Of a stretch of 64,000 bases of DNA, positions 1-64,000 are shown one piece after another (the stretch's first letter is position 1; each line of letters begins with the position of its first letter). The stretch covers positions 1 through 64,000 of the forward strand of contig NZ_CANLNS010000008.1 in assembly GCF_947492715.1 (NCBI RefSeq), read 5' to 3'. The notes beneath the pieces were generated by a model. It did not search any database. It saw only the letters and a program-made list of their open reading frames with translations, and had not been told where the DNA came from. Position numbers and translations under genes: made by a program. The stretch comes from an uncultured Psychroserpens sp. Lineage in GTDB: Bacteria; Bacteroidota; Bacteroidia; Flavobacteriales; Flavobacteriaceae.

Positions 1-3000
1 TCATTCGAGCCAGGATCATTAGGATACACTAATGGCGGAACTGGAGCATGTGAGATTTCAGGATCAGTTCAAGGAGAGTTAAGTGGATCATACGATGAGT
101 GTGGTGGAACTTTATATGTAGATTGGACTTACACTGATGATTGTGACAGAACAATCACAGCTAAGAAAACAATCACAGTATTACCAGCGCCAATGGCTGA
201 ATTTGATGAAGTGGAAGACATGGAGATTTCATGTGAAGAAGCGAATTCATACGAAGCAGGATCATTAGGATACACTAATGGCGGAACTGGAGCATGTGAG
301 ATTTCAGGAGAAGTTCAAGGTGAGTTAAGTGGATCATACGATGAGTGTGGTGGAACACTTACAGTGAACTGGACTTACACAGATGATTGTCAGAGAACAA
401 TCGAAGCTAGTAAGACTATTACTGTATTACCAGCACCAATGGCTGAGTTTGATGAAGTGGAAGACATGGAGATTTCATGTGAAGAAGCAAATTCATTCGA
501 AGCAGGATCATTAGGATACACTAATGGTGGAACTGGAGCATGTGAGATTTCAGGATCAGTTCAAGGAGAATTAAGTGGATCATACGATGAGTGTGGTGGA
601 ACACTTTATATAGATTGGACTTACACTGATGATTGTGACAGAACAATCACAGCTAAGAAAACAATCACAGTATTACCAGCGCCAATGGCAGAGTTTGATG
701 AAGTAGAAGACATGGAGATTTCATGTGAAGAAGCGAATTCATACGAAGCAGGATCATTAGGATACACTAATGGCGGAACTGGAGCATGTGAGATTTCAGG
801 AGAAGTTCAAGGTGAGTTAAGTGGATCATACGATGAGTGTGGTGGAACGCTTACAGTAAACTGGACTTACACAGATGATTGTCAGAGAACAATCGAAGCA
901 AGTAAGACAATTACTGTATTACCAGCACCAATGGCAGAGTTTGATGAAGTAGAAGACATGGAGATTTCATGTGAAGAAGCAAATTCATTCGAGCCAGGAT
1001 CATTAGGATACACTAATGGCGGAACTGGAGCATGTGAGATTTCAGGAGAAGTTCAAGGAGAGTTAAGTGGATCATACGATGAGTGTGGTGGAACACTATA
1101 TATAGATTGGACTTACACTGATGATTGTGATAGAACAATCACAGCTAAGAAAACAATCACAGTATTACCAGCGCCAATGGCAGAGTTTAACGATGTACAA
1201 GATATTTCTATAGCTTGTGAGTTAGCTAGCCAATATGAAGTTAATCCATTAGGATACACTAATGGTGGAACTGGAGCATGTGAAATTTCTGGTGAAGTTG
1301 ATGGTGAATTAAGTGGAACATACGATGAGTGTGGTGGAACCTTATATGTAGATTGGACTTATACTGATGATTGTAATAGAACAATCACGGCAAGAAAAAC
1401 AATTACAGTTGAGCCAGCACCAATGGCGGAGTTTGATGAAGTAGAAGACATGGAGATTTCATGTGAAGAAGCAAATTCATTCGAAGCAGGATCATTAGGA
1501 TACACTAATGGAGGAACTGGAGCATGTGAGATTTCAGGAGAAGTTCAAGGAGAGTTAAGCGGATCATACGATGAGTGTGGTGGAGAGCTTTATGTAGATT
1601 GGACTTACACTGATGATTGTGACAGAACAATCACAGCTAAGAAAATGATCACAGTATTACCAGCACCAATGGCTGAATTTGATGAAGTAGAAGACATGGA
1701 AGTTACATGTGAAGAAGCTGCATCTGTACAGGCAGGATCATTAGGATACACTAATGGCGGAACTGGAGCATGTGAGATTTCAGGATCAGTAGAAGGAGAG
1801 TTAAGTGGATCATACGATGAGTGTGGTGGAACACTTACAGTGAACTGGACTTACACAGATGATTGTCAGAGAACAATCGAAGCTAGTAAGACTATTACTG
1901 TATTACCAGCACCAATGGCTGAATTTGATGAAGTAGAAGACATGGAAGTTTCATGTGAAGAAGCGAATTCATACGAAGCAGGATCATTAGGATACACTAA
2001 TGGTGGAACTGGAGCATGTGAGATTTCAGGAGAAGTTCAAGGTGAGTTAAGTGGATCATACGATGAGTGTGGTGGAACACTTACAGTGAACTGGACTTAC
2101 ATAGATGATTGTCAAAGAACAATCCACGCAAGTAAGACAATCACAGTATTACCAGCACCAATGGCAGAGTTTGATGAAGTAGAAGACATGGAGATTTCAT
2201 GTGAAGAAGCAAATTCATTCGAGCCAGGATCATTAGGATACACTAATGGCGGAACTGGAGCATGTGAGATTTCAGGAGAAGTTCAAGGAGAATTAAGTGG
2301 ATCATACGATGAGTGTGGTGGACAGTTAGAAGTTGATTGGACTTATACTGATGATTGTGATAGAACAATCACAGCTAAGAAAACAATCACAGTATTACCA
2401 GCACCAATGGCTGAATTTGATGAAGTAGAAGACATGGAAGTTACATGTGAAGAAGCTGCATCTGTTCAGGCAGGATCATTAGGATACACTAATGGAGGAA
2501 CTGGGGCATGTGAGATTTCAGGATCAGTAGAAGGAGAGTTAAGTGGATCATACGATGAGTGTGGTGGAACACTTACAGTGAACTGGACTTACACAGATGA
2601 TTGTAATAGAACAATCACTGCAAGTAAGACGATCACAGTATTACCTGCACCAGCTGCAGAATTTAATGACCCAGGAGAAATGGAAATTTCTTGTACTGAA
2701 GCATTAGATTTTGAATCAACTCCATTAGGATACACTAACGGAGAGACTGGAGCATGTGAGATTTCAGGAGAAGTAGATGGAACAGTAATTGGAGATTACA
2801 CTACATGTGGAGGATTCATATATGTTGACTATACATTTACTGATGATTGTGGTAGAAAAATTACTGCTAAGAAAGTAATTACTGTATTACCTGCAGAAGA
2901 AGCTGAATTTGATGAAGTAGAAGACATGGAAATTTCATGTGAAGAAGCTGAAACATTTGAAGCTGGATCATTAGGATACACTAATGGAGGTAGAAGTACA

Positions 3001-3390
3001 TGTAGAATTGAAGGATCAGTAGAAGGTGAGTTAAGTGGATCATACGATGAGTGTGGTGGAACACTTACTGCTAACTGGACGTATACTGACGAATGTGATA
3101 GAACAATCACTGCTAGTAAGACTATTACAGTATTACCAGCGCCAATAGCTGAGTTTGATGAAGTAGAAGACATGGAGATTTCATGTGAAGACGTAGATTC
3201 ATTCGAAGGCGGATCATTATCTTATAATAATGGTGCAACTGGAGCATGTGAGATTTCTGGATCAGTACAAGGAGTACCGCAACCTTTCGAAGGTAGCTGT
3301 GGATCTTTCGAGGTAGATTATACATTTACTGATGAGTGTGGACGTACAATAACAGCTAAGAAAACTGTAACTGTTATTGATAACGAAGCA
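1..3390 (+). repeat. Tandem array of 246-bp coding repeats
   Basis: One partial plus thirteen complete 246-bp units without any indel between start points 193 and 3145. Units fall into sequence classes: an A type (TLTVNW...QRTIEASK), a B type (YIDW or YVDW...DRTITAKK), a D type beginning VTCEEAASVQ, and divergent units at 1177, 2653, 2899 and 3145. The classes recur in blocks such as A-B-A-B, so duplication also happened in units of 492 bp. The most distal copies are the most diverged, and the central ones are nearly identical at the DNA level. Confidence 0.95.
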
Positions 3391-5490
3391 CCAGCTCCTA
3401 CAGGAGTTTGTGATAATGAAACGATGACAATTGAAGGTTGTCCTGCAACTGCTGAAATCTCTTTACAAATTGGAGATGAAATTAGTATTGCAGATAGAGA
3501 CTGGACAGTTGGAGGAATTTCAATTGAAGAACTTAACGGTACATTAGCGCCATGTTTCACAGATAACTGTGCAGCAACAAGTGATTTAACTTTCAGAGTA
3601 ATCGGAAAAGATGCTGAAAGAAAAGATTGCTACGCTACACTTACTGTTACTTTTGAAGTAGAAGATACATGTGAAAACGTATCTGAGCCATTTACTTGTA
3701 CATTTATTGTAGAAGATACAACGGCACCTACATTCAATGAAGAGTTGCCAGGTGATATTGCTATCGAGTGTGGAGAGGAAATCCCTGCTGCACCAGTATT
3801 AACTGCAAGTGATGACTGTTCTGATGCTACTGTGGATTATGATCCAGGTAACTTTAGAAGAGAGTGTAAAGCTGATGACGCTAGTAACCATACATTATGG
3901 ATTGCTAATAACGGTGGGTTAGATGCATCTAACAGAAACTGGACATCAACTAGTACATCATCATTTGTACAATACTCAAATGGTACTGCTAAATTGACAG
4001 GAACAGTTGCTAACGTGAACAATGCTAATCAAATTTTCGAATTTGTTGCATGGTTTAAAGATGCTAGCACATACGAAGAGTGGACATCTATTCCTAATGC
4101 AGCGTCTCCAACAGGTTTCCGTCAAGCTAAACTAGACGCAGGAACTTCTAATGGAGCAACATTAGCAGATGCACAAACTTGGACTTATTACCTAATGGAT
4201 GAATCTAAAGACAATAAGCTAGTTGGACAAGGCGATTACGCTGGAGTAGAGTTATCTCTATCTCATAACCCAACGAACTTAAGATATGGATTACAATATG
4301 GTGAGAAAGCTAGTTTACAAAGTAACGGATTAGGAGTGTCAACTTGGATTAAGATTCAAGGAGATTACAACGGAAACAGTTTCAATAGTAATGGTGATTT
4401 CAATATCGCATTATCTGATTGTGTTGAAGATCCTAATTTTGATCTTGAAGGACAATGTGATGCTACTATAGTACGTACTTGGACTGCTACTGATGCTTGT
4501 GGAAATGAAACTGTTCATACACAAACAATCACGATCAGTGACAATACGCCACCAGTAGTTGAGTGTCCAGAAGATGTAGATTTCGGTTATGTTACTGAAA
4601 CTCCATCAGGATTTGCTGACAAAGCACCTTATACTGATAACTGTGGTACTTCTGGTCAGACACAAGTGTTCACCGATAGTGAAACTACTGTGACTCCAGG
4701 AGATGTTACTCAAGTAAGTACTGAGTTTAGATTTATATTCCAAGCAGGTTACATCTTAACATTTGGAGATGCACCAATAGGAAATGTAAACGACGCTCCG
4801 TATTATCAAGGATATGTTACTGATCTTAACGGGGTTCTATTACCTCAATACGGAAACTTTGAGTTAATATTCTTCTTCAATGGATTATTCCAAGACTATA
4901 GTATAGTTCAGAATGGTGAAGAAGTTGGATATGGACCAATGATTGATGGATTACCATCTTGTAACTCTGCAGATTGGTATGTAGAAAGTGTTAACGGTCA
5001 CAACAAAGCATTAACTGTTGAGTGTGGTCAGTACGAATCTACAACTGAGTACTCATTTACACGTACATTCTACGCAGTAGATGAATGTGGAAACGAAGGT
5101 GAGTGTTCTGTAGAATACACTTGGACATCTGCTTCAAATGTATCTAGAAACGGAGAAGCTGAAGAAGGATTTGAATTCTATCCAACGAATAGAGATCCTG
5201 AGGCTAGAGTTGCTCATGATGTAACTGTAGACTTTAAGGCTTATCCAGTGCCATTTGATAAGGAAGTGAACATTTCATACTCATTTGAGTTTGATACTAA
5301 TGTAACTATCGAATTATTTGATACTAAAGGTTTATTAATCTTAAGTGAAACAAATGATAGATATGTTACAGGTTCTAAAGACAAGACTACTTTTGACTTG
5401 TCAAGAATCTCGAACCAAATGTTCTATGTTAAGTTAACTACAAGTCAAGGATCAGTTACTAAGAAGATCGTATCTTCAGGTAAGAAGTAA
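1..5490 (+). CDS. Giant repetitive secreted adhesin-like protein, T9SS type A tail (5'-partial)
   Basis: The reading frame is open from the first base, so the gene starts upstream of the window; 1829 residues are visible. Residues 1-64 end a partial repeat. Thirteen full units of 82 residues follow, starting at bases 193, 439, 685 and every 246 bases to 3145. Each typical unit has four Cys (contexts ISCEEA, GACEIS, DECGG, DDC) and a C-terminal strand like TITVLPAP, as in HYR/Ig-like beta sandwiches. After the array come HYR-like domains (APTFNEELPGDIAIECG; TPPVVECPEDV), two of them split by long insertions. The last ~85 residues (from about base 5233, YPVPF...NQMFYVKL...KKIV) form a T9SS type A sorting domain. 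Expected to be secreted and anchored on the cell surface as an adhesin. Ligand unknown. The rho-independent hairpin at 5531 ends it. Confidence 0.9.
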   Translation, partial: SFEPGSLGYTNGGTGACEISGSVQGELSGSYDECGGTLYVDWTYTDDCDRTITAKKTITVLPAPMAEFDEVEDMEISCEEANSYEAGSLGYTNGGTGACEISGEVQGELSGSYDECGGTLTVNWTYTDDCQRTIEASKTITVLPAPMAEFDEVEDMEISCEEANSFEAGSLGYTNGGTGACEISGSVQGELSGSYDECGGTLYIDWTYTDDCDRTITAKKTITVLPAPMAEFDEVEDMEISCEEANSYEAGSLGYTNGGTGACEISGEVQGELSGSYDECGGTLTVNWTYTDDCQRTIEASKTITVLPAPMAEFDEVEDMEISCEEANSFEPGSLGYTNGGTGACEISGEVQGELSGSYDECGGTLYIDWTYTDDCDRTITAKKTITVLPAPMAEFNDVQDISIACELASQYEVNPLGYTNGGTGACEISGEVDGELSGTYDECGGTLYVDWTYTDDCNRTITARKTITVEPAPMAEFDEVEDMEISCEEANSFEAGSLGYTNGGTGACEISGEVQGELSGSYDECGGELYVDWTYTDDCDRTITAKKMITVLPAPMAEFDEVEDMEVTCEEAASVQAGSLGYTNGGTGACEISGSVEGELSGSYDECGGTLTVNWTYTDDCQRTIEASKTITVLPAPMAEFDEVEDMEVSCEEANSYEAGSLGYTNGGTGACEISGEVQGELSGSYDECGGTLTVNWTYIDDCQRTIHASKTITVLPAPMAEFDEVEDMEISCEEANSFEPGSLGYTNGGTGACEISGEVQGELSGSYDECGGQLEVDWTYTDDCDRTITAKKTITVLPAPMAEFDEVEDMEVTCEEAASVQAGSLGYTNGGTGACEISGSVEGELSGSYDECGGTLTVNWTYTDDCNRTITASKTITVLPAPAAEFNDPGEMEISCTEALDFESTPLGYTNGETGACEISGEVDGTVIGDYTTCGGFIYVDYTFTDDCGRKITAKKVITVLPAEEAEFDEVEDMEISCEEAETFEAGSLGYTNGGRSTCRIEGSVEGELSGSYDECGGTLTANWTYTDECDRTITASKTITVLPAPIAEFDEVEDMEISCEDVDSFEGGSLSYNNGATGACEISGSVQGVPQPFEGSCGSFEVDYTFTDECGRTITAKKTVTVIDNEAPAPTGVCDNETMTIEGCPATAEISLQIGDEISIADRDWTVGGISIEELNGTLAPCFTDNCAATSDLTFRVIGKDAERKDCYATLTVTFEVEDTCENVSEPFTCTFIVEDTTAPTFNEELPGDIAIECGEEIPAAPVLTASDDCSDATVDYDPGNFRRECKADDASNHTLWIANNGGLDASNRNWTSTSTSSFVQYSNGTAKLTGTVANVNNANQIFEFVAWFKDASTYEEWTSIPNAASPTGFRQAKLDAGTSNGATLADAQTWTYYLMDESKDNKLVGQGDYAGVELSLSHNPTNLRYGLQYGEKASLQSNGLGVSTWIKIQGDYNGNSFNSNGDFNIALSDCVEDPNFDLEGQCDATIVRTWTATDACGNETVHTQTITISDNTPPVVECPEDVDFGYVTETPSGFADKAPYTDNCGTSGQTQVFTDSETTVTPGDVTQVSTEFRFIFQAGYILTFGDAPIGNVNDAPYYQGYVTDLNGVLLPQYGNFELIFFFNGLFQDYSIVQNGEEVGYGPMIDGLPSCNSADWYVESVNGHNKALTVECGQYESTTEYSFTRTFYAVDECGNEGECSVEYTWTSASNVSRNGEAEEGFEFYPTNRDPEARVAHDVTVDFKAYPVPFDKEVNISYSFEFDTNVTIELFDTKGLLILSETNDRYVTGSKDKTTFDLSRISNQMFYVKLTTSQGSVTKKIVSSGKK

Positions 5491-5530
5491 ATTGATAAAT
5501 AATTAGGGAAATTCCCTAAGGGTAAATATT

Positions 5531-5562
5531 AAAGGCAGCTATTTTATAGCTGCCTTTTTTTG
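5531..5562 (+). terminator. Rho-independent terminator of the adhesin gene
   Basis: A 10-bp stem (AAGGCAGCTA / TAGCTGCCTT) with a 5-base loop is followed by a T run, 41 bases after the adhesin stop codon. Confidence 0.85.
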
Positions 5563-5671
5563 TTTAATACTTTTGCATTTAAAGTATATTTCTAATTCCA
5601 TAATAGAGGTATAGTTTAAGAATAAAATATCAGGTGTTTATTGAGAAGAAAAATAATAATAACCATACAGG

Positions 5672-6037
5672 TTATACTGTTAGCGTTTGAGCCCAAGTAA
5701 TGGCTTCGGGTAAGGTGTCAAATATTTCAAAAGGTTTACTAAGAAACAACTTCTCAATTTGCGCAGTGCTTTTTGCCATAAAGTTTTTTGAAACGACACA
5801 AAAGCCAACAAGGTTAGGAATCTTTGAGGTTTCCTTATAAATTGCGGGATCTACAGAATATGAATTTATTCTATGAGTAATATAAACAAATGCCTTGTTT
5901 TTGTAGTAATTATCAGCAATGTCTGTCAATACAGAATTATGTTCGACAGTAATATTTACGCCAGTATTTACCGTAACTACCATATAGTTATCGTAAATAT
6001 AAACGTCGCAAAAATCAAGTTTAATTCTGTCTGTCAT
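5672..6037 (-). CDS. Small soluble protein, possibly STAS/SpoIIAA-like
   Basis: A 121-residue protein with no signal peptide or membrane segment. The N-terminal half is strand-rich (KLDFCDVYIYDNYMVV...) and the C-terminal half has two likely helices ending in EAITWAQTL. The length, the alternating strand/helix pattern and the closing 'EAITWA' helix resemble flavobacterial proteins with a SpoIIAA/STAS-like fold, but no diagnostic residue confirms this. It lies downstream of clpC on the same strand, separated by a terminator, so it is probably transcribed alone. It could equally be an unrelated lineage-specific protein. Confidence 0.6.
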   Translation of the reverse strand: MTDRIKLDFCDVYIYDNYMVVTVNTGVNITVEHNSVLTDIADNYYKNKAFVYITHRINSYSVDPAIYKETSKIPNLVGFCVVSKNFMAKSTAQIEKLFLSKPFEIFDTLPEAITWAQTLTV

Positions 6038-6070
6038 ATTCTAAAGTTAATCATTCTAAAAATTTGAAAC

Positions 6071-6103
6071 AAAAAAAAGCCTCTTTATTTAAAGAGGCTT
6101 TTT
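6071..6103 (-). terminator. Terminator of clpC
   Basis: The stem AAGCCTCTTT/AAAGAGGCTT with a 4-base loop lies just after the clpC stop. On the minus strand it is followed by eight T, typical of rho-independent termination. Confidence 0.85.
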
Positions 6104-6121
6104 ATAGAAAGTTACTTGAGA

Positions 6122-8689
6122 TTATGACTCTTGTTGTTTTTCAGACTTCTCAATTTTAATAGTTAATTCATCAGACTTTGTATCTAAATCCATAGTAATT
6201 GTATCGCCTTCATGTAATTGAGAATTAATAATTTCCTCAGCTAAAGCGTCTTCAATATACTTTTGTATCGCTCTTTTAAGTGGCCTTGCACCATAATCCT
6301 TGTCAAAGCCTTTTTCAGCAATATAATCTTTTGCTTTCTTGCTTAACTTTAGTCTATATCCTAGATCTTTTATACGTTTAATGAGGTGAGCCAATTCGAT
6401 ATCAATGATTTTATTAATGTCTTCTCTGTCTAGAGCATTAAACACCATGACATCATCAATTCTATTTAGGAATTCGGGAGCAAATGCCTTTTTGAGTGCA
6501 TTTTCAATAATACTCCTTGAATTGTCATTAGCCTGAGCTGTTTTAGCCGCAGTACCGAAACCAACACCTTGACCAAAATCTTTTAATTTCCTCGCACCAA
6601 TGTTTGACGTCATTATAATGATTGTATTTCTAAAATCGATTTTTCGACCTAAACTATCTGTTAAGTAGCCATCATCTAGAACCTGTAAAAGCATATTAAA
6701 CACATCTGGATGTGCTTTTTCAATTTCATCCAATAAGATTACCGCATACGGCTTTCTTCTTACTTTTTCCGTTAACTGTCCGCCTTCCTCATATCCTACA
6801 TAGCCTGGAGGAGCTCCAATTAACCTTGAAATAGCAAATTTCTCCATGTATTCGCTCATATCAATTCTAACAAGTGCTTCTTCACTGTCAAATAGTTCTC
6901 GAGCCAATACTTTAGCTAACTGTGTTTTACCAACACCGGTTTGTCCCAAAAATATAAATGAACCAATTGGCTTATTTGGATCTTTAAGTCCAGCACGATT
7001 ACGCTGAATAGCTTTTACAACCTTTGCAACGGCTTCGTCTTGACCAATAACTTTCCCTTTTATAAGTTCAGGTAATTGAGCTAATTTGTTACTTTCTGTT
7101 TGGGCGATTCTGTTAACCGGAATACCTGTCATCATTGAAACAACATCTGCAACATTATCTTCTGTAACGAGTTCTCTATGTTGTTTAGTTTCTTCTTGCC
7201 ATTTTTCTTGAGCAATTGCTAAGTCTTTTTCAAGGCGTTTTTCATCGTCTCTAAGTTTTGCTGCCTCTTCATATTTTTGTTTTTTAACAACTTTGTTCTT
7301 AGTTTCCTTGACTTCTTCTAACTTTTTTTCTAGCTCTATAATTTGATCAGGAACATTTATGTTAGTAATATGAACACGTGAGCCGGCTTCATCTAAAGCA
7401 TCTATCGCTTTGTCTGGAAGAAAGCGTTCGGTCATATATCTATTGGTTAATTTAACGCAAGCCTCAATAGCTTCTGGCGTATAATCAACATTATGATGCT
7501 CTTCATATTTACCTTTTATATTATTTAATATCTCAATTGTTTCTTCTACGGTTGTTGGTTCTACAATGACCTTTTGGAAACGACGCTCTAGAGCTCCATC
7601 TTTTTCTATATACTGTCTGTATTCGTCTAAGGTTGTTGCTCCAATACATTGGATTTCACCTCTTGCTAAAGCAGGCTTAAACATATTTGATGCGTCCAAA
7701 CTACCTGTTGCACCTCCTGCACCAACGATTGTATGAATTTCATCTATAAAGAGAATAATGTCATCATTCTTCTCTAATTCGTTCATTACAGCCTTCATGC
7801 GTTCTTCAAATTGACCTCGATATTTTGTTCCAGCCACTAAACTTGCTAAATCTAAAGTAACAACACGTTTATTAAACAGTATTCTTGAAACTTTTCTTTT
7901 CACTATTCTAAGGGCTAGACCTTCAGCAATTGCCGACTTACCAACACCGGGTTCTCCTATCAATAAAGGATTGTTCTTTTTACGTCTACTCAAAATTTGG
8001 GAGACACGTTGTATTTCCTTTTCTCTTCCTACAACGGGATCAAGTTTACCTTCTTCTGCTAGAACTGTAAGGTCTCTTCCAAAGTTATCCAAAACTGGGG
8101 TTTTAGACTTTTTAGTTGATTTAGCCGAAGATTGTCCAAAAGGGTTCTCTTTAGCAGCCTCGTCTTCATTAGGCTCGTCATCAGAGAACGACTCAGATTT
8201 TGGAAGATCTATATAATCATCATCATTTGTAATCATAAATTTGAATTGTTCTTTTACATTATCATAATCTACCTTTAACTTATTCAAAAGTTTTGTGGTA
8301 GGGTCGTTTTCATTTCTTAAAATGCACAATAATAAATGTGCGGTATTAATAGATGTACTCTGAAATAATTTAGCTTCTAAAAAAGTTGTTTTCAGAGCGC
8401 GTTCTGCTTGTCTTGTTAGATGTAAGTTCTTCTTTTCGTTCGAAGCAGTCGTGATATTGGGATTGGCAGGGCTTAAAATTTCAACCTTTCTTCTTAAATG
8501 ATTGAGGTCAATATCCAACGCATTTAATATATCAATAGCTTTGCCATTACCATCACGAAGAAGTCCCAGCATTAAATGCTCGGTACCTATAAAATCATGA
8601 CCTAAACGTAAAGCTTCTTCTTTGCTGTACGCAATTACATCCTTAACTCTTGGGGAAAAATTATCGTCCATAGTAATCTCTTTCTGCAT
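6122..8689 (-). CDS. clpC: ATP-dependent Clp protease ATP-binding subunit ClpC
   Basis: An 855-residue Hsp100 unfoldase that feeds substrates to ClpP. Two N-terminal Clp_N repeats (about 1-155) precede an acidic linker (about 165-190). AAA+ domain 1 has Walker A GEPGVGKSA near 246. A coiled M-domain with a UVR-like helix (KYEEAAKLRDDEKRLEK, about 473) follows. AAA+ domain 2 has Walker A GQTGVGKTQ near 581 and Walker B VILLDEIEKAHPD. The C-terminal D2-small domain carries GFDKDYGARPLKRAIQ. Length and order fit ClpC rather than ClpB, because the middle domain is short. The gene is monocistronic: divergent from gyrA upstream and followed by a terminator. Confidence 0.95.
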   Translation of the reverse strand: MQKEITMDDNFSPRVKDVIAYSKEEALRLGHDFIGTEHLMLGLLRDGNGKAIDILNALDIDLNHLRRKVEILSPANPNITTASNEKKNLHLTRQAERALKTTFLEAKLFQSTSINTAHLLLCILRNENDPTTKLLNKLKVDYDNVKEQFKFMITNDDDYIDLPKSESFSDDEPNEDEAAKENPFGQSSAKSTKKSKTPVLDNFGRDLTVLAEEGKLDPVVGREKEIQRVSQILSRRKKNNPLLIGEPGVGKSAIAEGLALRIVKRKVSRILFNKRVVTLDLASLVAGTKYRGQFEERMKAVMNELEKNDDIILFIDEIHTIVGAGGATGSLDASNMFKPALARGEIQCIGATTLDEYRQYIEKDGALERRFQKVIVEPTTVEETIEILNNIKGKYEEHHNVDYTPEAIEACVKLTNRYMTERFLPDKAIDALDEAGSRVHITNINVPDQIIELEKKLEEVKETKNKVVKKQKYEEAAKLRDDEKRLEKDLAIAQEKWQEETKQHRELVTEDNVADVVSMMTGIPVNRIAQTESNKLAQLPELIKGKVIGQDEAVAKVVKAIQRNRAGLKDPNKPIGSFIFLGQTGVGKTQLAKVLARELFDSEEALVRIDMSEYMEKFAISRLIGAPPGYVGYEEGGQLTEKVRRKPYAVILLDEIEKAHPDVFNMLLQVLDDGYLTDSLGRKIDFRNTIIIMTSNIGARKLKDFGQGVGFGTAAKTAQANDNSRSIIENALKKAFAPEFLNRIDDVMVFNALDREDINKIIDIELAHLIKRIKDLGYRLKLSKKAKDYIAEKGFDKDYGARPLKRAIQKYIEDALAEEIINSQLHEGDTITMDLDTKSDELTIKIEKSEKQQES

Positions 8690-8928
8690 TAAAAATAATA
8701 AAATCTACCTATAAAAGGGCAAAAACTATACCTTAAATATAGTAGTAGTACTAATAGAGTGAAAAAACTTTACAAATTCAAAGTATTTAACAAGATACTT
8801 ATTAAAAATCGAGCTTAAATTTGTTAATAAATAGTTCTAAATTTTGACTTTATAAGTCGCCCAAACACTATGAAAATCGTTATCTTAGCACGATTTGAAA
8901 ACCTACAAAAATCTAATTTATATAATAT

Positions 8929-11475
8929 ATGGAAGAAGGAGAGAAATTGATCCCTATAAACATTGAGGATGAAATGAAATCTGCCTACATTGATTATTCA
9001 ATGTCGGTCATTGTGTCACGTGCATTACCAGATGTTAGAGATGGTTTAAAGCCTGTACATAGACGTGTACTTTATGGAATGCATGAACTTGGTGTTAGAT
9101 CAAATACTGCTCATAAAAAATCGGCAAGAATTGTTGGAGAGGTACTAGGAAAGTATCACCCTCACGGAGATACGTCGGTTTATGATGCTATGGTTCGTAT
9201 GGCTCAGGAATGGAGTTTACGCTATATGTTAGTTGATGGTCAAGGTAACTTTGGTTCTATTGATGGTGACAGTCCTGCAGCGATGCGTTATACTGAGGCC
9301 AGAATGAAAAAGATATCTGAAGAAATGTTGGCAGATATTGACAAAGAAACGGTAGATCATAAATTAAATTTTGATGATACACTTCAGGAACCTACAGTAC
9401 TTCCAACGAGAATTCCAGGACTTTTAGTAAATGGTGCTTCAGGTATTGCTGTGGGAATGGCAACCAATATGCCGCCACATAATTTATCGGAAGTTATAGA
9501 AGGGACAGTAGCTTATATTGATAACAATGACATTGAAATTGATGAGCTTATTCAACACGTAAAAGCACCAGATTTTCCAACAGGTGGAACCATTTATGGT
9601 TATGATGGTGTTCGAGAAGCCTTCAAAACTGGTCGTGGACGAATTGTAATTCGCGGTAAAGCTAGAATAGAAGAAGTACAAGGAAGAGAATGTATTATTG
9701 TTACAGAGATTCCTTATCAGGTGAATAAGGCAGATATGATTAAAAAAACTGCCGACTTAGTTAATGACAAAAAGATTGATGGTATTTCTCTTATTAGAGA
9801 TGAATCAGATAGAAAAGGAATGCGAATTGTTTATGTTTTAAAACGTGATGCTATTCCAAATATCGTTCTAAACATGTTGTATAAATATACAGCATTGCAG
9901 TCTTCATTTAGTGTCAATAATATTGCCTTGGTAAATGGTCGTCCGCAATTATTGAATCTTAAAGAAATGATTCATCATTTTGTAGAGCATAGACATGAAG
10001 TTGTTGTTAGACGTACTAAGTATGAATTACGAAAAGCAGAAGAACGTGCGCATATATTAGAAGGTTTAATTATTGCTTCAGATAATATTGACGAAGTTAT
10101 TGCTCTAATTCGTGCATCATCTAATGCAGAGGAAGCTCGTGCAAAATTAATTGAACGATTTAAACTTTCTGAAATACAAGCCAAGGCAATCGTAGAAATG
10201 CGATTACGTCAACTTACAGGTTTAGAGCAAGACAAATTACGTTCTGAATATGATGAGTTAATGAAGACTATTGATGATCTTAAGGATATTCTTGATAAGA
10301 AAGATCGTCGTTATGATATTATTAAAGACGAACTTCTTGTTATTAATGACAAATATGGAGATGAACGCCGTTCTCAAATTGAATATGCAGGAGGTGATTT
10401 GAGTATTGAAGATATGATTCCAGATGAGCAAGTAGTTATTACAATTTCTCATGCAGGATACATTAAAAGAACATCCCTTACAGAATATAAAACTCAAAAT
10501 AGAGGAGGAGTTGGTCAAAAAGCGTCAACAACGCGTAATGAAGATTTCTTAGAGCACTTATTCGTAGGAACGAACCATCAGTACATGTTATTCTTTACAC
10601 AAAAAGGAAAATGTTTCTGGATGCGTGTTTATGAAATTCCTGAAGGAAGTAAAACATCTAAAGGACGTGCCATTCAAAACTTAATTAATATTGAACAAGA
10701 TGATAAAGTTATGGCTTTCATCTGTACTCAAGATTTAAAAGATGAAGATTATATCAATAGTCACTATGTAATCATGGCCACTAAAAAGGGTCAGGTGAAG
10801 AAAACCTCTTTAGAGCAATATTCTAGACCTCGAACTAATGGTATAAATGCTATTACTATCAAAGAGGATGATGAATTATTAGAAGCTAAATTGACTACAG
10901 GGAATAGTCAAGTAATGCTAGCTCTAAAATCAGGGAAGGCTATTCGTTTTGAAGAAGAAAAAACAAGACCAATGGGTAGAAATGCCTCTGGTGTGCGAGG
11001 AATTCGTTTAGCTAATGATGCTGATGAAGTTATCGGGATGATTGCCATTGAAAATCCGCAAGAAGAATCTGTTTTGGTGGTTTCTGAAAAAGGCTACGGA
11101 AAACGAAGCTATATTGACGATCCAGAAGATGGTGAAGCAATTTACAGAATTACAAACCGTGGAGGAAAAGGAGTTAAAACAATTTCCGTTACTGAGAAAA
11201 CGGGTCATTTAGTAGCTATTAAATCAGTGACAGATGAAGATGATTTAATGATTATTAATAGATCTGGTATTGCCATTAGAATGGAAGTAAAAGATCTTCG
11301 AGTTATGGGAAGAGCAACACAAGGTGTTAAATTGATTAACCTAAAAGGTAGCGATTCTATTGCGGCCGTTGCTAAAGTGATGAAGGAAGATGAGGAAGAA
11401 AATGACACAGAGGATTCTGATATTCAAGATGTTAACAATAGTGGCACAACTCTTGATTCTAACGAAGAAGAATAA
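8929..11475 (+). CDS. gyrA: DNA gyrase subunit A
   Basis: An 848-residue subunit of the type II topoisomerase that introduces negative supercoils with GyrB. The catalytic tyrosine is Y121 in [10 protein letters not shown] (E. coli Y122). The quinolone-determining stretch reads [15 protein letters not shown], so position 82 (E. coli S83) is Thr and the Asp equivalent to E. coli D87 is kept. The C-terminal beta-pinwheel starts near residue 510. The GyrA-box position is occupied by QNRGGVG (523-529) instead of the usual QRRGGKG. An acidic tail ([12 protein letters not shown]) closes the protein, as in many gyrases. The TPR gene follows after 29 bases, probably in the same transcript. Confidence 0.97.
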
Positions 11476-11504
11476 ATTACATTAACACTAAAAATAACTT
11501 AATA

Positions 11505-12782
11505 ATGAGAAAACAAATTGTAGTTGCTTTGGCACTTTTAGTTAGCACGATTTCATTTGCTCAAAAGAATGAAATAAAAGCTGCTGAAAAAGCAATAAAA
11601 TCTGGTAACTATGCCGACGCTAAATCGGCTATTCAATCGGCCGAATCTTTAATTGGAAGCGCTGATGCGAAAATGAAAGCGAAGTTTTATTTCTTAAAAG
11701 GAAAGGCTTTTTACGCTGCAGGAGTAGGATCTAATGATGATATGGATACTGCGATCGAGAGTTTTAATAAAGCAAAGGAAATTGAAGCTCAAGCTGGAAA
11801 ATTAAAGTATACAGAGGATATCAACGTCCTTAAAGGACAAATGCTAAACTCTGTTTTGACGAAAGCTCAGACACTACTTCAGAATAAAGATTATATGAAA
11901 TCTTCTGCTAGTTTTGAAAAGGCTTATAAGATGTCTCCTAGCGATACATTGTACTTGTATTATGCAGCATCAACAGCAGTAACTGCTCAAGACTATGTAA
12001 CTTCATTAAAGTATTATGAAGAATTAAGAGATTTAGGTTTTGAAGGAAAAGGATTTCAGTATTATGCAATGAATAAAGAAACTGGAGAGGAAGAATTATT
12101 TGATAATGTAGTGTTAAGAGATGCTTCTTTAAAGGCTGGAACTCATATCGTACCTAAAGATAAGGCAACACCTTCTAAATCTGCCGAAATTGTTAAGAAT
12201 ATTGCCTTAATTCATGTCTCAAATGGTGATAATGAAAAAGCATTAAAAGCAATGGCAGACGCAAGAGCTTTGAATCCAGATGACTTAGGACTTTTAATTT
12301 CTGAGGCGAACGTTCAATTAAAAATGGGAAATAGAGATCGATTTAAGGAACTCATGCAAGAAGCAACTGTACAAGATCCTAACAATGCAGAATTGCAGTA
12401 CAACCTTGGTGTTATTGCTGCAGAAGCTGGAGAGAATGATGCTGCAAAGAAGTATTACGAGAAGGCCATTTCTTTAGACCCTTCTTATACAGATGCATAT
12501 AATAACATGGCTGTTTTAATTTTAAGTGGTGAAAAATCTATCGTAGAAGAGATGAACTCTTTAGGAACATCTTCGGCAGATAACAAACGATATGACGAGT
12601 TGAGAGAAGAACGTAAAAAAATATACGAATCTGCAATTCCATTTTTAGAAACGACACTTAAGTTAAAGCCTAAAAATATCCAGGCTGCTCAAACACTTAT
12701 GAATATTTACAGTGCAACGGCACAAACAGAAAAGTTTAAAGCGATGAGAGCTAGAGTTGAAGAATTAGAAGCGGGAAACTAA
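11505..12782 (+). CDS. Secreted tetratricopeptide-repeat protein
   Basis: 425 residues. A signal peptide (MRKQIVVALALLVSTISFA-Q) directs it to the periplasm or outer membrane. Several TPR helices are visible, the clearest being around residues 295-335 (NAELQYNLGVIAAEAGENDAAKKYYEKAISLDPSYTDAYNNMA, quoted in parts: NLGVIAAEAG, YYEKAISLDP). The pairing gyrA-TPR protein, with a 29-base gap, is a recurrent flavobacterial arrangement. TPRs usually scaffold protein complexes; no enzymatic motif is visible and the partner is unknown. Confidence 0.88.
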   Translation: MRKQIVVALALLVSTISFAQKNEIKAAEKAIKSGNYADAKSAIQSAESLIGSADAKMKAKFYFLKGKAFYAAGVGSNDDMDTAIESFNKAKEIEAQAGKLKYTEDINVLKGQMLNSVLTKAQTLLQNKDYMKSSASFEKAYKMSPSDTLYLYYAASTAVTAQDYVTSLKYYEELRDLGFEGKGFQYYAMNKETGEEELFDNVVLRDASLKAGTHIVPKDKATPSKSAEIVKNIALIHVSNGDNEKALKAMADARALNPDDLGLLISEANVQLKMGNRDRFKELMQEATVQDPNNAELQYNLGVIAAEAGENDAAKKYYEKAISLDPSYTDAYNNMAVLILSGEKSIVEEMNSLGTSSADNKRYDELREERKKIYESAIPFLETTLKLKPKNIQAAQTLMNIYSATAQTEKFKAMRARVEELEAGN

Positions 12783-12803
12783 TTGATTCATCTAACTAAG
12801 AAT

Positions 12804-12838
12804 TAAAAAAAGCGACTAATTTTAGTCGCTTTTTTTAA
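12804..12838. terminator. Bidirectional terminator between convergent genes
   Basis: The stem AAAGCGACTA/TAGTCGCTTT is flanked by A7 on one side and T7 on the other. It can therefore end the TPR gene on the plus strand and the NlpC/P60 gene on the minus strand. Confidence 0.85.
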
Positions 12839-13588
12839 TTATATAATTTTCTTAATGACTCTTAATTTATGGGTGTGACTACGTTTATCAACATTGTAAA
12901 TACCCGAATGATCTAATCGATCTATTCTAACCTTTCCATGGGCATGAATAATATAATTATCTTTCATAATAATACCTACATGCGTAATATGACCTTCAGA
13001 GTTATCAAAAAAAGCTAGATCTCCTGGTTCACTTTCTTCAATAAAACTTAAGGCTTGACCCTGAGTTGCCTGCTGCGAAGCATCTCTAAGCAGTTGATAA
13101 CCATTAATCTTATAAACCATTTGGGTAAACCCAGAGCAGTCAATACCAAAAGGTGTTTTTCCACCCCAAAGATATGGTGCATTTAGGTAGGTGAATGCGG
13201 TGTTGAGTAAGTTCGATTTATCTTGTTGTTCAGCAATAGAGTTGCCATCAAAAGAATGTTCTAATAGGTTTAGACCATTTAAAGAAGACCCTAAAGGAAT
13301 GGTATGTAATTGCTGATTTTTATCCTGAACAAATTCTATTAAATCGGTAGAAAGAATATGACTTTGTTGTTTGATTGTTTTATAAGCATCTTCATTAATT
13401 TCGAGATACTGTTTATTATCAATCCAACCTTCATATTTATCATAAGCAAGCCGAATTCTGCTCCAAGATTTACGTTGTTCAAGTACCTTGAAAATTTCAC
13501 CATAAAGTACCTGTGAAACTAACTCACTTGGGTCACTGGGTTCAATTCTAAGAGGAACAATGCTCAGATTACAAATTCCGTATTGCAT
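12839..13588 (-). CDS. C40 family (NlpC/P60) peptidoglycan peptidase with SH3-like N-terminus
   Basis: 249 residues, without a recognisable signal peptide. Residues 1-65 form an SH3b-like module (EIFKVLEQRKSWSRIRL...YEGWIDNKQY). The C-terminal NlpC/P60 domain carries nucleophile C151 in GIDCSGF, a catalytic His in HITHVGI and a third polar residue in the IIHAHGKVRID strand. Homologues cleave gamma-D-Glu-(L)-diamino acid bonds in muropeptides and act in wall turnover or muropeptide recycling. The lack of an export signal points to cytoplasmic recycling, as for dipeptidyl-peptidase VI. Nine bases separate it from the thiolase gene upstream, so co-transcription is likely. Confidence 0.88.
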   Translation of the reverse strand: MQYGICNLSIVPLRIEPSDPSELVSQVLYGEIFKVLEQRKSWSRIRLAYDKYEGWIDNKQYLEINEDAYKTIKQQSHILSTDLIEFVQDKNQQLHTIPLGSSLNGLNLLEHSFDGNSIAEQQDKSNLLNTAFTYLNAPYLWGGKTPFGIDCSGFTQMVYKINGYQLLRDASQQATQGQALSFIEESEPGDLAFFDNSEGHITHVGIIMKDNYIIHAHGKVRIDRLDHSGIYNVDKRSHTHKLRVIKKII

Positions 13589-13597
13589 TAAGCTATA

Positions 13598-14776
13598 TTA
13601 ATTACGTTCAATTACTACTGCCGAAGCACCACCACCACCATTGCAAATAGCAGCGGCTCCAATTTTTGCATCGTTTTGTTCAAGAACACTTAACAATGTG
13701 ATAAGTATTCTAACTCCAGAACACCCTAACGGATGCCCTAACGATACGGCACCTCCGTTTACATTAACGTTACTATCGTTAAGTCCTAGTATTTTCATAT
13801 TGGCTAAACCAACTACAGAAAAAGCCTCGTTAAATTCAAAATAATCAACATCGTTGAGTGTTATTCCGGCTTTGTCTAAAGCCTTTGGTAATGCTTTAGC
13901 AGGCGCAGTTGTAAACCATTTAGGTTCGTGGGCTGCATCTGCATAACTTTTTATTGTAGCTAATGGTTTTAATCCTAATTCATTTGCTTTGTCTTTGCTC
14001 ATTAACACCATTGCTCCGGCTCCATCATTTATTGTAGAAGCGTTTGCTGCGGTTACGGTTCCTTCTTTAGTAAAAGCGGGACGTAAAGCTGGAATTTTTT
14101 CCATTTTCACATTCGTATATTCTTCATCTTTTGCCACAATCACTGGTTCACCGCGACGTTGTGGTACTTCTACAGGGACTACCTCATTATCAAATTTACC
14201 TGCATCCCAAGCTGAAGCAGATCTATTATAAGACTGAATAGCAAAAGCATCTTGGTCTTCTCTAGAAAAATCATATTCTGCAGCACACGCATCAGCACAT
14301 ACTCCCATAGCGTTTTGGTCGTAGACATCAACCAAACCGTCTTTTTGCATACCATCTTCCATTTTGGCTGGACCAAATTTTGTAGCCGAACGCGCATGGT
14401 AATAATGAGGTATTAAACTCATATTCTCCATACCTCCAGCAACAACAATATCAGTATCACCAAGCGCAATAGATTGCGTTGCTTGCATCACAGTTTTCAT
14501 TCCTGAAGCACAAACTTTGTTTATTGTAGTACACGGTACTGTATCTGGAATACCAGCATAAATGGCCGCTTGACGCGCAGGTGCCTGACCTGTTCCAGCC
14601 TGAACAACATTACCCATTAAAACCTCTTCAACCATTTCTGGTTTTAAATTAATTTTATCTAAAGCCCCTTTTATGGCAATGGCACCTAATTTTGGTGCAG
14701 GAATTGTTGATAAAGCTCCTAAAAAACTTCCTATTGGAGTTCTTGCAGTTGATACAATAACGACGTCTCTACTCAT
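13598..14776 (-). CDS. Thiolase (acetyl-CoA C-acetyltransferase)
   Basis: 392 residues from the ATG at 14776 ([18 protein letters not shown]). A 13-codon-longer frame exists but would begin upstream of the likely -7 promoter box, so it is rejected. The thiolase catalytic set is complete: nucleophile C89 in NKVCASGMK, a His in [10 protein letters not shown] and the second Cys in [11 protein letters not shown]. It condenses or cleaves acetoacetyl-CoA. Length and motifs fit the degradative/biosynthetic acetyl-CoA acetyltransferase family; the direction (fatty-acid breakdown or isoprenoid/ketone metabolism) cannot be decided from context. Confidence 0.93.
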
Positions 14777-14802
14777 TTTAAATCTATTTTGTTTTGTAGC
14801 TG

Positions 14803-14810
14803 CAAAATTA
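14803..14810 (-). promoter_or_regulatory. -7 box of thiolase promoter
   Basis: On the minus strand this reads TAATTTTG, matching the flavobacterial consensus TAnnTTTG. It lies 27 bases before the ATG at 14776. No clean TTG is seen at the -33 position, so the call is tentative. It argues against the longer thiolase reading frame. Confidence 0.45.
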
Positions 14811-14933
14811 ATCATTTTTTAATAAAAAGACAGCTTCAATACGATAACATCGGTTCTATTATATTTTCTTACTTTTGAAAGTATTAGTACGTATTGCCCA
14901 TAATTGTTAAATCGTACTTTAACTCCTATAATA

Positions 14934-16979
14934 ATGAATGATTTAATTAATAAGTGGTATCGAAATCATGCACTTTTATATAAAGTGCTTTTGTTTTTAA
15001 GTACTACCTTTTTGATTGTTTATTTATTTCCGAAGAGCGGAAAATTTAAATATGATTTTGATAAAGGAAAGCCTTGGCAGTCTGAAAGTTTGCTCGCGCC
15101 ATTCGATTTTGCCATAAAAAAATCTAATGAGGAAATTAAAAACGAACGGCAAGAGGCTTCAGAAAAGAGTGCCGTTTATTTCGACATTAATACTTTGGTT
15201 GAATCATCTGTTCTAAGTGACTATTCTGAAAAATTCAAAGCATCATTTAATGACAGTATTGTTAGGACACATCGTAATTTATATAGCGTAGGTGAATCTG
15301 CAATTCTAGATATTTATGAGTTTGGAGTTTTAGATGAAGATTATGACTATTTAAACGATAAGAATGTCATATTATTAGAACAGCAGACACAATATGATGA
15401 GACTCAATTTTCAAATCTTACAAAATTTGATGGGTTTAGAAGTGTTATTGAAAGGAAATTGGCAGACAATGGTTTATCTCGGTTTGATGCCACTTTTGTT
15501 TCCATGTTTTTTAATATTATAAAACCTAATTTAAGTTTAAATGCGTCCTTTACTCAAAATGCTTTAAATGAAAGGTTAGAAGGTATTTCGAGTGTTAGAG
15601 GTAGAATTGAGAAGGGAACTTTAATTATATCTAAAGGTGAGCTCGTTGAAGGGAACAAATACGATATCTTAACATCCTTGGAAACCGAATACGAATCTCA
15701 AGTTTGGAACGAGTCTAATTATAACTTAATTGTATTTGCCTATGCCTTACTTGTAGCATTGGCCTTGTTAATGCTTTTATTGTTTCTACGGAAATATAGA
15801 ATGGATGTTTTCTTAGATAATACTAAAGTCACCTTTATATTCTTTAATATTTTATTAATGATTTTGTTGACCACATTAATCATTAATTATAATTCTCAGT
15901 ATGTTTACGTAGTACCTTTGTGTATTCTTCCATTAGTTTTAAAAGCATTTTTTGACGCAAGGTTGGGATTATTTGCACATGTCCTTACAGTATTACTCTT
16001 AGGCTTTATTGTGCCAAATAGTTATGAATATATGTTTTTGCAAATTATTGCGGGAATCGTAACTATTTTGACCGTTTCAGAATTATACAAACGTGCCAAC
16101 CTATTTATTTCAGTTGGGCAAATAACCTTAATATACATTATAGCTTATTTTGCGTTTTTTGTAATTCAAGAAGGCGATATCACCAATTTGAATCCTACTA
16201 CTTTTGGACTTTTCGTACTTGGTGGACTGGCAACGTTATTTGTACAACCTCTCATCTATATTTATGAAAAGTTATTTGGTTTAGTCTCTGATGTTTCTTT
16301 ATTAGAACTTTCAGATACGAATACAAAACTTTTGAAGCAACTTGCCAATAAAGCACCGGGTACATTTCATCATTCTTTAAACGTAGCCAATTTGGCTGAG
16401 GCATCTGCAAATGAAATAGGAGCGAACGCTATGCTTATTAGGGTAGGAGCATTGTATCATGATATTGGAAAGATGAAGAACCCAACCTATTTCACAGAAA
16501 ATCAGGCTACAGGTATTAATCCGCATGACGAACTATCGTCTAGAGAGAGTGCCAAAATTATAATTGATCATACTTTAGATGGCATTGAGATTGCAAAGAA
16601 GCATAATTTGCCAGATCGAGTTATTGATTTTATTAGGACGCATCATGGTACAAGTTTAGTGTATTATTTCTACCGAAAAGAGAAAGAACTTAATGACGAT
16701 ACGAACGATGCAGATTTTAGATATCCAGGACCCCAGCCTTTTAGTAAAGAAACAGCCATACTTATGATGTGCGATAGTGTTGAAGCCGCTTCTAAGAGTC
16801 TTAAAGAGCCTACAACAACGAAGATTGATAAGTTTGTAGAAAGTATTATTAGCAAACAAATGGAAGATGGTCAATTTTTAAATGCGAATATTACCTTTAA
16901 GGAAATTCAATCTATCAAAAAAGTGCTTAAAACGAAGTTAGCCAACATATTCCATCTAAGAATTGAATATCCCGAATAA
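14934..16979 (+). CDS. 7TM-HD family phosphodiesterase (PgpH-like, c-di-AMP)
   Basis: 681 residues from the ATG at 14934 (MNDLINKWYRNHALLY). An in-frame TTG 30 bases earlier is a weaker start. One N-terminal membrane segment (about 15-33) is followed by a large extracytoplasmic 7TMR-HDED domain, then seven closely spaced membrane segments (about 265-460). The C-terminal cytoplasmic HD domain has FHHSLNVANLAE, the metal-binding pair H509-D510 in LYHDIGKMKNP and FIRTHHGTS. PgpH proteins hydrolyse cyclic di-AMP, a second messenger for osmotic and cell-wall homeostasis. The nucleotide specificity here is inferred from family architecture. Confidence 0.9.
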   Translation: MNDLINKWYRNHALLYKVLLFLSTTFLIVYLFPKSGKFKYDFDKGKPWQSESLLAPFDFAIKKSNEEIKNERQEASEKSAVYFDINTLVESSVLSDYSEKFKASFNDSIVRTHRNLYSVGESAILDIYEFGVLDEDYDYLNDKNVILLEQQTQYDETQFSNLTKFDGFRSVIERKLADNGLSRFDATFVSMFFNIIKPNLSLNASFTQNALNERLEGISSVRGRIEKGTLIISKGELVEGNKYDILTSLETEYESQVWNESNYNLIVFAYALLVALALLMLLLFLRKYRMDVFLDNTKVTFIFFNILLMILLTTLIINYNSQYVYVVPLCILPLVLKAFFDARLGLFAHVLTVLLLGFIVPNSYEYMFLQIIAGIVTILTVSELYKRANLFISVGQITLIYIIAYFAFFVIQEGDITNLNPTTFGLFVLGGLATLFVQPLIYIYEKLFGLVSDVSLLELSDTNTKLLKQLANKAPGTFHHSLNVANLAEASANEIGANAMLIRVGALYHDIGKMKNPTYFTENQATGINPHDELSSRESAKIIIDHTLDGIEIAKKHNLPDRVIDFIRTHHGTSLVYYFYRKEKELNDDTNDADFRYPGPQPFSKETAILMMCDSVEAASKSLKEPTTTKIDKFVESIISKQMEDGQFLNANITFKEIQSIKKVLKTKLANIFHLRIEYPE

Positions 16980-17007
16980 ATTTTACTGAAAAAAATATAA
17001 AAAATTG

Positions 17008-17038
17008 TTGTGTTGTTGCTAATGAAAAGTTACATTTG
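17008..17038 (+). promoter_or_regulatory. Promoter of the tRNA-Ser/tRNA-Pro unit
   Basis: TTG (17008-17010), 20 bases, then TACATTTG (17031-17038). This is an exact fit to the Flavobacterium vegetative promoter TTG-N17-23-TAnnTTTG, 36 bases before the first tRNA base. Confidence 0.75.
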
Positions 17039-17074
17039 CATCCCATTAAAAAGACGTTCTTTTTAAATTTTATT

Positions 17075-17158
17075 GGAGAGGTGCCAGAGTGGTAATGGAG
17101 CAGATTGCTAATCTGTCAACGCGTAAGTGTTGCCCGGGTTCGAATCCCGGTCTCTCCG
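17075..17158 (+). tRNA. tRNA-Ser (GCU anticodon)
   Basis: The 7-bp acceptor stem GGAGAGG pairs with TCTCTCC (one G-T). The anticodon loop sits in AGATTGCTAATCT with anticodon GCT, followed by the long variable arm expected of tRNA-Ser and the T loop GGGTTCGAATCCC. The discriminator base is G. The CCA end is not encoded (the DNA continues CTTTTT), so it must be added after transcription. Confidence 0.95.
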
Positions 17159-17178
17159 CTTTTTTTGATAACCATTTT

Positions 17179-17256
17179 CGGGGTGTAGCGTAGCCCGGTT
17201 ATCGCGCCGCGTTTGGGACGCGGAGGTCGCAGGTTCGAATCCTGCCACCCCGACCA
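17179..17256 (+). tRNA. tRNA-Pro (UGG anticodon), CCA encoded
   Basis: The acceptor stem CGGGGTG pairs with CACCCCG. The anticodon arm GCGTTTGGGACGC shows anticodon TGG, and the T arm is GCAGGTTCGAATCCTGC. Discriminator A is followed by a genomically encoded CCA (17254-17256). It lies 20 bases after tRNA-Ser and is probably cut from the same precursor. Confidence 0.95.
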
Positions 17257-17268
17257 GTTAAAGCAGAG

Positions 17269-17309
17269 AGGCTCTCGTAGAAAATTTATTTTCTTAAGAG
17301 AGCCTTTTT
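17269..17309 (+). terminator. Terminator of the tRNA operon
   Basis: The outer stem AGGCTCTC (17269-17276) / GAGAGCCT (17298-17305) has an inner AGAAAAT/ATTTTCT pairing and a T5 tail. Confidence 0.8.
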
Positions 17310-17687
17310 GTTTTTAGATAAAATTAAAGCGACACTTTAATTTGTAACAACCTACAATCAGGATCAGTGTAGCTAATCCTGCCACCTCGACTTTTTATAA
17401 AATCAATTAGTAGGAAAAACTTGGTAATCGTATAATTATCAAGCCTTTGTCATTTTAGGTAATCATTTAGTTTGATATGATTTAAAAATAATAAGTTACC
17501 TCTGCAGTTACCTTGTTTTAAAATGCCTTAAAAAGCTAGCCAAAATCATCTGATTTGACTTTTGTTTTTCAATATATAATTCTTAAAGCAAAAGTGTATG
17601 AAAACTTCAAATTTATTTAGCACTCTTTTTGGTTAAAACTTATGCTTTACAGCTCTTCGCTCTATGAGCACTCTTTTTAAATGAGCT
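17310..17687. other. Gene-poor stretch between tRNA operon and accessory block
   Basis: About 380 bases of very AT-rich DNA. Besides the tRNA fragment at 17375, the only structure seen is a 12-base direct repeat, AGCACTCTTTTT, at 17619 and 17667. No convincing reading frame was found. Confidence 0.6.
17375..17391 (+). other. Degenerate copy of the tRNA-Pro 3' end (att-like remnant)
   Basis: AATCCTGCCACCTCGAC matches 16 of 17 bases of the 3' half of the T arm plus acceptor of the tRNA-Pro (17238-17254). The rest of a tRNA is absent: no pairing acceptor 5' strand or anticodon arm is present. Such fragments arise when an element integrates into a tRNA gene, or when a tandem tRNA copy decays. 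Confidence 0.6.
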
Positions 17688-18152
17688 TTAATAAGTGCTA
17701 ACAATAATCTTTTTATTTATAACGAAATTTCCTGTCTTAAGTCTTAGAAAGTAAATCCCTGAAGATAGGTATCCAATTTTAACGTTATTAGTATTTTTAA
17801 TATTAACTACCTTTTTACCTAAGCTATTATACATTTCAATTGAATCAATTAAAAGAAATGTTTTAATATTTATTTCTGATGTAGTAGGATTTGGAAAAAT
17901 TAAAATACCATTTTCTTCAATATCATCTATTCCTAATGTAGTACTAAAACCGTCAGAATTTATAAAACCTTCAGATATATGTACATTACCTGCACTTAAT
18001 TCTTGTACATTAACCTCGCCAATGGTGTATATAACTTGAATATTTCCAGAAATTATAGATGCACCACCGCTATCTAAACTAAACTTTTCTATGATTTGCG
18101 CTTGAGAAAAAACAGAAAAGCATATCACTATAATAAATGCAAACGTTCTCAT
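17688..18152 (-). CDS. Small secreted protein with T9SS type A sorting domain
   Basis: 154 residues from the ATG at 18152 (MRTFAFIIVICFSVFSQA-Q, a good signal peptide). An in-frame ATG 45 bases upstream gives a lysine-rich extension that spoils the signal. The middle (about 20-60: DSGGASIISGNIQVIYTIGE) is a short strand-rich module common in small T9SS cargo. The C-terminus (IFPNPTTSEINIK...YNSLGKKV...LSSGIYFLRLKTG...KKIIV) is a canonical type A sorting tail. Predicted to be exported by T9SS and displayed or released. It is the last gene of the minus-strand run 17688-21935. Confidence 0.85.
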   Translation of the reverse strand: MRTFAFIIVICFSVFSQAQIIEKFSLDSGGASIISGNIQVIYTIGEVNVQELSAGNVHISEGFINSDGFSTTLGIDDIEENGILIFPNPTTSEINIKTFLLIDSIEMYNSLGKKVVNIKNTNNVKIGYLSSGIYFLRLKTGNFVINKKIIVSTY

Positions 18153-18200
18153 AATACTATTTTCTTTTAAAAATTTATCTCTTCTTTTAATAATCATGTA

Positions 18201-18971
18201 CTATTCGGTTGTAAGTAGTTGATAAACAATTGAAATCTGATCTGTTCGCATCACAGCTCCCCAATCATTATCTATTTTAAAGCCAATTATTTTATCATTA
18301 TTATCTAACTCATAATCGTAAAATGATGAATTTTGAAAACCTCCATCATAGGTTACAGATGCTTCGCTAATTTGTTTTGACGATAAATAATATAGTGTTT
18401 CAAACTCTATTGATGATAAAATAAAAATAAGATGTAAGGGTACATGACTAGTACTAAAAATACCTTCTGAAGCATTTGGATTAGTAAAACTTAACGAACG
18501 TTCAATATCACCGCTCACAATTCTAGTTAGGTTATCTGAGCTATCAAAATAAAATACTGAAGAGGATCCCAATGTATAAATGTTATTGTCTGAATCGTAG
18601 GTTATGTCAAAACTATTGGAATTACTAGAGTTTACTAATTGTATACTGCTTAAGATATTATTTGTATAGAGGAACGTATATTGCAAAGACTCTCCTTTTG
18701 TTACTTGATTTATTTTGCCATTGCTGTATGTAATGTTATAACTTCCATCATCTATATTGTTGTATTGAAAATTTAAGTTACTAATTTGGTTTGCATCGTT
18801 ATATTCAATTAAACATGTTCTTTGGTTATTATTGCCGTAAATCACATCTATTTGTTTAGGTATATACAGTTCTGTTGGTGGAGAGGCAGAATTGGTATAA
18901 TCATCATCACTACTACAGCTAAATAATAAAAGGATAATACTCAAACTTATTTTTACTATTGTTGTTTTCAT
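18201..18971 (-). CDS. Surface lipoprotein, paralogue of the next upstream gene
   Basis: 256 residues. Lipoprotein signal with lipid-attachment Cys at residue 19 (LLFSC), followed by SSDDD, which matches the acidic lipoprotein export signal that sends Bacteroidota lipoproteins to the outer face of the outer membrane. The body is a series of short strands (LIEYNDANQISNLNFQYN, quoted in part: YNDANQISNL; YNITYSNGKINQV) resembling YD-repeat-like sheets. It shares layout and motifs (IYIPKQI / IYLPTNV; YNDxNQI; ILSSI) with the neighbour at 18995-19759, so the two are tandem duplicates. Function unknown. Confidence 0.82.
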   Translation of the reverse strand: MKTTIVKISLSIILLLFSCSSDDDYTNSASPPTELYIPKQIDVIYGNNNQRTCLIEYNDANQISNLNFQYNNIDDGSYNITYSNGKINQVTKGESLQYTFLYTNNILSSIQLVNSSNSNSFDITYDSDNNIYTLGSSSVFYFDSSDNLTRIVSGDIERSLSFTNPNASEGIFSTSHVPLHLIFILSSIEFETLYYLSSKQISEASVTYDGGFQNSSFYDYELDNNDKIIGFKIDNDWGAVMRTDQISIVYQLLTTE

Positions 18972-18994
18972 AGTTTAAAGTGGTTTATTGGCAT

Positions 18995-19759
18995 TTAATT
19001 AATAGTTCTTAATTCATAATCTATAACAATATCTTCTATAACACCACTTTCAAGGTTTACTTTATAAGAAGAAATATTTCCATTTTCATCTAGCTGGTAA
19101 TCTGAATAATTTTCTATTGTTCCTGCTCCGCTAAAATTAAATTGAACATTATTTATACGCTGATTAGCCAAATAATAAAACAGTTTTAATTCATTAGCAC
19201 TAGCCAAAAAATGCATTGGTAAGGGCAAGGATGCATCTGGACTATACATGCCTTTATGACCTGAATTATTACTATAACTAATTTGTGTTAAAAAGAGACC
19301 ATTATTTGCTGTGATTAGATTATGAGATGTATTAAAATAATACTCAGCTACACCATCTATCGTATATTTATTATTCATGGGCTCGTAGGCTACACTAAGA
19401 GTACCACCACCAACCTCATCTACGATACTACTTAATATGCCACTGGTATAGTGAAAAGTAATAATAGGCATTGTATTATTCAAGACTTGATATAGCCTGC
19501 CATCAGAATAAATTAATCCTATACTGAATGAGCTTCCGTTATAGTCTAATTGCAAACTGTTTATTTGGTTATCATCATTATAAGATACCTCCATCCCTCC
19601 CATATTTCCATCACTATCTGTAACGGTAACATTAGTTGGTAGATATATTTCTACTGGTTGTACTGGAGCCGTATTTCCGTCATCATCGCTACTACAGTTA
19701 ACGGATGTAATTATTACACCACATAAAATTATTAGTCTTAGAGTTTTCATAGTTTTCAT
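18995..19759 (-). CDS. Surface lipoprotein, tandem paralogue
   Basis: 254 residues with lipobox Cys22 (TSVNC) and the export signal SSDDD. Internal motifs parallel the downstream paralogue: VEIYLPTNV, YNDDNQINSLQL, YSDGRLYQV, YTSGILSSI and a C-terminal YQLDENGNISSYK. A second Met at codon 4 is an alternative start. The 23-base gap to the next gene supports one transcript. No catalytic motif seen; likely a structural or binding protein on the outer surface. Confidence 0.82.
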   Translation of the reverse strand: MKTMKTLRLIILCGVIITSVNCSSDDDGNTAPVQPVEIYLPTNVTVTDSDGNMGGMEVSYNDDNQINSLQLDYNGSSFSIGLIYSDGRLYQVLNNTMPIITFHYTSGILSSIVDEVGGGTLSVAYEPMNNKYTIDGVAEYYFNTSHNLITANNGLFLTQISYSNNSGHKGMYSPDASLPLPMHFLASANELKLFYYLANQRINNVQFNFSGAGTIENYSDYQLDENGNISSYKVNLESGVIEDIVIDYELRTIN

Positions 19760-19792
19760 TTTTTTATTACCAATTCTACTTTAGCGTTTTAT

Positions 19793-20263
19793 CTACTCAA
19801 AAGCAAAAGTTCCATAAACCTCTAAGTCATAATCTACTACACTGTCATAGAAAGTAGTTTCAGTATTTAACATCAATTGGGTATCTGTTACACTAACTGT
19901 GTCAAAGTTTATTACATCTCCACTTGTTTGTGTTAGAATCAAACTATCATCAGTATTTATTAACCAGGTAAATGGTGATTGTGCTTGAGGGTTGGTAAGT
20001 GTCCCCGTAAAATCTGAATTAAATACTATGGTAGTGCCTGACAAATCATCCATTATTCCGTCTTCTATTTCTTGAGAAGTTGCAGTGGAAGGCCCGGCAT
20101 CTCTTATTTCTAGTACAGTAAAACTTTCTAAAGACCATGAGCCATGGCTCACAAGAAGTTGAGCCACTGTTGGTGGATTTTGGTTATTAGCATCATCATC
20201 ACTGGAGCATGACCACACCAATGTGATACATAAAAATAAAATTACATACTTAGTCGATTTCAT
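19793..20263 (-). CDS. Surface lipoprotein, lipocalin-like
   Basis: 156 residues with lipobox Cys19 (LVWSC) followed by SSDDD, the third surface-export signal in this run. The body resembles flavobacterial lipocalin-like lipoproteins: the opening SHGSWSLESFTV, then TTIVFNSDFTGTLT, FTWLINTDDSLILT and a closing strand. Such proteins form small beta-barrels; the ligand is unknown. Confidence 0.78.
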   Translation of the reverse strand: MKSTKYVILFLCITLVWSCSSDDDANNQNPPTVAQLLVSHGSWSLESFTVLEIRDAGPSTATSQEIEDGIMDDLSGTTIVFNSDFTGTLTNPQAQSPFTWLINTDDSLILTQTSGDVINFDTVSVTDTQLMLNTETTFYDSVVDYDLEVYGTFAFE

Positions 20264-20300
20264 ATTAACATGTTTTAAATTTTGATTTATTTTCAGAAGT

Positions 20301-21773
20301 CTAATTGTTTGTAGCTAGAGCTTCAAGGGCTAAAAGACGATTGTTTAAGTTATCTATTGTTCTTTGCTGTTCTTTGATAGCATTAATAAGAACAGGAATA
20401 AGTTCTATATAGTTTACACTTAGCATTTTTTGCTCATCGTTTCCTTCAACGACTATTTCTGAAATAATGGTTTGAATGTCTTGAGCAATAAGACCTAAGG
20501 ATTTCCTTTTATGATCCTTACCCTTCCAAAAATACTGCTTAGGGTTTAGTTGTAGTACTTCATTTAACCCATATACAAGTTCCTCTATATCTTCTTTTAG
20601 GCGTTTATCTGATGAATGAACCACACTATTATTAATTTGTACTTCTCCACTAGTATGAACAGAAAAAATAGAAAAATCAGGGTTAAAGGGACTATTTATT
20701 CTAAAATAATTGAACCCTGGACCGGCAGCGTCGTCATCTAAATCAAAAATTATATCACTATTTGATTTTATTCTAATGCCAGAATCATTATCTCCAGGGT
20801 CCGAATAAATTCTCCCAAATTTTCCACCAAGTATAATGTCTGGGTTTATATCAATATCCTCACTATTTGTTGCTATTGCACTTGCTGTAATCCCAGCTTG
20901 ATTGCCTTCAACAACAAGACCTGTATCGGAAGCTTCAATAACAGCTCCATCTCCAAAAGAGATTATTTTTAGACCATATTCTATATTGCTTGAATAAGTT
21001 TGTATTAAATGTTGTCCGTTTTTAAAAACGGTTAAGGCATTTGATCTTCCTAAAATACCAGTTGCATGATTGCCAATTTCAAATAAAGGATCTGTAGGCA
21101 CCCAATTATTTGGGTTTCCTCCACCAATATTATAGCTACCAATTGCGGTTGAATTAAAAGATTCTGCTTGTGTTCCTCGCCCCATAGCTGTAGTGCTACC
21201 ACCATTAGCGGTTGTAAAGCGACCAGATGTAAAAGCATTTTGACCCACAGCGCCATTATTATTATTGAACGTATTATTGATGCTTAAGTCTATAGAATTT
21301 TGCCCTATATTGCCATAATTATCAGGATTAATGCCCAATAATCGCCAACCTATACCATTACCTTCGTCTAGTGCCCCTAAACCATTAACATTAAATGCGT
21401 GGTGTGCATAAGGAACAGCTTTAAATGCTGTAGTTCCCATATCTATCAGACCAGAACCTGTATCAATTTGTACATTCAAAAAGTGTTCGTCTTTTTTCCA
21501 ATCAACATCTTCTAAATTATTATTAGAATTACCTTCTCCTATATTTAAAATTATAAGTCCGTTTGCGTTAGTTGCGACTGATGTATGATCTTCTTGATAA
21601 ACATTATTAGTTAATGCAGCTCCTTCATAAATAGTGAATTGTATACTTATGTTTTGATTGGCCAATACATCTCCATTACTATCTTTAACAACTGCTTTGT
21701 AGTTAATACCATTTTGACCTACGATTGTTAATACAGTACAAAACATTAATAAAAAAGTTAATAGTTTTTTCAT
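20301..21773 (-). CDS. Secreted YadA-head-like protein with S74 intramolecular chaperone domain
   Basis: 490 residues with a signal peptide (MKKLLTFLLMFCTVLTIVGQ). Residues 20-125 form an Ig/fibronectin-like N-terminal domain (NYKAVVKDSNGDVLANQNIS). About 165-225 contains YadA-head-like turns (TTAMGRGTQAESFNSTAIGS). The C-terminal ~100 residues (from about 389: SDKRLKEDI...SLGLIAQDIQ...VNYIELIPVLINAIKEQQ) form the peptidase S74 domain known from phage tail fibres, which trimerises and cuts itself off using a Ser-Lys dyad; both residues are present in SDKRLK. A trimeric surface fibre is inferred. This is a bacterial envelope protein, with no phage genes around. Confidence 0.85.
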   Translation of the reverse strand: MKKLLTFLLMFCTVLTIVGQNGINYKAVVKDSNGDVLANQNISIQFTIYEGAALTNNVYQEDHTSVATNANGLIILNIGEGNSNNNLEDVDWKKDEHFLNVQIDTGSGLIDMGTTAFKAVPYAHHAFNVNGLGALDEGNGIGWRLLGINPDNYGNIGQNSIDLSINNTFNNNNGAVGQNAFTSGRFTTANGGSTTAMGRGTQAESFNSTAIGSYNIGGGNPNNWVPTDPLFEIGNHATGILGRSNALTVFKNGQHLIQTYSSNIEYGLKIISFGDGAVIEASDTGLVVEGNQAGITASAIATNSEDIDINPDIILGGKFGRIYSDPGDNDSGIRIKSNSDIIFDLDDDAAGPGFNYFRINSPFNPDFSIFSVHTSGEVQINNSVVHSSDKRLKEDIEELVYGLNEVLQLNPKQYFWKGKDHKRKSLGLIAQDIQTIISEIVVEGNDEQKMLSVNYIELIPVLINAIKEQQRTIDNLNNRLLALEALATNN

Positions 21774-21782
21774 GATACATAC

Positions 21783-21935
21783 TTATGTTTTAAATGTTAC
21801 TTGTTTTACTACTTTGTTTTTGTAAACGATGTGCAAGTCATAAACCCCTTTTTTTAGGTAGTTTACATTGATATAAATCTTATTGTCGGTAAACCGTTTA
21901 AGATCTCCTTTATATACTTTATTATACTTTGCCAT
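21783..21935 (-). CDS. Small protein (50 aa), first gene of the accessory operon
   Basis: From the ATG at 21935 (MAKYNKVYKGDLKRF) the protein has 50 residues. A TTG at 21971 would add 12 residues but lies upstream of the probable -7 box, so it is disfavoured. The C-terminal half (YINVNYLKKGVYDLHIVYKN) looks like the last two strands of a T9SS sorting domain or a similar beta unit, without a signal peptide. It could be a decayed gene end or a real leader peptide. It ends 9 bases before the S74 gene. Confidence 0.45.
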   Translation of the reverse strand: MAKYNKVYKGDLKRFTDNKIYINVNYLKKGVYDLHIVYKNKVVKQVTFKT

Positions 21936-21947
21936 GTATTCACTATT

Positions 21948-21955
21948 CAAATGTA
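21948..21955 (-). promoter_or_regulatory. -7 box of the accessory operon
   Basis: On the minus strand this reads TACATTTG, an exact TAnnTTTG match. No TTG lies at the -33 distance, as expected for an activator-dependent promoter. The direct-repeat operator lies about 28 bases upstream. Confidence 0.5.
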
Positions 21956-21982
21956 AAGACTTGTATGACAAGCGTTTGTGAG

Positions 21983-22013
21983 ATATGTAACATTAGTTGG
22001 TAAATATGTAACA
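21983..22013. promoter_or_regulatory. Direct-repeat operator for the adjacent AraC-type hybrid regulator
   Basis: ATATGTAACA occurs at 21983-21992 and 22004-22013, two identical 10-mers 21 bases apart, i.e. on the same face of the helix after two turns. They lie in the short gap between the hybrid kinase gene and the operon it precedes, about 41-70 bases upstream of the predicted transcription start. This is the usual position for an AraC-family activator. Confidence 0.55.
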
Positions 22014-22049
22014 ACATACTTACTCAGCAGAAAAAAGAGGTTATTGGGA

Positions 22050-24833
22050 TTATTTAGAGTTAGAAAATTCGGTGGGAGTACATCCAAATTGTTTTTTAAA
22101 ACACTTAGTGAAGTATGAATGATCGTTAAAACCAACAGCGTAACCAACTTGTGAAACTATTGTATCAGAATTTTTAAGCATATCTGCAGCTAATTTTAAG
22201 CGTTGGGTTCTTATAAACTCTGAAGTAGATTGTCCAGTTAGTGCTTTTAGTTTTCTGTGTAACTGCATACGACTCATGCCTAATGATTGGCTAAAGACTT
22301 CAGTAGTAAATGTAGAATCTATCAGTTCGTTATCTATAACAGATTGTAATTTTTCTAAAAATTGTTCTTCAGTAGAGGTCACAGCAATATCTGACGGACG
22401 CAAAATGATTTCTTGGCTAAATCTTAATTGCAGTTGTTTGCGTAAAGCTATAAGTTTATCAACTTTGGCAGTTAAGAGTTCATTTTTAAAAGGTTTAGTA
22501 ATGTAATCATCTGCACCTACATTAATACCTTGTAGCTTATTGGCATCACTAACCTTGGCCGTAAGTAGTATTATTGGTATATGACTAGTACGTTCATCTG
22601 CCTTTAAAGATTTGGTTAGTGCTATACCATCTGTTTCTGGCATCATAATATCACTTATAATTAGATCTGGTATTAATTCTAAAGCTTTACTAATTCCTTC
22701 TGTACCGTTTACTGCTTCAATAACCTGATAATTAACCTTAAAAATAGAGGCTATGAATGTTCTAACATCTGGATCGTCTTCAACTATTAATAAAACAGAA
22801 GCATCTTCCTTGATGGTGTCTTCTGAATTTGATGATAAACTTTCAAGTGCCTTGGGTGATAGCATTTCAACTATTTCATCTTGGTTATACGCATCCTTAG
22901 AAATAGGCAATCGTACTTTAAATACAATAGTTGACACATTAGCTTTTTCTATACTAATTTGTCCTTTGTGTAAATTCACTAATTCTCTTACCAAAGCTAG
23001 TCCTATACCCATACCTTTAGAACTATTATTTACTTGGTAAAAACGTTCAAACAATTTATTTAGATTAATCTCATTAAGATTATCTACCTTATTACTAATT
23101 GAGAATTCAAGCATGTTAGTATTAACATAAGATTTAATAGATATGATTGAGCCTTTTGCTGCATGTTTTATACTATTGGTCAATAAGTTTGCTGTTATTT
23201 TTTGAAGCATATCCGAATCAAACCAGGCTTCTTTTGGGACATCTAAATTATGATTTAATATGATTTGTTTTTGCTCAGCTTGAAATTGAAATACAGCTAA
23301 TTGTTGTTGTAATATAGTTCTTAAATGTCCGTATGAAACCTTTAGTTGAGATTGCCCTGAATCAATCTTAGCCAATTCAGTCATTTGATCAACCAGATTT
23401 ACAAGCCTATCCGAATTGTGTTGAACCAAAGATAAATTCTCTTTAATATTACTTGGTGTTTCGGGGTTTTGTAGTTGTTTTTCAATAGGTCCAGAAATTA
23501 AGGTTAAAGGTGTTCGCAACTCATGTGAAATGTTTGTAAATAAATTTGTTTTGAATATATCAAGCTCTTTTAATTTTTTATTTGTTTGTTGTCTATTCCT
23601 ATAGAGAAAAAATAAAAAACCAGCAACGAGAAGAGATATACAAAGAGCAGCCATTAGAAGGTTGCGCTGATTTTGTTTTTGCTCCTCAACGAGTTTGTTT
23701 TGAGCTTTTAAAAGTTTAATTTCATTACGCTTATTAGCATTATCGTATTTAGCTTCTAACTCGGTTATATTTTCTTCATTCTTAACCTTTGTCATTTCTA
23801 CGAATAACCTGTTGGCTTCTTTAGACTTAGAAAAGGCACTATCAAGTTTACCTAATGAAAAGTAGATGTTAGTGGCTACGTCATTAAGCTTAAAAAGATT
23901 TTCTCTACGTATATCAGTTCTTTTTTTATATAAATTTTCGGCTATACTTAGACGAATTAACCCTTTTTCGGGCCTTGATATCATATTATAAAAATTTGCT
24001 ATTTGAAGATTCATGAGAGCAAGGTTCAAGGTATCTGTATGCATTTTATTCACTTCAATAGCCCTTAAATAGTTAATTTCTGCAGAGTCTATTTGTTTCA
24101 TAATGTGATAGAGACTTCCGATATCGTTATAAATAACCGCTAGAGTTACATAATCTTGATTTTTTTTAGAGAGTTCTAATGCCTTGTTATAGTAAGTAAT
24201 GGCATCAGAATAGTTTTTTCTAAATTTATTCAACACACCTTTTTGTAAATTTAATTTGGCCGCAGGGATCTTTAGATTAAATGAATCACATATTTTTAAA
24301 CCTTGATTTATATGCATTTCTATTTGAGGAAATTGGCCAGCATCGGTCCAATTACTGGCTCTAAATAATAGGCCAGCTAGTCTGGTTTTGGACATAGCTA
24401 AAAGAAAAGGGTTAACATGATGCTTACTGGATAGAGAGTCTAGTTTAATATAATTGTTAAAGGCTAATTTATTTGTATCATTTTTATAATGGAATTCGCC
24501 TATTCTAAAATAGGTTTTTGCAAGAAGGTTGAAATATTTATTTTTTCTAGCTATTTGCTTTGCATTGATAAGATGGCTTAATGCATTTTGTTTGTTACTT
24601 TCAATATTGCTTAAGGAGAGAAGTGTATTTATTTGTAAACTGTCTACATCAAATTTTTTAGCTAATATTAAAGCTTGATTTATATAATATAGTGCACTAT
24701 CTTTTTGTTTTGATTCATAAAATTGATCGGCCTTATTTATATTTGATTGTATAGTGGTAATTGCAATTTCTTCAGTTTGAGAAAAGCCAAAATTTATGCA
24801 TAATACATATGTGATTACTAATATAGCTCTCAT
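22050..24833 (-). CDS. Hybrid two-component sensor/AraC-type regulator with TPR sensor domain
   Basis: 927 residues that join sensing and transcription in one chain. A signal peptide (about 1-18) is followed by periplasmic TPR-like repeats (about 30-350) and a coiled stretch. A membrane segment near 391-411 (LLMAALCISLLVAGFLFFLY) comes next. The HisKA domain has phospho-acceptor H437 in NISHELRTPL, and the HATPase has NLLTNSIKHA and GMGIGLALV. A receiver domain has the phospho-Asp near 728 (LIISDIMMPE). A C-terminal AraC/HTH_18 domain (about 830-927, VGYAVGFNDHSYFTKCFKK) binds DNA. All functional residues are present. The minus-strand surface-protein operon directly downstream is the likely target. 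Confidence 0.93.
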   Translation of the reverse strand: MRAILVITYVLCINFGFSQTEEIAITTIQSNINKADQFYESKQKDSALYYINQALILAKKFDVDSLQINTLLSLSNIESNKQNALSHLINAKQIARKNKYFNLLAKTYFRIGEFHYKNDTNKLAFNNYIKLDSLSSKHHVNPFLLAMSKTRLAGLLFRASNWTDAGQFPQIEMHINQGLKICDSFNLKIPAAKLNLQKGVLNKFRKNYSDAITYYNKALELSKKNQDYVTLAVIYNDIGSLYHIMKQIDSAEINYLRAIEVNKMHTDTLNLALMNLQIANFYNMISRPEKGLIRLSIAENLYKKRTDIRRENLFKLNDVATNIYFSLGKLDSAFSKSKEANRLFVEMTKVKNEENITELEAKYDNANKRNEIKLLKAQNKLVEEQKQNQRNLLMAALCISLLVAGFLFFLYRNRQQTNKKLKELDIFKTNLFTNISHELRTPLTLISGPIEKQLQNPETPSNIKENLSLVQHNSDRLVNLVDQMTELAKIDSGQSQLKVSYGHLRTILQQQLAVFQFQAEQKQIILNHNLDVPKEAWFDSDMLQKITANLLTNSIKHAAKGSIISIKSYVNTNMLEFSISNKVDNLNEINLNKLFERFYQVNNSSKGMGIGLALVRELVNLHKGQISIEKANVSTIVFKVRLPISKDAYNQDEIVEMLSPKALESLSSNSEDTIKEDASVLLIVEDDPDVRTFIASIFKVNYQVIEAVNGTEGISKALELIPDLIISDIMMPETDGIALTKSLKADERTSHIPIILLTAKVSDANKLQGINVGADDYITKPFKNELLTAKVDKLIALRKQLQLRFSQEIILRPSDIAVTSTEEQFLEKLQSVIDNELIDSTFTTEVFSQSLGMSRMQLHRKLKALTGQSTSEFIRTQRLKLAADMLKNSDTIVSQVGYAVGFNDHSYFTKCFKKQFGCTPTEFSNSK

Positions 24834-24968
24834 TACAAATAAGTTAGTAGAACTAAATATACTAAATATATAAGAGATTTTGAATTTAGTAAGTGTAATC
24901 TATGTACGGTATTAATTTCTTTTTTAATTTTAAAGTTATAGTATCAAAACATAATCTTTACTGTTTTT

Positions 24969-25382
24969 ATGAAGCGTACAATTGTAATATTTGGAACCAT
25001 TAGTGTAGTCGTTATACTTCTTTTTCAGGTAAGCAAGTTTTCATTAATGAATACTCAAGGTTTTAGCGATGTATTTCTTATTATATCTGGTATATTGTTC
25101 ATTGCTTTGGGATATTTTATCACAAAACTTTTTTACGCCCGAAAGCATACCAATTCTATACAAGAAATTGATATAAAACGCATAAAAGAACTAAACATAA
25201 GCAAGCAAGAACTCAAGGTTTTAGGATTAATGTCTGACGGACTTTCCAATAATGAAATTGCAGAAACCCTGTTTATAACTGAAAATACAGTAAAATCTCA
25301 TGTTTCAAAAATCTTATCTAAGCTTAATGCCAAGCGCAGAACTGAAGCCATAAAAATTGGTCGTGATTTAAATATTATTTAA
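24969..25382 (+). CDS. Membrane-anchored LuxR-type regulator
   Basis: 137 residues with two membrane segments (about 4-22 and 35-52) and no receiver domain, then a complete LuxR/GerE helix-turn-helix (about 72-135): ISKQELKVLGLMSDGLSN, NEIAETLFITENTVKSH and VSKILSKLNAKRRTEA. The regulator would bind DNA while tethered to the inner membrane, with the signal perceived through the membrane segments. It is followed by an 18-base direct repeat and a DUF4199 gene. LuxR-type/DUF4199 pairs recur in flavobacteria. Confidence 0.85.
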   Translation: MKRTIVIFGTISVVVILLFQVSKFSLMNTQGFSDVFLIISGILFIALGYFITKLFYARKHTNSIQEIDIKRIKELNISKQELKVLGLMSDGLSNNEIAETLFITENTVKSHVSKILSKLNAKRRTEAIKIGRDLNII

Positions 25383-25401
25383 ATCTACTAATGATTTAAT
25401 C

Positions 25402-25456
25402 AATCATACTTTCGAGTGAATTTCTTAAAATCACTCAAAATCATACTTTCGAGTGA
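25402..25456. promoter_or_regulatory. 18-base direct repeat upstream of the DUF4199 gene
   Basis: AATCATACTTTCGAGTGA is present exactly at 25402-25419 and at 25439-25456 (37-base offset). Between them lies TCACTC (25431-25436), the inverse of the repeat end GAGTGA. It is placed 54 bases before the DUF4199 start and directly after the LuxR-type gene, so it probably is that regulator's operator. Confidence 0.55.
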
Positions 25457-25509
25457 GTTTGGATTTGCCCTAAATCTCTAATTTTAGTTTGAATTAATAA
25501 ATTTATATT

Positions 25510-26013
25510 ATGAGAAAATTTGTAATACACTATGGTATTATTGGAGCGAGCATTTCAATAGTATTTGGTTTATTGAATTGGTTTTTTATTGCTCCAAGAT
25601 ATGGTCCTAATATTTCTGAAACAATTGGTTACCTATCTATTATTGCTTCTTTACTTACTATTCCTCTAGGAATAAAATATTTTAGAGATAAATTAAACAA
25701 CGAGTTTGTTTCGTTTAGTGAAGGATTTAAAATTGGTATAGGTATTACGTTTATAGCTTCTATAATTATGGGAATATATGGAATGTTGTTCTTTGCTATA
25801 GAAGGTGACCATTTTAAACAATGGCAGCAGCAATGGTTTACCGAAGCAGAACTTGAAAAAGCTCAAATGCATATGGCTACAATACCAGAGTATATGCAGT
25901 CACCAATTTTTCAAGGCCTGATTATGTTTATTATGGTCTTCTTAATAGGAACTGCTATTAATTTAACAAGTGTTTTGGTTTTAAAAAGTAACACTAAACA
26001 AGTACGTAATTAA
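25510..26013 (+). CDS. DUF4199-family membrane protein
   Basis: 167 residues with four membrane segments (about 8-26, 35-52, 72-95 and 135-157). The pattern MRKFVIHYGIIGASISIVFG...SLLTIPLGIKYFRD...FSEGFKIG matches the Bacteroidota DUF4199 family. Role unknown. The upstream LuxR-type gene and direct repeat suggest it belongs to that regulator's target unit. Confidence 0.8.
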   Translation: MRKFVIHYGIIGASISIVFGLLNWFFIAPRYGPNISETIGYLSIIASLLTIPLGIKYFRDKLNNEFVSFSEGFKIGIGITFIASIIMGIYGMLFFAIEGDHFKQWQQQWFTEAELEKAQMHMATIPEYMQSPIFQGLIMFIMVFLIGTAINLTSVLVLKSNTKQVRN

Positions 26014-26026
26014 TAATACCTTGGTC

Positions 26027-26503
26027 ATGGCTAAAAAGAAATCTTGGAGAGAAAAGGTTAATGATGTAGAAGAAAAAATACATACGATTACACCAGAATG
26101 GGAAGAAAGGTTAGGTAAAGGAAAAATACTTATACCAAATGCCCTAGATATTGAAAGAATAATTAATAAGACTAAAAAAGGAGAACTTCTTACTAACAAT
26201 ACTATTAGAGAGACTCTAGCTAAAGAAAAGGGAGTACAGGTAACAGCAGCTATTCCTACAGGTGTGTATTTAAAGTATGTAGCTCTTGCCGCTGAAGAAG
26301 AAAGAGAAACAAAAAAAGTAATAGTACCATACTGGCGCGTTCTTAAACCAGATGGATCAATAAATGTTAAGTTTCCTGGTGGAGCAGAGTTTCAGTCAAA
26401 GTTATTAGAAATAGAAGGGCATCGCATAGAACAAGGAATTGGAAAGAAGCCTCCGAAAGTTATGAATTATCAATTTCAATTAAAAAGAGATATAGATAAA
26501 TGA
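26027..26503 (+). CDS. MGMT/ATL-like protein without the alkyl-acceptor cysteine
   Basis: 158 residues from the ATG at 26027; an in-frame TTG six bases earlier is less likely. The C-terminal half matches the active-site region of O6-alkylguanine-DNA methyltransferases and alkyltransferase-like proteins: IPTGVYLKYVALAAEE, then VPYWRVLKPDGSI, then LLEIEGHRIE. In methyltransferases the motif is PCHRV and in ATL proteins PWHRV; here it is PYWRV, so both the acceptor Cys and the His are replaced. It can therefore not repair by methyl transfer; DNA binding remains possible. It overlaps the next gene by four bases, indicating translational coupling. Confidence 0.7.
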   Translation: MAKKKSWREKVNDVEEKIHTITPEWEERLGKGKILIPNALDIERIINKTKKGELLTNNTIRETLAKEKGVQVTAAIPTGVYLKYVALAAEEERETKKVIVPYWRVLKPDGSINVKFPGGAEFQSKLLEIEGHRIEQGIGKKPPKVMNYQFQLKRDIDK

Positions 26504-26850
26504 AAATAATTCACCCTATTGTAAAAAAATGGTTTGATTGCTGGAACAATGGAGTTATTGAGGATTTGCCAATTGCAGACGACTTTAGTCATACAAGTCC
26601 ATTTGGTACAATTACTCCAAAGTCTGAATATATGGATATCGTTTTAAAGAACAAAAATGATTTTCTTGGTAATACACTTACAATAATCAAACAAATTCAG
26701 GAAGATGAAAATGTCTGTGTTCAATTTGAGCAAAAGAATAAAAATACAGGCTTAGAAATGACAGTATGCGAATGGTATAACATTAAAGATGGTTTAATTA
26801 AGAATATCCATTCCTTTTATAACATAGGTAATGCTGAAATTAAAGGTTAA
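26500..26850 (+). CDS. NTF2/SnoaL-like small protein
   Basis: 116 residues, cytoplasmic. An N-terminal helix (IVKKWFDCWNNGVIEDL) followed by DFSHTSPFG and a curved sheet (EDENVCVQFEQKNK; EMTVCEWYNIKDGLI) is the SnoaL/NTF2-like cone fold. Members are either small enzymes or ligand-binding modules; no catalytic assignment is possible. It starts within the stop of the MGMT-like gene (ATGA overlap). Confidence 0.75.
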   Translation: MKIIHPIVKKWFDCWNNGVIEDLPIADDFSHTSPFGTITPKSEYMDIVLKNKNDFLGNTLTIIKQIQEDENVCVQFEQKNKNTGLEMTVCEWYNIKDGLIKNIHSFYNIGNAEIKG

Positions 26851-26857
26851 TTAATTA

Positions 26858-26882
26858 GCTCCTATGTTTTTGAAATAGGAGC
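26858..26882. terminator. Weak hairpin between convergent genes
   Basis: The stem GCTCCTAT/ATAGGAGC with a 9-base loop lies between the convergent NTF2-like and lipoprotein genes. There is no clear T run on either strand, so it is at best a weak terminator. Confidence 0.35.
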
Positions 26883-26892
26883 CTTATGACAC

Positions 26893-27372
26893 CTATTCTA
26901 TTCGCTTATAATTTTCAGCGTAAATACGATTGCCATCATCATCAATCTCAATTTGGCTAAATGTATTACCATTAATAACAAGTTCGTGTTTAAATTCTTT
27001 TTTCTCTTCAATAATTTTACTCATCATTTCAGAACCATATTCTAATATTTCAACGAGCTCAGAGCCGTTAACAGTATAACTGCCATAGCCAAACCATTCG
27101 GAAGAATCTGATGGGATATACTTACTCCACATAACCTTAGAGTCGGTATACATTTTTACTTGTCTATAGCCTTCACTGGTTCTAAAGGAATCTTTAATTT
27201 TATTGTCCATGTAATTGTAGTAGCCTACCAATTCCCAGGCACCTTCAAGCGGATTCGAATTATGTTCAACTTCAGAAACATCAATAGTAGCTTCTTCAAC
27301 TTGGTGCTCTGGTTGCTCTTTGCAGGAAAAAATCAACAGTATAATTAGGAGTGATGAAATGATAGCTTTCAT
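26893..27372 (-). CDS. Lipoprotein, lipocalin-like
   Basis: 159 residues with lipobox Cys17 (LLIFSC). After a Glu-rich linker comes PLEGAWELVGYYNY, the typical opening of a lipocalin-like strand, then alternating strands with KVMWSKYIPSDSSEWFGYGSY, quoted in part, and a closing NRIYAENYKRIE. The Lys-Glu after the Cys does not resemble the acidic surface-export signal, so a periplasmic location is likely. Ligand unknown. Confidence 0.75.
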   Translation of the reverse strand: MKAIISSLLIILLIFSCKEQPEHQVEEATIDVSEVEHNSNPLEGAWELVGYYNYMDNKIKDSFRTSEGYRQVKMYTDSKVMWSKYIPSDSSEWFGYGSYTVNGSELVEILEYGSEMMSKIIEEKKEFKHELVINGNTFSQIEIDDDGNRIYAENYKRIE

Positions 27373-27554
27373 AATTTTGATGATTTTAATATGTGAATTA
27401 CTTTAAATTTACAAAAAAACTACCAGTATTGCTAAAATCTTATTTGCATATTCAAACTAAAAATGGATTCAATTTATAATTTATAACATTGAAAAATCCA
27501 ATATATGTATAACAACTGTTAATAACTTTGATGTAAGTTTTTGTTCAAAAAACC

Positions 27555-27562
27555 TACTTTTG
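27555..27562 (+). promoter_or_regulatory. -7 box of trxB promoter
   Basis: TACTTTTG matches TAnnTTTG, with a TTG at 27528-27530, 24 bases upstream (slightly long). It lies inside a longer TTG-initiated frame, which supports the ATG at 27586 as the trxB start. Confidence 0.45.
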
Positions 27563-27585
27563 CCTATAACAAATTGAAACAACAT

Positions 27586-28563
27586 ATGTCTGATACAATA
27601 GAAAAAGTAAAATGCCTAATTATAGGTTCAGGACCAGCAGGATATACTGCAGCAATATACGCCTCAAGAGCCAATATGGCGCCAGTACTTTATCAAGGAA
27701 CGCAACCAGGAGGTCAATTAACAACAACAAATGATGTTGAGAATTTCCCAGGCTATCCTGAGGGAATTACAGGACCTGAAATGATGATAGAATTACAAAA
27801 TCAAGCGGCTCGCTTTGGAACAGATATTCGAGATGGTTGGGTTACCAAAGTTGATTTTTCGGGAGATATCCATAAAGTATGGGTAAACGATACTAAAGAA
27901 ATTCATTGCCAAACCGTAATTATTTCTACTGGAGCTTCTGCTAAATATTTAGGATTAGAGTCTGAACAAAAATATTTAAAACTCGGTGGAGGTGTTTCTG
28001 CTTGTGCCGTATGTGATGGATTTTTCTACAGAAACCAAGAAGTTGTAATTGTTGGAGCTGGAGACAGCGCGGCAGAAGAAGCTCATTATTTGTCAAAATT
28101 GTGTACTAAAGTAACAATGTTGGTTAGACGAGATGAGTTTAGAGCCTCGAAAATTATGGCTAATCGTGTTATTAATACACCTAATATTGAAATACTATAC
28201 AATACTGAAACTGATGAGGTTTTAGGTGATGGTCAAGTGGTAACAGGCGTAAGAGCGTTTAACAATAAAACAAATGAAAAATTTGAAATCCCGGCAACAG
28301 GATTTTTTGTAGCCATTGGTCATAAACCAAATACTGATATTTTTAAAGCCTATTTAAAGCTAGATGAAACAGGTTATATAATCAATACACCTGGAACGGC
28401 TAAAACAAATGTAGAAGGTGTTTTTGTATCTGGTGATGCCGCCGATCATGTTTACCGTCAAGCGGTTACTGCTGCAGGTACTGGTTGTATGGCTGCTTTA
28501 GATGCTGAACGTTATTTGGCTGCTAAAGAGTCAGATTTTGAAGTGTCAACACCAGTTTACTAG
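27586..28563 (+). CDS. trxB: Thioredoxin reductase
   Basis: 325 residues from the ATG at 27586. It is an FAD/NADPH flavoenzyme that reduces thioredoxin. The FAD-binding motif is IIGSGPAGYTAAIYA (residues about 9-23). The redox-active pair is C140 and C143 in CAVCDG. The NADP-binding site is GAGDSAAEEA and the C-terminal FAD motif is VFVSGDAAD. Length and motif spacing fit low-molecular-weight TrxB. It is followed by a hairpin and an unrelated flavodoxin-fold gene. Confidence 0.95.
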   Translation: MSDTIEKVKCLIIGSGPAGYTAAIYASRANMAPVLYQGTQPGGQLTTTNDVENFPGYPEGITGPEMMIELQNQAARFGTDIRDGWVTKVDFSGDIHKVWVNDTKEIHCQTVIISTGASAKYLGLESEQKYLKLGGGVSACAVCDGFFYRNQEVVIVGAGDSAAEEAHYLSKLCTKVTMLVRRDEFRASKIMANRVINTPNIEILYNTETDEVLGDGQVVTGVRAFNNKTNEKFEIPATGFFVAIGHKPNTDIFKAYLKLDETGYIINTPGTAKTNVEGVFVSGDAADHVYRQAVTAAGTGCMAALDAERYLAAKESDFEVSTPVY

Positions 28564-28587
28564 GTGTAAATTTATAACTAAAAGAAC

Positions 28588-28622
28588 ATCCGAAGTCTAA
28601 TATCTATTTAGCTTCGGATTTG
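28588..28622 (+). terminator. Probable terminator after trxB
   Basis: The stem ATCCGAAG/CTTCGGAT with a 16-base loop is followed by TTGTTATTT. The T run is interrupted, so termination may be partial. Confidence 0.5.
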
Positions 28623-28630
28623 TTATTTAT

Positions 28631-29143
28631 ATGAAACATAAAACCATAATTATATTAGGGAGCTCAAGACCTTTTGGTAATACTAGAAAGGTAGTGGATT
28701 ATCTTATATCTCAAGGAAATGATATCGATTTGATTTCTTTGTCAGACTATAAGATTGGTTATTTTGATTATGAGCTTAAGAATGAGAATGACGATTTTCA
28801 TCCGTTGCTAACTTCGATACTTAATTACGATACTATTTTGTTTGCGACGCCAGTATATTGGTACACTATGAGTGCGCAAATGAAAACGTTTTTCGATAGA
28901 ATTTCAGATGTGTTAATTGGTGATAAAAAACCTTTAGGAAGGCAATTGAGAGGTAAAGTTATGGGCTCAATAAGCTGTGGGTCTGATGCCGAGATTTTCG
29001 AAGGATTTAAAATGCCGTTTGAACAAAGCGCGGCATATTTAGGAATGACCTACTTAGAACATGTTCATACATGGGTTTTAAGCGATCAAACAATTCCAAA
29101 AACGGTTGAGTCTCGTTTAAAGTCGTTACTCAATAAACTATAA
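28631..29143 (+). CDS. Flavodoxin-like NAD(P)H-dependent FMN reductase
   Basis: 170 residues. The N-terminus IIILGSSRPFGNTRKV is the phosphate-binding loop of the flavodoxin-like reductase family. ILFATPVYWYTMSAQMKTFFDR is the second FMN-contact motif (quoted in part: TPVYWYTMSAQMK). A full-size family member with no extra domains. The natural substrate (quinones, azo or chromate compounds) cannot be told from sequence. Confidence 0.87.
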   Translation: MKHKTIIILGSSRPFGNTRKVVDYLISQGNDIDLISLSDYKIGYFDYELKNENDDFHPLLTSILNYDTILFATPVYWYTMSAQMKTFFDRISDVLIGDKKPLGRQLRGKVMGSISCGSDAEIFEGFKMPFEQSAAYLGMTYLEHVHTWVLSDQTIPKTVESRLKSLLNKL

Positions 29144-29185
29144 AAGAACGTCCGAAATATTTAAACATTTCGGACGTTCTTTATA
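29143..29185. terminator. Strong terminator between convergent genes
   Basis: A 16-bp perfect stem (AAAGAACGTCCGAAAT / ATTTCGGACGTTCTTT) with an 8-base loop lies between the reductase (+) and the GIN-domain gene (-). Confidence 0.8.
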
Positions 29186-29209
29186 AGGTTTAAGACATTT
29201 AAAATAGTC

Positions 29210-30043
29210 TTATTTTTCTTTCTTCTGAAGTTTTACTGTATCTGTAAACTTATTAATTGTAATTTTTGGATTTCCGTAGAGATATACCTCACTAGAGCCA
29301 GTTGCTTCTATGACGATCTCATCAATAACTTCAACATACACGTCACTTGCCAATTCGGCAATGACGTTACAAGTTTTAGTTGTGAAATTTTTACCATTGA
29401 ATTGAGAATTATTGTCGGTTCTTAGAGTTAAACTTTCAATGGTCCCTTCAACATCCGAATTAGCGCGTTGGTACAAATCCATTTTAACAGCTGTTGCATT
29501 AATCAAAGCATCCATCTTAGTGTTATCACTTATTTCAGCAGTAACATTTGTTGCTGTAATATTTAATTTCACCTTAGCTTTACCGGTACTTACAAAGCTA
29601 AAATCATCAGTTTTAATATTGAGATATGCTCGAGATGAACCACTGGTTTTTAGAGTGGCGTTGTTGAGTTCTAAAGATGTAAGAGATCTAACTTCACCAT
29701 CATCTTTAACTTCAATATGAGAAAATCCATCGCTATAATTAACTTTAATATTTAGCTTTTTAGCTCTAATATCACGCGTTGTTGTTAATGTAAGGACGCT
29801 ATCAACAACTTCTATGTTGATATATTCGTGTAGGTTGTCATCTGTTTCTATTTCAACCGACGGTTTTTTATTGTAAAATAATTCTACTTTAAAATCTTCA
29901 CCAACTACGATTTTCTTGAAATCATCAATATAGGTTTGCTTAATAGTTAAATTTCTATCACCTTTTACTTTCTCAGTGTTTTGGGCAAAACCTGTAACTG
30001 TATAGCCTAAAACGACCAATAGAAATAATGTAACGTTTTTCAT
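29210..30043 (-). CDS. Secreted GIN-domain (DUF2807) protein
   Basis: 277 residues with a signal peptide (MKNVTLFLLVVLGYTVTGFAQ). The rest is a right-handed beta-helix-like GIN domain: FKKIVVGEDFKVELFY, then rungs with Gly-Ser turns (TSGSSRAYLNI, ATGSSEVYLYGNPKI). It was once called a putative autotransporter head domain; the role is unknown, probably envelope-associated. It is the last gene of the minus-strand cluster that starts with padR and has a second GIN protein two genes upstream. Confidence 0.83.
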   Translation of the reverse strand: MKNVTLFLLVVLGYTVTGFAQNTEKVKGDRNLTIKQTYIDDFKKIVVGEDFKVELFYNKKPSVEIETDDNLHEYINIEVVDSVLTLTTTRDIRAKKLNIKVNYSDGFSHIEVKDDGEVRSLTSLELNNATLKTSGSSRAYLNIKTDDFSFVSTGKAKVKLNITATNVTAEISDNTKMDALINATAVKMDLYQRANSDVEGTIESLTLRTDNNSQFNGKNFTTKTCNVIAELASDVYVEVIDEIVIEATGSSEVYLYGNPKITINKFTDTVKLQKKEK

Positions 30044-30149
30044 TATTATAAATTAAGTGTTATAACAAATATAAAACAAAAACCATCCCAAACTTAAAAT
30101 TAAGCTTGAAATGGTTTTAATAAAGGTTGATTAGTTGGTTGTTAAACGT

Positions 30150-31016
30150 TTATTTTAATGCTGTTTTCAGAGTGTTTTCAATTCTTGGAGCATGACTAGA
30201 ACCCATGGTCACAAAAACTGTTTTTCCTTGATTTACTTGCTCTAAAATGATTTGAATCATATGTTCATCTCTTGAGAGGTTAGAGCCGTTCCAAATCTCT
30301 TGTAAATAACCAGGCCATCCATAACCAGCATCGTGATGTCTCCAATCTTTATTAGGGAAATCTGTTTGCCATATGCTATCTACATCTTGCCAAGAGGTAA
30401 TGGTATGTCGTAAATGATCATAATCGGTTCGTTCATCTATTAGTTTCTGTAGCGCATCTTCGGGATTATTCTGCCGTTCTTCTTTACTCAAACCATAAAA
30501 TGGACGAAGTGCATAAAACATGGCTAATTTTTCAGCAGGATAGCGTTTTATCATGAGTTCAATTTCATCTTCTCGTGTTGGTTCCCATGTAAATAAATTT
30601 ACATGATCCTTTTTTGCAAGCGCTGATGTTAGTCCGCTTTCTCCATAATGTTCTATAGGGTCTTGAAACCACTTAAATAAAAAACCAAGCCTACCTTCTA
30701 CAAGAGCAACATCTGGTTTATTTATAGCCCAATAGTGTCTAATGGAATCAAATTGGGCATTTGACGGATCGTTTATATGCTCTACGCCAACAACTATAAC
30801 CTTGCCTTTGTTTTTTCCGTAGACAGTATAGATGTATGGTCTACGATGGGTATTAATTATGGTTTTGTACGTCGTCATATCCATAACAGGCACTTCTAAT
30901 GTGTATTGCGTTTCTGTTTTATAGAAAGCTGGTGATTTCCACATCACATTTGTAAAAAACAAGATTAAAATAAGCCCGAAAAAAACTAGAATAAACGTTA
31001 CAATTTTTTTCATCAC
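30150..31016 (-). CDS. Membrane-anchored TraB/ChaN-like (EreA-fold) protein
   Basis: 288 residues with one N-terminal membrane anchor (about 4-24) and a periplasmic body. VIVVGVEHINDPSNAQ, then DVALVEGR, and near the C-terminus FVTMGSSHAPRI reproduce the spaced His/Glu pattern (GxxH, E, GxxH) of the TraB/TIKI/ChaN superfamily. Members bind metal or haem or cleave peptides. Family membership is inferred from these motifs only, and the activity is open. It sits between two GIN-domain genes and is probably co-transcribed with the upstream one (18-base gap). Confidence 0.6.
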   Translation of the reverse strand: MMKKIVTFILVFFGLILILFFTNVMWKSPAFYKTETQYTLEVPVMDMTTYKTIINTHRRPYIYTVYGKNKGKVIVVGVEHINDPSNAQFDSIRHYWAINKPDVALVEGRLGFLFKWFQDPIEHYGESGLTSALAKKDHVNLFTWEPTREDEIELMIKRYPAEKLAMFYALRPFYGLSKEERQNNPEDALQKLIDERTDYDHLRHTITSWQDVDSIWQTDFPNKDWRHHDAGYGWPGYLQEIWNGSNLSRDEHMIQIILEQVNQGKTVFVTMGSSHAPRIENTLKTALK

Positions 31017-31034
31017 TTTGATTATACCTGGTTG

Positions 31035-31763
31035 TTATTGCTTTCTGATATTACCAGAAACACCATCATTAGTGTCAACAGATTCTGGGTTTCCATAATA
31101 TTTTATATCGCCACCACTAGATGCATTGGCTTTTAATTTTTGTTTGGCATAAACAACAATGTCTGCACCACTGGTTACTGAAGCTGTACAGTTTTGCGAT
31201 TTTAAATCTTTAGCTTTAATATCGCTTCCGCTTGTCGCTTCGGCATCGAGGTCATTAGTTGTTCCAGAAACCTTTAAATCGCTACCACTTGTTGATCGTA
31301 ATGTCGTTGATTCGGCTTTGATGTCAATTTCTAAATCGGCACCACTTGTAGTAACAAGCTTTAAATTATCGGCAACAATTGTGTTTGTTGAATATACGTC
31401 ACTACCACTTGTAGAGGTTATGAGATTAATGTCTTTTACATTGACCATAATTTTTTTAGCTTCAGAGCGTCTTATGTTTTCGTCAGCATAAATTTTTAAA
31501 ACACCTTCTTCTATTTCAGTGATAATAATGTCATGAAGATTTTCGTCGGCCTGAACTTTTAGCATTGGCGAATCACTTTGTGTTAAATATACATCTAAGC
31601 CTCTGCTCACTGCAATTTGATTAAACTCGCCGTCGAGTGTACGTTCTATTGTGGATACGTTTCCATTCCCAGTAACACCTGTATCAAAATTGATATCGAA
31701 ATTACAAGATGTTAGCAATATGCTAAATATTACTGCAATTGTGAATTTTGTTAATGTTGTCAT
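31035..31763 (-). CDS. GIN-domain (DUF2807) lipoprotein
   Basis: 242 residues with lipobox Cys20 (SILLTSC). The GIN domain opens with RTLDGEFNQIAVSRGLDVYLTQ (quoted in part: FNQIAVSRGLDVYL). Five regularly spaced turns of the type TSGSD/TSGAD/SSGGD follow, one per rung of the beta-helix, ending in IKYYGNPESVD. Second GIN protein of the cluster. No enzyme motif. Confidence 0.85.
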   Translation of the reverse strand: MTTLTKFTIAVIFSILLTSCNFDINFDTGVTGNGNVSTIERTLDGEFNQIAVSRGLDVYLTQSDSPMLKVQADENLHDIIITEIEEGVLKIYADENIRRSEAKKIMVNVKDINLITSTSGSDVYSTNTIVADNLKLVTTSGADLEIDIKAESTTLRSTSGSDLKVSGTTNDLDAEATSGSDIKAKDLKSQNCTASVTSGADIVVYAKQKLKANASSGGDIKYYGNPESVDTNDGVSGNIRKQ

Positions 31764-31792
31764 GATTTTTTGATTTTAATAGATGATTATTA

Positions 31793-32380
31793 TTAATTAT
31801 TTTTTTTTAGAATTTTAGAAAATAAAGAATCTACTTTTTTAGAATTCCAGGGGGCAGCTCCTAAATGATGAAATTTAATTTCATTATTGTGAATGATATA
31901 AGTATCTGGAATGGAACCACCATTTTCTTGAAAAAAAAGAGGAAGATTTGTTTTATCTTTATAAGAGTATATAGGAAAACTAAATCCTTTGTTTTCAATA
32001 AATTCTGTAGCTTTATCTATATCTTCATATGTCAGTAAATAAAAATCTACGTTTTCCGATTTATCATATAGTTCTTGAATGGAAGGCATTTCTTCAATAC
32101 AAGGTTTGCACCAAGTAGCCCAAAAATTAAGAAATACAATATTCTCATTGTTTTTTATGCTAACTTCTTTACCATTCTTAGAAGTTAATTTCATTTTATA
32201 TAATGCTTCAGCGTCAAACGGTTGTTCTTTTTTCTCAGCTAAGAATTCATCGTTTTCGTATTGATTTAAGTATTCAATATAGGCTTGAGCTGAATTATGA
32301 GAATCTATTCGATCATATGCAAACCAAATGATTAATCCTGTAAATAAACCTATGCAAAATATAATTACTTTTTGTTTCAT
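31793..32380 (-). CDS. TlpA-like membrane-anchored thiol-disulfide oxidoreductase
   Basis: 195 residues with one N-terminal anchor (about 4-20) and a periplasmic thioredoxin fold. The redox motif is WCKPC in FLNFWATWCKPCIEEMPSI, quoted as FWATWCKPC. A cis-Pro-like SIPDTYII follows. It would reduce or isomerise disulfides in the periplasm. The start overlaps the stop of the upstream NTF2-like gene by one base (TAATG type), so translation is coupled. Confidence 0.9.
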   Translation of the reverse strand: MKQKVIIFCIGLFTGLIIWFAYDRIDSHNSAQAYIEYLNQYENDEFLAEKKEQPFDAEALYKMKLTSKNGKEVSIKNNENIVFLNFWATWCKPCIEEMPSIQELYDKSENVDFYLLTYEDIDKATEFIENKGFSFPIYSYKDKTNLPLFFQENGGSIPDTYIIHNNEIKFHHLGAAPWNSKKVDSLFSKILKKNN

Positions 32381-33174
32381 TACTGTTGTTTTATAGCTTC
32401 TTCAACGATGTTATCGTTTTCTCTTACGATAAACTTGTTGACTTTACCTTTAGCGTTAGTTATAAACTCAAAGGTTAAAGTCGATTTTTTATGTACGAAT
32501 AGCGATGGTGTTTTCGCGTATATTTCAGTGTTTAATCCTCCAGCGTTAATGTGTAAACCTTTTTCAGTTCTTGATATAACTACGGTTCCTGATGTTTTGG
32601 CTTCATATTGACCAATATAAGAATCTAACAGTGCCTCAGATACTTTGGTATACTTTAATTCTGGTTGGTCTTGCATTTTATGATCGTAGCTCATTACGCG
32701 TTTTAAGCGCCATTCGCCATCTTCTAAAATCCATAGGTGAGAGAATTTCGCAATGCTTCCAGCAACTTCTTTACCGTTGGTGGTTTCAAAGAATTTATGC
32801 TCTCCTTTTTGCAATGCACCATATACTACGCCTTTGTTTTTTAATACAAATACCTCAAGGCTACCGTCTACCAACTCTCGTCTTGATTTTGTGGTATTGT
32901 CTGGGTTACAAATGCCATTTTTCATAGATTTGATAAACCCCTCTTTTGAGGTTTCTACACCACCAATATCATGATAAAACTCGAAATCTTCGGCAATTAG
33001 CTCCTCTAAATATTGAGTTTCACATTTATTAAAAGAACGCTCAAACAATAGGCTATCCTTTACTTTTAGCGTATTGTAAATTTCATTATGCTTTGTTACC
33101 TCTGGCTTTAATACCATGGTCATTCCGTAGAAAGTAATGGTAAGAATAATGAGTTTATATAGTAACTGTATCAT
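32380..33174 (-). CDS. Exported NTF2-like (DUF4440) protein with C-terminal beta domain
   Basis: 264 residues with an N-terminal hydrophobic signal/anchor (about 4-20). About 28-160 matches the DUF4440/NTF2 fold: LERSFNKCETQYLEELIAEDFEFYHDIGG (quoted in part: LIAEDFEFYHDIGG), then FSHLWILEDGEWRLKRVMSYDH. The C-terminal ~85 residues (LDSYIGQYEAKTSGTVVISR...) form a small beta domain like those appended to serine-hydrolase-type proteins. Presumably a periplasmic ligand-binding protein. Coupled to the TlpA-like gene. Confidence 0.78.
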   Translation of the reverse strand: MIQLLYKLIILTITFYGMTMVLKPEVTKHNEIYNTLKVKDSLLFERSFNKCETQYLEELIAEDFEFYHDIGGVETSKEGFIKSMKNGICNPDNTTKSRRELVDGSLEVFVLKNKGVVYGALQKGEHKFFETTNGKEVAGSIAKFSHLWILEDGEWRLKRVMSYDHKMQDQPELKYTKVSEALLDSYIGQYEAKTSGTVVISRTEKGLHINAGGLNTEIYAKTPSLFVHKKSTLTFEFITNAKGKVNKFIVRENDNIVEEAIKQQ

Positions 33175-33263
33175 TTTTTGATTGATTGAGGTTCAAATAT
33201 TTAAAAAATGGTTGGTTAGTTAAATTTTAAATACCTGAACCGTTGATTGTTTATGATGAATTG

Positions 33264-35096
33264 TTAATTATCGTTGTCTTCGGTTGTAATTTCTATACCG
33301 TCGTCATCAATATTGACTTTCACATCTTCCGTCTTCGCTTTAAGTCCGTCACTATCAATTTGAAGACTGCTATTATCTGTTTTTGCTTTAATGCCATCCT
33401 CATCTATTCTTAGACCGTTTTCTTCATCATGGATGTCGATTTCTTCGGTTCGATAGTTTTCACCTTCTGGACAGTCTAAGCATTTTACATCATTGGTAAT
33501 AATTTGAAGGTAATGTTCCTCCATATCATGATCAAGAATGTCATTATAATAGTAGTCGTTACTATGATAATTGTAGGTGTTTTTATCTGCATAAAGTACA
33601 GCGCCTTCTGGTAAATACACCGTAACTGTAACCGATTGACCTTTACGAGCTTCATTAAGCGGAAGTGTTAAATAGCTATCAAGTAAGAGTTCGTTATTTT
33701 GTAATGTATACTTATAACTAATACGTTCGGCTCTGTTTTTTGCATTAGCAAAATCTGATCCTCTTGCGCTACGTTCAATTCTAATTTTACCAATACTATC
33801 TTTAGTTGATCTAACAATAAGTCTTACACCTCTTGAGTATAGCACTTTGTTGTCATTCTCATCGTAAGCCGTATCAAATCCATAGTTTCTATAGTATCTA
33901 TTTCTCGAGAATAAATCATTATCATCCATACGTAGACTTATGGTGTCGTTTGCCGTTATGGATGCTAATTTTTCGGTTTTAATTGAAGACCCTTCTTCTT
34001 TAAAACTAAGTCCAAATTTTGCCGACAAAATGATTAACGAGATAAATGAAATAAGCCATAACCCCAGTAATGTATACTTTGCTGCATTACCAATAGACTT
34101 AAGATTTGTAATTAATATTTTTAATCCAAGGTAAAATATAAAGAATGCGATAATACCTATAAAGAAAAATACGAGTAACGACATGAGCCAAACTGGCATG
34201 TTGGTTGCATCTGCAATATCAAAAAAGTTGGTTCCTGGAATATGTACATTATCTAAAAGATTTAGGCTAAATAAGCTTACAATTAATGAAATAATAGTAA
34301 CGGCTCCAACTATCATTAGAATCACTCCAAAGAACTTTGCGAAAAGTTTCAAAAAGAACATAATGATATCACCTATAGTTTCAAAAAAGGAACTAGATGT
34401 TGATTTAATACGCTCACCTTGTTTAGGTATATCTGCTTTTTTTACACTTTCTGAAATAGAATCTGTAACATTAGATATAGAATCTGTAACACTAGACAAC
34501 GAATCTGTTACGGTTTCAAAACCGCCTTTAATTTTTTTTTCGATGTTACTAATATTTACTGGCTCACCTTTCATCATTAGTTTTTCAGAAGTTGTCGTTG
34601 CTTCAGGTACAAAAATCCAAAGTAAAATGTATAAAAGAATTCCTGTTCCAGCACCAAATATGAGTAAGAACCAAATTAAACGAATCCAGAGCGCGTCAAT
34701 ACCGAAATAATGCCCTAAACCTGAAGATACACCTCCAACATAGGAATTGTCTGTATCTCTATATAATTTTTTAGCTGTAGATGAGCGTTGTTTTGAATAT
34801 GAACGTTTTGGTTCGTCTTCAAAAATTTCATCGTCAACCAAATAATCTTCTGGTTGCCCCATGATGGTGATGACTTCATCTACTTCTTTATGGCCTATAA
34901 CTTGTCTTTCGTTTTGAACACGTTCGCTAAAAAGTTCGGCGATACGAGCTTCAATATCTGATATGATTTCTGAACGACCTTGAGAGTCTGTAAATGAACG
35001 TTTTATAGCCTCAAGATAGCGTTGTAATTTTAAGTATGCATCTTCGTCTATATGGAAGAATATACCTGCTAAATTTATGTTGACTGTTTTATTCAT
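33264..35096 (-). CDS. PspC-domain envelope-stress membrane protein
   Basis: 610 residues. A cytoplasmic N-terminal part (about 1-100: MNKTVNINLAGIFFHIDEDAY...ARIAELFSERV) is typical of Bacteroidota PspC proteins. The PspC domain follows (about 110-170: LYRDTDNSYVGGVSSGLGHYFGIDALWIRLIW, quoted in part: GGVSSGLGHYFG). An amphipathic Ser/Thr heptad-like stretch (VTDSISNVTDSISESV) comes next. Three further membrane segments lie around 235-370. The periplasmic C-terminus ends in three similar strands (RIDEDGIKAKT, QIDSDGLKAKT, NIDDDGIEITT). PspC proteins sense or buffer membrane stress. It overlaps padR by one base. Confidence 0.88.
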   Translation of the reverse strand: MNKTVNINLAGIFFHIDEDAYLKLQRYLEAIKRSFTDSQGRSEIISDIEARIAELFSERVQNERQVIGHKEVDEVITIMGQPEDYLVDDEIFEDEPKRSYSKQRSSTAKKLYRDTDNSYVGGVSSGLGHYFGIDALWIRLIWFLLIFGAGTGILLYILLWIFVPEATTTSEKLMMKGEPVNISNIEKKIKGGFETVTDSLSSVTDSISNVTDSISESVKKADIPKQGERIKSTSSSFFETIGDIIMFFLKLFAKFFGVILMIVGAVTIISLIVSLFSLNLLDNVHIPGTNFFDIADATNMPVWLMSLLVFFFIGIIAFFIFYLGLKILITNLKSIGNAAKYTLLGLWLISFISLIILSAKFGLSFKEEGSSIKTEKLASITANDTISLRMDDNDLFSRNRYYRNYGFDTAYDENDNKVLYSRGVRLIVRSTKDSIGKIRIERSARGSDFANAKNRAERISYKYTLQNNELLLDSYLTLPLNEARKGQSVTVTVYLPEGAVLYADKNTYNYHSNDYYYNDILDHDMEEHYLQIITNDVKCLDCPEGENYRTEEIDIHDEENGLRIDEDGIKAKTDNSSLQIDSDGLKAKTEDVKVNIDDDGIEITTEDNDN

Positions 35097-35434
35097 TATT
35101 TCGTGTTTTTTTGTCTTGTTACTATGTTAACTGCGTTTTGTAATTCGTTCCAGGTAATGGTTAGTTCTTTTAAGAATAACTGTCCTGTTTCTGTAAGACC
35201 GTAATATTTTCTAGGCGGTCCAGATGTAGATTCTTCCCAACGATAATTGAGTAATCCAGCATTTTTCAGTCTTGTGAGAAGCGGATAAATTGTCCCCTCA
35301 ACCACAAGCAGTTTTGCGTCTTTTAGCGTGCCTAAGATTTCCGCCACATAAGCGTCATCATCTTTTAATACTGATAAAATACAGTACTCTAATACGCCTT
35401 TTCGCATCTGTGCTTTTGTGTTTTCTATTTTCAT
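35096..35434 (-). CDS. PadR-family transcriptional regulator
   Basis: 112 residues forming a winged helix: RKGVLEYCILSVLKDDDAYVAEIL, VEGTIYPLLTRLKNAGLL (recognition helix and wing) and GPPRKYYGLTETG. PadR proteins repress neighbouring genes until a phenolic or membrane-related signal appears. It heads the cluster PadR-PspC-NTF2-TlpA-GIN-TraB-like-GIN. One-base overlap with pspC implies autoregulation of the whole set. Confidence 0.92.
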   Translation of the reverse strand: MKIENTKAQMRKGVLEYCILSVLKDDDAYVAEILGTLKDAKLLVVEGTIYPLLTRLKNAGLLNYRWEESTSGPPRKYYGLTETGQLFLKELTITWNELQNAVNIVTRQKNTK

Positions 35435-35565
35435 AAGTTTCTTCTAGGTTTTTGTAAAAGTCTTATGCAATTCGCATTAAAGACGTTTAGATCATGTAAT
35501 ATGCTTTGATAAAATGCTCGTGTCATATTTTAATGAGATTAAATTTTAATAAACTGTTCATTTTT

Positions 35566-35595
35566 TGATTGATTGATTGATGATTAATTGATGAA
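35566..35595. repeat. TTGA-type short tandem repeat
   Basis: GATTGATTGATTGATG plus a degenerate extension lies between padR and the DUF4870 gene, similar in type to the longer tract at 47442. It is outside coding sequence. Confidence 0.5.
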
Positions 35596-35598
35596 ATA

Positions 35599-36045
35599 TT
35601 ATTTTAAAAAATTGATTGTTAATGGGTAGTGGTATAATTCACCGTCTCTCGCTTTTAAACTAGCTATAACAATAAATACAAGTTCTAGTATAAATCCTAT
35701 TATGGCAAGAAATGCTAAACCGCCAGTAATAAATAGAAGGGGAGAAGGTTTACCAATATTGATATGAAAATCATGAAATCCATGAAAATCAACAAAATCT
35801 AAACCGTTAAAAACTTTAAAAATGAAAAACGGAATTGATATGGTACCAAGAATTAATGTATAAAGCAAAATGCTTATTTGAAAATTAATGGCTTGCTTTC
35901 CATGAGTGTCTACAAATTCAGATTTGTCTTTGTTAACCATCCATAGTACTATAGGTCCGATATAGTTTCCTAAGGGAATTATAAACCTACTAAAGGTTGA
36001 TAAATGAATGAATGTTGCGATGTTTTTTGAGTGATTGTCTGGCAT
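35599..36045 (-). CDS. DUF4870-like membrane protein
   Basis: 148 residues with three to four membrane segments. The start (NIATFIHLSTFSRFIIPLGNYIGPIVLWMVNKD, quoted in part: YIGPIVLWMVNKD) and FVDTHGKQAINFQISI are diagnostic of the DUF4870 family. A His-rich loop (FHGFHDFHINIG) is a local peculiarity. Function unknown. It lies upstream of padR with 164 bases between, so it may be separately transcribed. Confidence 0.85.
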   Translation of the reverse strand: MPDNHSKNIATFIHLSTFSRFIIPLGNYIGPIVLWMVNKDKSEFVDTHGKQAINFQISILLYTLILGTISIPFFIFKVFNGLDFVDFHGFHDFHINIGKPSPLLFITGGLAFLAIIGFILELVFIVIASLKARDGELYHYPLTINFLK

Positions 36046-36189
36046 GATTTTAAAACATATAGTAATTTCTTATACAAATATATGTCTAAAAACAGGTATT
36101 ATGTTACGCATAGTACTTAAATTTAACATAATATTAACAAATGGTAGTGTCAATTATTTTCAATAAATTAGCTGAAACTTCCAGTAAAT

Positions 36190-36648
36190 ATGACCGTTTC
36201 ACCTAAAAAACTCAATACTTTTTTATTATTTAAATTACCCTCCGCATATTTTTGTGGTGTACGTACTAAATCGTTAGATGAGAACAGTTGCGTAGTATCT
36301 GTTAAGCATAGATGGTTTAATCAAAACCCATTTAAGTCTATGTTTTGGGCTGTACAAGGTATGGCTGCCGAGTTAACCACAGGAGCCTTGGTCATGTCAA
36401 AAATTAGGAATAGTGGGCATAAAATTTCGATGCTGGTAGCAAGTAACAATGGATCATTTACAAAAAAGGCCACAGGTAGGATTACGTTTACTTGTAATGA
36501 AGGTAAAAACATTGATGAAGCTATCAAAAATGCTATTGCAACTGGAGAAGGTCAAACGGTATGGTTAAATTCAAAAGGTATTAATAGTGAAGGTATTCAG
36601 GTATCAGAGTTTAACTTTGAATGGACTATTAAGGTGAGAAGTAAATAG
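36190..36648 (+). CDS. DUF4442 hotdog-fold thioesterase-like protein
   Basis: 152 residues. VSVKHRWFNQNPFKSMFWAVQGMAAELTTG (quoted in part: NQNPFKSMFWAVQGMAAE) is the long helix-containing core of the hotdog fold in DUF4442 proteins, related to PaaI-type acyl-CoA thioesterases. The following strands contain KATGRITFTCNEG. Substrate unknown. Divergent from the DUF4870 gene. Confidence 0.8.
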   Translation: MTVSPKKLNTFLLFKLPSAYFCGVRTKSLDENSCVVSVKHRWFNQNPFKSMFWAVQGMAAELTTGALVMSKIRNSGHKISMLVASNNGSFTKKATGRITFTCNEGKNIDEAIKNAIATGEGQTVWLNSKGINSEGIQVSEFNFEWTIKVRSK

Positions 36649-36707
36649 ATTGTAACAAATAACAGATTCTTTAAACATATAGGTAATCAATTAAAAAACA
36701 CAAACAC

Positions 36708-37505
36708 ATGACATCACACGAAATCGATTACAGAATTTACGGAGAAGAAATGCAATATGTCGAAATAGAGCTCGATCCTCAAGAAGGCGTTATTGCAGAG
36801 TCTGGGAGCTTTATGATGATGGATGACGGTATCAAAATGGAAACTATTTTTGGTGACGGTTCACAGAAAGACACAGGTTTTTTTGGAAAAATATTAGGGG
36901 CAGGAAAGCGTATTCTCACGGGAGAAAGTTTATTTATGACCGCATTTTATAACGACCTTTCTGGAAAGCGAAATGTCTCTTTCGCATCACCTTATCCAGG
37001 GAAAATTGTACCTATAGATCTAACCGAATATAACGGCAAATTCATTTGTCAGAAAGATGCCTTTTTATGCGCTGCAAAAGGGGTAAGTATAGGTATAGAG
37101 TTTTCTAAAAAACTTGGGAGAGGACTTTTTGGAGGCGAAGGCTTTATAATGCAAAAGCTAGAAGGAGATGGTATGGCCTTCGTTCATGCTGGTGGGACCA
37201 TGGCTCGAAAAGAATTACAAGCAGGAGAAACCTTAAGAGTTGATACAGGCTGTATTGTTGGTTTTACTCAGGATATAGATTATGATATCGAATTTGTAGG
37301 AGGTATTAAGAACACCGTTTTTGGAGGCGAAGGTTTGTTTTTTGCTAAACTTCGTGGACCAGGAGTTGTTTACGTGCAGTCTTTACCGTTTAGTAGATTA
37401 GCTGGACGTGTATTATCATCATTACCTAAAGGAGGTAAGAGTAAAGGTGAAGGAAGTATACTTGGTGGTTTGGGTGATTTACTGGATGGCGACAATAGGT
37501 TTTAA
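36708..37505 (+). CDS. AIM24/TIGR00266-family protein
   Basis: 265 residues, soluble. The chain follows the AIM24 pattern: [24 protein letters not shown] (quoted in part: [14 protein letters not shown]), [53 protein letters not shown] and [14 protein letters not shown]. Double-stranded beta-helix fold; its role in bacteria is unclear. A Gly/Lys-rich tail ends the protein. 59 bases after the DUF4442 gene. Confidence 0.9.
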
Positions 37506-37530
37506 ATAACATTCTTGTAAGAAAATGATT

Positions 37531-37563
37531 AAAAAGGTTGTGTTTTGGACGCAACCTTTTTGT
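37531..37563 (+). terminator. Terminator after the AIM24-like gene
   Basis: The stem AAAAAGGTTGTG/CGCAACCTTTTT (one G-T) with a 7-base loop ends in a T run. Confidence 0.75.
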
Positions 37564-37608
37564 ATTTTAAACATCCTATTAATAGATCGTCAATCAAACT
37601 ATTAAATT

Positions 37609-39930
37609 ATGAAAAACGTTTTCTTTTTTCTTATTGTACTAATTTCAGGTGTCGCTAGTCATGGCCAAATTGTGAGTATTCCTGATACTAATTTTAAGAA
37701 TCAATTACTCAACTATACGCCATCAATTGATACTAATGGTGATGACGAGATACAAATTTCAGAGGCTGAGGCTGTAGCATCTTTAGAAGTTAGTAACATT
37801 TCATCTATAGTGGGTTTAGAAAGTTTTATAAATCTTATAGACCTTAAAATTACTTATAGTCATTTTACTTCTGGACTAACTATTCAAAATTTACCGAATT
37901 TAGAAATATTTGACCTGACTTATGTTGGTTTACCTAGTTTAAGCATGGTCAATTTGCCTAGTTTAAAGGAGTTTGAACTGGGGTATTTAACCGAAGGGAG
38001 TACTATAAATACTGTAGACTTTGATTCATGTAATTGCCCTGATATGGAACGTGTTTTTCTAAACCAAGCGTTTTACATTACGACTCTTGATATAAGTGAT
38101 TTTATCAATTTAAAGTACTTAGGTATAGAGATAGCAGATAATTTTACTGAACTAGATATTTCTAATAATATCAATTTAGAAACCATCTTTCTCTATAATA
38201 CTGGAATTTCACAACTAAATTTTAGTCAAAACTCCAATATCAAGAATATTAATCTATTCTATCATATTGGTATTTTGGAAATGGATTTAACCAATTGCCC
38301 AAATCTAGAACGTGTGGAAGCAGAGGAAGTTAATTTTTCTGAGCTAGACCTTAGTAATAGCCCTAATCTTAACATACTCTATTTGCAATCTGTTTACACT
38401 AGTGTTCTTAATATAAAAAATGGTACCACAGCTGAAGCAAGTTATATGTATTTTCTCTATGCGGATTATATTTGTGCCGATGATAACGAATTAGATGCAA
38501 TAGTGGCTGAATTTGATCCTCAAACCAATAATAATCCTGTTATCAATTCGTACTGTTCATTTACTCCAGGAGGAAGTTTTTATACTATTGGTGGAGAAAA
38601 TAAATTGGATGCTAATTCTGATGGTTGTGACAGTAATGATAATCTGTATCCGAGTTTGAAGTTTAATATTTCAGATGGAACAAATACTGGTACTTATATC
38701 TCAAATCCTTCTGGGAATTATAGTATTCCTCTTTCTGAAGGGATGCATACATTAACACCAGTTATAGAAAACCCAACTTATTTTAGTACGCCAAGCCCTT
38801 TAACGGTTAGCTTTCCTTCGGAAATGAGTCCGTTTAATCAAGATTTTTGTATTACACCTAATGGTGTTCATAATGACTTAGAGGTTTTTATTGTACCACT
38901 AACTGAGGCTATTCCAGGTTTTGATGCAACCTATAAAGTTGTTTATAAGAATGTGGGGAATACGTTGGTGTCTGGCTCTGTAGATTTTGATTACAGTTTC
39001 GATCGTGATTATATGGAATATGTATCATCTTTACCTTCGGAAATGTCTCATACTAATAATGTGTTGTCTTGGAATTATACAGACCTGTCGCCATTTGAGT
39101 CTAGAGAGATTGTAGTTACATTTACCCTAAACACACCTACGGATATTGATTTTCCACTTAATTTAGATGACGAGCTCAATTTTGAAGCCTTTATTTATCC
39201 TATTACAGGTGACGAGACTCCCGATAATAATGATTTCGGTTTAAAGCAAATTGTAGTCAATTCATTCGACCCTAATGATATAAGATGCTTAGAAGGTGAA
39301 TTTATTTTACCTGAACGCGTTGGTGAGTACGTACACTATCTTATTCGTTTTGAAAATTTAGGAACGGCCAATGCCACAAACATTGTGGTTAAGGATAATA
39401 TAGATCCTGCAAAGTTTGATATCAATACCTTGGTGCCATTAGATGGAAGTCATGCCTATTATACTCGAATTAATGAGAGTAATATTGTGGAGTTTATTTT
39501 TGAAAACATTAATCTGCCTTTTGATGATGCCAATAATGATGGCTATGTCCTTTTCAAAATAAAAACTTTAGAGAGCTTGGTATTAGGCGATCAATTTTCT
39601 AATCAGGCCGAGATTTATTTCGATTTTAATGCACCAATTATTACTAATAATTATACAACAGACGTGGCTGAAGAGAATTTAAGTATTCCAGATCATCAGG
39701 TCATGGCAATCTCAATGTTTCCAAACCCAGTGAATGACCTACTAAATATAGAAAGTACTGAGGTTTTAAATACAGCAGTGATTTATGATTTAAATGGAAG
39801 AACTGTATTAAATGTTGTTTTAAATACGAATCAAACACGATTAGACTTAAGTCAACTTACCGAAGGTGTGTACTTTTTAAAAGTGAATTCTAGTACAAAA
39901 ACAAGAACTTTAAAACTCATAAAATCCTAG
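37609..39930 (+). CDS. Secreted leucine-rich-repeat protein with T9SS type A tail
   Basis: 773 residues with a signal peptide (MKNVFFFLIVLISGVASHG). It opens with IPDTNFKNQLL and an EF-hand-like DTNGDDEIQISEAEA. About eleven irregular leucine-rich repeats follow (about 50-290: LDISNNINLETIFLYN, LDLSNSPNLNILYLQS). Then come a carboxypeptidase-like strand domain and a DUF11-like/conserved-repeat domain (FDPNDIRCLEGEF...VHYLIRFENLGTANA). The type A sorting tail is SMFPNPVNDLLNIES...LTEGVYFLKV...RTLKLIK. A common architecture of flavobacterial surface proteins, probably a binder of proteins or glycans. Confidence 0.9.
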   Translation: MKNVFFFLIVLISGVASHGQIVSIPDTNFKNQLLNYTPSIDTNGDDEIQISEAEAVASLEVSNISSIVGLESFINLIDLKITYSHFTSGLTIQNLPNLEIFDLTYVGLPSLSMVNLPSLKEFELGYLTEGSTINTVDFDSCNCPDMERVFLNQAFYITTLDISDFINLKYLGIEIADNFTELDISNNINLETIFLYNTGISQLNFSQNSNIKNINLFYHIGILEMDLTNCPNLERVEAEEVNFSELDLSNSPNLNILYLQSVYTSVLNIKNGTTAEASYMYFLYADYICADDNELDAIVAEFDPQTNNNPVINSYCSFTPGGSFYTIGGENKLDANSDGCDSNDNLYPSLKFNISDGTNTGTYISNPSGNYSIPLSEGMHTLTPVIENPTYFSTPSPLTVSFPSEMSPFNQDFCITPNGVHNDLEVFIVPLTEAIPGFDATYKVVYKNVGNTLVSGSVDFDYSFDRDYMEYVSSLPSEMSHTNNVLSWNYTDLSPFESREIVVTFTLNTPTDIDFPLNLDDELNFEAFIYPITGDETPDNNDFGLKQIVVNSFDPNDIRCLEGEFILPERVGEYVHYLIRFENLGTANATNIVVKDNIDPAKFDINTLVPLDGSHAYYTRINESNIVEFIFENINLPFDDANNDGYVLFKIKTLESLVLGDQFSNQAEIYFDFNAPIITNNYTTDVAEENLSIPDHQVMAISMFPNPVNDLLNIESTEVLNTAVIYDLNGRTVLNVVLNTNQTRLDLSQLTEGVYFLKVNSSTKTRTLKLIKS

Positions 39931-40114
39931 AGCTGCACTTGCGTTGAGGTGTTTTTAAAATAAAATGACCCATCTTTTTAACATATAATTGGCTGTTAAT
40001 TTTTTTATTACTTCGTCAAGTGAACCGATTTTTTCACTACATTTAGAATGTAATAATAAATCAAACGCTTATAAAACAAATCTACTTTTTTTAAACCCTA
40101 AACCCAATTAAAGA

Positions 40115-40312
40115 ATGGCAAGAGCAATGTTTGAGTACACTAAAACTGTACTTAATAAAGTTAGTTTCGACGCTACATTGTTCTGTAAAGAATTACAAAA
40201 GGCACTTCAAAGATTATTACCATACGAAATTGAAGAGCTTAAGATTTATATTAAATCTTTAATCTTACAGAACCCAGAATTAGATCAATGTTTAATCTTA
40301 TTAAATGAATAA
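40115..40312 (+). CDS. Conserved small flavobacterial protein (65 aa)
   Basis: 65 residues with no signal or membrane segment: MARAMFEYTKTVLNKVSFD, FCKELQKALQRLLPYEIEEL and LQNPELDQCLILLNE. Mostly helical and compact. I recognise the type as a small protein widespread in Flavobacteriia with unknown function. It stands alone with its own terminator, and a near-consensus -7 box (TACATTTA) lies at 40038, which suggests an abundant independent transcript. Confidence 0.8.
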   Translation: MARAMFEYTKTVLNKVSFDATLFCKELQKALQRLLPYEIEELKIYIKSLILQNPELDQCLILLNE

Positions 40313-40342
40313 AAAAAAGCGACTTACGAGTCGCTTTTTTTA
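40312..40342 (+). terminator. Terminator after the 65-aa protein gene
   Basis: The stem AAGCGACT/AGTCGCTT with a TACG tetraloop is flanked by A8 and T7. It is symmetrical enough to serve the convergent oxyR gene too. Confidence 0.85.
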
Positions 40343-40367
40343 GAATTAGTAGTTTTTAGATGGCTTT

Positions 40368-41306
40368 TTATTTAGCTATCGGACTAATAATTTCAACGTT
40401 TTGAAATGCTATGGCGCCTCTAATAATACCAGATATGACATTGTGCAAGGCATCAATAATTTGCATTTTTAATTCGCTTTTGTGATAAATAATACTCACT
40501 TCACGAGCAGGTGAAGGTGCATTAAAATGATGTAACTTATTCGACATTTTCTCATTTAAATCGAGTGTATTTAAATAGGGTAGGAGTGTCATCCCTAGCC
40601 CTTCGTTAGATAACTTTACTAGCGTTTCTATGCTACCGCTTTCTAACTGAAATTTATCGTCTTCATGAGTTTTAAATGCTTTACATAGATTGATAACGCC
40701 ATCTCTAAAACAATGACCATCTTCTAGAAGTAACATGTCGTTAATGTCTAAATCTGAAACGTCAATTTTTTTCTTGTCTTTTAACCTGTGATCGTCTGGA
40801 ATGTAGCCAACAAATGGCTCGTAGTAGAGCACACGTTCCTTTATAGTATCATGTTCTAAGGGGGTTGCGGCAATGGCTGCATCTAAATGACCATCTGCAA
40901 TTCTTGTGATAATTTCTTCTGTAGTGAGCTCCTCAATTTTAAGTTTAACTTTTGGATACTTTTTTATAAAAGTTTTTAGAAACATTGGCAGGAGCGTTGG
41001 CATTATTGTTGGAATAATACCAATTTTAAATTCGCCTCCAATAAACCCTTTTTGTTGATCTACAATATCTTGAATACGATCTGATTCGTCAACGATATTT
41101 TTGGCCTGTTGTACTATTTTTTTACCAACGTCGGTAAGTTCAATAGGTTTTTTACTTCTATCGAAAATAAGTATATCTAGCTCATCTTCAAGTTTTTGTA
41201 TTTGCGTGCTTAGTGTTGGTTGGGTTACAAAACACTTCTCTGCGGCTTTAGTAAAGTTCTTATGTTCGGCTATAGCCAACACATAATGAAGTTGTGTTAT
41301 TGTCAT
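40368..41306 (-). CDS. oxyR: Hydrogen-peroxide sensing LysR-type regulator OxyR
   Basis: 312 residues. The N-terminal LysR winged helix (about 1-60) has FTKAAEKCFVTQPTLSTQIQKLED (quoted in part: CFVTQPTLSTQ). The effector domain has the two redox cysteines in DGHCFRDGVINLC; counted from the ATG they are C199 and C208, the same positions as in E. coli OxyR. Oxidation to a disulfide would switch on peroxide-defence genes. The divergent dps gene is the classical target, and the short intergenic region contains a repeated element. Confidence 0.93.
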   Translation of the reverse strand: MTITQLHYVLAIAEHKNFTKAAEKCFVTQPTLSTQIQKLEDELDILIFDRSKKPIELTDVGKKIVQQAKNIVDESDRIQDIVDQQKGFIGGEFKIGIIPTIMPTLLPMFLKTFIKKYPKVKLKIEELTTEEIITRIADGHLDAAIAATPLEHDTIKERVLYYEPFVGYIPDDHRLKDKKKIDVSDLDINDMLLLEDGHCFRDGVINLCKAFKTHEDDKFQLESGSIETLVKLSNEGLGMTLLPYLNTLDLNEKMSNKLHHFNAPSPAREVSIIYHKSELKMQIIDALHNVISGIIRGAIAFQNVEIISPIAK

Positions 41307-41330
41307 AGTTATTCATTTAGACTATAAAAA

Positions 41331-41355
41331 TATAAAAACTATTTATAAAAACTAT
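41331..41355. promoter_or_regulatory. Direct repeat in the oxyR-dps intergenic region
   Basis: TATAAAAACTAT occurs at 41331-41342 and 41344-41355, two identical 12-mers with a 13-base offset. Each ends in CTAT, an element of OxyR half-sites. The spacing is not the E. coli tetrad spacing. Confidence 0.5.
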
Positions 41356-41378
41356 AATCAATTCAATTAATTATAAAA

Positions 41379-41386
41379 TAAATTTG
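41379..41386 (+). promoter_or_regulatory. -7 box of dps
   Basis: TAAATTTG is an exact TAnnTTTG. No TTG is present at -33, and the repeated CTAT element sits 24-48 bases upstream, consistent with an activated promoter. Confidence 0.5.
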
Positions 41387-41409
41387 CATAAACAAAAACA
41401 ATAGAAGAT

Positions 41410-41889
41410 ATGACACTAAATAGCATAGGTTTAGATACCCAGAAAACAAAAAAGATAACAGGAGATTTGAATTATCTCCTTGCAAATTTTCAAATTTATT
41501 ATCAAAACTTAAGAGGTATTCATTGGAACATAAGAGGAAAACGTTTTTTTGATTTACACGTAAAATTTGAAGAGCTGTATACTGATGCCAATGTAAAAGT
41601 AGATGAAATTGCAGAGCGTATTTTAACGTTAGGAGCAACACCATTACATACGTTCGAAGATTACACGAAAGCGGCCAAAGTTCCTGTAGGAAGGCACATT
41701 TCAGAAGATGAAAAAGCCGTAAGACTTATTGTTGCTTCTTTAACCGAATTATTAAAAATAGAACGTCAAATTCTAGATGACTCAGGCAACGCCCAAGACG
41801 AAGGAACGAATTCTATGATGAGTGATTTCATTACAGAACAAGAAAAAACAGTTTGGATGATGAAAGCATGGTTGGGTGAAAGTGTATAG
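41410..41889 (+). CDS. dps: Dps-family ferritin-like DNA-protecting protein
   Basis: 159 residues forming a four-helix bundle. The inter-subunit ferroxidase centre is visible as NLRGIHWNIRGKRFFDLH and FEELYTDANVKVDEIAERI (His, His/Asp and Glu ligands). A dodecamer would oxidise ferrous iron with hydrogen peroxide and shield DNA. The length is typical and the N-terminal tail is short, so non-specific DNA binding may be weak. Divergent from oxyR. Confidence 0.95.
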   Translation: MTLNSIGLDTQKTKKITGDLNYLLANFQIYYQNLRGIHWNIRGKRFFDLHVKFEELYTDANVKVDEIAERILTLGATPLHTFEDYTKAAKVPVGRHISEDEKAVRLIVASLTELLKIERQILDDSGNAQDEGTNSMMSDFITEQEKTVWMMKAWLGESV

Positions 41890-41912
41890 GATCCCAAACA
41901 TTTAAGTAAAAG

Positions 41913-41950
41913 AAAAAACCCTTTCGAATAATCAATTCGAAAGGGTTTTA
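41913..41950. terminator. Bidirectional terminator between dps and the Kazal lipoprotein gene
   Basis: The 14-bp perfect stem AAAACCCTTTCGAA / TTCGAAAGGGTTTT with a 7-base loop is A-rich before and T-rich after. Confidence 0.85.
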
Positions 41951-41978
41951 TAATCAAGTTCAAAAATTCAACCAAATT

Positions 41979-43469
41979 TTATTCACAACCAGATTCAATA
42001 TTTGTAATCCATTCTGCTGTACTTACAACTTCAGGTCCTTCTGGATTATCACATCCAAAGAATAACCATTCGCTTGCGAAATTACCTGAGTTGGTATTTA
42101 CTGCTGCACCTACAGCTCCTGTTGGTGTAGTTACTATTTCCCATGTACCAGATGTTACAGAGTCGTTATTGATAGTAACATTTACGGTTCCATCTGCTCC
42201 AAATTCATAAATGTATTCCTGATCTCCAATTGTTACTGTCCAAAACTCACATTCAATTAAAAAATCTTCTATATCATCTTCAGAACAATCAGAAGGATTG
42301 TTTATATCTTCACATTCAACAAAGTCGTCTTCAGTAAATCCTTCACATTCTGCAACACATGCATTAGGGAATGTGATAACTTCGACTTGACCTCCTTCTT
42401 CAACTTCAACACATACTGGATCAAATTCTTCATCTAAACATTCTTCACATGGGATTTCTGTATCATCGCACTCAACAAAGTCTTCTTCATTAAATCCTTC
42501 ACATTCTGCAACACATGCATTAGGGAATGTAACTGTTTCTATTTCTCCTGTAGCTGTTTCTATTTCAACACATACTGGATCAAATTCTTCGTTAAAACAC
42601 TCATCACATTCATTACCTCCTTCATAGTCGCCAAAACAATCTTCTAAAATATCTTCAAATTCTTCAACATTGTTTACAGTAACAACTTCTTCATCTTCAG
42701 CTAATGTTACTTCAAATGGGTAAACAAAATCAAAATAGTAAGCGTCGTATAATGCTGTATCTAGTTCTTCTTGTGAGTTTACAGTAATTTCAACATTGTC
42801 ATCTGTGATAATTGTTAATGGGAAATTAAATGTAAAACAATCTGTTCCACCAGGGCAATTGTAATCTTCTTCACAGTTTTCGGCGAAATCTTCTTGCGTA
42901 AATCCATCGCACTCTGCATAACATGCATTCGGGTAAGTCATTAAAAATGTTTCGCCATCTGGAGCCACAACTTCCACACAAACAGGGTTGTAGTCTTCAA
43001 AACACTCACAATCTTGTTCGTCAAAATCACAGTCATCTAATAAATCTGCAAATTCTTCTTCATTATTAATTGTTACCACTTCAATGGCATCAGAATCGTC
43101 ATTATAAGTTTCTACATCAAAAGGAAATGCAACGCCATTAATGTATAAATCGTCTGTAGAGTTTATTAAAACTTCAACTAGATCTTCAAGACTATTTACA
43201 GCCACTGTAGTTCCGTTATTATAAGAAAGGTTCAATGGATATACAAAGTCAAAACAGAAATCGAAAACGATATTTCCGGTAGGGTTTTCTGTAGGAATCA
43301 TATTTCCTTGAGAATTGAATTGAAGTCTCAACTGAGATAAAGACGTTGTAATAGACGCACTTTCATCTATGTTTTGTTCTTCAATTACTGGTTCGTCATT
43401 TGTACATGACGTAAAAACGCTCGCAATTAAAGCGAAACTTAAAAGAAATAATTTGAAATTTTTCATCAT
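41979..43469 (-). CDS. Acidic lipoprotein with three Kazal-type protease-inhibitor domains
   Basis: 496 residues from ATG 43469 (MMKNFKLFLLSFALIASVFTSC, lipobox Cys22); a TTG at 43505 lies next to the predicted transcription start and is rejected. The mature protein is very acidic. The architecture repeats: two strand modules (FVYPLNLS...VNSLEDL; VTINNEEEFADLL) then a Kazal-like domain (about 148-197), the same modules again then Kazal 2 (about 287-334), and Kazal 3 (about 339-387). Kazal signatures are NPVCVEV...YPNACYAECDG and DPVCVE...FPNACVAECEG. A C-terminal strand domain with its own Cys pair ends it. Probably a surface-exposed inhibitor of serine proteases. Divergent from the ECF sigma gene and sharing its fecR promoter element. 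Confidence 0.87.
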   Translation of the reverse strand: MMKNFKLFLLSFALIASVFTSCTNDEPVIEEQNIDESASITTSLSQLRLQFNSQGNMIPTENPTGNIVFDFCFDFVYPLNLSYNNGTTVAVNSLEDLVEVLINSTDDLYINGVAFPFDVETYNDDSDAIEVVTINNEEEFADLLDDCDFDEQDCECFEDYNPVCVEVVAPDGETFLMTYPNACYAECDGFTQEDFAENCEEDYNCPGGTDCFTFNFPLTIITDDNVEITVNSQEELDTALYDAYYFDFVYPFEVTLAEDEEVVTVNNVEEFEDILEDCFGDYEGGNECDECFNEEFDPVCVEIETATGEIETVTFPNACVAECEGFNEEDFVECDDTEIPCEECLDEEFDPVCVEVEEGGQVEVITFPNACVAECEGFTEDDFVECEDINNPSDCSEDDIEDFLIECEFWTVTIGDQEYIYEFGADGTVNVTINNDSVTSGTWEIVTTPTGAVGAAVNTNSGNFASEWLFFGCDNPEGPEVVSTAEWITNIESGCE

Positions 43470-43513
43470 AGCAATTTTTAGATTAAATATGTTTTTGTCG
43501 ATCAATCATAACT

Positions 43514-43541
43514 AAGACAACTGTCAAAAAAAATACCCTAC
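43514..43541 (-). promoter_or_regulatory. ECF-type promoter of the Kazal lipoprotein gene
   Basis: On the minus strand: GTAGGGT (43541-43535), 14 bases, TTGTCTT (43520-43514), 45 bases before the ATG. The identical pair with identical spacing precedes fecR. The 14-base spacer between heptamers fits the -35/-10 geometry of ECF sigma promoters. Confidence 0.75.
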
Positions 43542-43573
43542 TTTTCACTCTAAATTTTTTTTATTTAGTTTTG

Positions 43574-44110
43574 ATGCATTCACTTTCAAACCAAATAATG
43601 CCTAAAGATCAACATAAAATATGTCATTCTGAAACTTTTGAATCCATCTATAAAACGTATGCGAAAGATCTAAGACGGTTTATATTTTTCAAAACTCAAG
43701 ATATAGATAAGGCCGAAGATATTCTGCAAGAGACATTTATTAAACTCTGGGATAATTGTGAAAAGGTAAATTATGATAAGGTGAAGAGTTATCTGTATAC
43801 AGTCGCGTCAAATACATTTTTAAATTCGGTGAAACATGAAAATGTTATTAAAAAACACCAACAAGGTTTAATTCATAAAACCACTAATGAATCTCCAGAG
43901 TTTATCATGTTAGAAAAGGAATTTATGGATAAGCTAGATCGAACCATCAATGGTCTGCCAGATAAGCAACGCGAGGTGTTTTTATTAAATAGAATTGAAA
44001 AAAAGAAATATAAAGATATTGCTCAACAATTAAATATTTCAATAAAAGCTGTAGAAAAACGAATGCACCTGGCTTTGGTGGTCATTAGGGAGGAGATTGG
44101 TAATATTTAA
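43574..44110 (+). CDS. ECF-subfamily RNA polymerase sigma factor (FecI-like)
   Basis: 178 residues from ATG 43574; a later Met at 43598 is an alternative. Region 2 reads FESIYKTYAKDLRRFIFFKTQDIDKAEDILQETFIKLW (quoted in part: DIDKAEDILQETFIKLWD). Region 4 has LPDKQREVFLLNRIEKKKYKDIA and LNISIKAVEKRMHLAL, with the recognition helix of a Bacteroidota FecI-type sigma. It would be held by the FecR protein encoded 61 bases downstream. Its predicted promoters (GTAGGGT-N14-TTGTCTT) precede fecR and the divergent Kazal gene, but are not seen in front of its own gene. Confidence 0.93.
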   Translation: MHSLSNQIMPKDQHKICHSETFESIYKTYAKDLRRFIFFKTQDIDKAEDILQETFIKLWDNCEKVNYDKVKSYLYTVASNTFLNSVKHENVIKKHQQGLIHKTTNESPEFIMLEKEFMDKLDRTINGLPDKQREVFLLNRIEKKKYKDIAQQLNISIKAVEKRMHLALVVIREEIGNI

Positions 44111-44128
44111 AAAAAATAAACATTTACG

Positions 44129-44156
44129 GTAGGGTTTTATTAATTGTAATTGTCTT
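44129..44156 (+). promoter_or_regulatory. ECF-type promoter of fecR-receptor operon
   Basis: GTAGGGT (44129-44135), 14 bases, TTGTCTT (44150-44156), ending 15 bases before the fecR ATG, so the leader would be very short. Same bipartite element as at 43514-43541 on the other strand. Confidence 0.75.
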
Positions 44157-44171
44157 TATATTAGAATACGC

Positions 44172-45098
44172 ATGGAACAACAAGATTTACATAACGATAA
44201 CGAGACATTCTTGGCTAAATGGTTAGCAGGAGAACTTTCTAATGATGTACTGAAAGCTTTGGTGACAGAAGAAGAGTTTAATTCTTATTTAAAACTAAAA
44301 AAAGGAATAGAGACTCATGAGAGATTAGAAGGGTCTATCGATGATTCTTTTGCTAATATTTCAGATCGAATTTCTCAAAAACATACCAAGGTTCGTCAAT
44401 TAAATACGAATAGTTGGTTTATTGGCATTGCTGCCTCTATTGTGTTGTTTTTTGGATTGTTTTTTACTTTAGGAGATGATGTTAAGACGATAGAAACTAA
44501 CTATGGCGAATATAAAACGGTCGCATTATTAGATGGGTCTGAAGTTATTTTAAACTCAAAGTCTACATTGACATATAATGAAGATGATTGGGCTTCTAAT
44601 AGAACATTGACACTAGATGGTGAGGCTTATTTTAAAGTAAAAAAAGGAAGCACGTTTACTGTTGTAACTACCAATGGGGAAGTTAAAGTTTTAGGAACGC
44701 AATTTAATGTTAACTCAGTAAGCGATTTATTTGAAGTGGTTTGTTTTGAAGGAAAAGTGAGCGTCCTATCCAAAGGTGAAACTCACGTCTTGTTGCCAAC
44801 ATATTCTGTAAGAAGAATTAATGGCCATGGCTTAGAAACATGGGAAACTTCAGAAGCAGATCCAACATGGATACACGGAGAAAGTACTTTTAAAAGTGTA
44901 CCATTAAACTATGTTATTTCGGCATTAGAATCACAGTTTAATGTGGTTATTGAGGCTAAAAATATTGATAAAACTATAATTTATACGGGTAGTTTTACTC
45001 ACAGTGACTTAGACACAGCTTTAAAAACAGTGTTTAAATCTCTACAAATAAGATACGTTGAAAAAGAAAAAGGAAACATCTATTTGAGCACAAAGTGA
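44172..45098 (+). CDS. FecR-family anti-sigma / sigma-regulator protein
   Basis: 308 residues. The cytoplasmic N-terminus (ETFLAKWLAGELSN...) binds sigma. One membrane segment lies near 78-98 (WFIGIAASIVLFFGLFFTL). The periplasmic FecR domain follows (YGEYKTVALLDGSEVILNSKSTLTY, quoted in part: LLDGSEVILNSKSTL; LDGEAYFKV; VLGTQFNV). A C-terminal STN-like DUF4974 domain (about 235-305: FKSVPLNYVISALESQFNV) ends the protein. It passes the receptor signal to the ECF sigma factor. It overlaps the receptor gene by four bases (GTGA). Confidence 0.93.
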   Translation: MEQQDLHNDNETFLAKWLAGELSNDVLKALVTEEEFNSYLKLKKGIETHERLEGSIDDSFANISDRISQKHTKVRQLNTNSWFIGIAASIVLFFGLFFTLGDDVKTIETNYGEYKTVALLDGSEVILNSKSTLTYNEDDWASNRTLTLDGEAYFKVKKGSTFTVVTTNGEVKVLGTQFNVNSVSDLFEVVCFEGKVSVLSKGETHVLLPTYSVRRINGHGLETWETSEADPTWIHGESTFKSVPLNYVISALESQFNVVIEAKNIDKTIIYTGSFTHSDLDTALKTVFKSLQIRYVEKEKGNIYLSTK

Positions 45099-47395
45099 AG
45101 AAATTGATTAACTGCATTTTACTAATTCTACCTGTTTTAGCCTTTTCGCAAGAAGAGGCTAAGTTTTACATCAATTTTGAAACTGAAAATATTCAAACTG
45201 CTTTTGATCTTATTGAAGATATTTATGACGTACGATTTTCATATAAAGATGCCGTTATAAAAGAGAAAACAGTTAGTTTAAAAAAAGAAAAGCGAACATT
45301 AAAACAAGTTCTTAAAGCTATTGAAGCGCAAACGGGCTTAACGTTTGAAATTATAGCAAACAGATATATTATCGTTAATAAATCTGAAACTCAAGTCAAT
45401 GTTCAAGAACTTGAAAAAATTATTATTAATAGTTATCTCACCAAAGGGATATCCAAACGGAAAGACGGGTCCTATGAAATTAGTCCCAAAAGCCTAGGAA
45501 TTTTGCCGGGTCTCACAGAACCCGATGTCTTAGAAAGTATTCAATTACTACCAGGAGTTGTTAGTCCAAATGAAACAGCTTCTGGTTTTTTGGTTAGAGG
45601 CGGTAAGATGGATCAGAATAGATTAATTTGGGATGGTATTAATATCTATCATAAAGGACATCTCTTTGGAATGATTTCTCCGTTTAATCCAAATGCTACC
45701 AAAGCGATTACTTTTATAAATAAAGGCTCTCATCCGCGCTATGGCGAACGAGCCTCTAGTGTGATTTCAATGAAAACGACATCTTCCATTGAAAACCGAA
45801 TGAGTGCACAATTTGGGTTTAATGGTATTAATGGCGATGCCTTCATTGATATGCCAATTATTAAAAATAAACTGGGTATTCAGGCGTCCGTTAGATCAAG
45901 TTATACTGGCCTTTATCAATCTTATACTTTCGATAAACTTGCAGATAAAGTGTTTGAGAGCACCAAAATAGAAGATGGAGACAACCCCGATAATGATTTT
46001 AGTTTTTTAGATTATAATATCAAACTGAATTACAAACCAAATACTAATAATAGTCTGTATGCAAGTTTAATTTCAATAGACAACCAACTTAATTATACGG
46101 TTGGAGATTCTAATACCAATGAAAGTTTTAATGATATAATGTCTATTAAAAATTATGGTTATGGTGTAGGTTGGTACAAGCAATGGAATTCTAGGCTAAG
46201 TCAAAATACAACTGCTTATTTTTCAGAATATAATTTGAATTACAATTTTATTACCTCGGAAAATGAAACGCAAGTGTCAGACTTTGAAAAGCGAAATGTT
46301 ATTTTCGATTCTGGTATTTCCACAGAGTTTACACAACAAATAAATACGCAAAATACAGCAACTCTGGGGTATCAATTCTCATTAAAGGATGTTGGCTATG
46401 CATTTTTAAATACAACCAACTTAGAGTTTGTTTTAGATGAAGATAAAACGGTTGTGAAATCTCATGCCCTTTATGGTAATTACAACTATAAAAATTCGAA
46501 ACTCTTTGATGTATCCTTGGGAATAAGGGCATCATATTTTGAGGAACTTGAAACTGTTAGGATTGAACCTAGGTTGTTATTATATAAACAGCTATTCAAA
46601 AACATAAAGATTCAAATTTCAGGAGAAATTAAGAATCAAGTGATTAGCGAAATAGATGAGACCATAATTAGTGATTTATCTTTAGAAAATCGTGTTTGGC
46701 GATTAGCCAATGGTCGGGAGTTTCCAATAATTAAAAGTAAGCAAGTTTCTGCCGGATTTATATATACAAAAAACGGTTGGACCTTAGATGTGGATAATTA
46801 TTATAAAACACTAGATGATATTACAGCACTTTCATTTGGGTTTCTTAATCCGAATAACAGTCAATTTAATTTAGGAGAACAGCGAATTTATGGCGTAGAC
46901 GTTTTTCTGAGAAAACGATTTAGGGCTTTTAATTCTTGGGTTAGTTATTCTTTTAATAATTCTGAAAGTAAGTATCAAAATTTGAATAATGATCAGTATT
47001 TCGATTCTAGATCTAATGTAAGACACGCCGTTACAACATCGCTTAGTTATAAATTATCAAATTTTCAAGTGGCCTTAGGGTGGCGATGGCAAACGGGAAA
47101 ACCATATACAGCTTCTACAAATGGTGTAGATGGTTTGGAGTTTAACAATGGTATTAATACAGAACGATTGCCAAATTATCATAGATTGGATATATCATCC
47201 ACTTATGCGTTTAAATTTTCTACAGAAAGTCAATTAAGAGCCAAAATTGGATTCTCTATACGAAACGTTTACAATAATAAAAATCTCATTAGTAGAGAAT
47301 ATCGAGGCAACAACGATTTTAATTCTGAAATCGAAACCATAGATAGATTCTCTATTGGATTTACACCAAATATTTTATTCAGAATGTATTGGTAA
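45095..47395 (+). CDS. STN-domain TonB-dependent outer-membrane receptor
   Basis: 766 residues from a GTG that overlaps the fecR stop. Signal peptide MKKLINCILLILPVLAFSQ. An N-terminal STN/secretin-like signalling domain (about 22-100: INFETENIQTAFDLIEDIYDVRFSY, quoted in part: ENIQTAFDLIED). No CarboxypepD-type domain intervenes before the plug (GILPGLTEPDVLESIQLLPGV, quoted in part: TEPDVLESIQLLPGV; FLVRGGKMDQN). A 22-strand barrel ends in FRMYW with an aromatic C-terminus. The STN domain would touch FecR and relay ligand occupancy to the sigma factor. No SusD partner follows, so the ligand is probably not a large glycan bound by a SusD lid. Confidence 0.92.
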   Translation: MKKLINCILLILPVLAFSQEEAKFYINFETENIQTAFDLIEDIYDVRFSYKDAVIKEKTVSLKKEKRTLKQVLKAIEAQTGLTFEIIANRYIIVNKSETQVNVQELEKIIINSYLTKGISKRKDGSYEISPKSLGILPGLTEPDVLESIQLLPGVVSPNETASGFLVRGGKMDQNRLIWDGINIYHKGHLFGMISPFNPNATKAITFINKGSHPRYGERASSVISMKTTSSIENRMSAQFGFNGINGDAFIDMPIIKNKLGIQASVRSSYTGLYQSYTFDKLADKVFESTKIEDGDNPDNDFSFLDYNIKLNYKPNTNNSLYASLISIDNQLNYTVGDSNTNESFNDIMSIKNYGYGVGWYKQWNSRLSQNTTAYFSEYNLNYNFITSENETQVSDFEKRNVIFDSGISTEFTQQINTQNTATLGYQFSLKDVGYAFLNTTNLEFVLDEDKTVVKSHALYGNYNYKNSKLFDVSLGIRASYFEELETVRIEPRLLLYKQLFKNIKIQISGEIKNQVISEIDETIISDLSLENRVWRLANGREFPIIKSKQVSAGFIYTKNGWTLDVDNYYKTLDDITALSFGFLNPNNSQFNLGEQRIYGVDVFLRKRFRAFNSWVSYSFNNSESKYQNLNNDQYFDSRSNVRHAVTTSLSYKLSNFQVALGWRWQTGKPYTASTNGVDGLEFNNGINTERLPNYHRLDISSTYAFKFSTESQLRAKIGFSIRNVYNNKNLISREYRGNNDFNSEIETIDRFSIGFTPNILFRMYW

Positions 47396-47424
47396 AAAAA
47401 AAAGAACCTTATTAAGGTTCTTTT
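47396..47424 (+). terminator. Terminator after the receptor gene
   Basis: The stem AAAAGAACCTT/AAGGTTCTTTT with a 3-base loop follows the stop codon immediately and contains its own T run. Confidence 0.8.
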
Positions 47425-47441
47425 CTTGATTAACTAACTGG

Positions 47442-47471
47442 TTGATTGATTGATTGATTGATTGATTGATG
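47442..47471. repeat. (TTGA)7.5 short tandem repeat
   Basis: Thirty bases of perfect TTGA repeat lie between two convergent genes, 10 bases before the DUF2141 stop. Confidence 0.9.
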
Positions 47472-47480
47472 AATTTTATA

Positions 47481-47900
47481 TTAAAATCTGATAGACAATT
47501 TAATAGCGTCGTTGGCTAAGGTAAATTTGGCATCGTCATAAATTGGAGGACCAAAGCTTCTTGGATTGTTGGACATTCCGTAAGATTCTTTTGGCATTCC
47601 ATTGTCTTCAAAATCCATTCTTTGATTTTCGTTTTCATCGTGCAATACCATAATGGCATAGTCTCCAGGCGCTACATTTTCAAAAGTAATAGTAGCCTTT
47701 CCGTCTTTAATTTTAGATTCGGCATTTTGAATTCCCGGACCTTTCATAAACGTGTCTTTTGTGTTTAAGGATACTAATAATTTCCCTGTATCGTTTTTAG
47801 CATTTTCAATGGTTACCGTTATGGTTTGTCCTTTTGAGTCTTGAGCAAAACCTAAAGTTGATACTAATGTTAGTGCGATTGATAAAAATAAAGTTTTCAT
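47481..47900 (-). CDS. Secreted DUF2141 protein
   Basis: 139 residues with a signal peptide (MKTLFLSIALTLVSTLGFAQ). ITVTIENAKNDTGKLLVSL, ATITFENVAPGDYAIMVLHDENENQRMD (quoted in part: PGDYAIMVLHDENENQ) and GMPKESYGMSNN are the signature of DUF2141, a small beta-sandwich of unknown role, probably periplasmic or surface-exposed. It is transcribed alone. Confidence 0.9.
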   Translation of the reverse strand: MKTLFLSIALTLVSTLGFAQDSKGQTITVTIENAKNDTGKLLVSLNTKDTFMKGPGIQNAESKIKDGKATITFENVAPGDYAIMVLHDENENQRMDFEDNGMPKESYGMSNNPRSFGPPIYDDAKFTLANDAIKLSIRF

Positions 47901-48010
47901 GATATGATGTTTTAAATGGTTTGTTTGTTATTGATGAGTCAAATATCAAACGAAATGAAGACTTTGCATAAAGAGACTAACCGAATCGTCGTTTTTTATG
48001 TCCGAATTGT

Positions 48011-48051
48011 AAAAAAAAAAGCACATCGATTAAAATTGATGTGCCTTTTTT
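48011..48051 (-). terminator. Terminator after the SDR gene
   Basis: The stem GCACATCGATT/AATTGATGTGC type hairpin (one wobble) sits between T6 and A10. On the minus strand it is followed by ten T. Confidence 0.8.
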
Positions 48052-48067
48052 GTTGATTTAGAGTGTG

Positions 48068-48814
48068 TTAATTTCGTCCTGCAGTAACACCGCCATCAGT
48101 GTCCCAAATGGCTCCAGTAACCCACGAAGCTTTGTCAGATAGTAAGAATGTTATACTGTTTGCAATATCTTGTGGTGTACCATTTCTACCAATAGGATGA
48201 AATTCATTAAACCCTTCTAATGCTTTTTCTGCTTCCTCTTTTCCGCCAAAAACACCATGATAAACAGGTGTTTGCACAACAGCAGGAGATACAGCATTAA
48301 CTCTAATGTTATAATCGGCCAATTCCATGGCTAAGTGCTGTGTTAATGAATGTAAGCCAGCTTTTTGCATAGAATATGCTGATGATGGCGTTGCTTTTAC
48401 AGCTTGCTTTGCCCACATTGAACCTACATTAACTATAGAACCTCCAGAGGTTTCCTTCATTTTTCGTGCGGCAGACTGAGTGATAAAGAAGAAGCCTCTG
48501 TTAAGATCCAAATAAGAATCATAATCTTGTTTTGTATGATCTAGAAATGACTTTGGACCAAATATACCAGAGGCATTTACAAGGTAATCGAGATTGTCTA
48601 AGTCTTCTATTTTTGAGATGAGTGCTTCTACTTCTGAGGTCTCTGTGATGTCGATAGTGTGTTTTATGAGTTGGGCCTGGTCTGGTACTTTTCCTGTAGA
48701 CCTACCTACAATATGTACTGTTGCACCTTCGTTTAATAAGTGTTGTGCTGTTTCGTAACCGATACCACTGGTTCCTCCAATGACAAGTGCTGTTTTGTTT
48801 TGAAATGTTTTCAT
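48068..48814 (-). CDS. Short-chain dehydrogenase/reductase
   Basis: 248 residues, Rossmann fold. The NAD(P) motif is [11 protein letters not shown] (13-23). NASG lies at 80-83 and the catalytic set is S132, Y147 and K151 (YSMQK). R38 after the second strand (VGRS) hints at NADP preference. The C-terminal DTDGGVTAG is typical of classical SDRs. Substrate unknown. A palindromic operator lies 24 bases upstream of the ATG and matches one in front of the TetR gene, so it is probably induced by the TetR ligand, e.g. a toxic carbonyl compound. Confidence 0.92.
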
Positions 48815-48837
48815 AATTGAGATTTGTGTTTAATTAC

Positions 48838-48855
48838 AGACAGACAAGTCTGTCT
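48838..48855. promoter_or_regulatory. Palindromic TetR operator upstream of the SDR gene
   Basis: AGACAGAC-AA-GTCTGTCT is an 8-bp inverted repeat with a 2-base spacer, between the TetR gene stop and the SDR start. Its core ACAGAC-N2-GTCTGT recurs at 49473. Confidence 0.75.
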
Positions 48856-48879
48856 TTTTTAGTTTAAATTTTTTTAACT

Positions 48880-49440
48880 TTATAATAGTTGATTGCATAT
48901 GGTTTTGGCCGACTCGATGGGCCATATATTATTTTGTAGATAACTTTCAGATACAGCACCTTCATATAATAGGTACACTTGTTTTGCCATGCCGTTACTT
49001 TGTTCTTCCGAACTCGTATCTAGGTTGTTATTAATTAATTCTGAAATATAACGCATCAAGACTTGTTTTTGCTTTAATATTTCATCTCTGATATGGACGT
49101 TTTCTTTTGGGATTTCAGAAATTGTATTAATACACCAGCAACCGTTAAACTCTTTTGAGTTAAAAAACGCCTCTAAATAATCGAACAGTGCCAATATGCG
49201 ATTCTTTCCAGAAGGTCTAGCATCAACAAAGACTTTTATCTCCTCAATAAATAAGCTGTTTTTGTGTTGAAGATAGGCCACACAAATAGCTTCCTTAGAC
49301 TTAAAATGATTATAAAGTGTTGCTTTAGCGATACCAGCTTCTTTAATGATTTCATTAATTCCAGTTAGGTTATATCCATTTTGATAGAATAAATGAGAAG
49401 CGGTTTGTATGATATGATCTTTAACTAAAGCATGTTTCAT
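48880..49440 (-). CDS. TetR/AcrR-family repressor
   Basis: 186 residues. The N-terminal helix-turn-helix (about 8-50) reads IIQTASHLFYQNGYNLTGINEII and AGIAKATLYNHFKSKEAI. The C-terminal ligand domain carries a Cys pair (GCWCINTISEI), seen in some electrophile-sensing TetR proteins. Two copies of one palindrome, upstream of itself and of the downstream SDR gene, imply autorepression and control of the SDR. Confidence 0.93.
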   Translation of the reverse strand: MKHALVKDHIIQTASHLFYQNGYNLTGINEIIKEAGIAKATLYNHFKSKEAICVAYLQHKNSLFIEEIKVFVDARPSGKNRILALFDYLEAFFNSKEFNGCWCINTISEIPKENVHIRDEILKQKQVLMRYISELINNNLDTSSEEQSNGMAKQVYLLYEGAVSESYLQNNIWPIESAKTICNQLL

Positions 49441-49472
49441 AGGACAAAGATATACAAATTTTTTAAAAACGG

Positions 49473-49486
49473 ACAGACTTGTCTGT
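49473..49486. promoter_or_regulatory. Palindromic TetR operator upstream of its own gene
   Basis: ACAGAC-TT-GTCTGT, 32 bases before the TetR ATG, shares the 6+6 core with the site at 48838-48855. It also sits immediately after the phytanoyl-dioxygenase gene. Confidence 0.72.
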
Positions 49487-49491
49487 TTTTT

Positions 49492-50511
49492 TTATATCCA
49501 CTCGTTTGCTATCTCTCTATCTATAGGTTGGTAATTAATATACTGAACTACTCTTGGTTTTGTCCCAGTATTTGGAGAACTGCCATGTGGTAACATCTGG
49601 TTCCAAATGATGAAGTCACCAGCATTTGCAGCAATGGGTTTCGGATCTAGTTCTTGTAAGTTAGATGTTCTAGGGTTTACTGTGCTTGGCAAATGCTCTA
49701 ACCATTGGTCTATTTTCTTATGAAAGCCAGGTACTAAGGTAAAAGCACCTTGGTTTGCTGGTGTATCTGTTAAATAGAGTAAGCCTTGAAGTCCGAAAGG
49801 AATAGGTCGTTTTAAACTTACGTCCCAATGCAAATTAGGACCTGGGAATTGGTAGTTTTCATTTTCAGGAGGATTAAAACTCACACGATCATTACTCACA
49901 ATTAATGTATTGCGATTCCAAAGTTGTTTATAGGCCGAATGAATTTTCTTTGAAAACCTATTTTTATCCAATTGAGGATCACGAAATAATTGCACCATTA
50001 TACCTTGCTTTAAAGGATGATCGTTATACCAAGTTGCTGGATTGTTTGGGTCAATTTCTAATAATCCGTATATGAGATCTAAACTTGCTTTACAATCTGT
50101 TTTAGAAATGGCATTTGGAATAATAACATAACCTTCTTTTTCCCAATGTGCTATGGCTTTATCGTCTAGTATAGCGTCTTCATATGGTGTTTTCTTAACC
50201 TCTGATTCTGAACCTAGGATAGCTACATTAACCATAGCAATCATTTCTGATGATAAATTTCCATGGTCTCTAACCCAATTTTCAAAGGACTCGAATGAAG
50301 GTGACTGTTCGTAAATGTATTTGAACGTAGGTTCTATACCAATACCAAGCGCATCGAACACTGCTGTTACATAATTGTGTTTTAGTTCTATATTTTTATT
50401 CTGTATCCCTTGTTTTTTAAGTATAGTAGATGACCATATGGTTTTTAAATAAGCAATACCGAGAGTTCCTTGCTCTTGCACCTTGGAAATTTTAGTTTGC
50501 TTTTTTTTCAT
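49492..50511 (-). CDS. Phytanoyl-CoA dioxygenase family Fe(II)/2-oxoglutarate enzyme
   Basis: 339 residues. The N-terminal ~110 residues are helical and of unknown role; the catalytic double-stranded beta-helix follows (EGYVIIPNAISK...). Iron ligands are H228 and D230 (LHWDVS) and H309 (LPHGSSPN); the 2-oxoglutarate-binding Arg is in GTKPRVVQY. Members hydroxylate lipids or small metabolites. The gene lies 46 bases downstream of the tape-measure-like gene and directly before the TetR operator. Substrate unknown. Confidence 0.88.
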   Translation of the reverse strand: MKKKQTKISKVQEQGTLGIAYLKTIWSSTILKKQGIQNKNIELKHNYVTAVFDALGIGIEPTFKYIYEQSPSFESFENWVRDHGNLSSEMIAMVNVAILGSESEVKKTPYEDAILDDKAIAHWEKEGYVIIPNAISKTDCKASLDLIYGLLEIDPNNPATWYNDHPLKQGIMVQLFRDPQLDKNRFSKKIHSAYKQLWNRNTLIVSNDRVSFNPPENENYQFPGPNLHWDVSLKRPIPFGLQGLLYLTDTPANQGAFTLVPGFHKKIDQWLEHLPSTVNPRTSNLQELDPKPIAANAGDFIIWNQMLPHGSSPNTGTKPRVVQYINYQPIDREIANEWI

Positions 50512-50557
50512 TGATATATGTATATTAGGTTGTCTAAAGTAATTATTAAAACAAATG

Positions 50558-51076
50558 TCACCTCCAAGTTACTAGAATCATTTTGGGTAGCCAAGGCAAT
50601 GTAATTCTATTGATATCCCATGGTACATTATCTAGTAAAATATCAATCGTATTATTTTGAATAGCTAATTCGCAGGTATTGTTAAACCTTAGCAAACCTG
50701 GACGACGCAAAAATTGATCTCTTAATACATTGATGTTTGATTGCTTTAGGCTCTTCCAATGTCCTATTAAGGCTTCGAGTAACTCTAATGCCGACTTTTT
50801 TTCGGTAGTTGATAATGTTATGTGGTCTGGTAATGTATGGTTGATAGGCATACCACAGAGCAACTTTTGGATGATTAAATCTAATGAATTTAGATTATAG
50901 TCTTTTCCATTAGCCATGAAATTTAATAATAGAACAGCGCGTATTTGGTTGTCAGTATTTTTAAAACAATGACGCACATCTAAATAATCATTTGTTTTAA
51001 ATAATTCAATAAGAAATGGATGGCAAAGAATTAACCCAGCGTTGTTGCAATGTAATTCTGAAATATCATTTACCAT
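50558..51076 (-). CDS. Orphan C-terminal region of a contractile injection system tape-measure-like protein
   Basis: 172 residues. The pattern NAGLILCHPFLIELF, NQIRAVLLLNFMANG, LIIQKLLCGMPINHTLP, LLEALIGHWKSLKQSNINVLRDQFLRRPG (quoted in part: HWKSLKQSNINVLRDQFL) and the ending NRITLPWLPKMILVTW is what I recognise from the C-terminus of Bacteroidota contractile-injection tape-measure proteins (CIS_TMP type). Those proteins are far longer. Here an in-frame TAG at 51092-51094 closes the frame just upstream, so it is a stand-alone domain or the relic of a truncated gene. No sheath, tube, baseplate or AAA gene of such a system lies in the window. Confidence 0.7.
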   Translation of the reverse strand: MVNDISELHCNNAGLILCHPFLIELFKTNDYLDVRHCFKNTDNQIRAVLLLNFMANGKDYNLNSLDLIIQKLLCGMPINHTLPDHITLSTTEKKSALELLEALIGHWKSLKQSNINVLRDQFLRRPGLLRFNNTCELAIQNNTIDILLDNVPWDINRITLPWLPKMILVTWR

Positions 51077-51156
51077 TCTAACCTGTTTTGACTATTGTTA
51101 TAAAGGTAAAATATTTTGCCGTTATTGGTTATTTGGATGGTAAAGGTTTATGAGCA

Positions 51157-52488
51157 TTAAAGTAAACCTCTTGCTTTAATTTCCAGATATTTATTAATGG
51201 TATCAATCGTTAGATTTTGAGGAGATGTTAAAATAGATTGAATACCATATTTTTGAAGCTCATTCACAATGAGTCGTTTTTCAAAGGCAAATTTTTCGGC
51301 AATAACCTTGTCATAGGCTTGTTGCACTGTTTCTGCTTTTTCTGTAATTATGTGGTTGAGCTCGGTGTTTTTAAAGAAAATGACCACCAATAGATGACTT
51401 TTAGCAATGCCTTTTAAATAGGGTAGTTGTCTGTGTAAACCATCTAAAGTTTCGAAATTAGTATACAATAGCATTAAACTTCGGTGTGTGATATTTCGTT
51501 TAACATCAGCATAGAGTCTACTGTAGTCACTTTCAAAGAAATCGGTATTAACGTTGTATAAGGTTTCTAAAATGAGATTCATTTGAGATGTACGCTTTTC
51601 GGCGACAACAATATTTTCAACCTTTTTTGAAAAGGCAAGAATTCCAGCTTTATCTTGTTTTTTTAAGGCGACGTTAGAAATGACTAGCGAAGCATTAATG
51701 GCATAATCTAAAAGTGTGAGTCTGTCAAATGGCATTTTCATAACGCGACCCTTATCAATTATAGAGTATATCGGTTGAGATTTTTCATCTTGAAACTGAT
51801 TTACCATGAGTTGATTTCGTTTAGCTGTTGCCTTCCAATTTATGGTACGTAAATCATCACCTAAAACATAGTCTTTGATTTGTTCAAATTCCATGGTATG
51901 CCCAATCTTACGTATTTTTTTTATACCATATTGGTGTAAATTATTACTAATAGCAAGAAGGTCGTATTTGCGTAATTGCATAAAACTAGGGTAGGTTGGT
52001 ACCATAGCTTTGTCATTATAAGTAAAGCGACGTGCAATTAAGCCAAAGACCGAAGTAACATAGATATTTAATTTTCCGAAGTGATATTCACCACGTTCAA
52101 CAGGTCGTAATCTATATTCTATTTCTGACGTACTAGAGGCTTCTAGTTGTCGTTTGATATTAAAATCTCTAACCTGAAATTGCTCTGGAATTTCATCAAT
52201 AATCGTGATGTTAACATTAAACGTGTAATAGTTGTTGATAATGATATGTATTGGATTCTCATCCCCATTTGAAAACTTTTCTGGGAGCACACGCCGACCT
52301 ATAACACCATTTTTAGCTGCAAATAGAACAATAGTGTCTAAAAGGGTAAGGGCCACAAGAAGAAGTACCAATAATTTTACAATCGCAAAACCTCTAGGGA
52401 ATATGAAACTCAGTACAAACAACACTATAATAGCGATGCAAGCATAAAAGAATCGATTTTGTAAGTAAAAAGGTTTGGTGCGTTTCAA
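51157..52488 (-). CDS. DUF58-domain membrane protein
   Basis: 443 residues with two N-terminal membrane segments (about 14-55) and then a DUF58 domain: EFEQIKDYVLGDDLRTINWKATAKRNQLMV (quoted in part: YVLGDDLRTINWKATAKRN), the family hallmark. A von Willebrand A-like remainder follows. In MoxR clusters DUF58 proteins act with the ATPase in maturation or stress processes at the membrane. Last gene of the minus-strand operon from 57988. Confidence 0.92.
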   Translation of the reverse strand: MKRTKPFYLQNRFFYACIAIIVLFVLSFIFPRGFAIVKLLVLLLVALTLLDTIVLFAAKNGVIGRRVLPEKFSNGDENPIHIIINNYYTFNVNITIIDEIPEQFQVRDFNIKRQLEASSTSEIEYRLRPVERGEYHFGKLNIYVTSVFGLIARRFTYNDKAMVPTYPSFMQLRKYDLLAISNNLHQYGIKKIRKIGHTMEFEQIKDYVLGDDLRTINWKATAKRNQLMVNQFQDEKSQPIYSIIDKGRVMKMPFDRLTLLDYAINASLVISNVALKKQDKAGILAFSKKVENIVVAEKRTSQMNLILETLYNVNTDFFESDYSRLYADVKRNITHRSLMLLYTNFETLDGLHRQLPYLKGIAKSHLLVVIFFKNTELNHIITEKAETVQQAYDKVIAEKFAFEKRLIVNELQKYGIQSILTSPQNLTIDTINKYLEIKARGLL

Positions 52489-52505
52489 ATTGATTAATAG
52501 TTTTT

Positions 52506-53036
52506 TTAGTACGTGTTACTTGTTTTTCTAATATTTAGTTTGGTGTCATATGACTTGTTTCCTAGGCTATCTGTATGGTGTACAATATTAATGTCGTAAT
52601 GATAACCATACTTACCACATAAAGTATCTAAAGTGTCTTTTTTCTTCTTAGCGATTTTTAAATCGGTTAAGTATTTGTTCAATGGTGCAAATGCAATGGC
52701 CAAAGGTCCTAATCCGATGCCCATAATAATTAAAGGAACTGTTGAAATTACACCTCTATCGAAAACATATTTCCCGATAAGAAAACCTCCAATAAACAGG
52801 GCAAGAGCTATAACAGAGTACATGATAATATGTCCAATCGTATCAGTTTTTGTTTTTAGAACGCTTTCATATTCAATATTTACTTTTTCTATTTGTTCTT
52901 TGAATTCGGACTCTAATTTTATAACACCACACTTATCCTGAAAATCAGGTTTTTTACCAGTTAAGCCACAGAGTGTACCTGTCATATAATCAACGATTTT
53001 ATGATCACAAAGTTTACAATGTTGCGTTTGTTCCAT
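52506..53036 (-). CDS. Membrane protein with N-terminal zinc-ribbon-like Cys cluster
   Basis: 176 residues. The N-terminus has CKLCDHK, TGTLCGLTG and DKC, four to five Cys that could bind a metal. A coiled stretch and two membrane segments follow (about 70-90 and 98-115), then a charged tail (KIAKKKKDTLD). I do not recognise a named family. Its place inside the MoxR-DUF58 operon (5 bases after moxR) implies a related membrane function. Confidence 0.75.
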   Translation of the reverse strand: MEQTQHCKLCDHKIVDYMTGTLCGLTGKKPDFQDKCGVIKLESEFKEQIEKVNIEYESVLKTKTDTIGHIIMYSVIALALFIGGFLIGKYVFDRGVISTVPLIIMGIGLGPLAIAFAPLNKYLTDLKIAKKKKDTLDTLCGKYGYHYDINIVHHTDSLGNKSYDTKLNIRKTSNTY

Positions 53037-53041
53037 TAGTC

Positions 53042-54133
53042 TTATCGTGGTATTTCTACAGCTTCTATGATTTGTTTTATAATTTGTTTGGTAGTAACGC
53101 CTTCCATTTCTCGTTCTGGTGTTACAATAACACGATGCTGTAGCACAGGGATTGCCGCACGCTTAATATCTTCTGGAGTTACAAAGTCTCTACCATCCAT
53201 AGCGGCAAAGGCCTTACTTGCCTTTAAAATAGCGATTGAAGCTCTTGGTGAAGCACCTAGATATAAAAATGGATTACTACGTGTATTCACAATAATATCG
53301 GCAATATATTTAATAAGATGCGATTCAATAATGATTTGTTCTACCAAACCTTGAAATGTACTAATTTGAGCACGACTTAAATGCGCTTTTACCTGATCTG
53401 TTTTAAGGGTGCCTTTCAAGTTTTGTTCTCTATTTAAGATTTCAACTTCTTCATCTGCGTTAGGATAATCGATGTCTATTTTAAATAGAAAACGGTCTAA
53501 CTGAGCCTCTGGTAGACGATAGGTACCTTCTTGCTCAACGGGGTTTTGCGTGGCTAAAACGATAAAAGGTAATTCCATTTTAAATGTATTGCCATCAATA
53601 GTAATTTGGCGCTCTTCCATAACCTCAAATAAAGCCGCTTGTGTTTTGGCAGGTGCTCTGTTAATCTCATCAATAAGAATCATATTGGAGAAAATAGGGC
53701 CTTTTTTAAATTCGAATTCCGAGTTTTTCATGTTGAAAACGGAAGTCCCTAAAATATCACTAGGCATTAAATCTGGCGTAAATTGAATTCTACTAAAATC
53801 GATAGCTAAAGATTTTGCCAATAACTTAGCAGAAATGGTTTTGGCTACACCAGGAACACCTTCGATGAGTGAATGTCCATTGGCTAAAATGGAAGCAATG
53901 AGCATGTCTATCATCCCTTTTTGACCAACAATGACTTTGCCTATTTCATTTTTAATAAGAGCAATGCCTTCTTGTAGTTCACTTAAATCAATACGATTTT
54001 TAAAACTAATATCCGTTTCAGCTGGCAAAGATTGGTCATCTATTGGTGATGTATTAGAATTTTCCGATGATGTTTCAGAATGCTCGTGCTTAGGAGTTAA
54101 ATCTTCGTTTTTGTTGTCGTTTATATCTTCCAT
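53042..54133 (-). CDS. MoxR-family AAA+ ATPase
   Basis: 363 residues. An acidic, low-complexity N-terminal extension (about 1-45) precedes the MoxR core: Walker A EGVPGVAKT (near 90), FTPDLMPSDILG, Walker B MILIDEINRAPAKTQAALFEVMEERQ (quoted in part: MILIDEINRAP), ATQNPVEQEGTYRLPEAQLDRF (quoted in part: QNPVEQEGTYRLPE) and the sensor-2 GASPRASIA. It works as a hexameric chaperone for neighbouring DUF58/VWA-type proteins. The operon context is typical. Confidence 0.95.
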   Translation of the reverse strand: MEDINDNKNEDLTPKHEHSETSSENSNTSPIDDQSLPAETDISFKNRIDLSELQEGIALIKNEIGKVIVGQKGMIDMLIASILANGHSLIEGVPGVAKTISAKLLAKSLAIDFSRIQFTPDLMPSDILGTSVFNMKNSEFEFKKGPIFSNMILIDEINRAPAKTQAALFEVMEERQITIDGNTFKMELPFIVLATQNPVEQEGTYRLPEAQLDRFLFKIDIDYPNADEEVEILNREQNLKGTLKTDQVKAHLSRAQISTFQGLVEQIIIESHLIKYIADIIVNTRSNPFLYLGASPRASIAILKASKAFAAMDGRDFVTPEDIKRAAIPVLQHRVIVTPEREMEGVTTKQIIKQIIEAVEIPR

Positions 54134-54135
54134 AA

Positions 54136-55332
54136 TTATTTGGTATAAAAATCTTCTATAGCTTTATTTAGTCTTAACAAATCACCTTCGTTGCAAGTTG
54201 TCTTGGCTTTTAAATGTACAATTTGATTAATTAATTTTTTAACGTCGCTTTCTTCTTTACCAGATTTTAAAGATAAGTTTTTCACAAATTTATCATCTAA
54301 AATTTGAGTCTCTAGGTAATAGACTCTGCGTATATACTCTAAGAAATACGTAATTTTTTTCTCAATTAAATTATTGTGGTCTTTGGTTTCATAATAAAGA
54401 TTACCAATTGTTTTTATAAAGGCTACCGTTGTGTTTTTAAGAGGTACCTTTATGTTTACAATACGCTGCCTTCTTTTAGCATTGAATATCATAAATAGTA
54501 GCGTTGCTATAAGTACGGTATACCAGGCCCAACGTAAGGCAGGTTGGCTAAATATAAAGCGTAATTTAGAGTCATTTAAACTTTGTCTGGTTTTATTTCT
54601 TGAGTCAAAATAAATCGTGTCGTCTTTTAAATAAGACATAACTGCTGATGCATACTTACGATTTGATTTTTTAAGAAGGTTATAATTAGTGAATGCCGTT
54701 GGTTGCAAGTGCAAGTAAAAATAACCATCTCCCCAAGATGTTTTTATAAAATTTACATGCTCTGAATCATCAAATTTTTGATAACCTAATACAGTAGTAT
54801 ATGAGGTGTCTATTTCAGAAAAATAAATATTACTTAAACCTTTTTCAATAGTAATTGAATCATTTTTGAGCGCAGGGTTACTAAATGAGAATTGAGATTG
54901 CCCTTCAAAGTCGAAATCGTTTTTAATTTTGAAACCTAAAGAATCTAGTAACTTATTTGGAAAGTAATTGCTAGACATGAATATGTCATTGCCATAGGAT
55001 GCAAAGTCTAATAATTCTTGAGCAGAGGTTCCATCAATATTTGGGTATTCGTCAATGATCATATATGTTCCTGATGTCAAATACACGCTGTCTTTCCAAC
55101 TATAAAGATTATCGAAAAACTCGTATGGTGTTGCTCTAATGTTTTCTATTTCGCTATCAGGAAATAGAGTACTTAACTCTTCATAAAATATAAAAGTTCC
55201 ATAAGGGGTTTTATGTTTTTCGTTATAGGTTTTTTTCCAATTTATAGGTCTTGGTCGAGAAAATTCAACAGCCGCTAATCCCACTAATAGTAGTGCTAAA
55301 ATCCCTAGATATATTTTTAATGTTTTACTCAT
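54136..55332 (-). CDS. DUF4350-domain membrane protein
   Basis: 398 residues with a membrane segment near 5-24, a long extracytoplasmic domain (HKTPYGTFIFYEEL...ASYGNDIFMSSNYFP) and a second membrane segment near 268-288 (WAWYTVLIATLLFMIF). A cytoplasmic tail follows. The layout and start match DUF4350, a regular member of Bacteroidota MoxR operons. It overlaps the upstream gene by four bases (ATGA). Function unknown. Confidence 0.85.
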   Translation of the reverse strand: MSKTLKIYLGILALLLVGLAAVEFSRPRPINWKKTYNEKHKTPYGTFIFYEELSTLFPDSEIENIRATPYEFFDNLYSWKDSVYLTSGTYMIIDEYPNIDGTSAQELLDFASYGNDIFMSSNYFPNKLLDSLGFKIKNDFDFEGQSQFSFSNPALKNDSITIEKGLSNIYFSEIDTSYTTVLGYQKFDDSEHVNFIKTSWGDGYFYLHLQPTAFTNYNLLKKSNRKYASAVMSYLKDDTIYFDSRNKTRQSLNDSKLRFIFSQPALRWAWYTVLIATLLFMIFNAKRRQRIVNIKVPLKNTTVAFIKTIGNLYYETKDHNNLIEKKITYFLEYIRRVYYLETQILDDKFVKNLSLKSGKEESDVKKLINQIVHLKAKTTCNEGDLLRLNKAIEDFYTK

Positions 55333-56075
55333 TTCTTAATCGAATTTAAAAAGTGAGTAAATGCAGTTTTTGCCTTATTGAACCGTGTATTGTCAATATC
55401 AAATTCACCATACCATATATAGTTGTATAAGTATGATGTGTATGAAAACTCTTTTTTAGTGCTTTCATTTTTTATTTCGTTATAGTAATCACTATTGGTT
55501 TTTTCTACATCATAATCTATGATTTCGCTTTCTGAAAGTGTCTTAAGTAACCACAAGTAATAATATCTAATCGCCAATCTATAATTGTTGTTATGCTCTG
55601 CGTCTTTTATAAGCGTTACAAAATTGGTTTCGAAGATGTTGTTTTCTACATCTGTGACCGGAATTATACTCTTGTCTGATGATTTTCCAAATACCCAACT
55701 GCCTTCTCTATTTAGTACTGCTTTAACAATAAAAAAGACGACAAGCAAAACAATTACAATATAAAATATCTTAAGTATGACATCTGTAATATCGGCTGCT
55801 TTGGCATCAGAATTAATATTGAAAAGATCTCTAAAAACGTCAGAGAGCCATTGTTTAAATCGGGTCCACCAACCTGAGTTTTTGGCTGTACGTTCATAGA
55901 TGAACTCGCTACTGTCGTATTTGTCCTTGAGGTCAGTATACTCGCGTTTATCTATTGGATCAACATCAATATATACAGAATCCTGAACTGTTTTAAAACC
56001 AGATAAATCCTCAAAAGTGGCAGTATTGGAATTGTAAGTTATTCCAAAGAGAAGAAGGATCATATGTAAGTACAT
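55329..56075 (-). CDS. DUF4129-like membrane protein
   Basis: 248 residues from ATG 56075; a TTG 21 bases earlier would overlap the upstream gene and another Met lies at 56063. A signal-like N-terminus (MILLLFGITYNS) is followed by an extracytoplasmic stretch with WWTRFKQWLSDVFRDLF, one membrane segment (about 108-128, ILKIFYIVIVLLVVFFIV) and a C-terminal cytoplasmic DUF4129 domain (NNYRLAIRYYYLWLLKTLSE). Part of the MoxR operon. Confidence 0.82.
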   Translation of the reverse strand: MYLHMILLLFGITYNSNTATFEDLSGFKTVQDSVYIDVDPIDKREYTDLKDKYDSSEFIYERTAKNSGWWTRFKQWLSDVFRDLFNINSDAKAADITDVILKIFYIVIVLLVVFFIVKAVLNREGSWVFGKSSDKSIIPVTDVENNIFETNFVTLIKDAEHNNNYRLAIRYYYLWLLKTLSESEIIDYDVEKTNSDYYNEIKNESTKKEFSYTSYLYNYIWYGEFDIDNTRFNKAKTAFTHFLNSIKK

Positions 56076-56079
56076 ATAT

Positions 56080-57018
56080 CTACTCACCAGATCCAATTAA
56101 GTCAATGTCACTTTTAGTATTAATATTTTCATGATCTTCTTTAAGACCATAAAAAATAACACCTTGATTGAGTTGCATAATCACGCCCAGAAACGTGCTC
56201 ACAATAAAGGTAAGCATCGATACCATAAGCATCATAACAGTTAAGGATCTACTAACTTCTTCGGGATCTGGATTAACACCAGGCTGAATATCAGTAAATA
56301 GATTTAACATCCCAAAAATGTAGGGTATAAGTGCCACTATATATTGAATAATATAACTCATGACATAAAATAATCCAGCACAACCAACAACTGCCCAAAA
56401 TTTGGAACTCATTAATTTCCATGAATAGCCAAAACTTTCCCAAATGCCTCTTTTATTATCAAAGTATTCCATTAAAGCGCCTTGATAATATAAGGCTACG
56501 CCACCAACAAGGAGCGGCAATCCTAAAATACCAACTATTGTTATGGTCAGTACAAAAGCTAATAAGCCCAAAAATATGGCAAGGGGAATGGCAATAAGTA
56601 TACCACACACCAGGAAAATTAACATTTTCCCAATATTATCTTTGTAAACATTTATAATATCTGATGCCGAAAAGTGTTTCCCATTATGCGCAGCATATAA
56701 CTTTAAATATATTGGCATAAATGAATATGAAATGATACCTGCAATCAATCCAATAACTATAAATAGAAACGCAAACAAAAAGAATATTGCCCCATTTTGA
56801 TTTAAATAGTCATCAATAACATTGGATGTACCATTAAGGCCGCTAAAAAGTATGTCTGTATAGAATTTACCTGAAAAATAGCTCATTGCCATTAAAATAA
56901 TCAGGAAGATCCCGTTGATAATAAAGAAGTTTTTAAAGAGATGTCCTCCATTTTGTTTTAAAAATGAAAAGGTGTCTTGGAAAAATTCACCAAACCCTCT
57001 TGATTTATATAATTGCAT
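56080..57018 (-). CDS. Multi-pass membrane protein of the MoxR operon
   Basis: 312 residues with six membrane segments (about 30-48, 75-98, 125-150, 155-180, 200-225 and 270-295). The start MQLYKSRGFGEFFQDTFSFLKQNG is shared by a Bacteroidota family found beside SpoIIM and DUF4129 genes. No catalytic motif. The first 14 bases overlap the end of the SpoIIM-like gene. Probably a structural partner in the same membrane complex. Confidence 0.8.
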   Translation of the reverse strand: MQLYKSRGFGEFFQDTFSFLKQNGGHLFKNFFIINGIFLIILMAMSYFSGKFYTDILFSGLNGTSNVIDDYLNQNGAIFFLFAFLFIVIGLIAGIISYSFMPIYLKLYAAHNGKHFSASDIINVYKDNIGKMLIFLVCGILIAIPLAIFLGLLAFVLTITIVGILGLPLLVGGVALYYQGALMEYFDNKRGIWESFGYSWKLMSSKFWAVVGCAGLFYVMSYIIQYIVALIPYIFGMLNLFTDIQPGVNPDPEEVSRSLTVMMLMVSMLTFIVSTFLGVIMQLNQGVIFYGLKEDHENINTKSDIDLIGSGE

Positions 57019-57988
57019 ATGCTTGTTTTCTTTTTCGGTTCACTATAAAAGGATAAACTAAATAGTAGTATGATATGAGACTTAAGGTGAATAAAATGAT
57101 TCCAACAGACAACCAATTAGGCATTGTATTAGAATACCTAGTAACATAGCCTTCTAAAAAACCTGCTGCGATAGTAAAAGGAAATGTACTTATTAAAATT
57201 TTAATACCATTTTTCACTCCTGTTTTAAAAGATATTAATCGAGAATATGTTTTAGGAAAAAGAATACTTGCGCCAAGTATTAATCCGGCGGCACCTTCTA
57301 TAACAATAGCGAAAATTTCCATAGCACCATGAATCCAAACCCCTCTAACGCTTTCCCAAAGCACCCCTTCTTGATAAAAGAAATATTGAAATGATCCCAA
57401 CATAATGCCATTTTCGAGCATAACAAATGCCGTACCTAATCCACCTGTAATACCCAGAACAAAGGCTAGCATGCCTACTCGAAGGTTATTAAGAGTGATT
57501 CCAATAAAACTTCCCCAATTACTGCCACTTTTATAAACCGCAACAGGGTCTCCAGATTCTATGTTTTCTAAAGTACTGTTCACATAACCGTCCCCCAAAA
57601 CTAGGCGCACAAACGAATCATCGTTGGCAGCAGAAAGAGCACCAATAGCAACAAAACTCAAGAATATGATGAATGCATATAGAACATAACGTCTATATTC
57701 GTAAATAATAAGTGGAACTTCAACTTTCCAGAAATGCACAAAGCGATTAGTGTCTTCCCGTTTTGTCTTGTAAATTTTTTGAAAAGCTTTGGCCGCTAGG
57801 TTGTTTAAATAAAGAATTGTTTTACTTTTGGGATAGTAAGTTTGAGCGTAAGACAAATCATTTACCAACTGAACATAAAGTGATGCTAATTCATCAGGAT
57901 TTTTAAGACTTTTTCCAAAAATAGCTTTTTCAAAATTGAGCCATTTTTCTTTATTTTGTTTGATAAATGCAACTTCTCTCATACGCAT
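57005..57988 (-). CDS. Stage II sporulation protein M-like membrane protein
   Basis: 327 residues. A cytoplasmic helical N-terminus (REVAFIKQNKEKWLNFE) is followed by about five membrane segments containing NNLRVGMLAFVLGITGGLGTAFVMLENGIMLG (quoted in part: NNLRVGMLAFVLGITGGLG) and HGAMEIFAIVIEGAAG, the SpoIIM family signature. A second ATG two codons in is an alternative. No sporulation is implied: in Bacteroidota this family accompanies MoxR/RDD clusters. Heads the minus-strand operon and diverges from the RDD gene. Confidence 0.9.
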   Translation of the reverse strand: MRMREVAFIKQNKEKWLNFEKAIFGKSLKNPDELASLYVQLVNDLSYAQTYYPKSKTILYLNNLAAKAFQKIYKTKREDTNRFVHFWKVEVPLIIYEYRRYVLYAFIIFLSFVAIGALSAANDDSFVRLVLGDGYVNSTLENIESGDPVAVYKSGSNWGSFIGITLNNLRVGMLAFVLGITGGLGTAFVMLENGIMLGSFQYFFYQEGVLWESVRGVWIHGAMEIFAIVIEGAAGLILGASILFPKTYSRLISFKTGVKNGIKILISTFPFTIAAGFLEGYVTRYSNTMPNWLSVGIILFTLSLISYYYLVYPFIVNRKRKQAYAII

Positions 57989-58005
57989 TCAAATTAAAGC
58001 AATTA

Positions 58006-58761
58006 ATGGTAGAGTTACAAATAAATACGACACAAAACGTCAATATAACCTTCGTCGCAGCAAGTGTTGGTGAGCGCATTTTGGCTTACACCATAGATTG
58101 GGTTATTAAAATTGCTTATATCGTTGTGGCATTTCAAATTGTATTCAATGTATTTGAATGGAACGATGCCATTGCCGATATGGATTATTGGTCGCAAAGG
58201 GCAATTTATATGTGTTTTTTATTACCCGTAATGTGCTACACGCTTTTGTTTGAATCTTTATTGGATGGTCAAACTATTGGTAAGCGAATTATTAAAATTA
58301 AAGTGGTAAAAATAGATGGTTACCAAGCTGGAATTGGTGATTTCTTTGTGCGCTGGATTTTTAGGATTGTTGATTTAAACTTGATTGGACCTATTTTTGG
58401 ATCTGTAGTAGCGTTAATTACCGTTGTTTTAAGTAAACGAAGTCAGCGCTTTGGGGATATGACAGCAGGAACCTCTGTAATTACATTAAAGAATAAAGTT
58501 AATATTAGCCATACTATACTTGAAGAACTTGACGAGGCGTATACGCCTAAGTATCCAAATGTTATTAAACTCTCAGATAATGATGCAAGAATCATTAAAG
58601 AAACTTTTGTAAAAGCTAGGGCTTCTAAAGATTATGAAACACTCATTAAATTGAGAAAAAAGATTATTGAAGTTGTCGAAATTAAAGATTTCAATTCTAG
58701 TGATATTGAATTTATAGATACGATACTTAAAGATTATAACTACTACACTCAAAGAATGTAA
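58006..58761 (+). CDS. RDD-family membrane protein
   Basis: 251 residues from ATG 58006; an upstream in-frame ATG at 57967 would run into the divergent SpoIIM-like gene and is rejected. VGERILAYTIDWVIKIAYIV carries the Arg-Asp pair, followed by LFESLLDGQTIGKRIIKIKVVKIDG (quoted in part: LDGQTIGKRIIKIKVV) and FFVRWIFRIVD, all hallmarks of RDD proteins. Three membrane segments and a cytoplasmic tail of ~75 residues. Transport or ion-exchange roles are suggested for the family; here it belongs functionally to the MoxR cluster. Confidence 0.9.
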   Translation: MVELQINTTQNVNITFVAASVGERILAYTIDWVIKIAYIVVAFQIVFNVFEWNDAIADMDYWSQRAIYMCFLLPVMCYTLLFESLLDGQTIGKRIIKIKVVKIDGYQAGIGDFFVRWIFRIVDLNLIGPIFGSVVALITVVLSKRSQRFGDMTAGTSVITLKNKVNISHTILEELDEAYTPKYPNVIKLSDNDARIIKETFVKARASKDYETLIKLRKKIIEVVEIKDFNSSDIEFIDTILKDYNYYTQRM

Positions 58762-58876
58762 AAACAGACTGTTATGTTCTGATTTTCATTAAATGTGCTT
58801 GAAAGACTTGTCTGATACTGTTCTATGACACTCCTAAATAAATTAACTTAACCAAGGATATACCAAATTTGCAACT

Positions 58877-58884
58877 TACTTTTG
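58877..58884 (+). promoter_or_regulatory. -7 box of the TRIC-like gene
   Basis: TACTTTTG, an exact TAnnTTTG, 21 bases before the ATG at 58906. The -33 element is unclear. Confidence 0.4.
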
Positions 58885-58905
58885 TAGAAAGAAAAAGAAC
58901 GTATT

Positions 58906-59517
58906 ATGTTTTTTCAAGTCGTTGATATCTTAGGAACTATTGCCTTTGCTATTTCTGGAGTTTTAGTGGCATTAGATAAGCGCATGGATGCTTTTGGTGT
59001 GCTCATTATAGCCTTTGTTACTTCAGTAGGAGGAGGTACACTTCGCGATATTATGATTGGTGTTACTCCAGTATCCTGGATGACTAATATGACCTATGTT
59101 TATGTGATTATAGCATCTGCAGTTTTTGCTGTTGTCCTTAAGAAACAGATAGGCTATTTAAGACGTTCGCTTTTTTTATTTGATACTATTGGTATTGGAT
59201 TATACACAGTTGTAGGTATTGAGGCGGGCTTGGGAGCTGGCTTGCATCCTATTATTTGTATTGCTTTAGGAACAATGACCGCAAGTTTTGGAGGCGTTTT
59301 AAGAGATATTTTATGTAACGAAATACCTGTGATTTTCAGAAAAGAAATTTATGCAACAGCTTGTATATTGGGCGGTTTAGCATATTTCTTACTTCGTGAA
59401 TTTGTTGCTGATACTAATTTTATTTTTGTTATCGCCGGACTTATTGTGATTATCGTTAGACTTCTTGCTGTAAAACTTAAAATTAGCCTGCCAAGTTTGT
59501 ATAAAAAGGAAGAATAG
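58906..59517 (+). CDS. TRIC/UPF0126 (YadS-like) membrane channel
   Basis: 203 residues with seven membrane segments and internal duplication: both halves carry the GGGxLRD motif (VGGGTLRDIMIG near 43 and FGGVLRDILCNE near 126). This is the trimeric intracellular cation channel family, also annotated as UPF0126. A role in cation or small-molecule transport is inferred from the family. Single gene. Confidence 0.9.
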   Translation: MFFQVVDILGTIAFAISGVLVALDKRMDAFGVLIIAFVTSVGGGTLRDIMIGVTPVSWMTNMTYVYVIIASAVFAVVLKKQIGYLRRSLFLFDTIGIGLYTVVGIEAGLGAGLHPIICIALGTMTASFGGVLRDILCNEIPVIFRKEIYATACILGGLAYFLLREFVADTNFIFVIAGLIVIIVRLLAVKLKISLPSLYKKEE

Positions 59518-59524
59518 GTCCCAA

Positions 59525-59953
59525 TTACTGTTGTCGTTCTTCTATGGTTTTCCAAGTGTCCCAAATAGCTTTTAATTTTGTTTTAAAGGCTACAGAATCC
59601 TTGCTTAGTTCAATTTGATCAAAGACATCGTGCATTTCACCTCTTAAATTAGAATAATTGTCAGTTACCGTTTTCATAGCAATCCAAGCGTCTATATGGG
59701 TTTGAAAGGCGTTACTAAAGTCGTCTGGGCAATAATTAAAGTCTAAATCCTTTAAACTGTCAGTATAGTTCGTTATTGTTGTATTAAGCGAAAGGGTTTC
59801 GGTAGCATGGTTTCTAATATTCCCTAAAATACTATCCTGTTCTAAAATAGTCTTGATGCACTGTTCTTCGGAAATTGGAACCTTATTTTTTTCTTCTGAG
59901 TTTTTACAACCAAGAATTAACAGTAAGCATATAAAAATATAGTATAGTCGCAT
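59525..59953 (-). CDS. Small lipoprotein with helical body
   Basis: 142 residues with lipobox Cys16 (LLILGC). The remainder is mainly helical and charged, with two conserved-looking Cys (SEEQCIKT, FNYCPDDF) that could form a disulfide, and a long C-terminal helix (KTKLKAIWDTWKTIEER). No family recognised. It is convergent with the TRIC gene, only seven bases apart, and lies upstream on the strand of no other gene. Confidence 0.72.
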   Translation of the reverse strand: MRLYYIFICLLLILGCKNSEEKNKVPISEEQCIKTILEQDSILGNIRNHATETLSLNTTITNYTDSLKDLDFNYCPDDFSNAFQTHIDAWIAMKTVTDNYSNLRGEMHDVFDQIELSKDSVAFKTKLKAIWDTWKTIEERQQ

Positions 59954-59993
59954 GTCATCTGGTTTTTAAAACGGTTCTGTTACTTCTAAATCA

Positions 59994-60026
59994 CACCTTT
60001 TATCACAAACGATGTGATAAAAGGTG
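59994..60026. other. Perfect 14-bp inverted repeat without a T run
   Basis: CACCTTTTATCACA and its exact complement are separated by 5 bases, immediately after the M3 peptidase stop. It could stabilise the mRNA end or act as a weak terminator. Confidence 0.6.
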
Positions 60027-60036
60027 CGGAATGTAA

Positions 60037-62184
60037 TTATTCTGTTGGTACAGGAAACCCACGATCGCGCATTAATGCTTCAATTTTGGCATCACGACCT
60101 CTAAAGAGACGATAGGCTTCGGCAGGATCCATTGAGTTTCTAGGAGCAAATAGATATTTCACCAACTTATCGGCTACTTCCTCATCATAGAATCCACCTG
60201 GCGCTTCTCTAAATGCTTCCGAAGCATCACTGGTTAAGACATCTGCCCACATATAACCATAATATGCTGTGGCATAACCTTCACCAGAAAAAACATGACC
60301 AAAATGCGGAGTTCTGTGACGCATTGGTAACTCGTCTGGCATGTCTAATTCGGCAAGCGCATCGCGCTCAAATTTATCGATATCTATATTGGTTGGGTCT
60401 GCAAGGTGCAACTTCATATCTATAAGCGCAGAAGCCAAATATTCTGTGGTACCAAACCCTTGATTAAAAGTAGATGCTTTTTTGATTTTTTCAACAAGAG
60501 AAGCAGGAATAGGCTCTCCTGTTTTGTGGTGTACTAAAAACTGATTTATAACTTCATCTGTAGATAACCAACGTTCTAAAAGTTGAGATTGAAATTCGGT
60601 ATAATCTCTAACACCTCCATTTAATGTTGGATATTTCACATTACTTGAAAAGAAATGAAGCGCGTGACCAAATTCATGGAAAAAGGTTTCGGCATCATCC
60701 CAAGAAACTAATACAGCTTCTCCAGGAGCAGGTTTAACAAAGTTAGAATTATTTGAAGCTAATACATTGGTTTCGCCTTGATATGAAGTGTAACTTCTGT
60801 AAGTTGTTGCCCAAGCACCAGAACGTTTACCTTGTCGAGCAAAAGGATCCAAGTACCATAAACCAATATGCTTTCCAGTAGCCTTGTCTGTAACTTCCCA
60901 AACTTTAACATCATCGTGAAAGACAGGAACTTTACCTTCTTCAACAGGTGTGAACTTGTAGTTAAACAAGCGTCCAGCCGTATAAAATAAGGCTTCAGTT
61001 AGTTTATCAAGTTGTAAATACTGTTTAACTTCATCACTGTCTAAATCATATTTTTTTTGTCTTACCTTTTCTGCGTAGTAGCGGTAATCCCATGGTTCAA
61101 TGGTAATATTGTCGCCATTAGCATTGGCAACAGCTTGCATATCTGCAACTTCTTCATCTACACGTGCAATTGCAGCAGGCCAAACTGCCATCATGAGATC
61201 CATTGCATTCTTAGGGTTTTTGGCCATACGATCCTGTAAACGCCATTCGGCATAATTATCATAACCTAATAGAGCAACGCGCTCTTTACGTAATTTTAAG
61301 ATATCAGCAATAATTTTATTATTATCGTATTCGTCTCCATTATCACCACGAGCATAATAATTTGTCCAAACTATTTTTCTTAAATCACGTTCGGTAGAAT
61401 ACGTAAGAAAAGGATCCATAGAAGATCGAGTATTGGTAATGGCATATTTTCCTTCTTGACCATTATCTGCAGCTATTTTTGCGGCCGAGTTGATAAAAGA
61501 TTCAGACAATCCACCTAATTGATTTTTATTGAGATACGTGATATAGTTTTCTTCATCATGAAGTACGTTATTCGAAAATTTAGTGTACAACGAAGATAAT
61601 TCCTTATTAATTTCGGCATAACGCTTTTTCTTTTCTTCATCTAAATTGGCGCCATTCATTTCAAAACGCTTATACGTTAAATCGACTACACGCTGTTGAT
61701 CAGCAGGTAATGGTGTTTTTTGAGAAGCATCATAAACTGCTTTGATACGTTGAAATAGCTTTTCGTTTTGTGAAATTTTTGAACTGTACTCAGATAGTTT
61801 AGGAGCTAATTCGCCTTGAATATCTCTAAATTCTGGCGAAGACATATTGCTACTTAAAATACCATAATAAGTAAAGACATGATTAAGTTCATCTGCAGAG
61901 GCTTCAAGTGCGGCAATGGTATTTTCAAAGGTTGGAGATGCTTCGTTATTAGCGATAGCTTCAACATCTTTTAATCCAATTTCCATTCCTGTTTCTATGG
62001 CTTCTTTGATGTCTTTTACATCCATTTTATCGAAAGCAGGCACACCTTCGTATGGTCCAGTCCATTCTTGTAATAATAGATTGTCACTCATAAGTTTTTT
62101 GTCTTCTGTTTTGGTGTCTTCTTTACAGCTAGCAAAGAGAATTAAACTACATATAATCGTAGTTTTTAGGGATTTTGAAATCAT
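60037..62184 (-). CDS. M3-family metallopeptidase (Dcp/oligopeptidase A type) lipoprotein
   Basis: 715 residues with lipobox Cys20 (LILFASC), so it is anchored in the periplasm or outer membrane. The body is the helical M3 fold; zinc motif HEFGH at 503-507 in AETFFHEFGHALHFF, with a third ligand Glu in the following helix region. GLWYLDPFARQGKRSGAW and the C-terminal GEGYATAYYGYMWADVL are typical of peptidyl-dipeptidase Dcp and oligopeptidase A. It trims short peptides. Single gene. Confidence 0.94.
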   Translation of the reverse strand: MISKSLKTTIICSLILFASCKEDTKTEDKKLMSDNLLLQEWTGPYEGVPAFDKMDVKDIKEAIETGMEIGLKDVEAIANNEASPTFENTIAALEASADELNHVFTYYGILSSNMSSPEFRDIQGELAPKLSEYSSKISQNEKLFQRIKAVYDASQKTPLPADQQRVVDLTYKRFEMNGANLDEEKKKRYAEINKELSSLYTKFSNNVLHDEENYITYLNKNQLGGLSESFINSAAKIAADNGQEGKYAITNTRSSMDPFLTYSTERDLRKIVWTNYYARGDNGDEYDNNKIIADILKLRKERVALLGYDNYAEWRLQDRMAKNPKNAMDLMMAVWPAAIARVDEEVADMQAVANANGDNITIEPWDYRYYAEKVRQKKYDLDSDEVKQYLQLDKLTEALFYTAGRLFNYKFTPVEEGKVPVFHDDVKVWEVTDKATGKHIGLWYLDPFARQGKRSGAWATTYRSYTSYQGETNVLASNNSNFVKPAPGEAVLVSWDDAETFFHEFGHALHFFSSNVKYPTLNGGVRDYTEFQSQLLERWLSTDEVINQFLVHHKTGEPIPASLVEKIKKASTFNQGFGTTEYLASALIDMKLHLADPTNIDIDKFERDALAELDMPDELPMRHRTPHFGHVFSGEGYATAYYGYMWADVLTSDASEAFREAPGGFYDEEVADKLVKYLFAPRNSMDPAEAYRLFRGRDAKIEALMRDRGFPVPTE

Positions 62185-62282
62185 TAGAAATTTGTATTGG
62201 TTTTAAGTCTTTGAAGTTACTCAAAAATGACGACCTAAATCGTTGTAAATGTGTTAAAATCGAATCTAAAAAAACCGAAGGC

Positions 62283-62990
62283 TTAGTTTAGTAATTCGAC
62301 ACGCCTTATGTATACGTTTTTAAGAGGCCAATCAGAATTATCAGTATCTACATTGGCAATTCTATCGGCAACATCTAGTCCGCTTATCACTTTTCCAAAG
62401 ATCGTATAATCACCATCCAATTGATATACATCTCTTAATGTAATAAAGAATTCATATGGAGAAGCCAGTTTATAAGGGTTATCAATGTCACTACTTGGCA
62501 TAGATATGACACCTCTATCATGGCGAAATCCTCTTTTGGTATCTGTAGGCAACAGGTATTTGCCAATAAAGCGTCGTTTACGCATAACATCTCTGTCATC
62601 TGTGCTGCCACCTTGAATGATATAGTTTTCAATGACACGATAAAATTGAGTGTTATCGAAATAGCCTTTTTTTGTGAGGTAGATAAAATTGGCGCGATGA
62701 AATTTCGTTTCATTAAATAATAAGATATCAATGTTTCCATAATCGGTTACGATACGCACTTTATTTTCTTTATTTTCCTTTTCATACTGAAGAAAAAACT
62801 CCATGGTGTTGTCTTTGGTTAACAAGAACTCTTCGGTTGTGTCTTCGGAAATGGTATCTGTTTGTTCTGTATGACGTTCTATTTTGACCTCTGTAGAATC
62901 TATTGTTTTTACAGACGATTTATTTTGAGATTGTTTATCTTCACAATTGAAAATTAGTATAGAACATAAGCTTAATACAAAAAACCTCAT
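62283..62990 (-). CDS. Cyclophilin-type peptidylprolyl isomerase, lipoprotein
   Basis: 235 residues from ATG 62990 (MRFFVLSLCSILIFNC, lipobox Cys16); a longer frame to 63137 overlaps the divergent NUDIX gene and is rejected. A charged linker follows, then a cyclophilin domain (about 75-233: VRIVTDYGNIDILLF, YLTKKGYFDNTQFYRVIENYIIQGG quoted in part: FDNTQFYRVIENYIIQGG, and DYTIFGKVISGLDVADRI). It catalyses prolyl cis-trans isomerisation during folding in the periplasm. The loop EFFITLRDVYQLDGD replaces the usual FFI.....LD pattern conservatively. Confidence 0.92.
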   Translation of the reverse strand: MRFFVLSLCSILIFNCEDKQSQNKSSVKTIDSTEVKIERHTEQTDTISEDTTEEFLLTKDNTMEFFLQYEKENKENKVRIVTDYGNIDILLFNETKFHRANFIYLTKKGYFDNTQFYRVIENYIIQGGSTDDRDVMRKRRFIGKYLLPTDTKRGFRHDRGVISMPSSDIDNPYKLASPYEFFITLRDVYQLDGDYTIFGKVISGLDVADRIANVDTDNSDWPLKNVYIRRVELLN

Positions 62991-62997
62991 AAGGGAA

Positions 62998-63636
62998 ATG
63001 AATTTTGAAACGTTTATAAAATCGGTATCAAAAATAAAAAATCTAAATCTTCCAGGCGAAGACTCGCAATTTAAATTGTCGCCACCATTTAGGGGGAATT
63101 TGGTTAATGAGAATAGAGAAAAAATGAAGCACGCCAAGAAAGCTGGCGTTATGGCTTTGTTTTACCCTAAACATAAAGATACTTTTTTAATTCTGATTTT
63201 AAGGAAAACCTATAAAGGAGTGCATTCGGCACAGGTAGGTTTCCCAGGTGGTCGGTTTGAAGAAGAAGATGTCAACCTTCAAAACACGGCTTTACGGGAA
63301 ACATACGAAGAAGTTGGTGTTGAAATGGATACTGTTGAGGTTTTAAAGCCAATGACATCATTATATATTCCACCAAGTAATTTTATAGTGGCTCCTTTTT
63401 TAGCGGTAACAAATGAAACACCAAGTTTTATAAAACAAGATGATGAGGTTGAAGATTTGATTGAAGTTAAACTCATTGATTTACTAGATGATAGAAATGT
63501 TTCTGATGTTAGAGTAATGACCTCTTATCAAGTAGAGTTAGAAGTTCCTGCTTTTATACTTAACGGTCATGTGGTTTGGGGAGCAACTGCCATGATGCTA
63601 AGTGAACTAAAAGACTTGTTAAAAAAAGCCCTTTAA
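62998..63636 (+). CDS. NUDIX hydrolase, CoA pyrophosphatase-like
   Basis: 212 residues from ATG 62998, seven bases from the divergent cyclophilin start. KAGVMALFYP precedes the CoA-family signature (HSAQVGFPGGRFEEED) and the NUDIX box (about 85-109: GGRFEEEDVNLQ...ALRETYEEVGV) with the metal-binding REXXEE. Family members split CoA into 3',5'-ADP and 4'-phosphopantetheine. The PlsC-type gene follows 47 bases later. Confidence 0.9.
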   Translation: MNFETFIKSVSKIKNLNLPGEDSQFKLSPPFRGNLVNENREKMKHAKKAGVMALFYPKHKDTFLILILRKTYKGVHSAQVGFPGGRFEEEDVNLQNTALRETYEEVGVEMDTVEVLKPMTSLYIPPSNFIVAPFLAVTNETPSFIKQDDEVEDLIEVKLIDLLDDRNVSDVRVMTSYQVELEVPAFILNGHVVWGATAMMLSELKDLLKKAL

Positions 63637-63683
63637 TATTAGATTTTTGTAAGTTTGTCTTTCCGCTTAATACAAAACAATTA

Positions 63684-64000
63684 ATGGGATTATTTAAAAG
63701 AAACCCTTTTGGACATATACTTTTTGTAAAGAAATGGCTTATCAGAATCCTAGGTCTTCTTACACATCGAAGATTTAGAGGCTTTAACGAACTTCAAATA
63801 GAAGGTTCTGATATTATAAAAAATCTGCCAGATACTAATGTGCTTTTTATATCTAACCATCAAACTTATTTTGCCGATGTGATTGCTATGTTTCACGTGT
63901 TTAATGCAAGTTTAAGTGGTCGATTAGATAATATTAAAAATGTTGGTTATCTCTGGAATCCTAAATTAAATATGTACTATGTTGCGGCAAAGGAGACCAT
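63684..64000 (+). CDS. 1-acyl-glycerol-3-phosphate acyltransferase-like (PlsC family), 3'-partial
   Basis: 105 residues visible, cut by the window end. MGLFKRNPFGHILFVKKWLIRI opens the chain, quoted only in part as a basic/hydrophobic N-terminus. The catalytic HX4D motif is in ISNHQTYFADV (His and Asp five apart), block I of the PlsC acyltransferases that add an acyl chain in phospholipid synthesis. A possible -7 box TAAGTTTG lies at 63650. The acceptor-binding blocks would be downstream, so the exact subfamily is open. Confidence 0.85.
   Translation, partial: MGLFKRNPFGHILFVKKWLIRILGLLTHRRFRGFNELQIEGSDIIKNLPDTNVLFISNHQTYFADVIAMFHVFNASLSGRLDNIKNVGYLWNPKLNMYYVAAKET

Follow-up and report, generated by a model that had tools for sequence, protein, structure and literature searches.

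A Repeated Bipartite Element Predicted to Join a FecI-type Sigma Factor, Its TonB Receptor Operon, and an Acidic Lipoprotein in Psychroserpens

Introduction

In a 64,000-nucleotide stretch of Psychroserpens DNA (the window), the gene for a FecI-type ECF sigma factor lies between two copies of one bipartite element, GTAGGGT-N14-TTGTCTT. One copy faces a lipoprotein gene, and the other faces fecR and the gene of a TonB-dependent receptor. This arrangement raises the question of whether a single sigma factor drives both transcription units, and what a lipoprotein contributes to such a system. An initial annotation of the sequence had proposed that the sigma factor co-induces its anti-sigma/receptor operon together with a secreted Kazal-type lipoprotein, and that the output, or the ligand partner, of the system is a surface protease inhibitor. 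The two parts of this proposal were examined by pattern scans, profile searches, and comparison of related loci.

Results

The Module and Its Two Elements

The gene calls for the lipoprotein, the sigma factor, FecR, and the TonB receptor hold (Table 1). The sigma factor reached a score of 131.3 with TIGR02985 (cut-off 126.4) and contains regions 2 and 4 only, which places it in the ECF type. The adjoining fecR gene encodes a protein that matched PF04773 with 66.4 bits (cut-off 24) and FecR_C with 33.6, again above cut-off; a membrane segment was read by eye. Its nearest named relatives belong to Psychroserpens (75% identity). In the receptor, FecR_C matched residues 25-93 with 34.5 against a cut-off of 24.4, which identified an N-terminal signaling domain. 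The barrel scored 53.6, above cut-off, the plug 24.0 (cut-off 23.9), and the STN model 25.6 bits, under the Pfam cut-off of 28.4. No relative of the receptor was found by sequence in the PDB at E 0.01.

Table 1. Features of the sigma-FecR-receptor module and the divergent lipoprotein gene (positions in the window)
Feature	Position	Strand	Remarks
Lipoprotein, 496 aa	41979..43469	-	Lipobox with Cys22, then TNDE; three Kazal-like 6-Cys units; 'YP' repeats
Element 1, GTAGGGT-N14-TTGTCTT	43514..43541	-	Predicted ECF promoter of the lipoprotein gene; exact match
TAGTTTTG	43566..43573	+	Fits TAnnTTTG, -7 box of the primary sigma factor; single short match in A/T-rich DNA
FecI-type ECF sigma factor	about 43598..44110	+	Recognition helix KAVEKRMH; Pfam Sigma70_r2 and r4_2 above cut-off
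Element 2, GTAGGGT-N14-TTGTCTT	44129..44156	+	Predicted ECF promoter of fecR-receptor; exact match
FecR-type sigma regulator	44172..45098	+	FecR (PF04773) and FecR_C domains, Pfam
TonB-dependent receptor, 766 aa	45095..47395	+	N-terminal signaling domain, plug, barrel

Beyond the lipoprotein gene lie a LysR/OxyR-like gene (40368-41306, minus strand) and a Dps-like gene (41410-41889, plus strand), both named by eye. The two stand beside the lipoprotein gene in 12 of 14 related loci as well, and L065 and L073 have the LysR/OxyR-like gene alone. A run of GATT repeats (47444-47470) follows shortly 3' of the receptor gene.

A pattern scan of the window recovered both element copies with zero mismatches at exactly the positions that had been reported for them, and the six other matches (of eight) carried three mismatches each, which is chance level. 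Element 1 ends 44 nt upstream of the lipoprotein ATG and element 2 ends 15 nt upstream of the fecR ATG. As the initial annotation had also stated, the heptamers and the N14 gap are the same while the spacers and flanks are not alike, and no sense-oriented element was found upstream of the sigma gene. The sigma gene is preceded by TAGTTTTG, an octamer that agrees with the -7 box consensus of the primary sigma factor as given in passages of PMC9723704. This octamer is a weak candidate for the promoter of the sigma gene and a faint hint at primary-sigma control. With the copies less than 650 bases apart, the pair might be ascribed to local duplication or to chance. We regard this as extremely improbable in view of the differing spacers and flanks, the lack of a third exact copy in the 4.2 Mb of the genome, and the presence of both sites across the Psychroserpens-type and fresh loci described below.

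Conservation of the Element

Fifteen loci (the window, L061-L073, and L090) form the Psychroserpens-type set. All 15 have GTAGGGT-N14-nTGTnnT before the lipoprotein gene and before fecR, and both heptamers were letter-perfect before the lipoprotein gene in 13 loci and before fecR in nine. The footprint alignment of these 15 loci was registered on a pattern containing GTAGGGT, and conservation of the -35 part in that alignment is therefore given by construction; the actual finding is the occurrence of a site in both places at 15/15 loci. Three exact copies occur in the distant Olleya locus L078. L087 and L088 each contain one exact copy before a same-strand lipoprotein gene, fecR being without a copy of its own.

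A general form of the element, nn[A/G]GGnn-N14-nTGT[C/T/A]nn, was written after viewing the first 38 loci. In the sense direction it was present in 71 of their 76 upstream regions, compared with one region on the opposite strand and a mean of 2.2 (maximum 7) over 200 rounds of shuffling. An N14 element is missing from five regions, namely those upstream of the lipoprotein gene in L083 and L139 and those upstream of fecR in L074, L087, and L088. When the gap was varied over the same 76 regions, N14 gave 71, N13 gave 50, and N18 gave 25, while the remaining gaps between 8 and 20 yielded 0-8. The N13 count arises from slippage of the register along the GGG run, and the N18 rows that were inspected contained for the most part these very elements with AGG in front of them. 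The elements are situated 7-102 nt upstream of start codons. The fixed pattern was used instead of an automatic search for shared blocks in each locus, which often returned A/T-rich or shifted matches. Because the loci share ancestry, the locus counts do not represent independent events. One locus of the same genome as the window, L126, is not among the 76 regions and is an exception to the rule: its fecR side has GTAGGGT without an N14 -10 box, and a GTAGGGT-N14-CTGTTTA at 6912-6939 (plus strand) is oriented toward the 3' end of the gene listed next.

Frequency of the Element in the Genome and the Family

The genome to which the window belongs (4,199,835 bases) contains two exact matches, namely the pair in the window. 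Another two sites have one mismatch and 43 have two. The resulting total of 47 sites with up to two mismatches compares with 39 for the reversed pattern, so that the exact pair alone stands out. As the near-matches occur at control level, the strict regulon in this genome, judged by pattern matching, probably consists of these two units. A large regulon was considered and rejected: one- and two-mismatch sites do not exceed the control, and both one-mismatch sites are located within ORFs.

Across 299 family genomes, this one included, a tally of the result table gave 47 exact matches in 29 genomes and 11 matches for the reversed pattern. Thirty-seven of the 47 copies have module genes within 4 kb, two precede the gene of a small secreted protein away from the known module, and eight are found elsewhere, three of them within ORFs (judged on 1.5 kb each side); these eight are about the control level. 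Equal frequency of the motif at unrelated loci, which according to the initial annotation would have refuted its proposal, was therefore not observed. The small secreted protein preceded by an exact element in two Olleya-type genomes (L113 and L114, position 1501-1528) is of the KKxYYQKRAKEDAKFEQ type. Its gene lies away from the known module in these two and inside the module cluster in other genomes.

Covariation of the Element with the Sigma Recognition Helix

Six FecR genes are present in the genome of the window. At two of the corresponding loci, L127 and L130, the divergent gene encodes a lipoprotein from the same wider family, and each locus has its own matched pair of elements: TCAGGAG-N14-TTGTTAT twice in L127, and TTGGGAC/CTGGGAC-N14-TTGTTTT in L130. 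Agreement over 14 element positions was calculated for the 33 loci with both elements, the candidate being hand-picked for L077 and L079 and the first one being taken for all others. It amounted to 12.97 for own-locus pairs and to 13.16 for pairs from the same sigma-helix class, versus 8.84 for pairs from different classes.

From the sigma alignment a rule was read that rests on two residues of the recognition helix. K together with H or S (e.g. KAVEKRMH) goes with GTAGGGT, K with Y (KAVEKRIY) with GTAGGA, and Y with Y (KVVEYRIY) with TCAGGA. H with Y (KVAEHRIY) goes with nTGGGAC in a single locus, L130, and this class is absent from the fresh loci.

The rule was tested out of sample in the fresh loci only. 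These are 56 loci found with the lipoprotein profile, from which L181 and L195 had been excluded, as the first set already contained the modules of these two; the genomes of the fresh loci may include species already seen. A sigma gene lies beside the lipoprotein gene in 55 of the 56. The remaining one, L160, has no sigma gene in the stretch examined, and its lipoprotein match begins 249 bases from the contig start. In the fresh loci that fall into the stated classes, the predicted heptamer was present in 44/54 lipoprotein regions and 43/54 fecR regions; the 21 of 108 regions without the exact heptamer comprise nine with no element and 12 that are one base off. The 55th locus, L169, combines a mixed helix, KVVEYRVH, with a mixed element, TCAGGGA, before both genes. 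Position by position (110 fresh regions, first element found per region, TGTC/TGTT counted only), base 6 was G with H/S in 37/37 detected elements and A with Y in 64/64, and hence followed the rule in 101/101. Bases 1-2 were GT with K in 40/42 and TC with Y in 53/59. In a residue alignment, which is not a base-by-base register, the two covarying residues correspond to SigW T171 and H174. According to passages of PMC6713349, T171 in the SigW complex bonds to A-34, and H174 contacts T'-32/T'-33. Judged from these alignments, the sequence of the -35 heptamer varies with two residues in the recognition helix of the sigma factor. The module is common among the Flavobacteriaceae, and each of its copies seems to use a private promoter code.

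A conserved bipartite site does not by itself identify its reader, and the elements might be operators of an unrelated DNA-binding regulator rather than sigma promoters. This explanation is very improbable, given the fixed N14 gap, TGTC/TGTT at the -10 position, the short distance to start codons noted above, and the covariation of the element with the sigma helix. Conservation, strand and shuffle controls, private pairs, and the fresh helix test together provide support at the sequence level for the central proposal of the initial annotation, i.e. that a FecI-type sigma factor co-drives fecR/receptor and the lipoprotein gene.

The Lipoprotein Family

The mature window lipoprotein (475 residues) contains 28 Cys, 26% D+E, one Arg, and no Lys, and each of the 15 Psychroserpens-type proteins, that of the window among them, has 0-4 Lys/Arg. 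This depletion is not uniform, Lys+Arg ranging from 0.3 to 7.9% in 21 proteins without Kazal-like units and from 1.4 to 9.6% in the 56 fresh lipoproteins. The median of the latter is 4.4%, compared with 12.3% for 50 other ORFs of over 250 aa from the same loci. For L063, L067, L069, and L076, the composition comparison used a mature start at a Cys earlier than the likely lipobox. L070, the sequence of which contains X, was left out of alignment A2. Relatives across clades have repeated 'YP' units in common. A profile-profile comparison of the Kazal-bearing with the Kazal-less set gave a probability of 99.8, to which shared signal peptides and composition contributed in part.

The lipoprotein profile, built from members of other clades, matched 203 of 299 family genomes, compared with 36 of 299 for the window lipoprotein used as a single query. 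In the phylum, 41 of 395 genomes gave a match, 35 from the same family and six from outside it, five of the six being weak and partial. No Pfam match above cut-off was obtained for the family members scanned, and no sequence relative of the lipoprotein was found in the PDB at E up to 1. A SusC-SusD partnership was considered and rejected, as a Pfam search with the lipoprotein (E up to 0.1) yielded no SusD match, sub-threshold Kazal_2 being the only hit. SusC is longer than the receptor encoded here.

The N terminus that follows the lipid-bearing Cys reads CTNDE in the window protein and is of the C[R/Q]-x-E type in most relatives, many of which have CRKEE or CRTEE. The latter come close to the surface-export signal C-X-K-(D/E)2 given in passages of PMC5080379, and the window CTNDE fits it more loosely. 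On the sequence comparisons, the constant feature of these systems is a family of acidic, Lys/Arg-poor lipoproteins and not the Kazal units.

Kazal-like Units

The units were identified with the six-cysteine pattern (PVC, N-x-C) that we take to be typical of Kazal domains. By this pattern the window protein has three, with C-x7/8-PVC and N-A-C-x3-C spacing. The Pfam Kazal_2 model scored 15.3 bits (cut-off 22.8), and none of ten relatives scanned exceeded the gathering score, the best reaching 14.0. The designation of the lipoprotein as "Kazal" in the initial annotation is therefore weak: it agrees with the cysteine pattern and falls short at the level of the Pfam model. Units of this kind were detected in 17 of 38 compared lipoproteins, i.e. 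in 15/15 of the Psychroserpens type plus L087 and L088, and in none of the 56 further ones. At the position that we presume, from Kazal inhibitors, to be equivalent to P1, 38 units have D (14), E (11), N (4), C (4), G (2), and F, A, or T (one each), the four C calls being due to mis-registration. Lys or Arg was not found there in any of the 38. We view these units as no more than a local embellishment that some lineages have.

Varying Outputs

In Olleya-type genomes, clusters headed by the element also contain another lipoprotein of this family, a small secreted protein, an outer-membrane barrel, and a lipoprotein with an HExxH motif (Reprolysin_3 19.1 bits, below 22.4). The divergent gene of L074 encodes a peptidase-like lipoprotein (Peptidase_Mx1 22.9 bits, below 25.6). 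These outputs point to surface lipoproteins, not inhibition, as the common theme. HEFGH/HEFCH lipoproteins in element-led clusters, apparently metalloproteases, are encoded at L133:5505-6293, L134:2919-3701, and L141:7546-8313.

The reading of the initial annotation, that the system induces a surface Kazal inhibitor and that protease inhibition is the chief task of the lipoprotein, could draw on the three units with their characteristic spacing and on the HExxH lipoprotein of the Olleya-type clusters. It is nevertheless improbable. The units are missing from 21/38 and 56/56 lipoproteins, the Pfam score is sub-threshold with no PDB relative, and of 38 units, 29 have D, E, or N at the P1-equivalent position and none has K or R. 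As a general reading, a protease inhibitor as the defining output was rejected on the same three lines, namely absence, Pfam score, and P1 residues.

Two further loci of the same genome were noted. In L129, ATAGGGT-N14-ATGTCTT at 5544-5571 (plus strand) stands upstream of a different fecR gene. An ATAGGGT half-site at this locus is directed at a divergent gene that looks thioredoxin-like (named by eye). By this pattern, the paired layout may serve non-lipoprotein outputs too. In L128, an orphan GTAGGAA-N14-TTGTTCT at 7327-7354 (plus strand) faces an ffh-like gene at 7423-8853 (named by eye). The relative L075 has a lipoprotein gene between the ffh-like gene and the sigma gene, and the orphan element in L128 is possibly a promoter left behind after loss of the lipoprotein.

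A different role would be that of a stand-alone polyanionic or metal-binding surface coat, with the receptor merely sensing a condition. The acidic composition of the mature window lipoprotein with its one Lys/Arg, the Asp-rich stretches in lipoproteins of other clades, and the half-site in L129, by which outputs can differ, are all in keeping with such a coat. We consider it rather unlikely, and the linkage of lipoprotein and sigma genes at 55/56 fresh loci is tighter than an arbitrary output gene requires.

Discussion

As far as sequence can tell, one dedicated sigma factor very probably uses both elements to switch on a nutrient-sensing receptor operon together with the gene of an acidic lipoprotein. 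That the regulatory core is surface signaling of the FecI/FecR/FecA type with a divergent output gene is, on the gene content and the elements, highly likely. In the proposed mechanism, FecR would hold the ECF sigma factor, the gene of which may be transcribed from a primary-sigma promoter. Upon ligand binding by the TonB receptor, the N-terminal signaling domain would act via FecR, resulting in active sigma factor. This would read GTAGGGT-N14-TTGTCTT, the KAVEKRMH helix contacting the -35 part and region 2 the -10 part (TGTC). Active sigma factor would transcribe fecR-receptor and, since fecR is under the element with the receptor, feedback would be added. It would also transcribe the divergent gene of the very acidic lipoprotein, which most likely would reside on the cell surface beside the receptor and capture ligand or act in gating (compare BtuG/BtuB and SusD/SusC). 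We infer the function of the elements as promoters of this sigma factor, the signaling steps, the surface exposure, and the accessory role of the lipoprotein.

SusD and BtuG are receptor-linked surface lipoproteins, and because of this precedent an accessory of the receptor appears to be the likeliest role of the lipoprotein, one that is proposed by analogy and at not quite even chances. It is conceivable, and put forward with some doubt, that the Flavobacteriaceae maintain parallel, insulated lines of this kind, each with a private pair of sigma helix and promoter dedicated to a receptor and to an acidic, Lys/Arg-poor lipoprotein that captures or gates.

If the code is true, the sigma recognition helix would tell which promoters a sigma factor owns in the Flavobacteriaceae, and the regulons of otherwise untested sensors could be listed from sigma helices. 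The naturally mixed helix/element pair in L169 makes the code directly testable by point mutants. The lipoprotein family, widespread in the genomes searched, would be a regular companion of TonB signaling receptors, and its Lys/Arg depletion, extreme in the lineage of the window, asks for an explanation. The parallel lines considered above would, if they exist, amount to a new lipoprotein-receptor partnership with a readable sigma-promoter code.

Known systems resemble the module in part, as far as passages of the papers cited here describe them. The E. coli FecI-FecR-FecA system (PMC9249621) likewise comprises an ECF sigma factor, a FecR regulator, and a TonB receptor with an N-terminal signaling domain, and its sigma gene is also not under its own promoter. 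There, fecI and fecR are transcribed together and without autoregulation, and the fecA promoter is the one promoter that FecI serves, whereas here fecR itself has the element and the divergent lipoprotein gene has a second copy. The ECF/anti-sigma SusC-SusD loci of Bacteroides (PMC7782687) share an STN-type receptor, an ECF/anti-sigma pair, and a receptor-linked surface lipoprotein; they differ from the present unit, in which no SusD match was found, the lipoprotein gene is divergent to the sigma gene, and no carbohydrate enzymes were seen by eye. BtuG-BtuB (PMC6143338) provides a parallel for a surface lipoprotein gene beside that of a TonB receptor and for an export-signal-like N terminus. 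BtuG binds vitamin B12, and the likeness is in gene layout and, more loosely for the window protein, in the N terminus.

Several homologous alternative sigma factors with limited cross-talk in one cell are described for the clostridial SigI paralogues (PMC6056542), where the sigma family, the sensor, and the phylum are different. In B. thetaiotaomicron, TGTT near -10 is reported for some ECF-linked promoters, although the motif search made in that study for the factor was not significant (PMC12596196). TGTT recurs in elements of the related modules here, and the passages of that paper mention no -35 code of the GTAGGG or TCAGGA type. The kind of signaling is thus known. In searches of openly licensed PMC papers, no description of the element or of a Kazal/FecR system was recognized, nor was any report encountered of the promoter code, of this lipoprotein as a partner, or of private paired elements.
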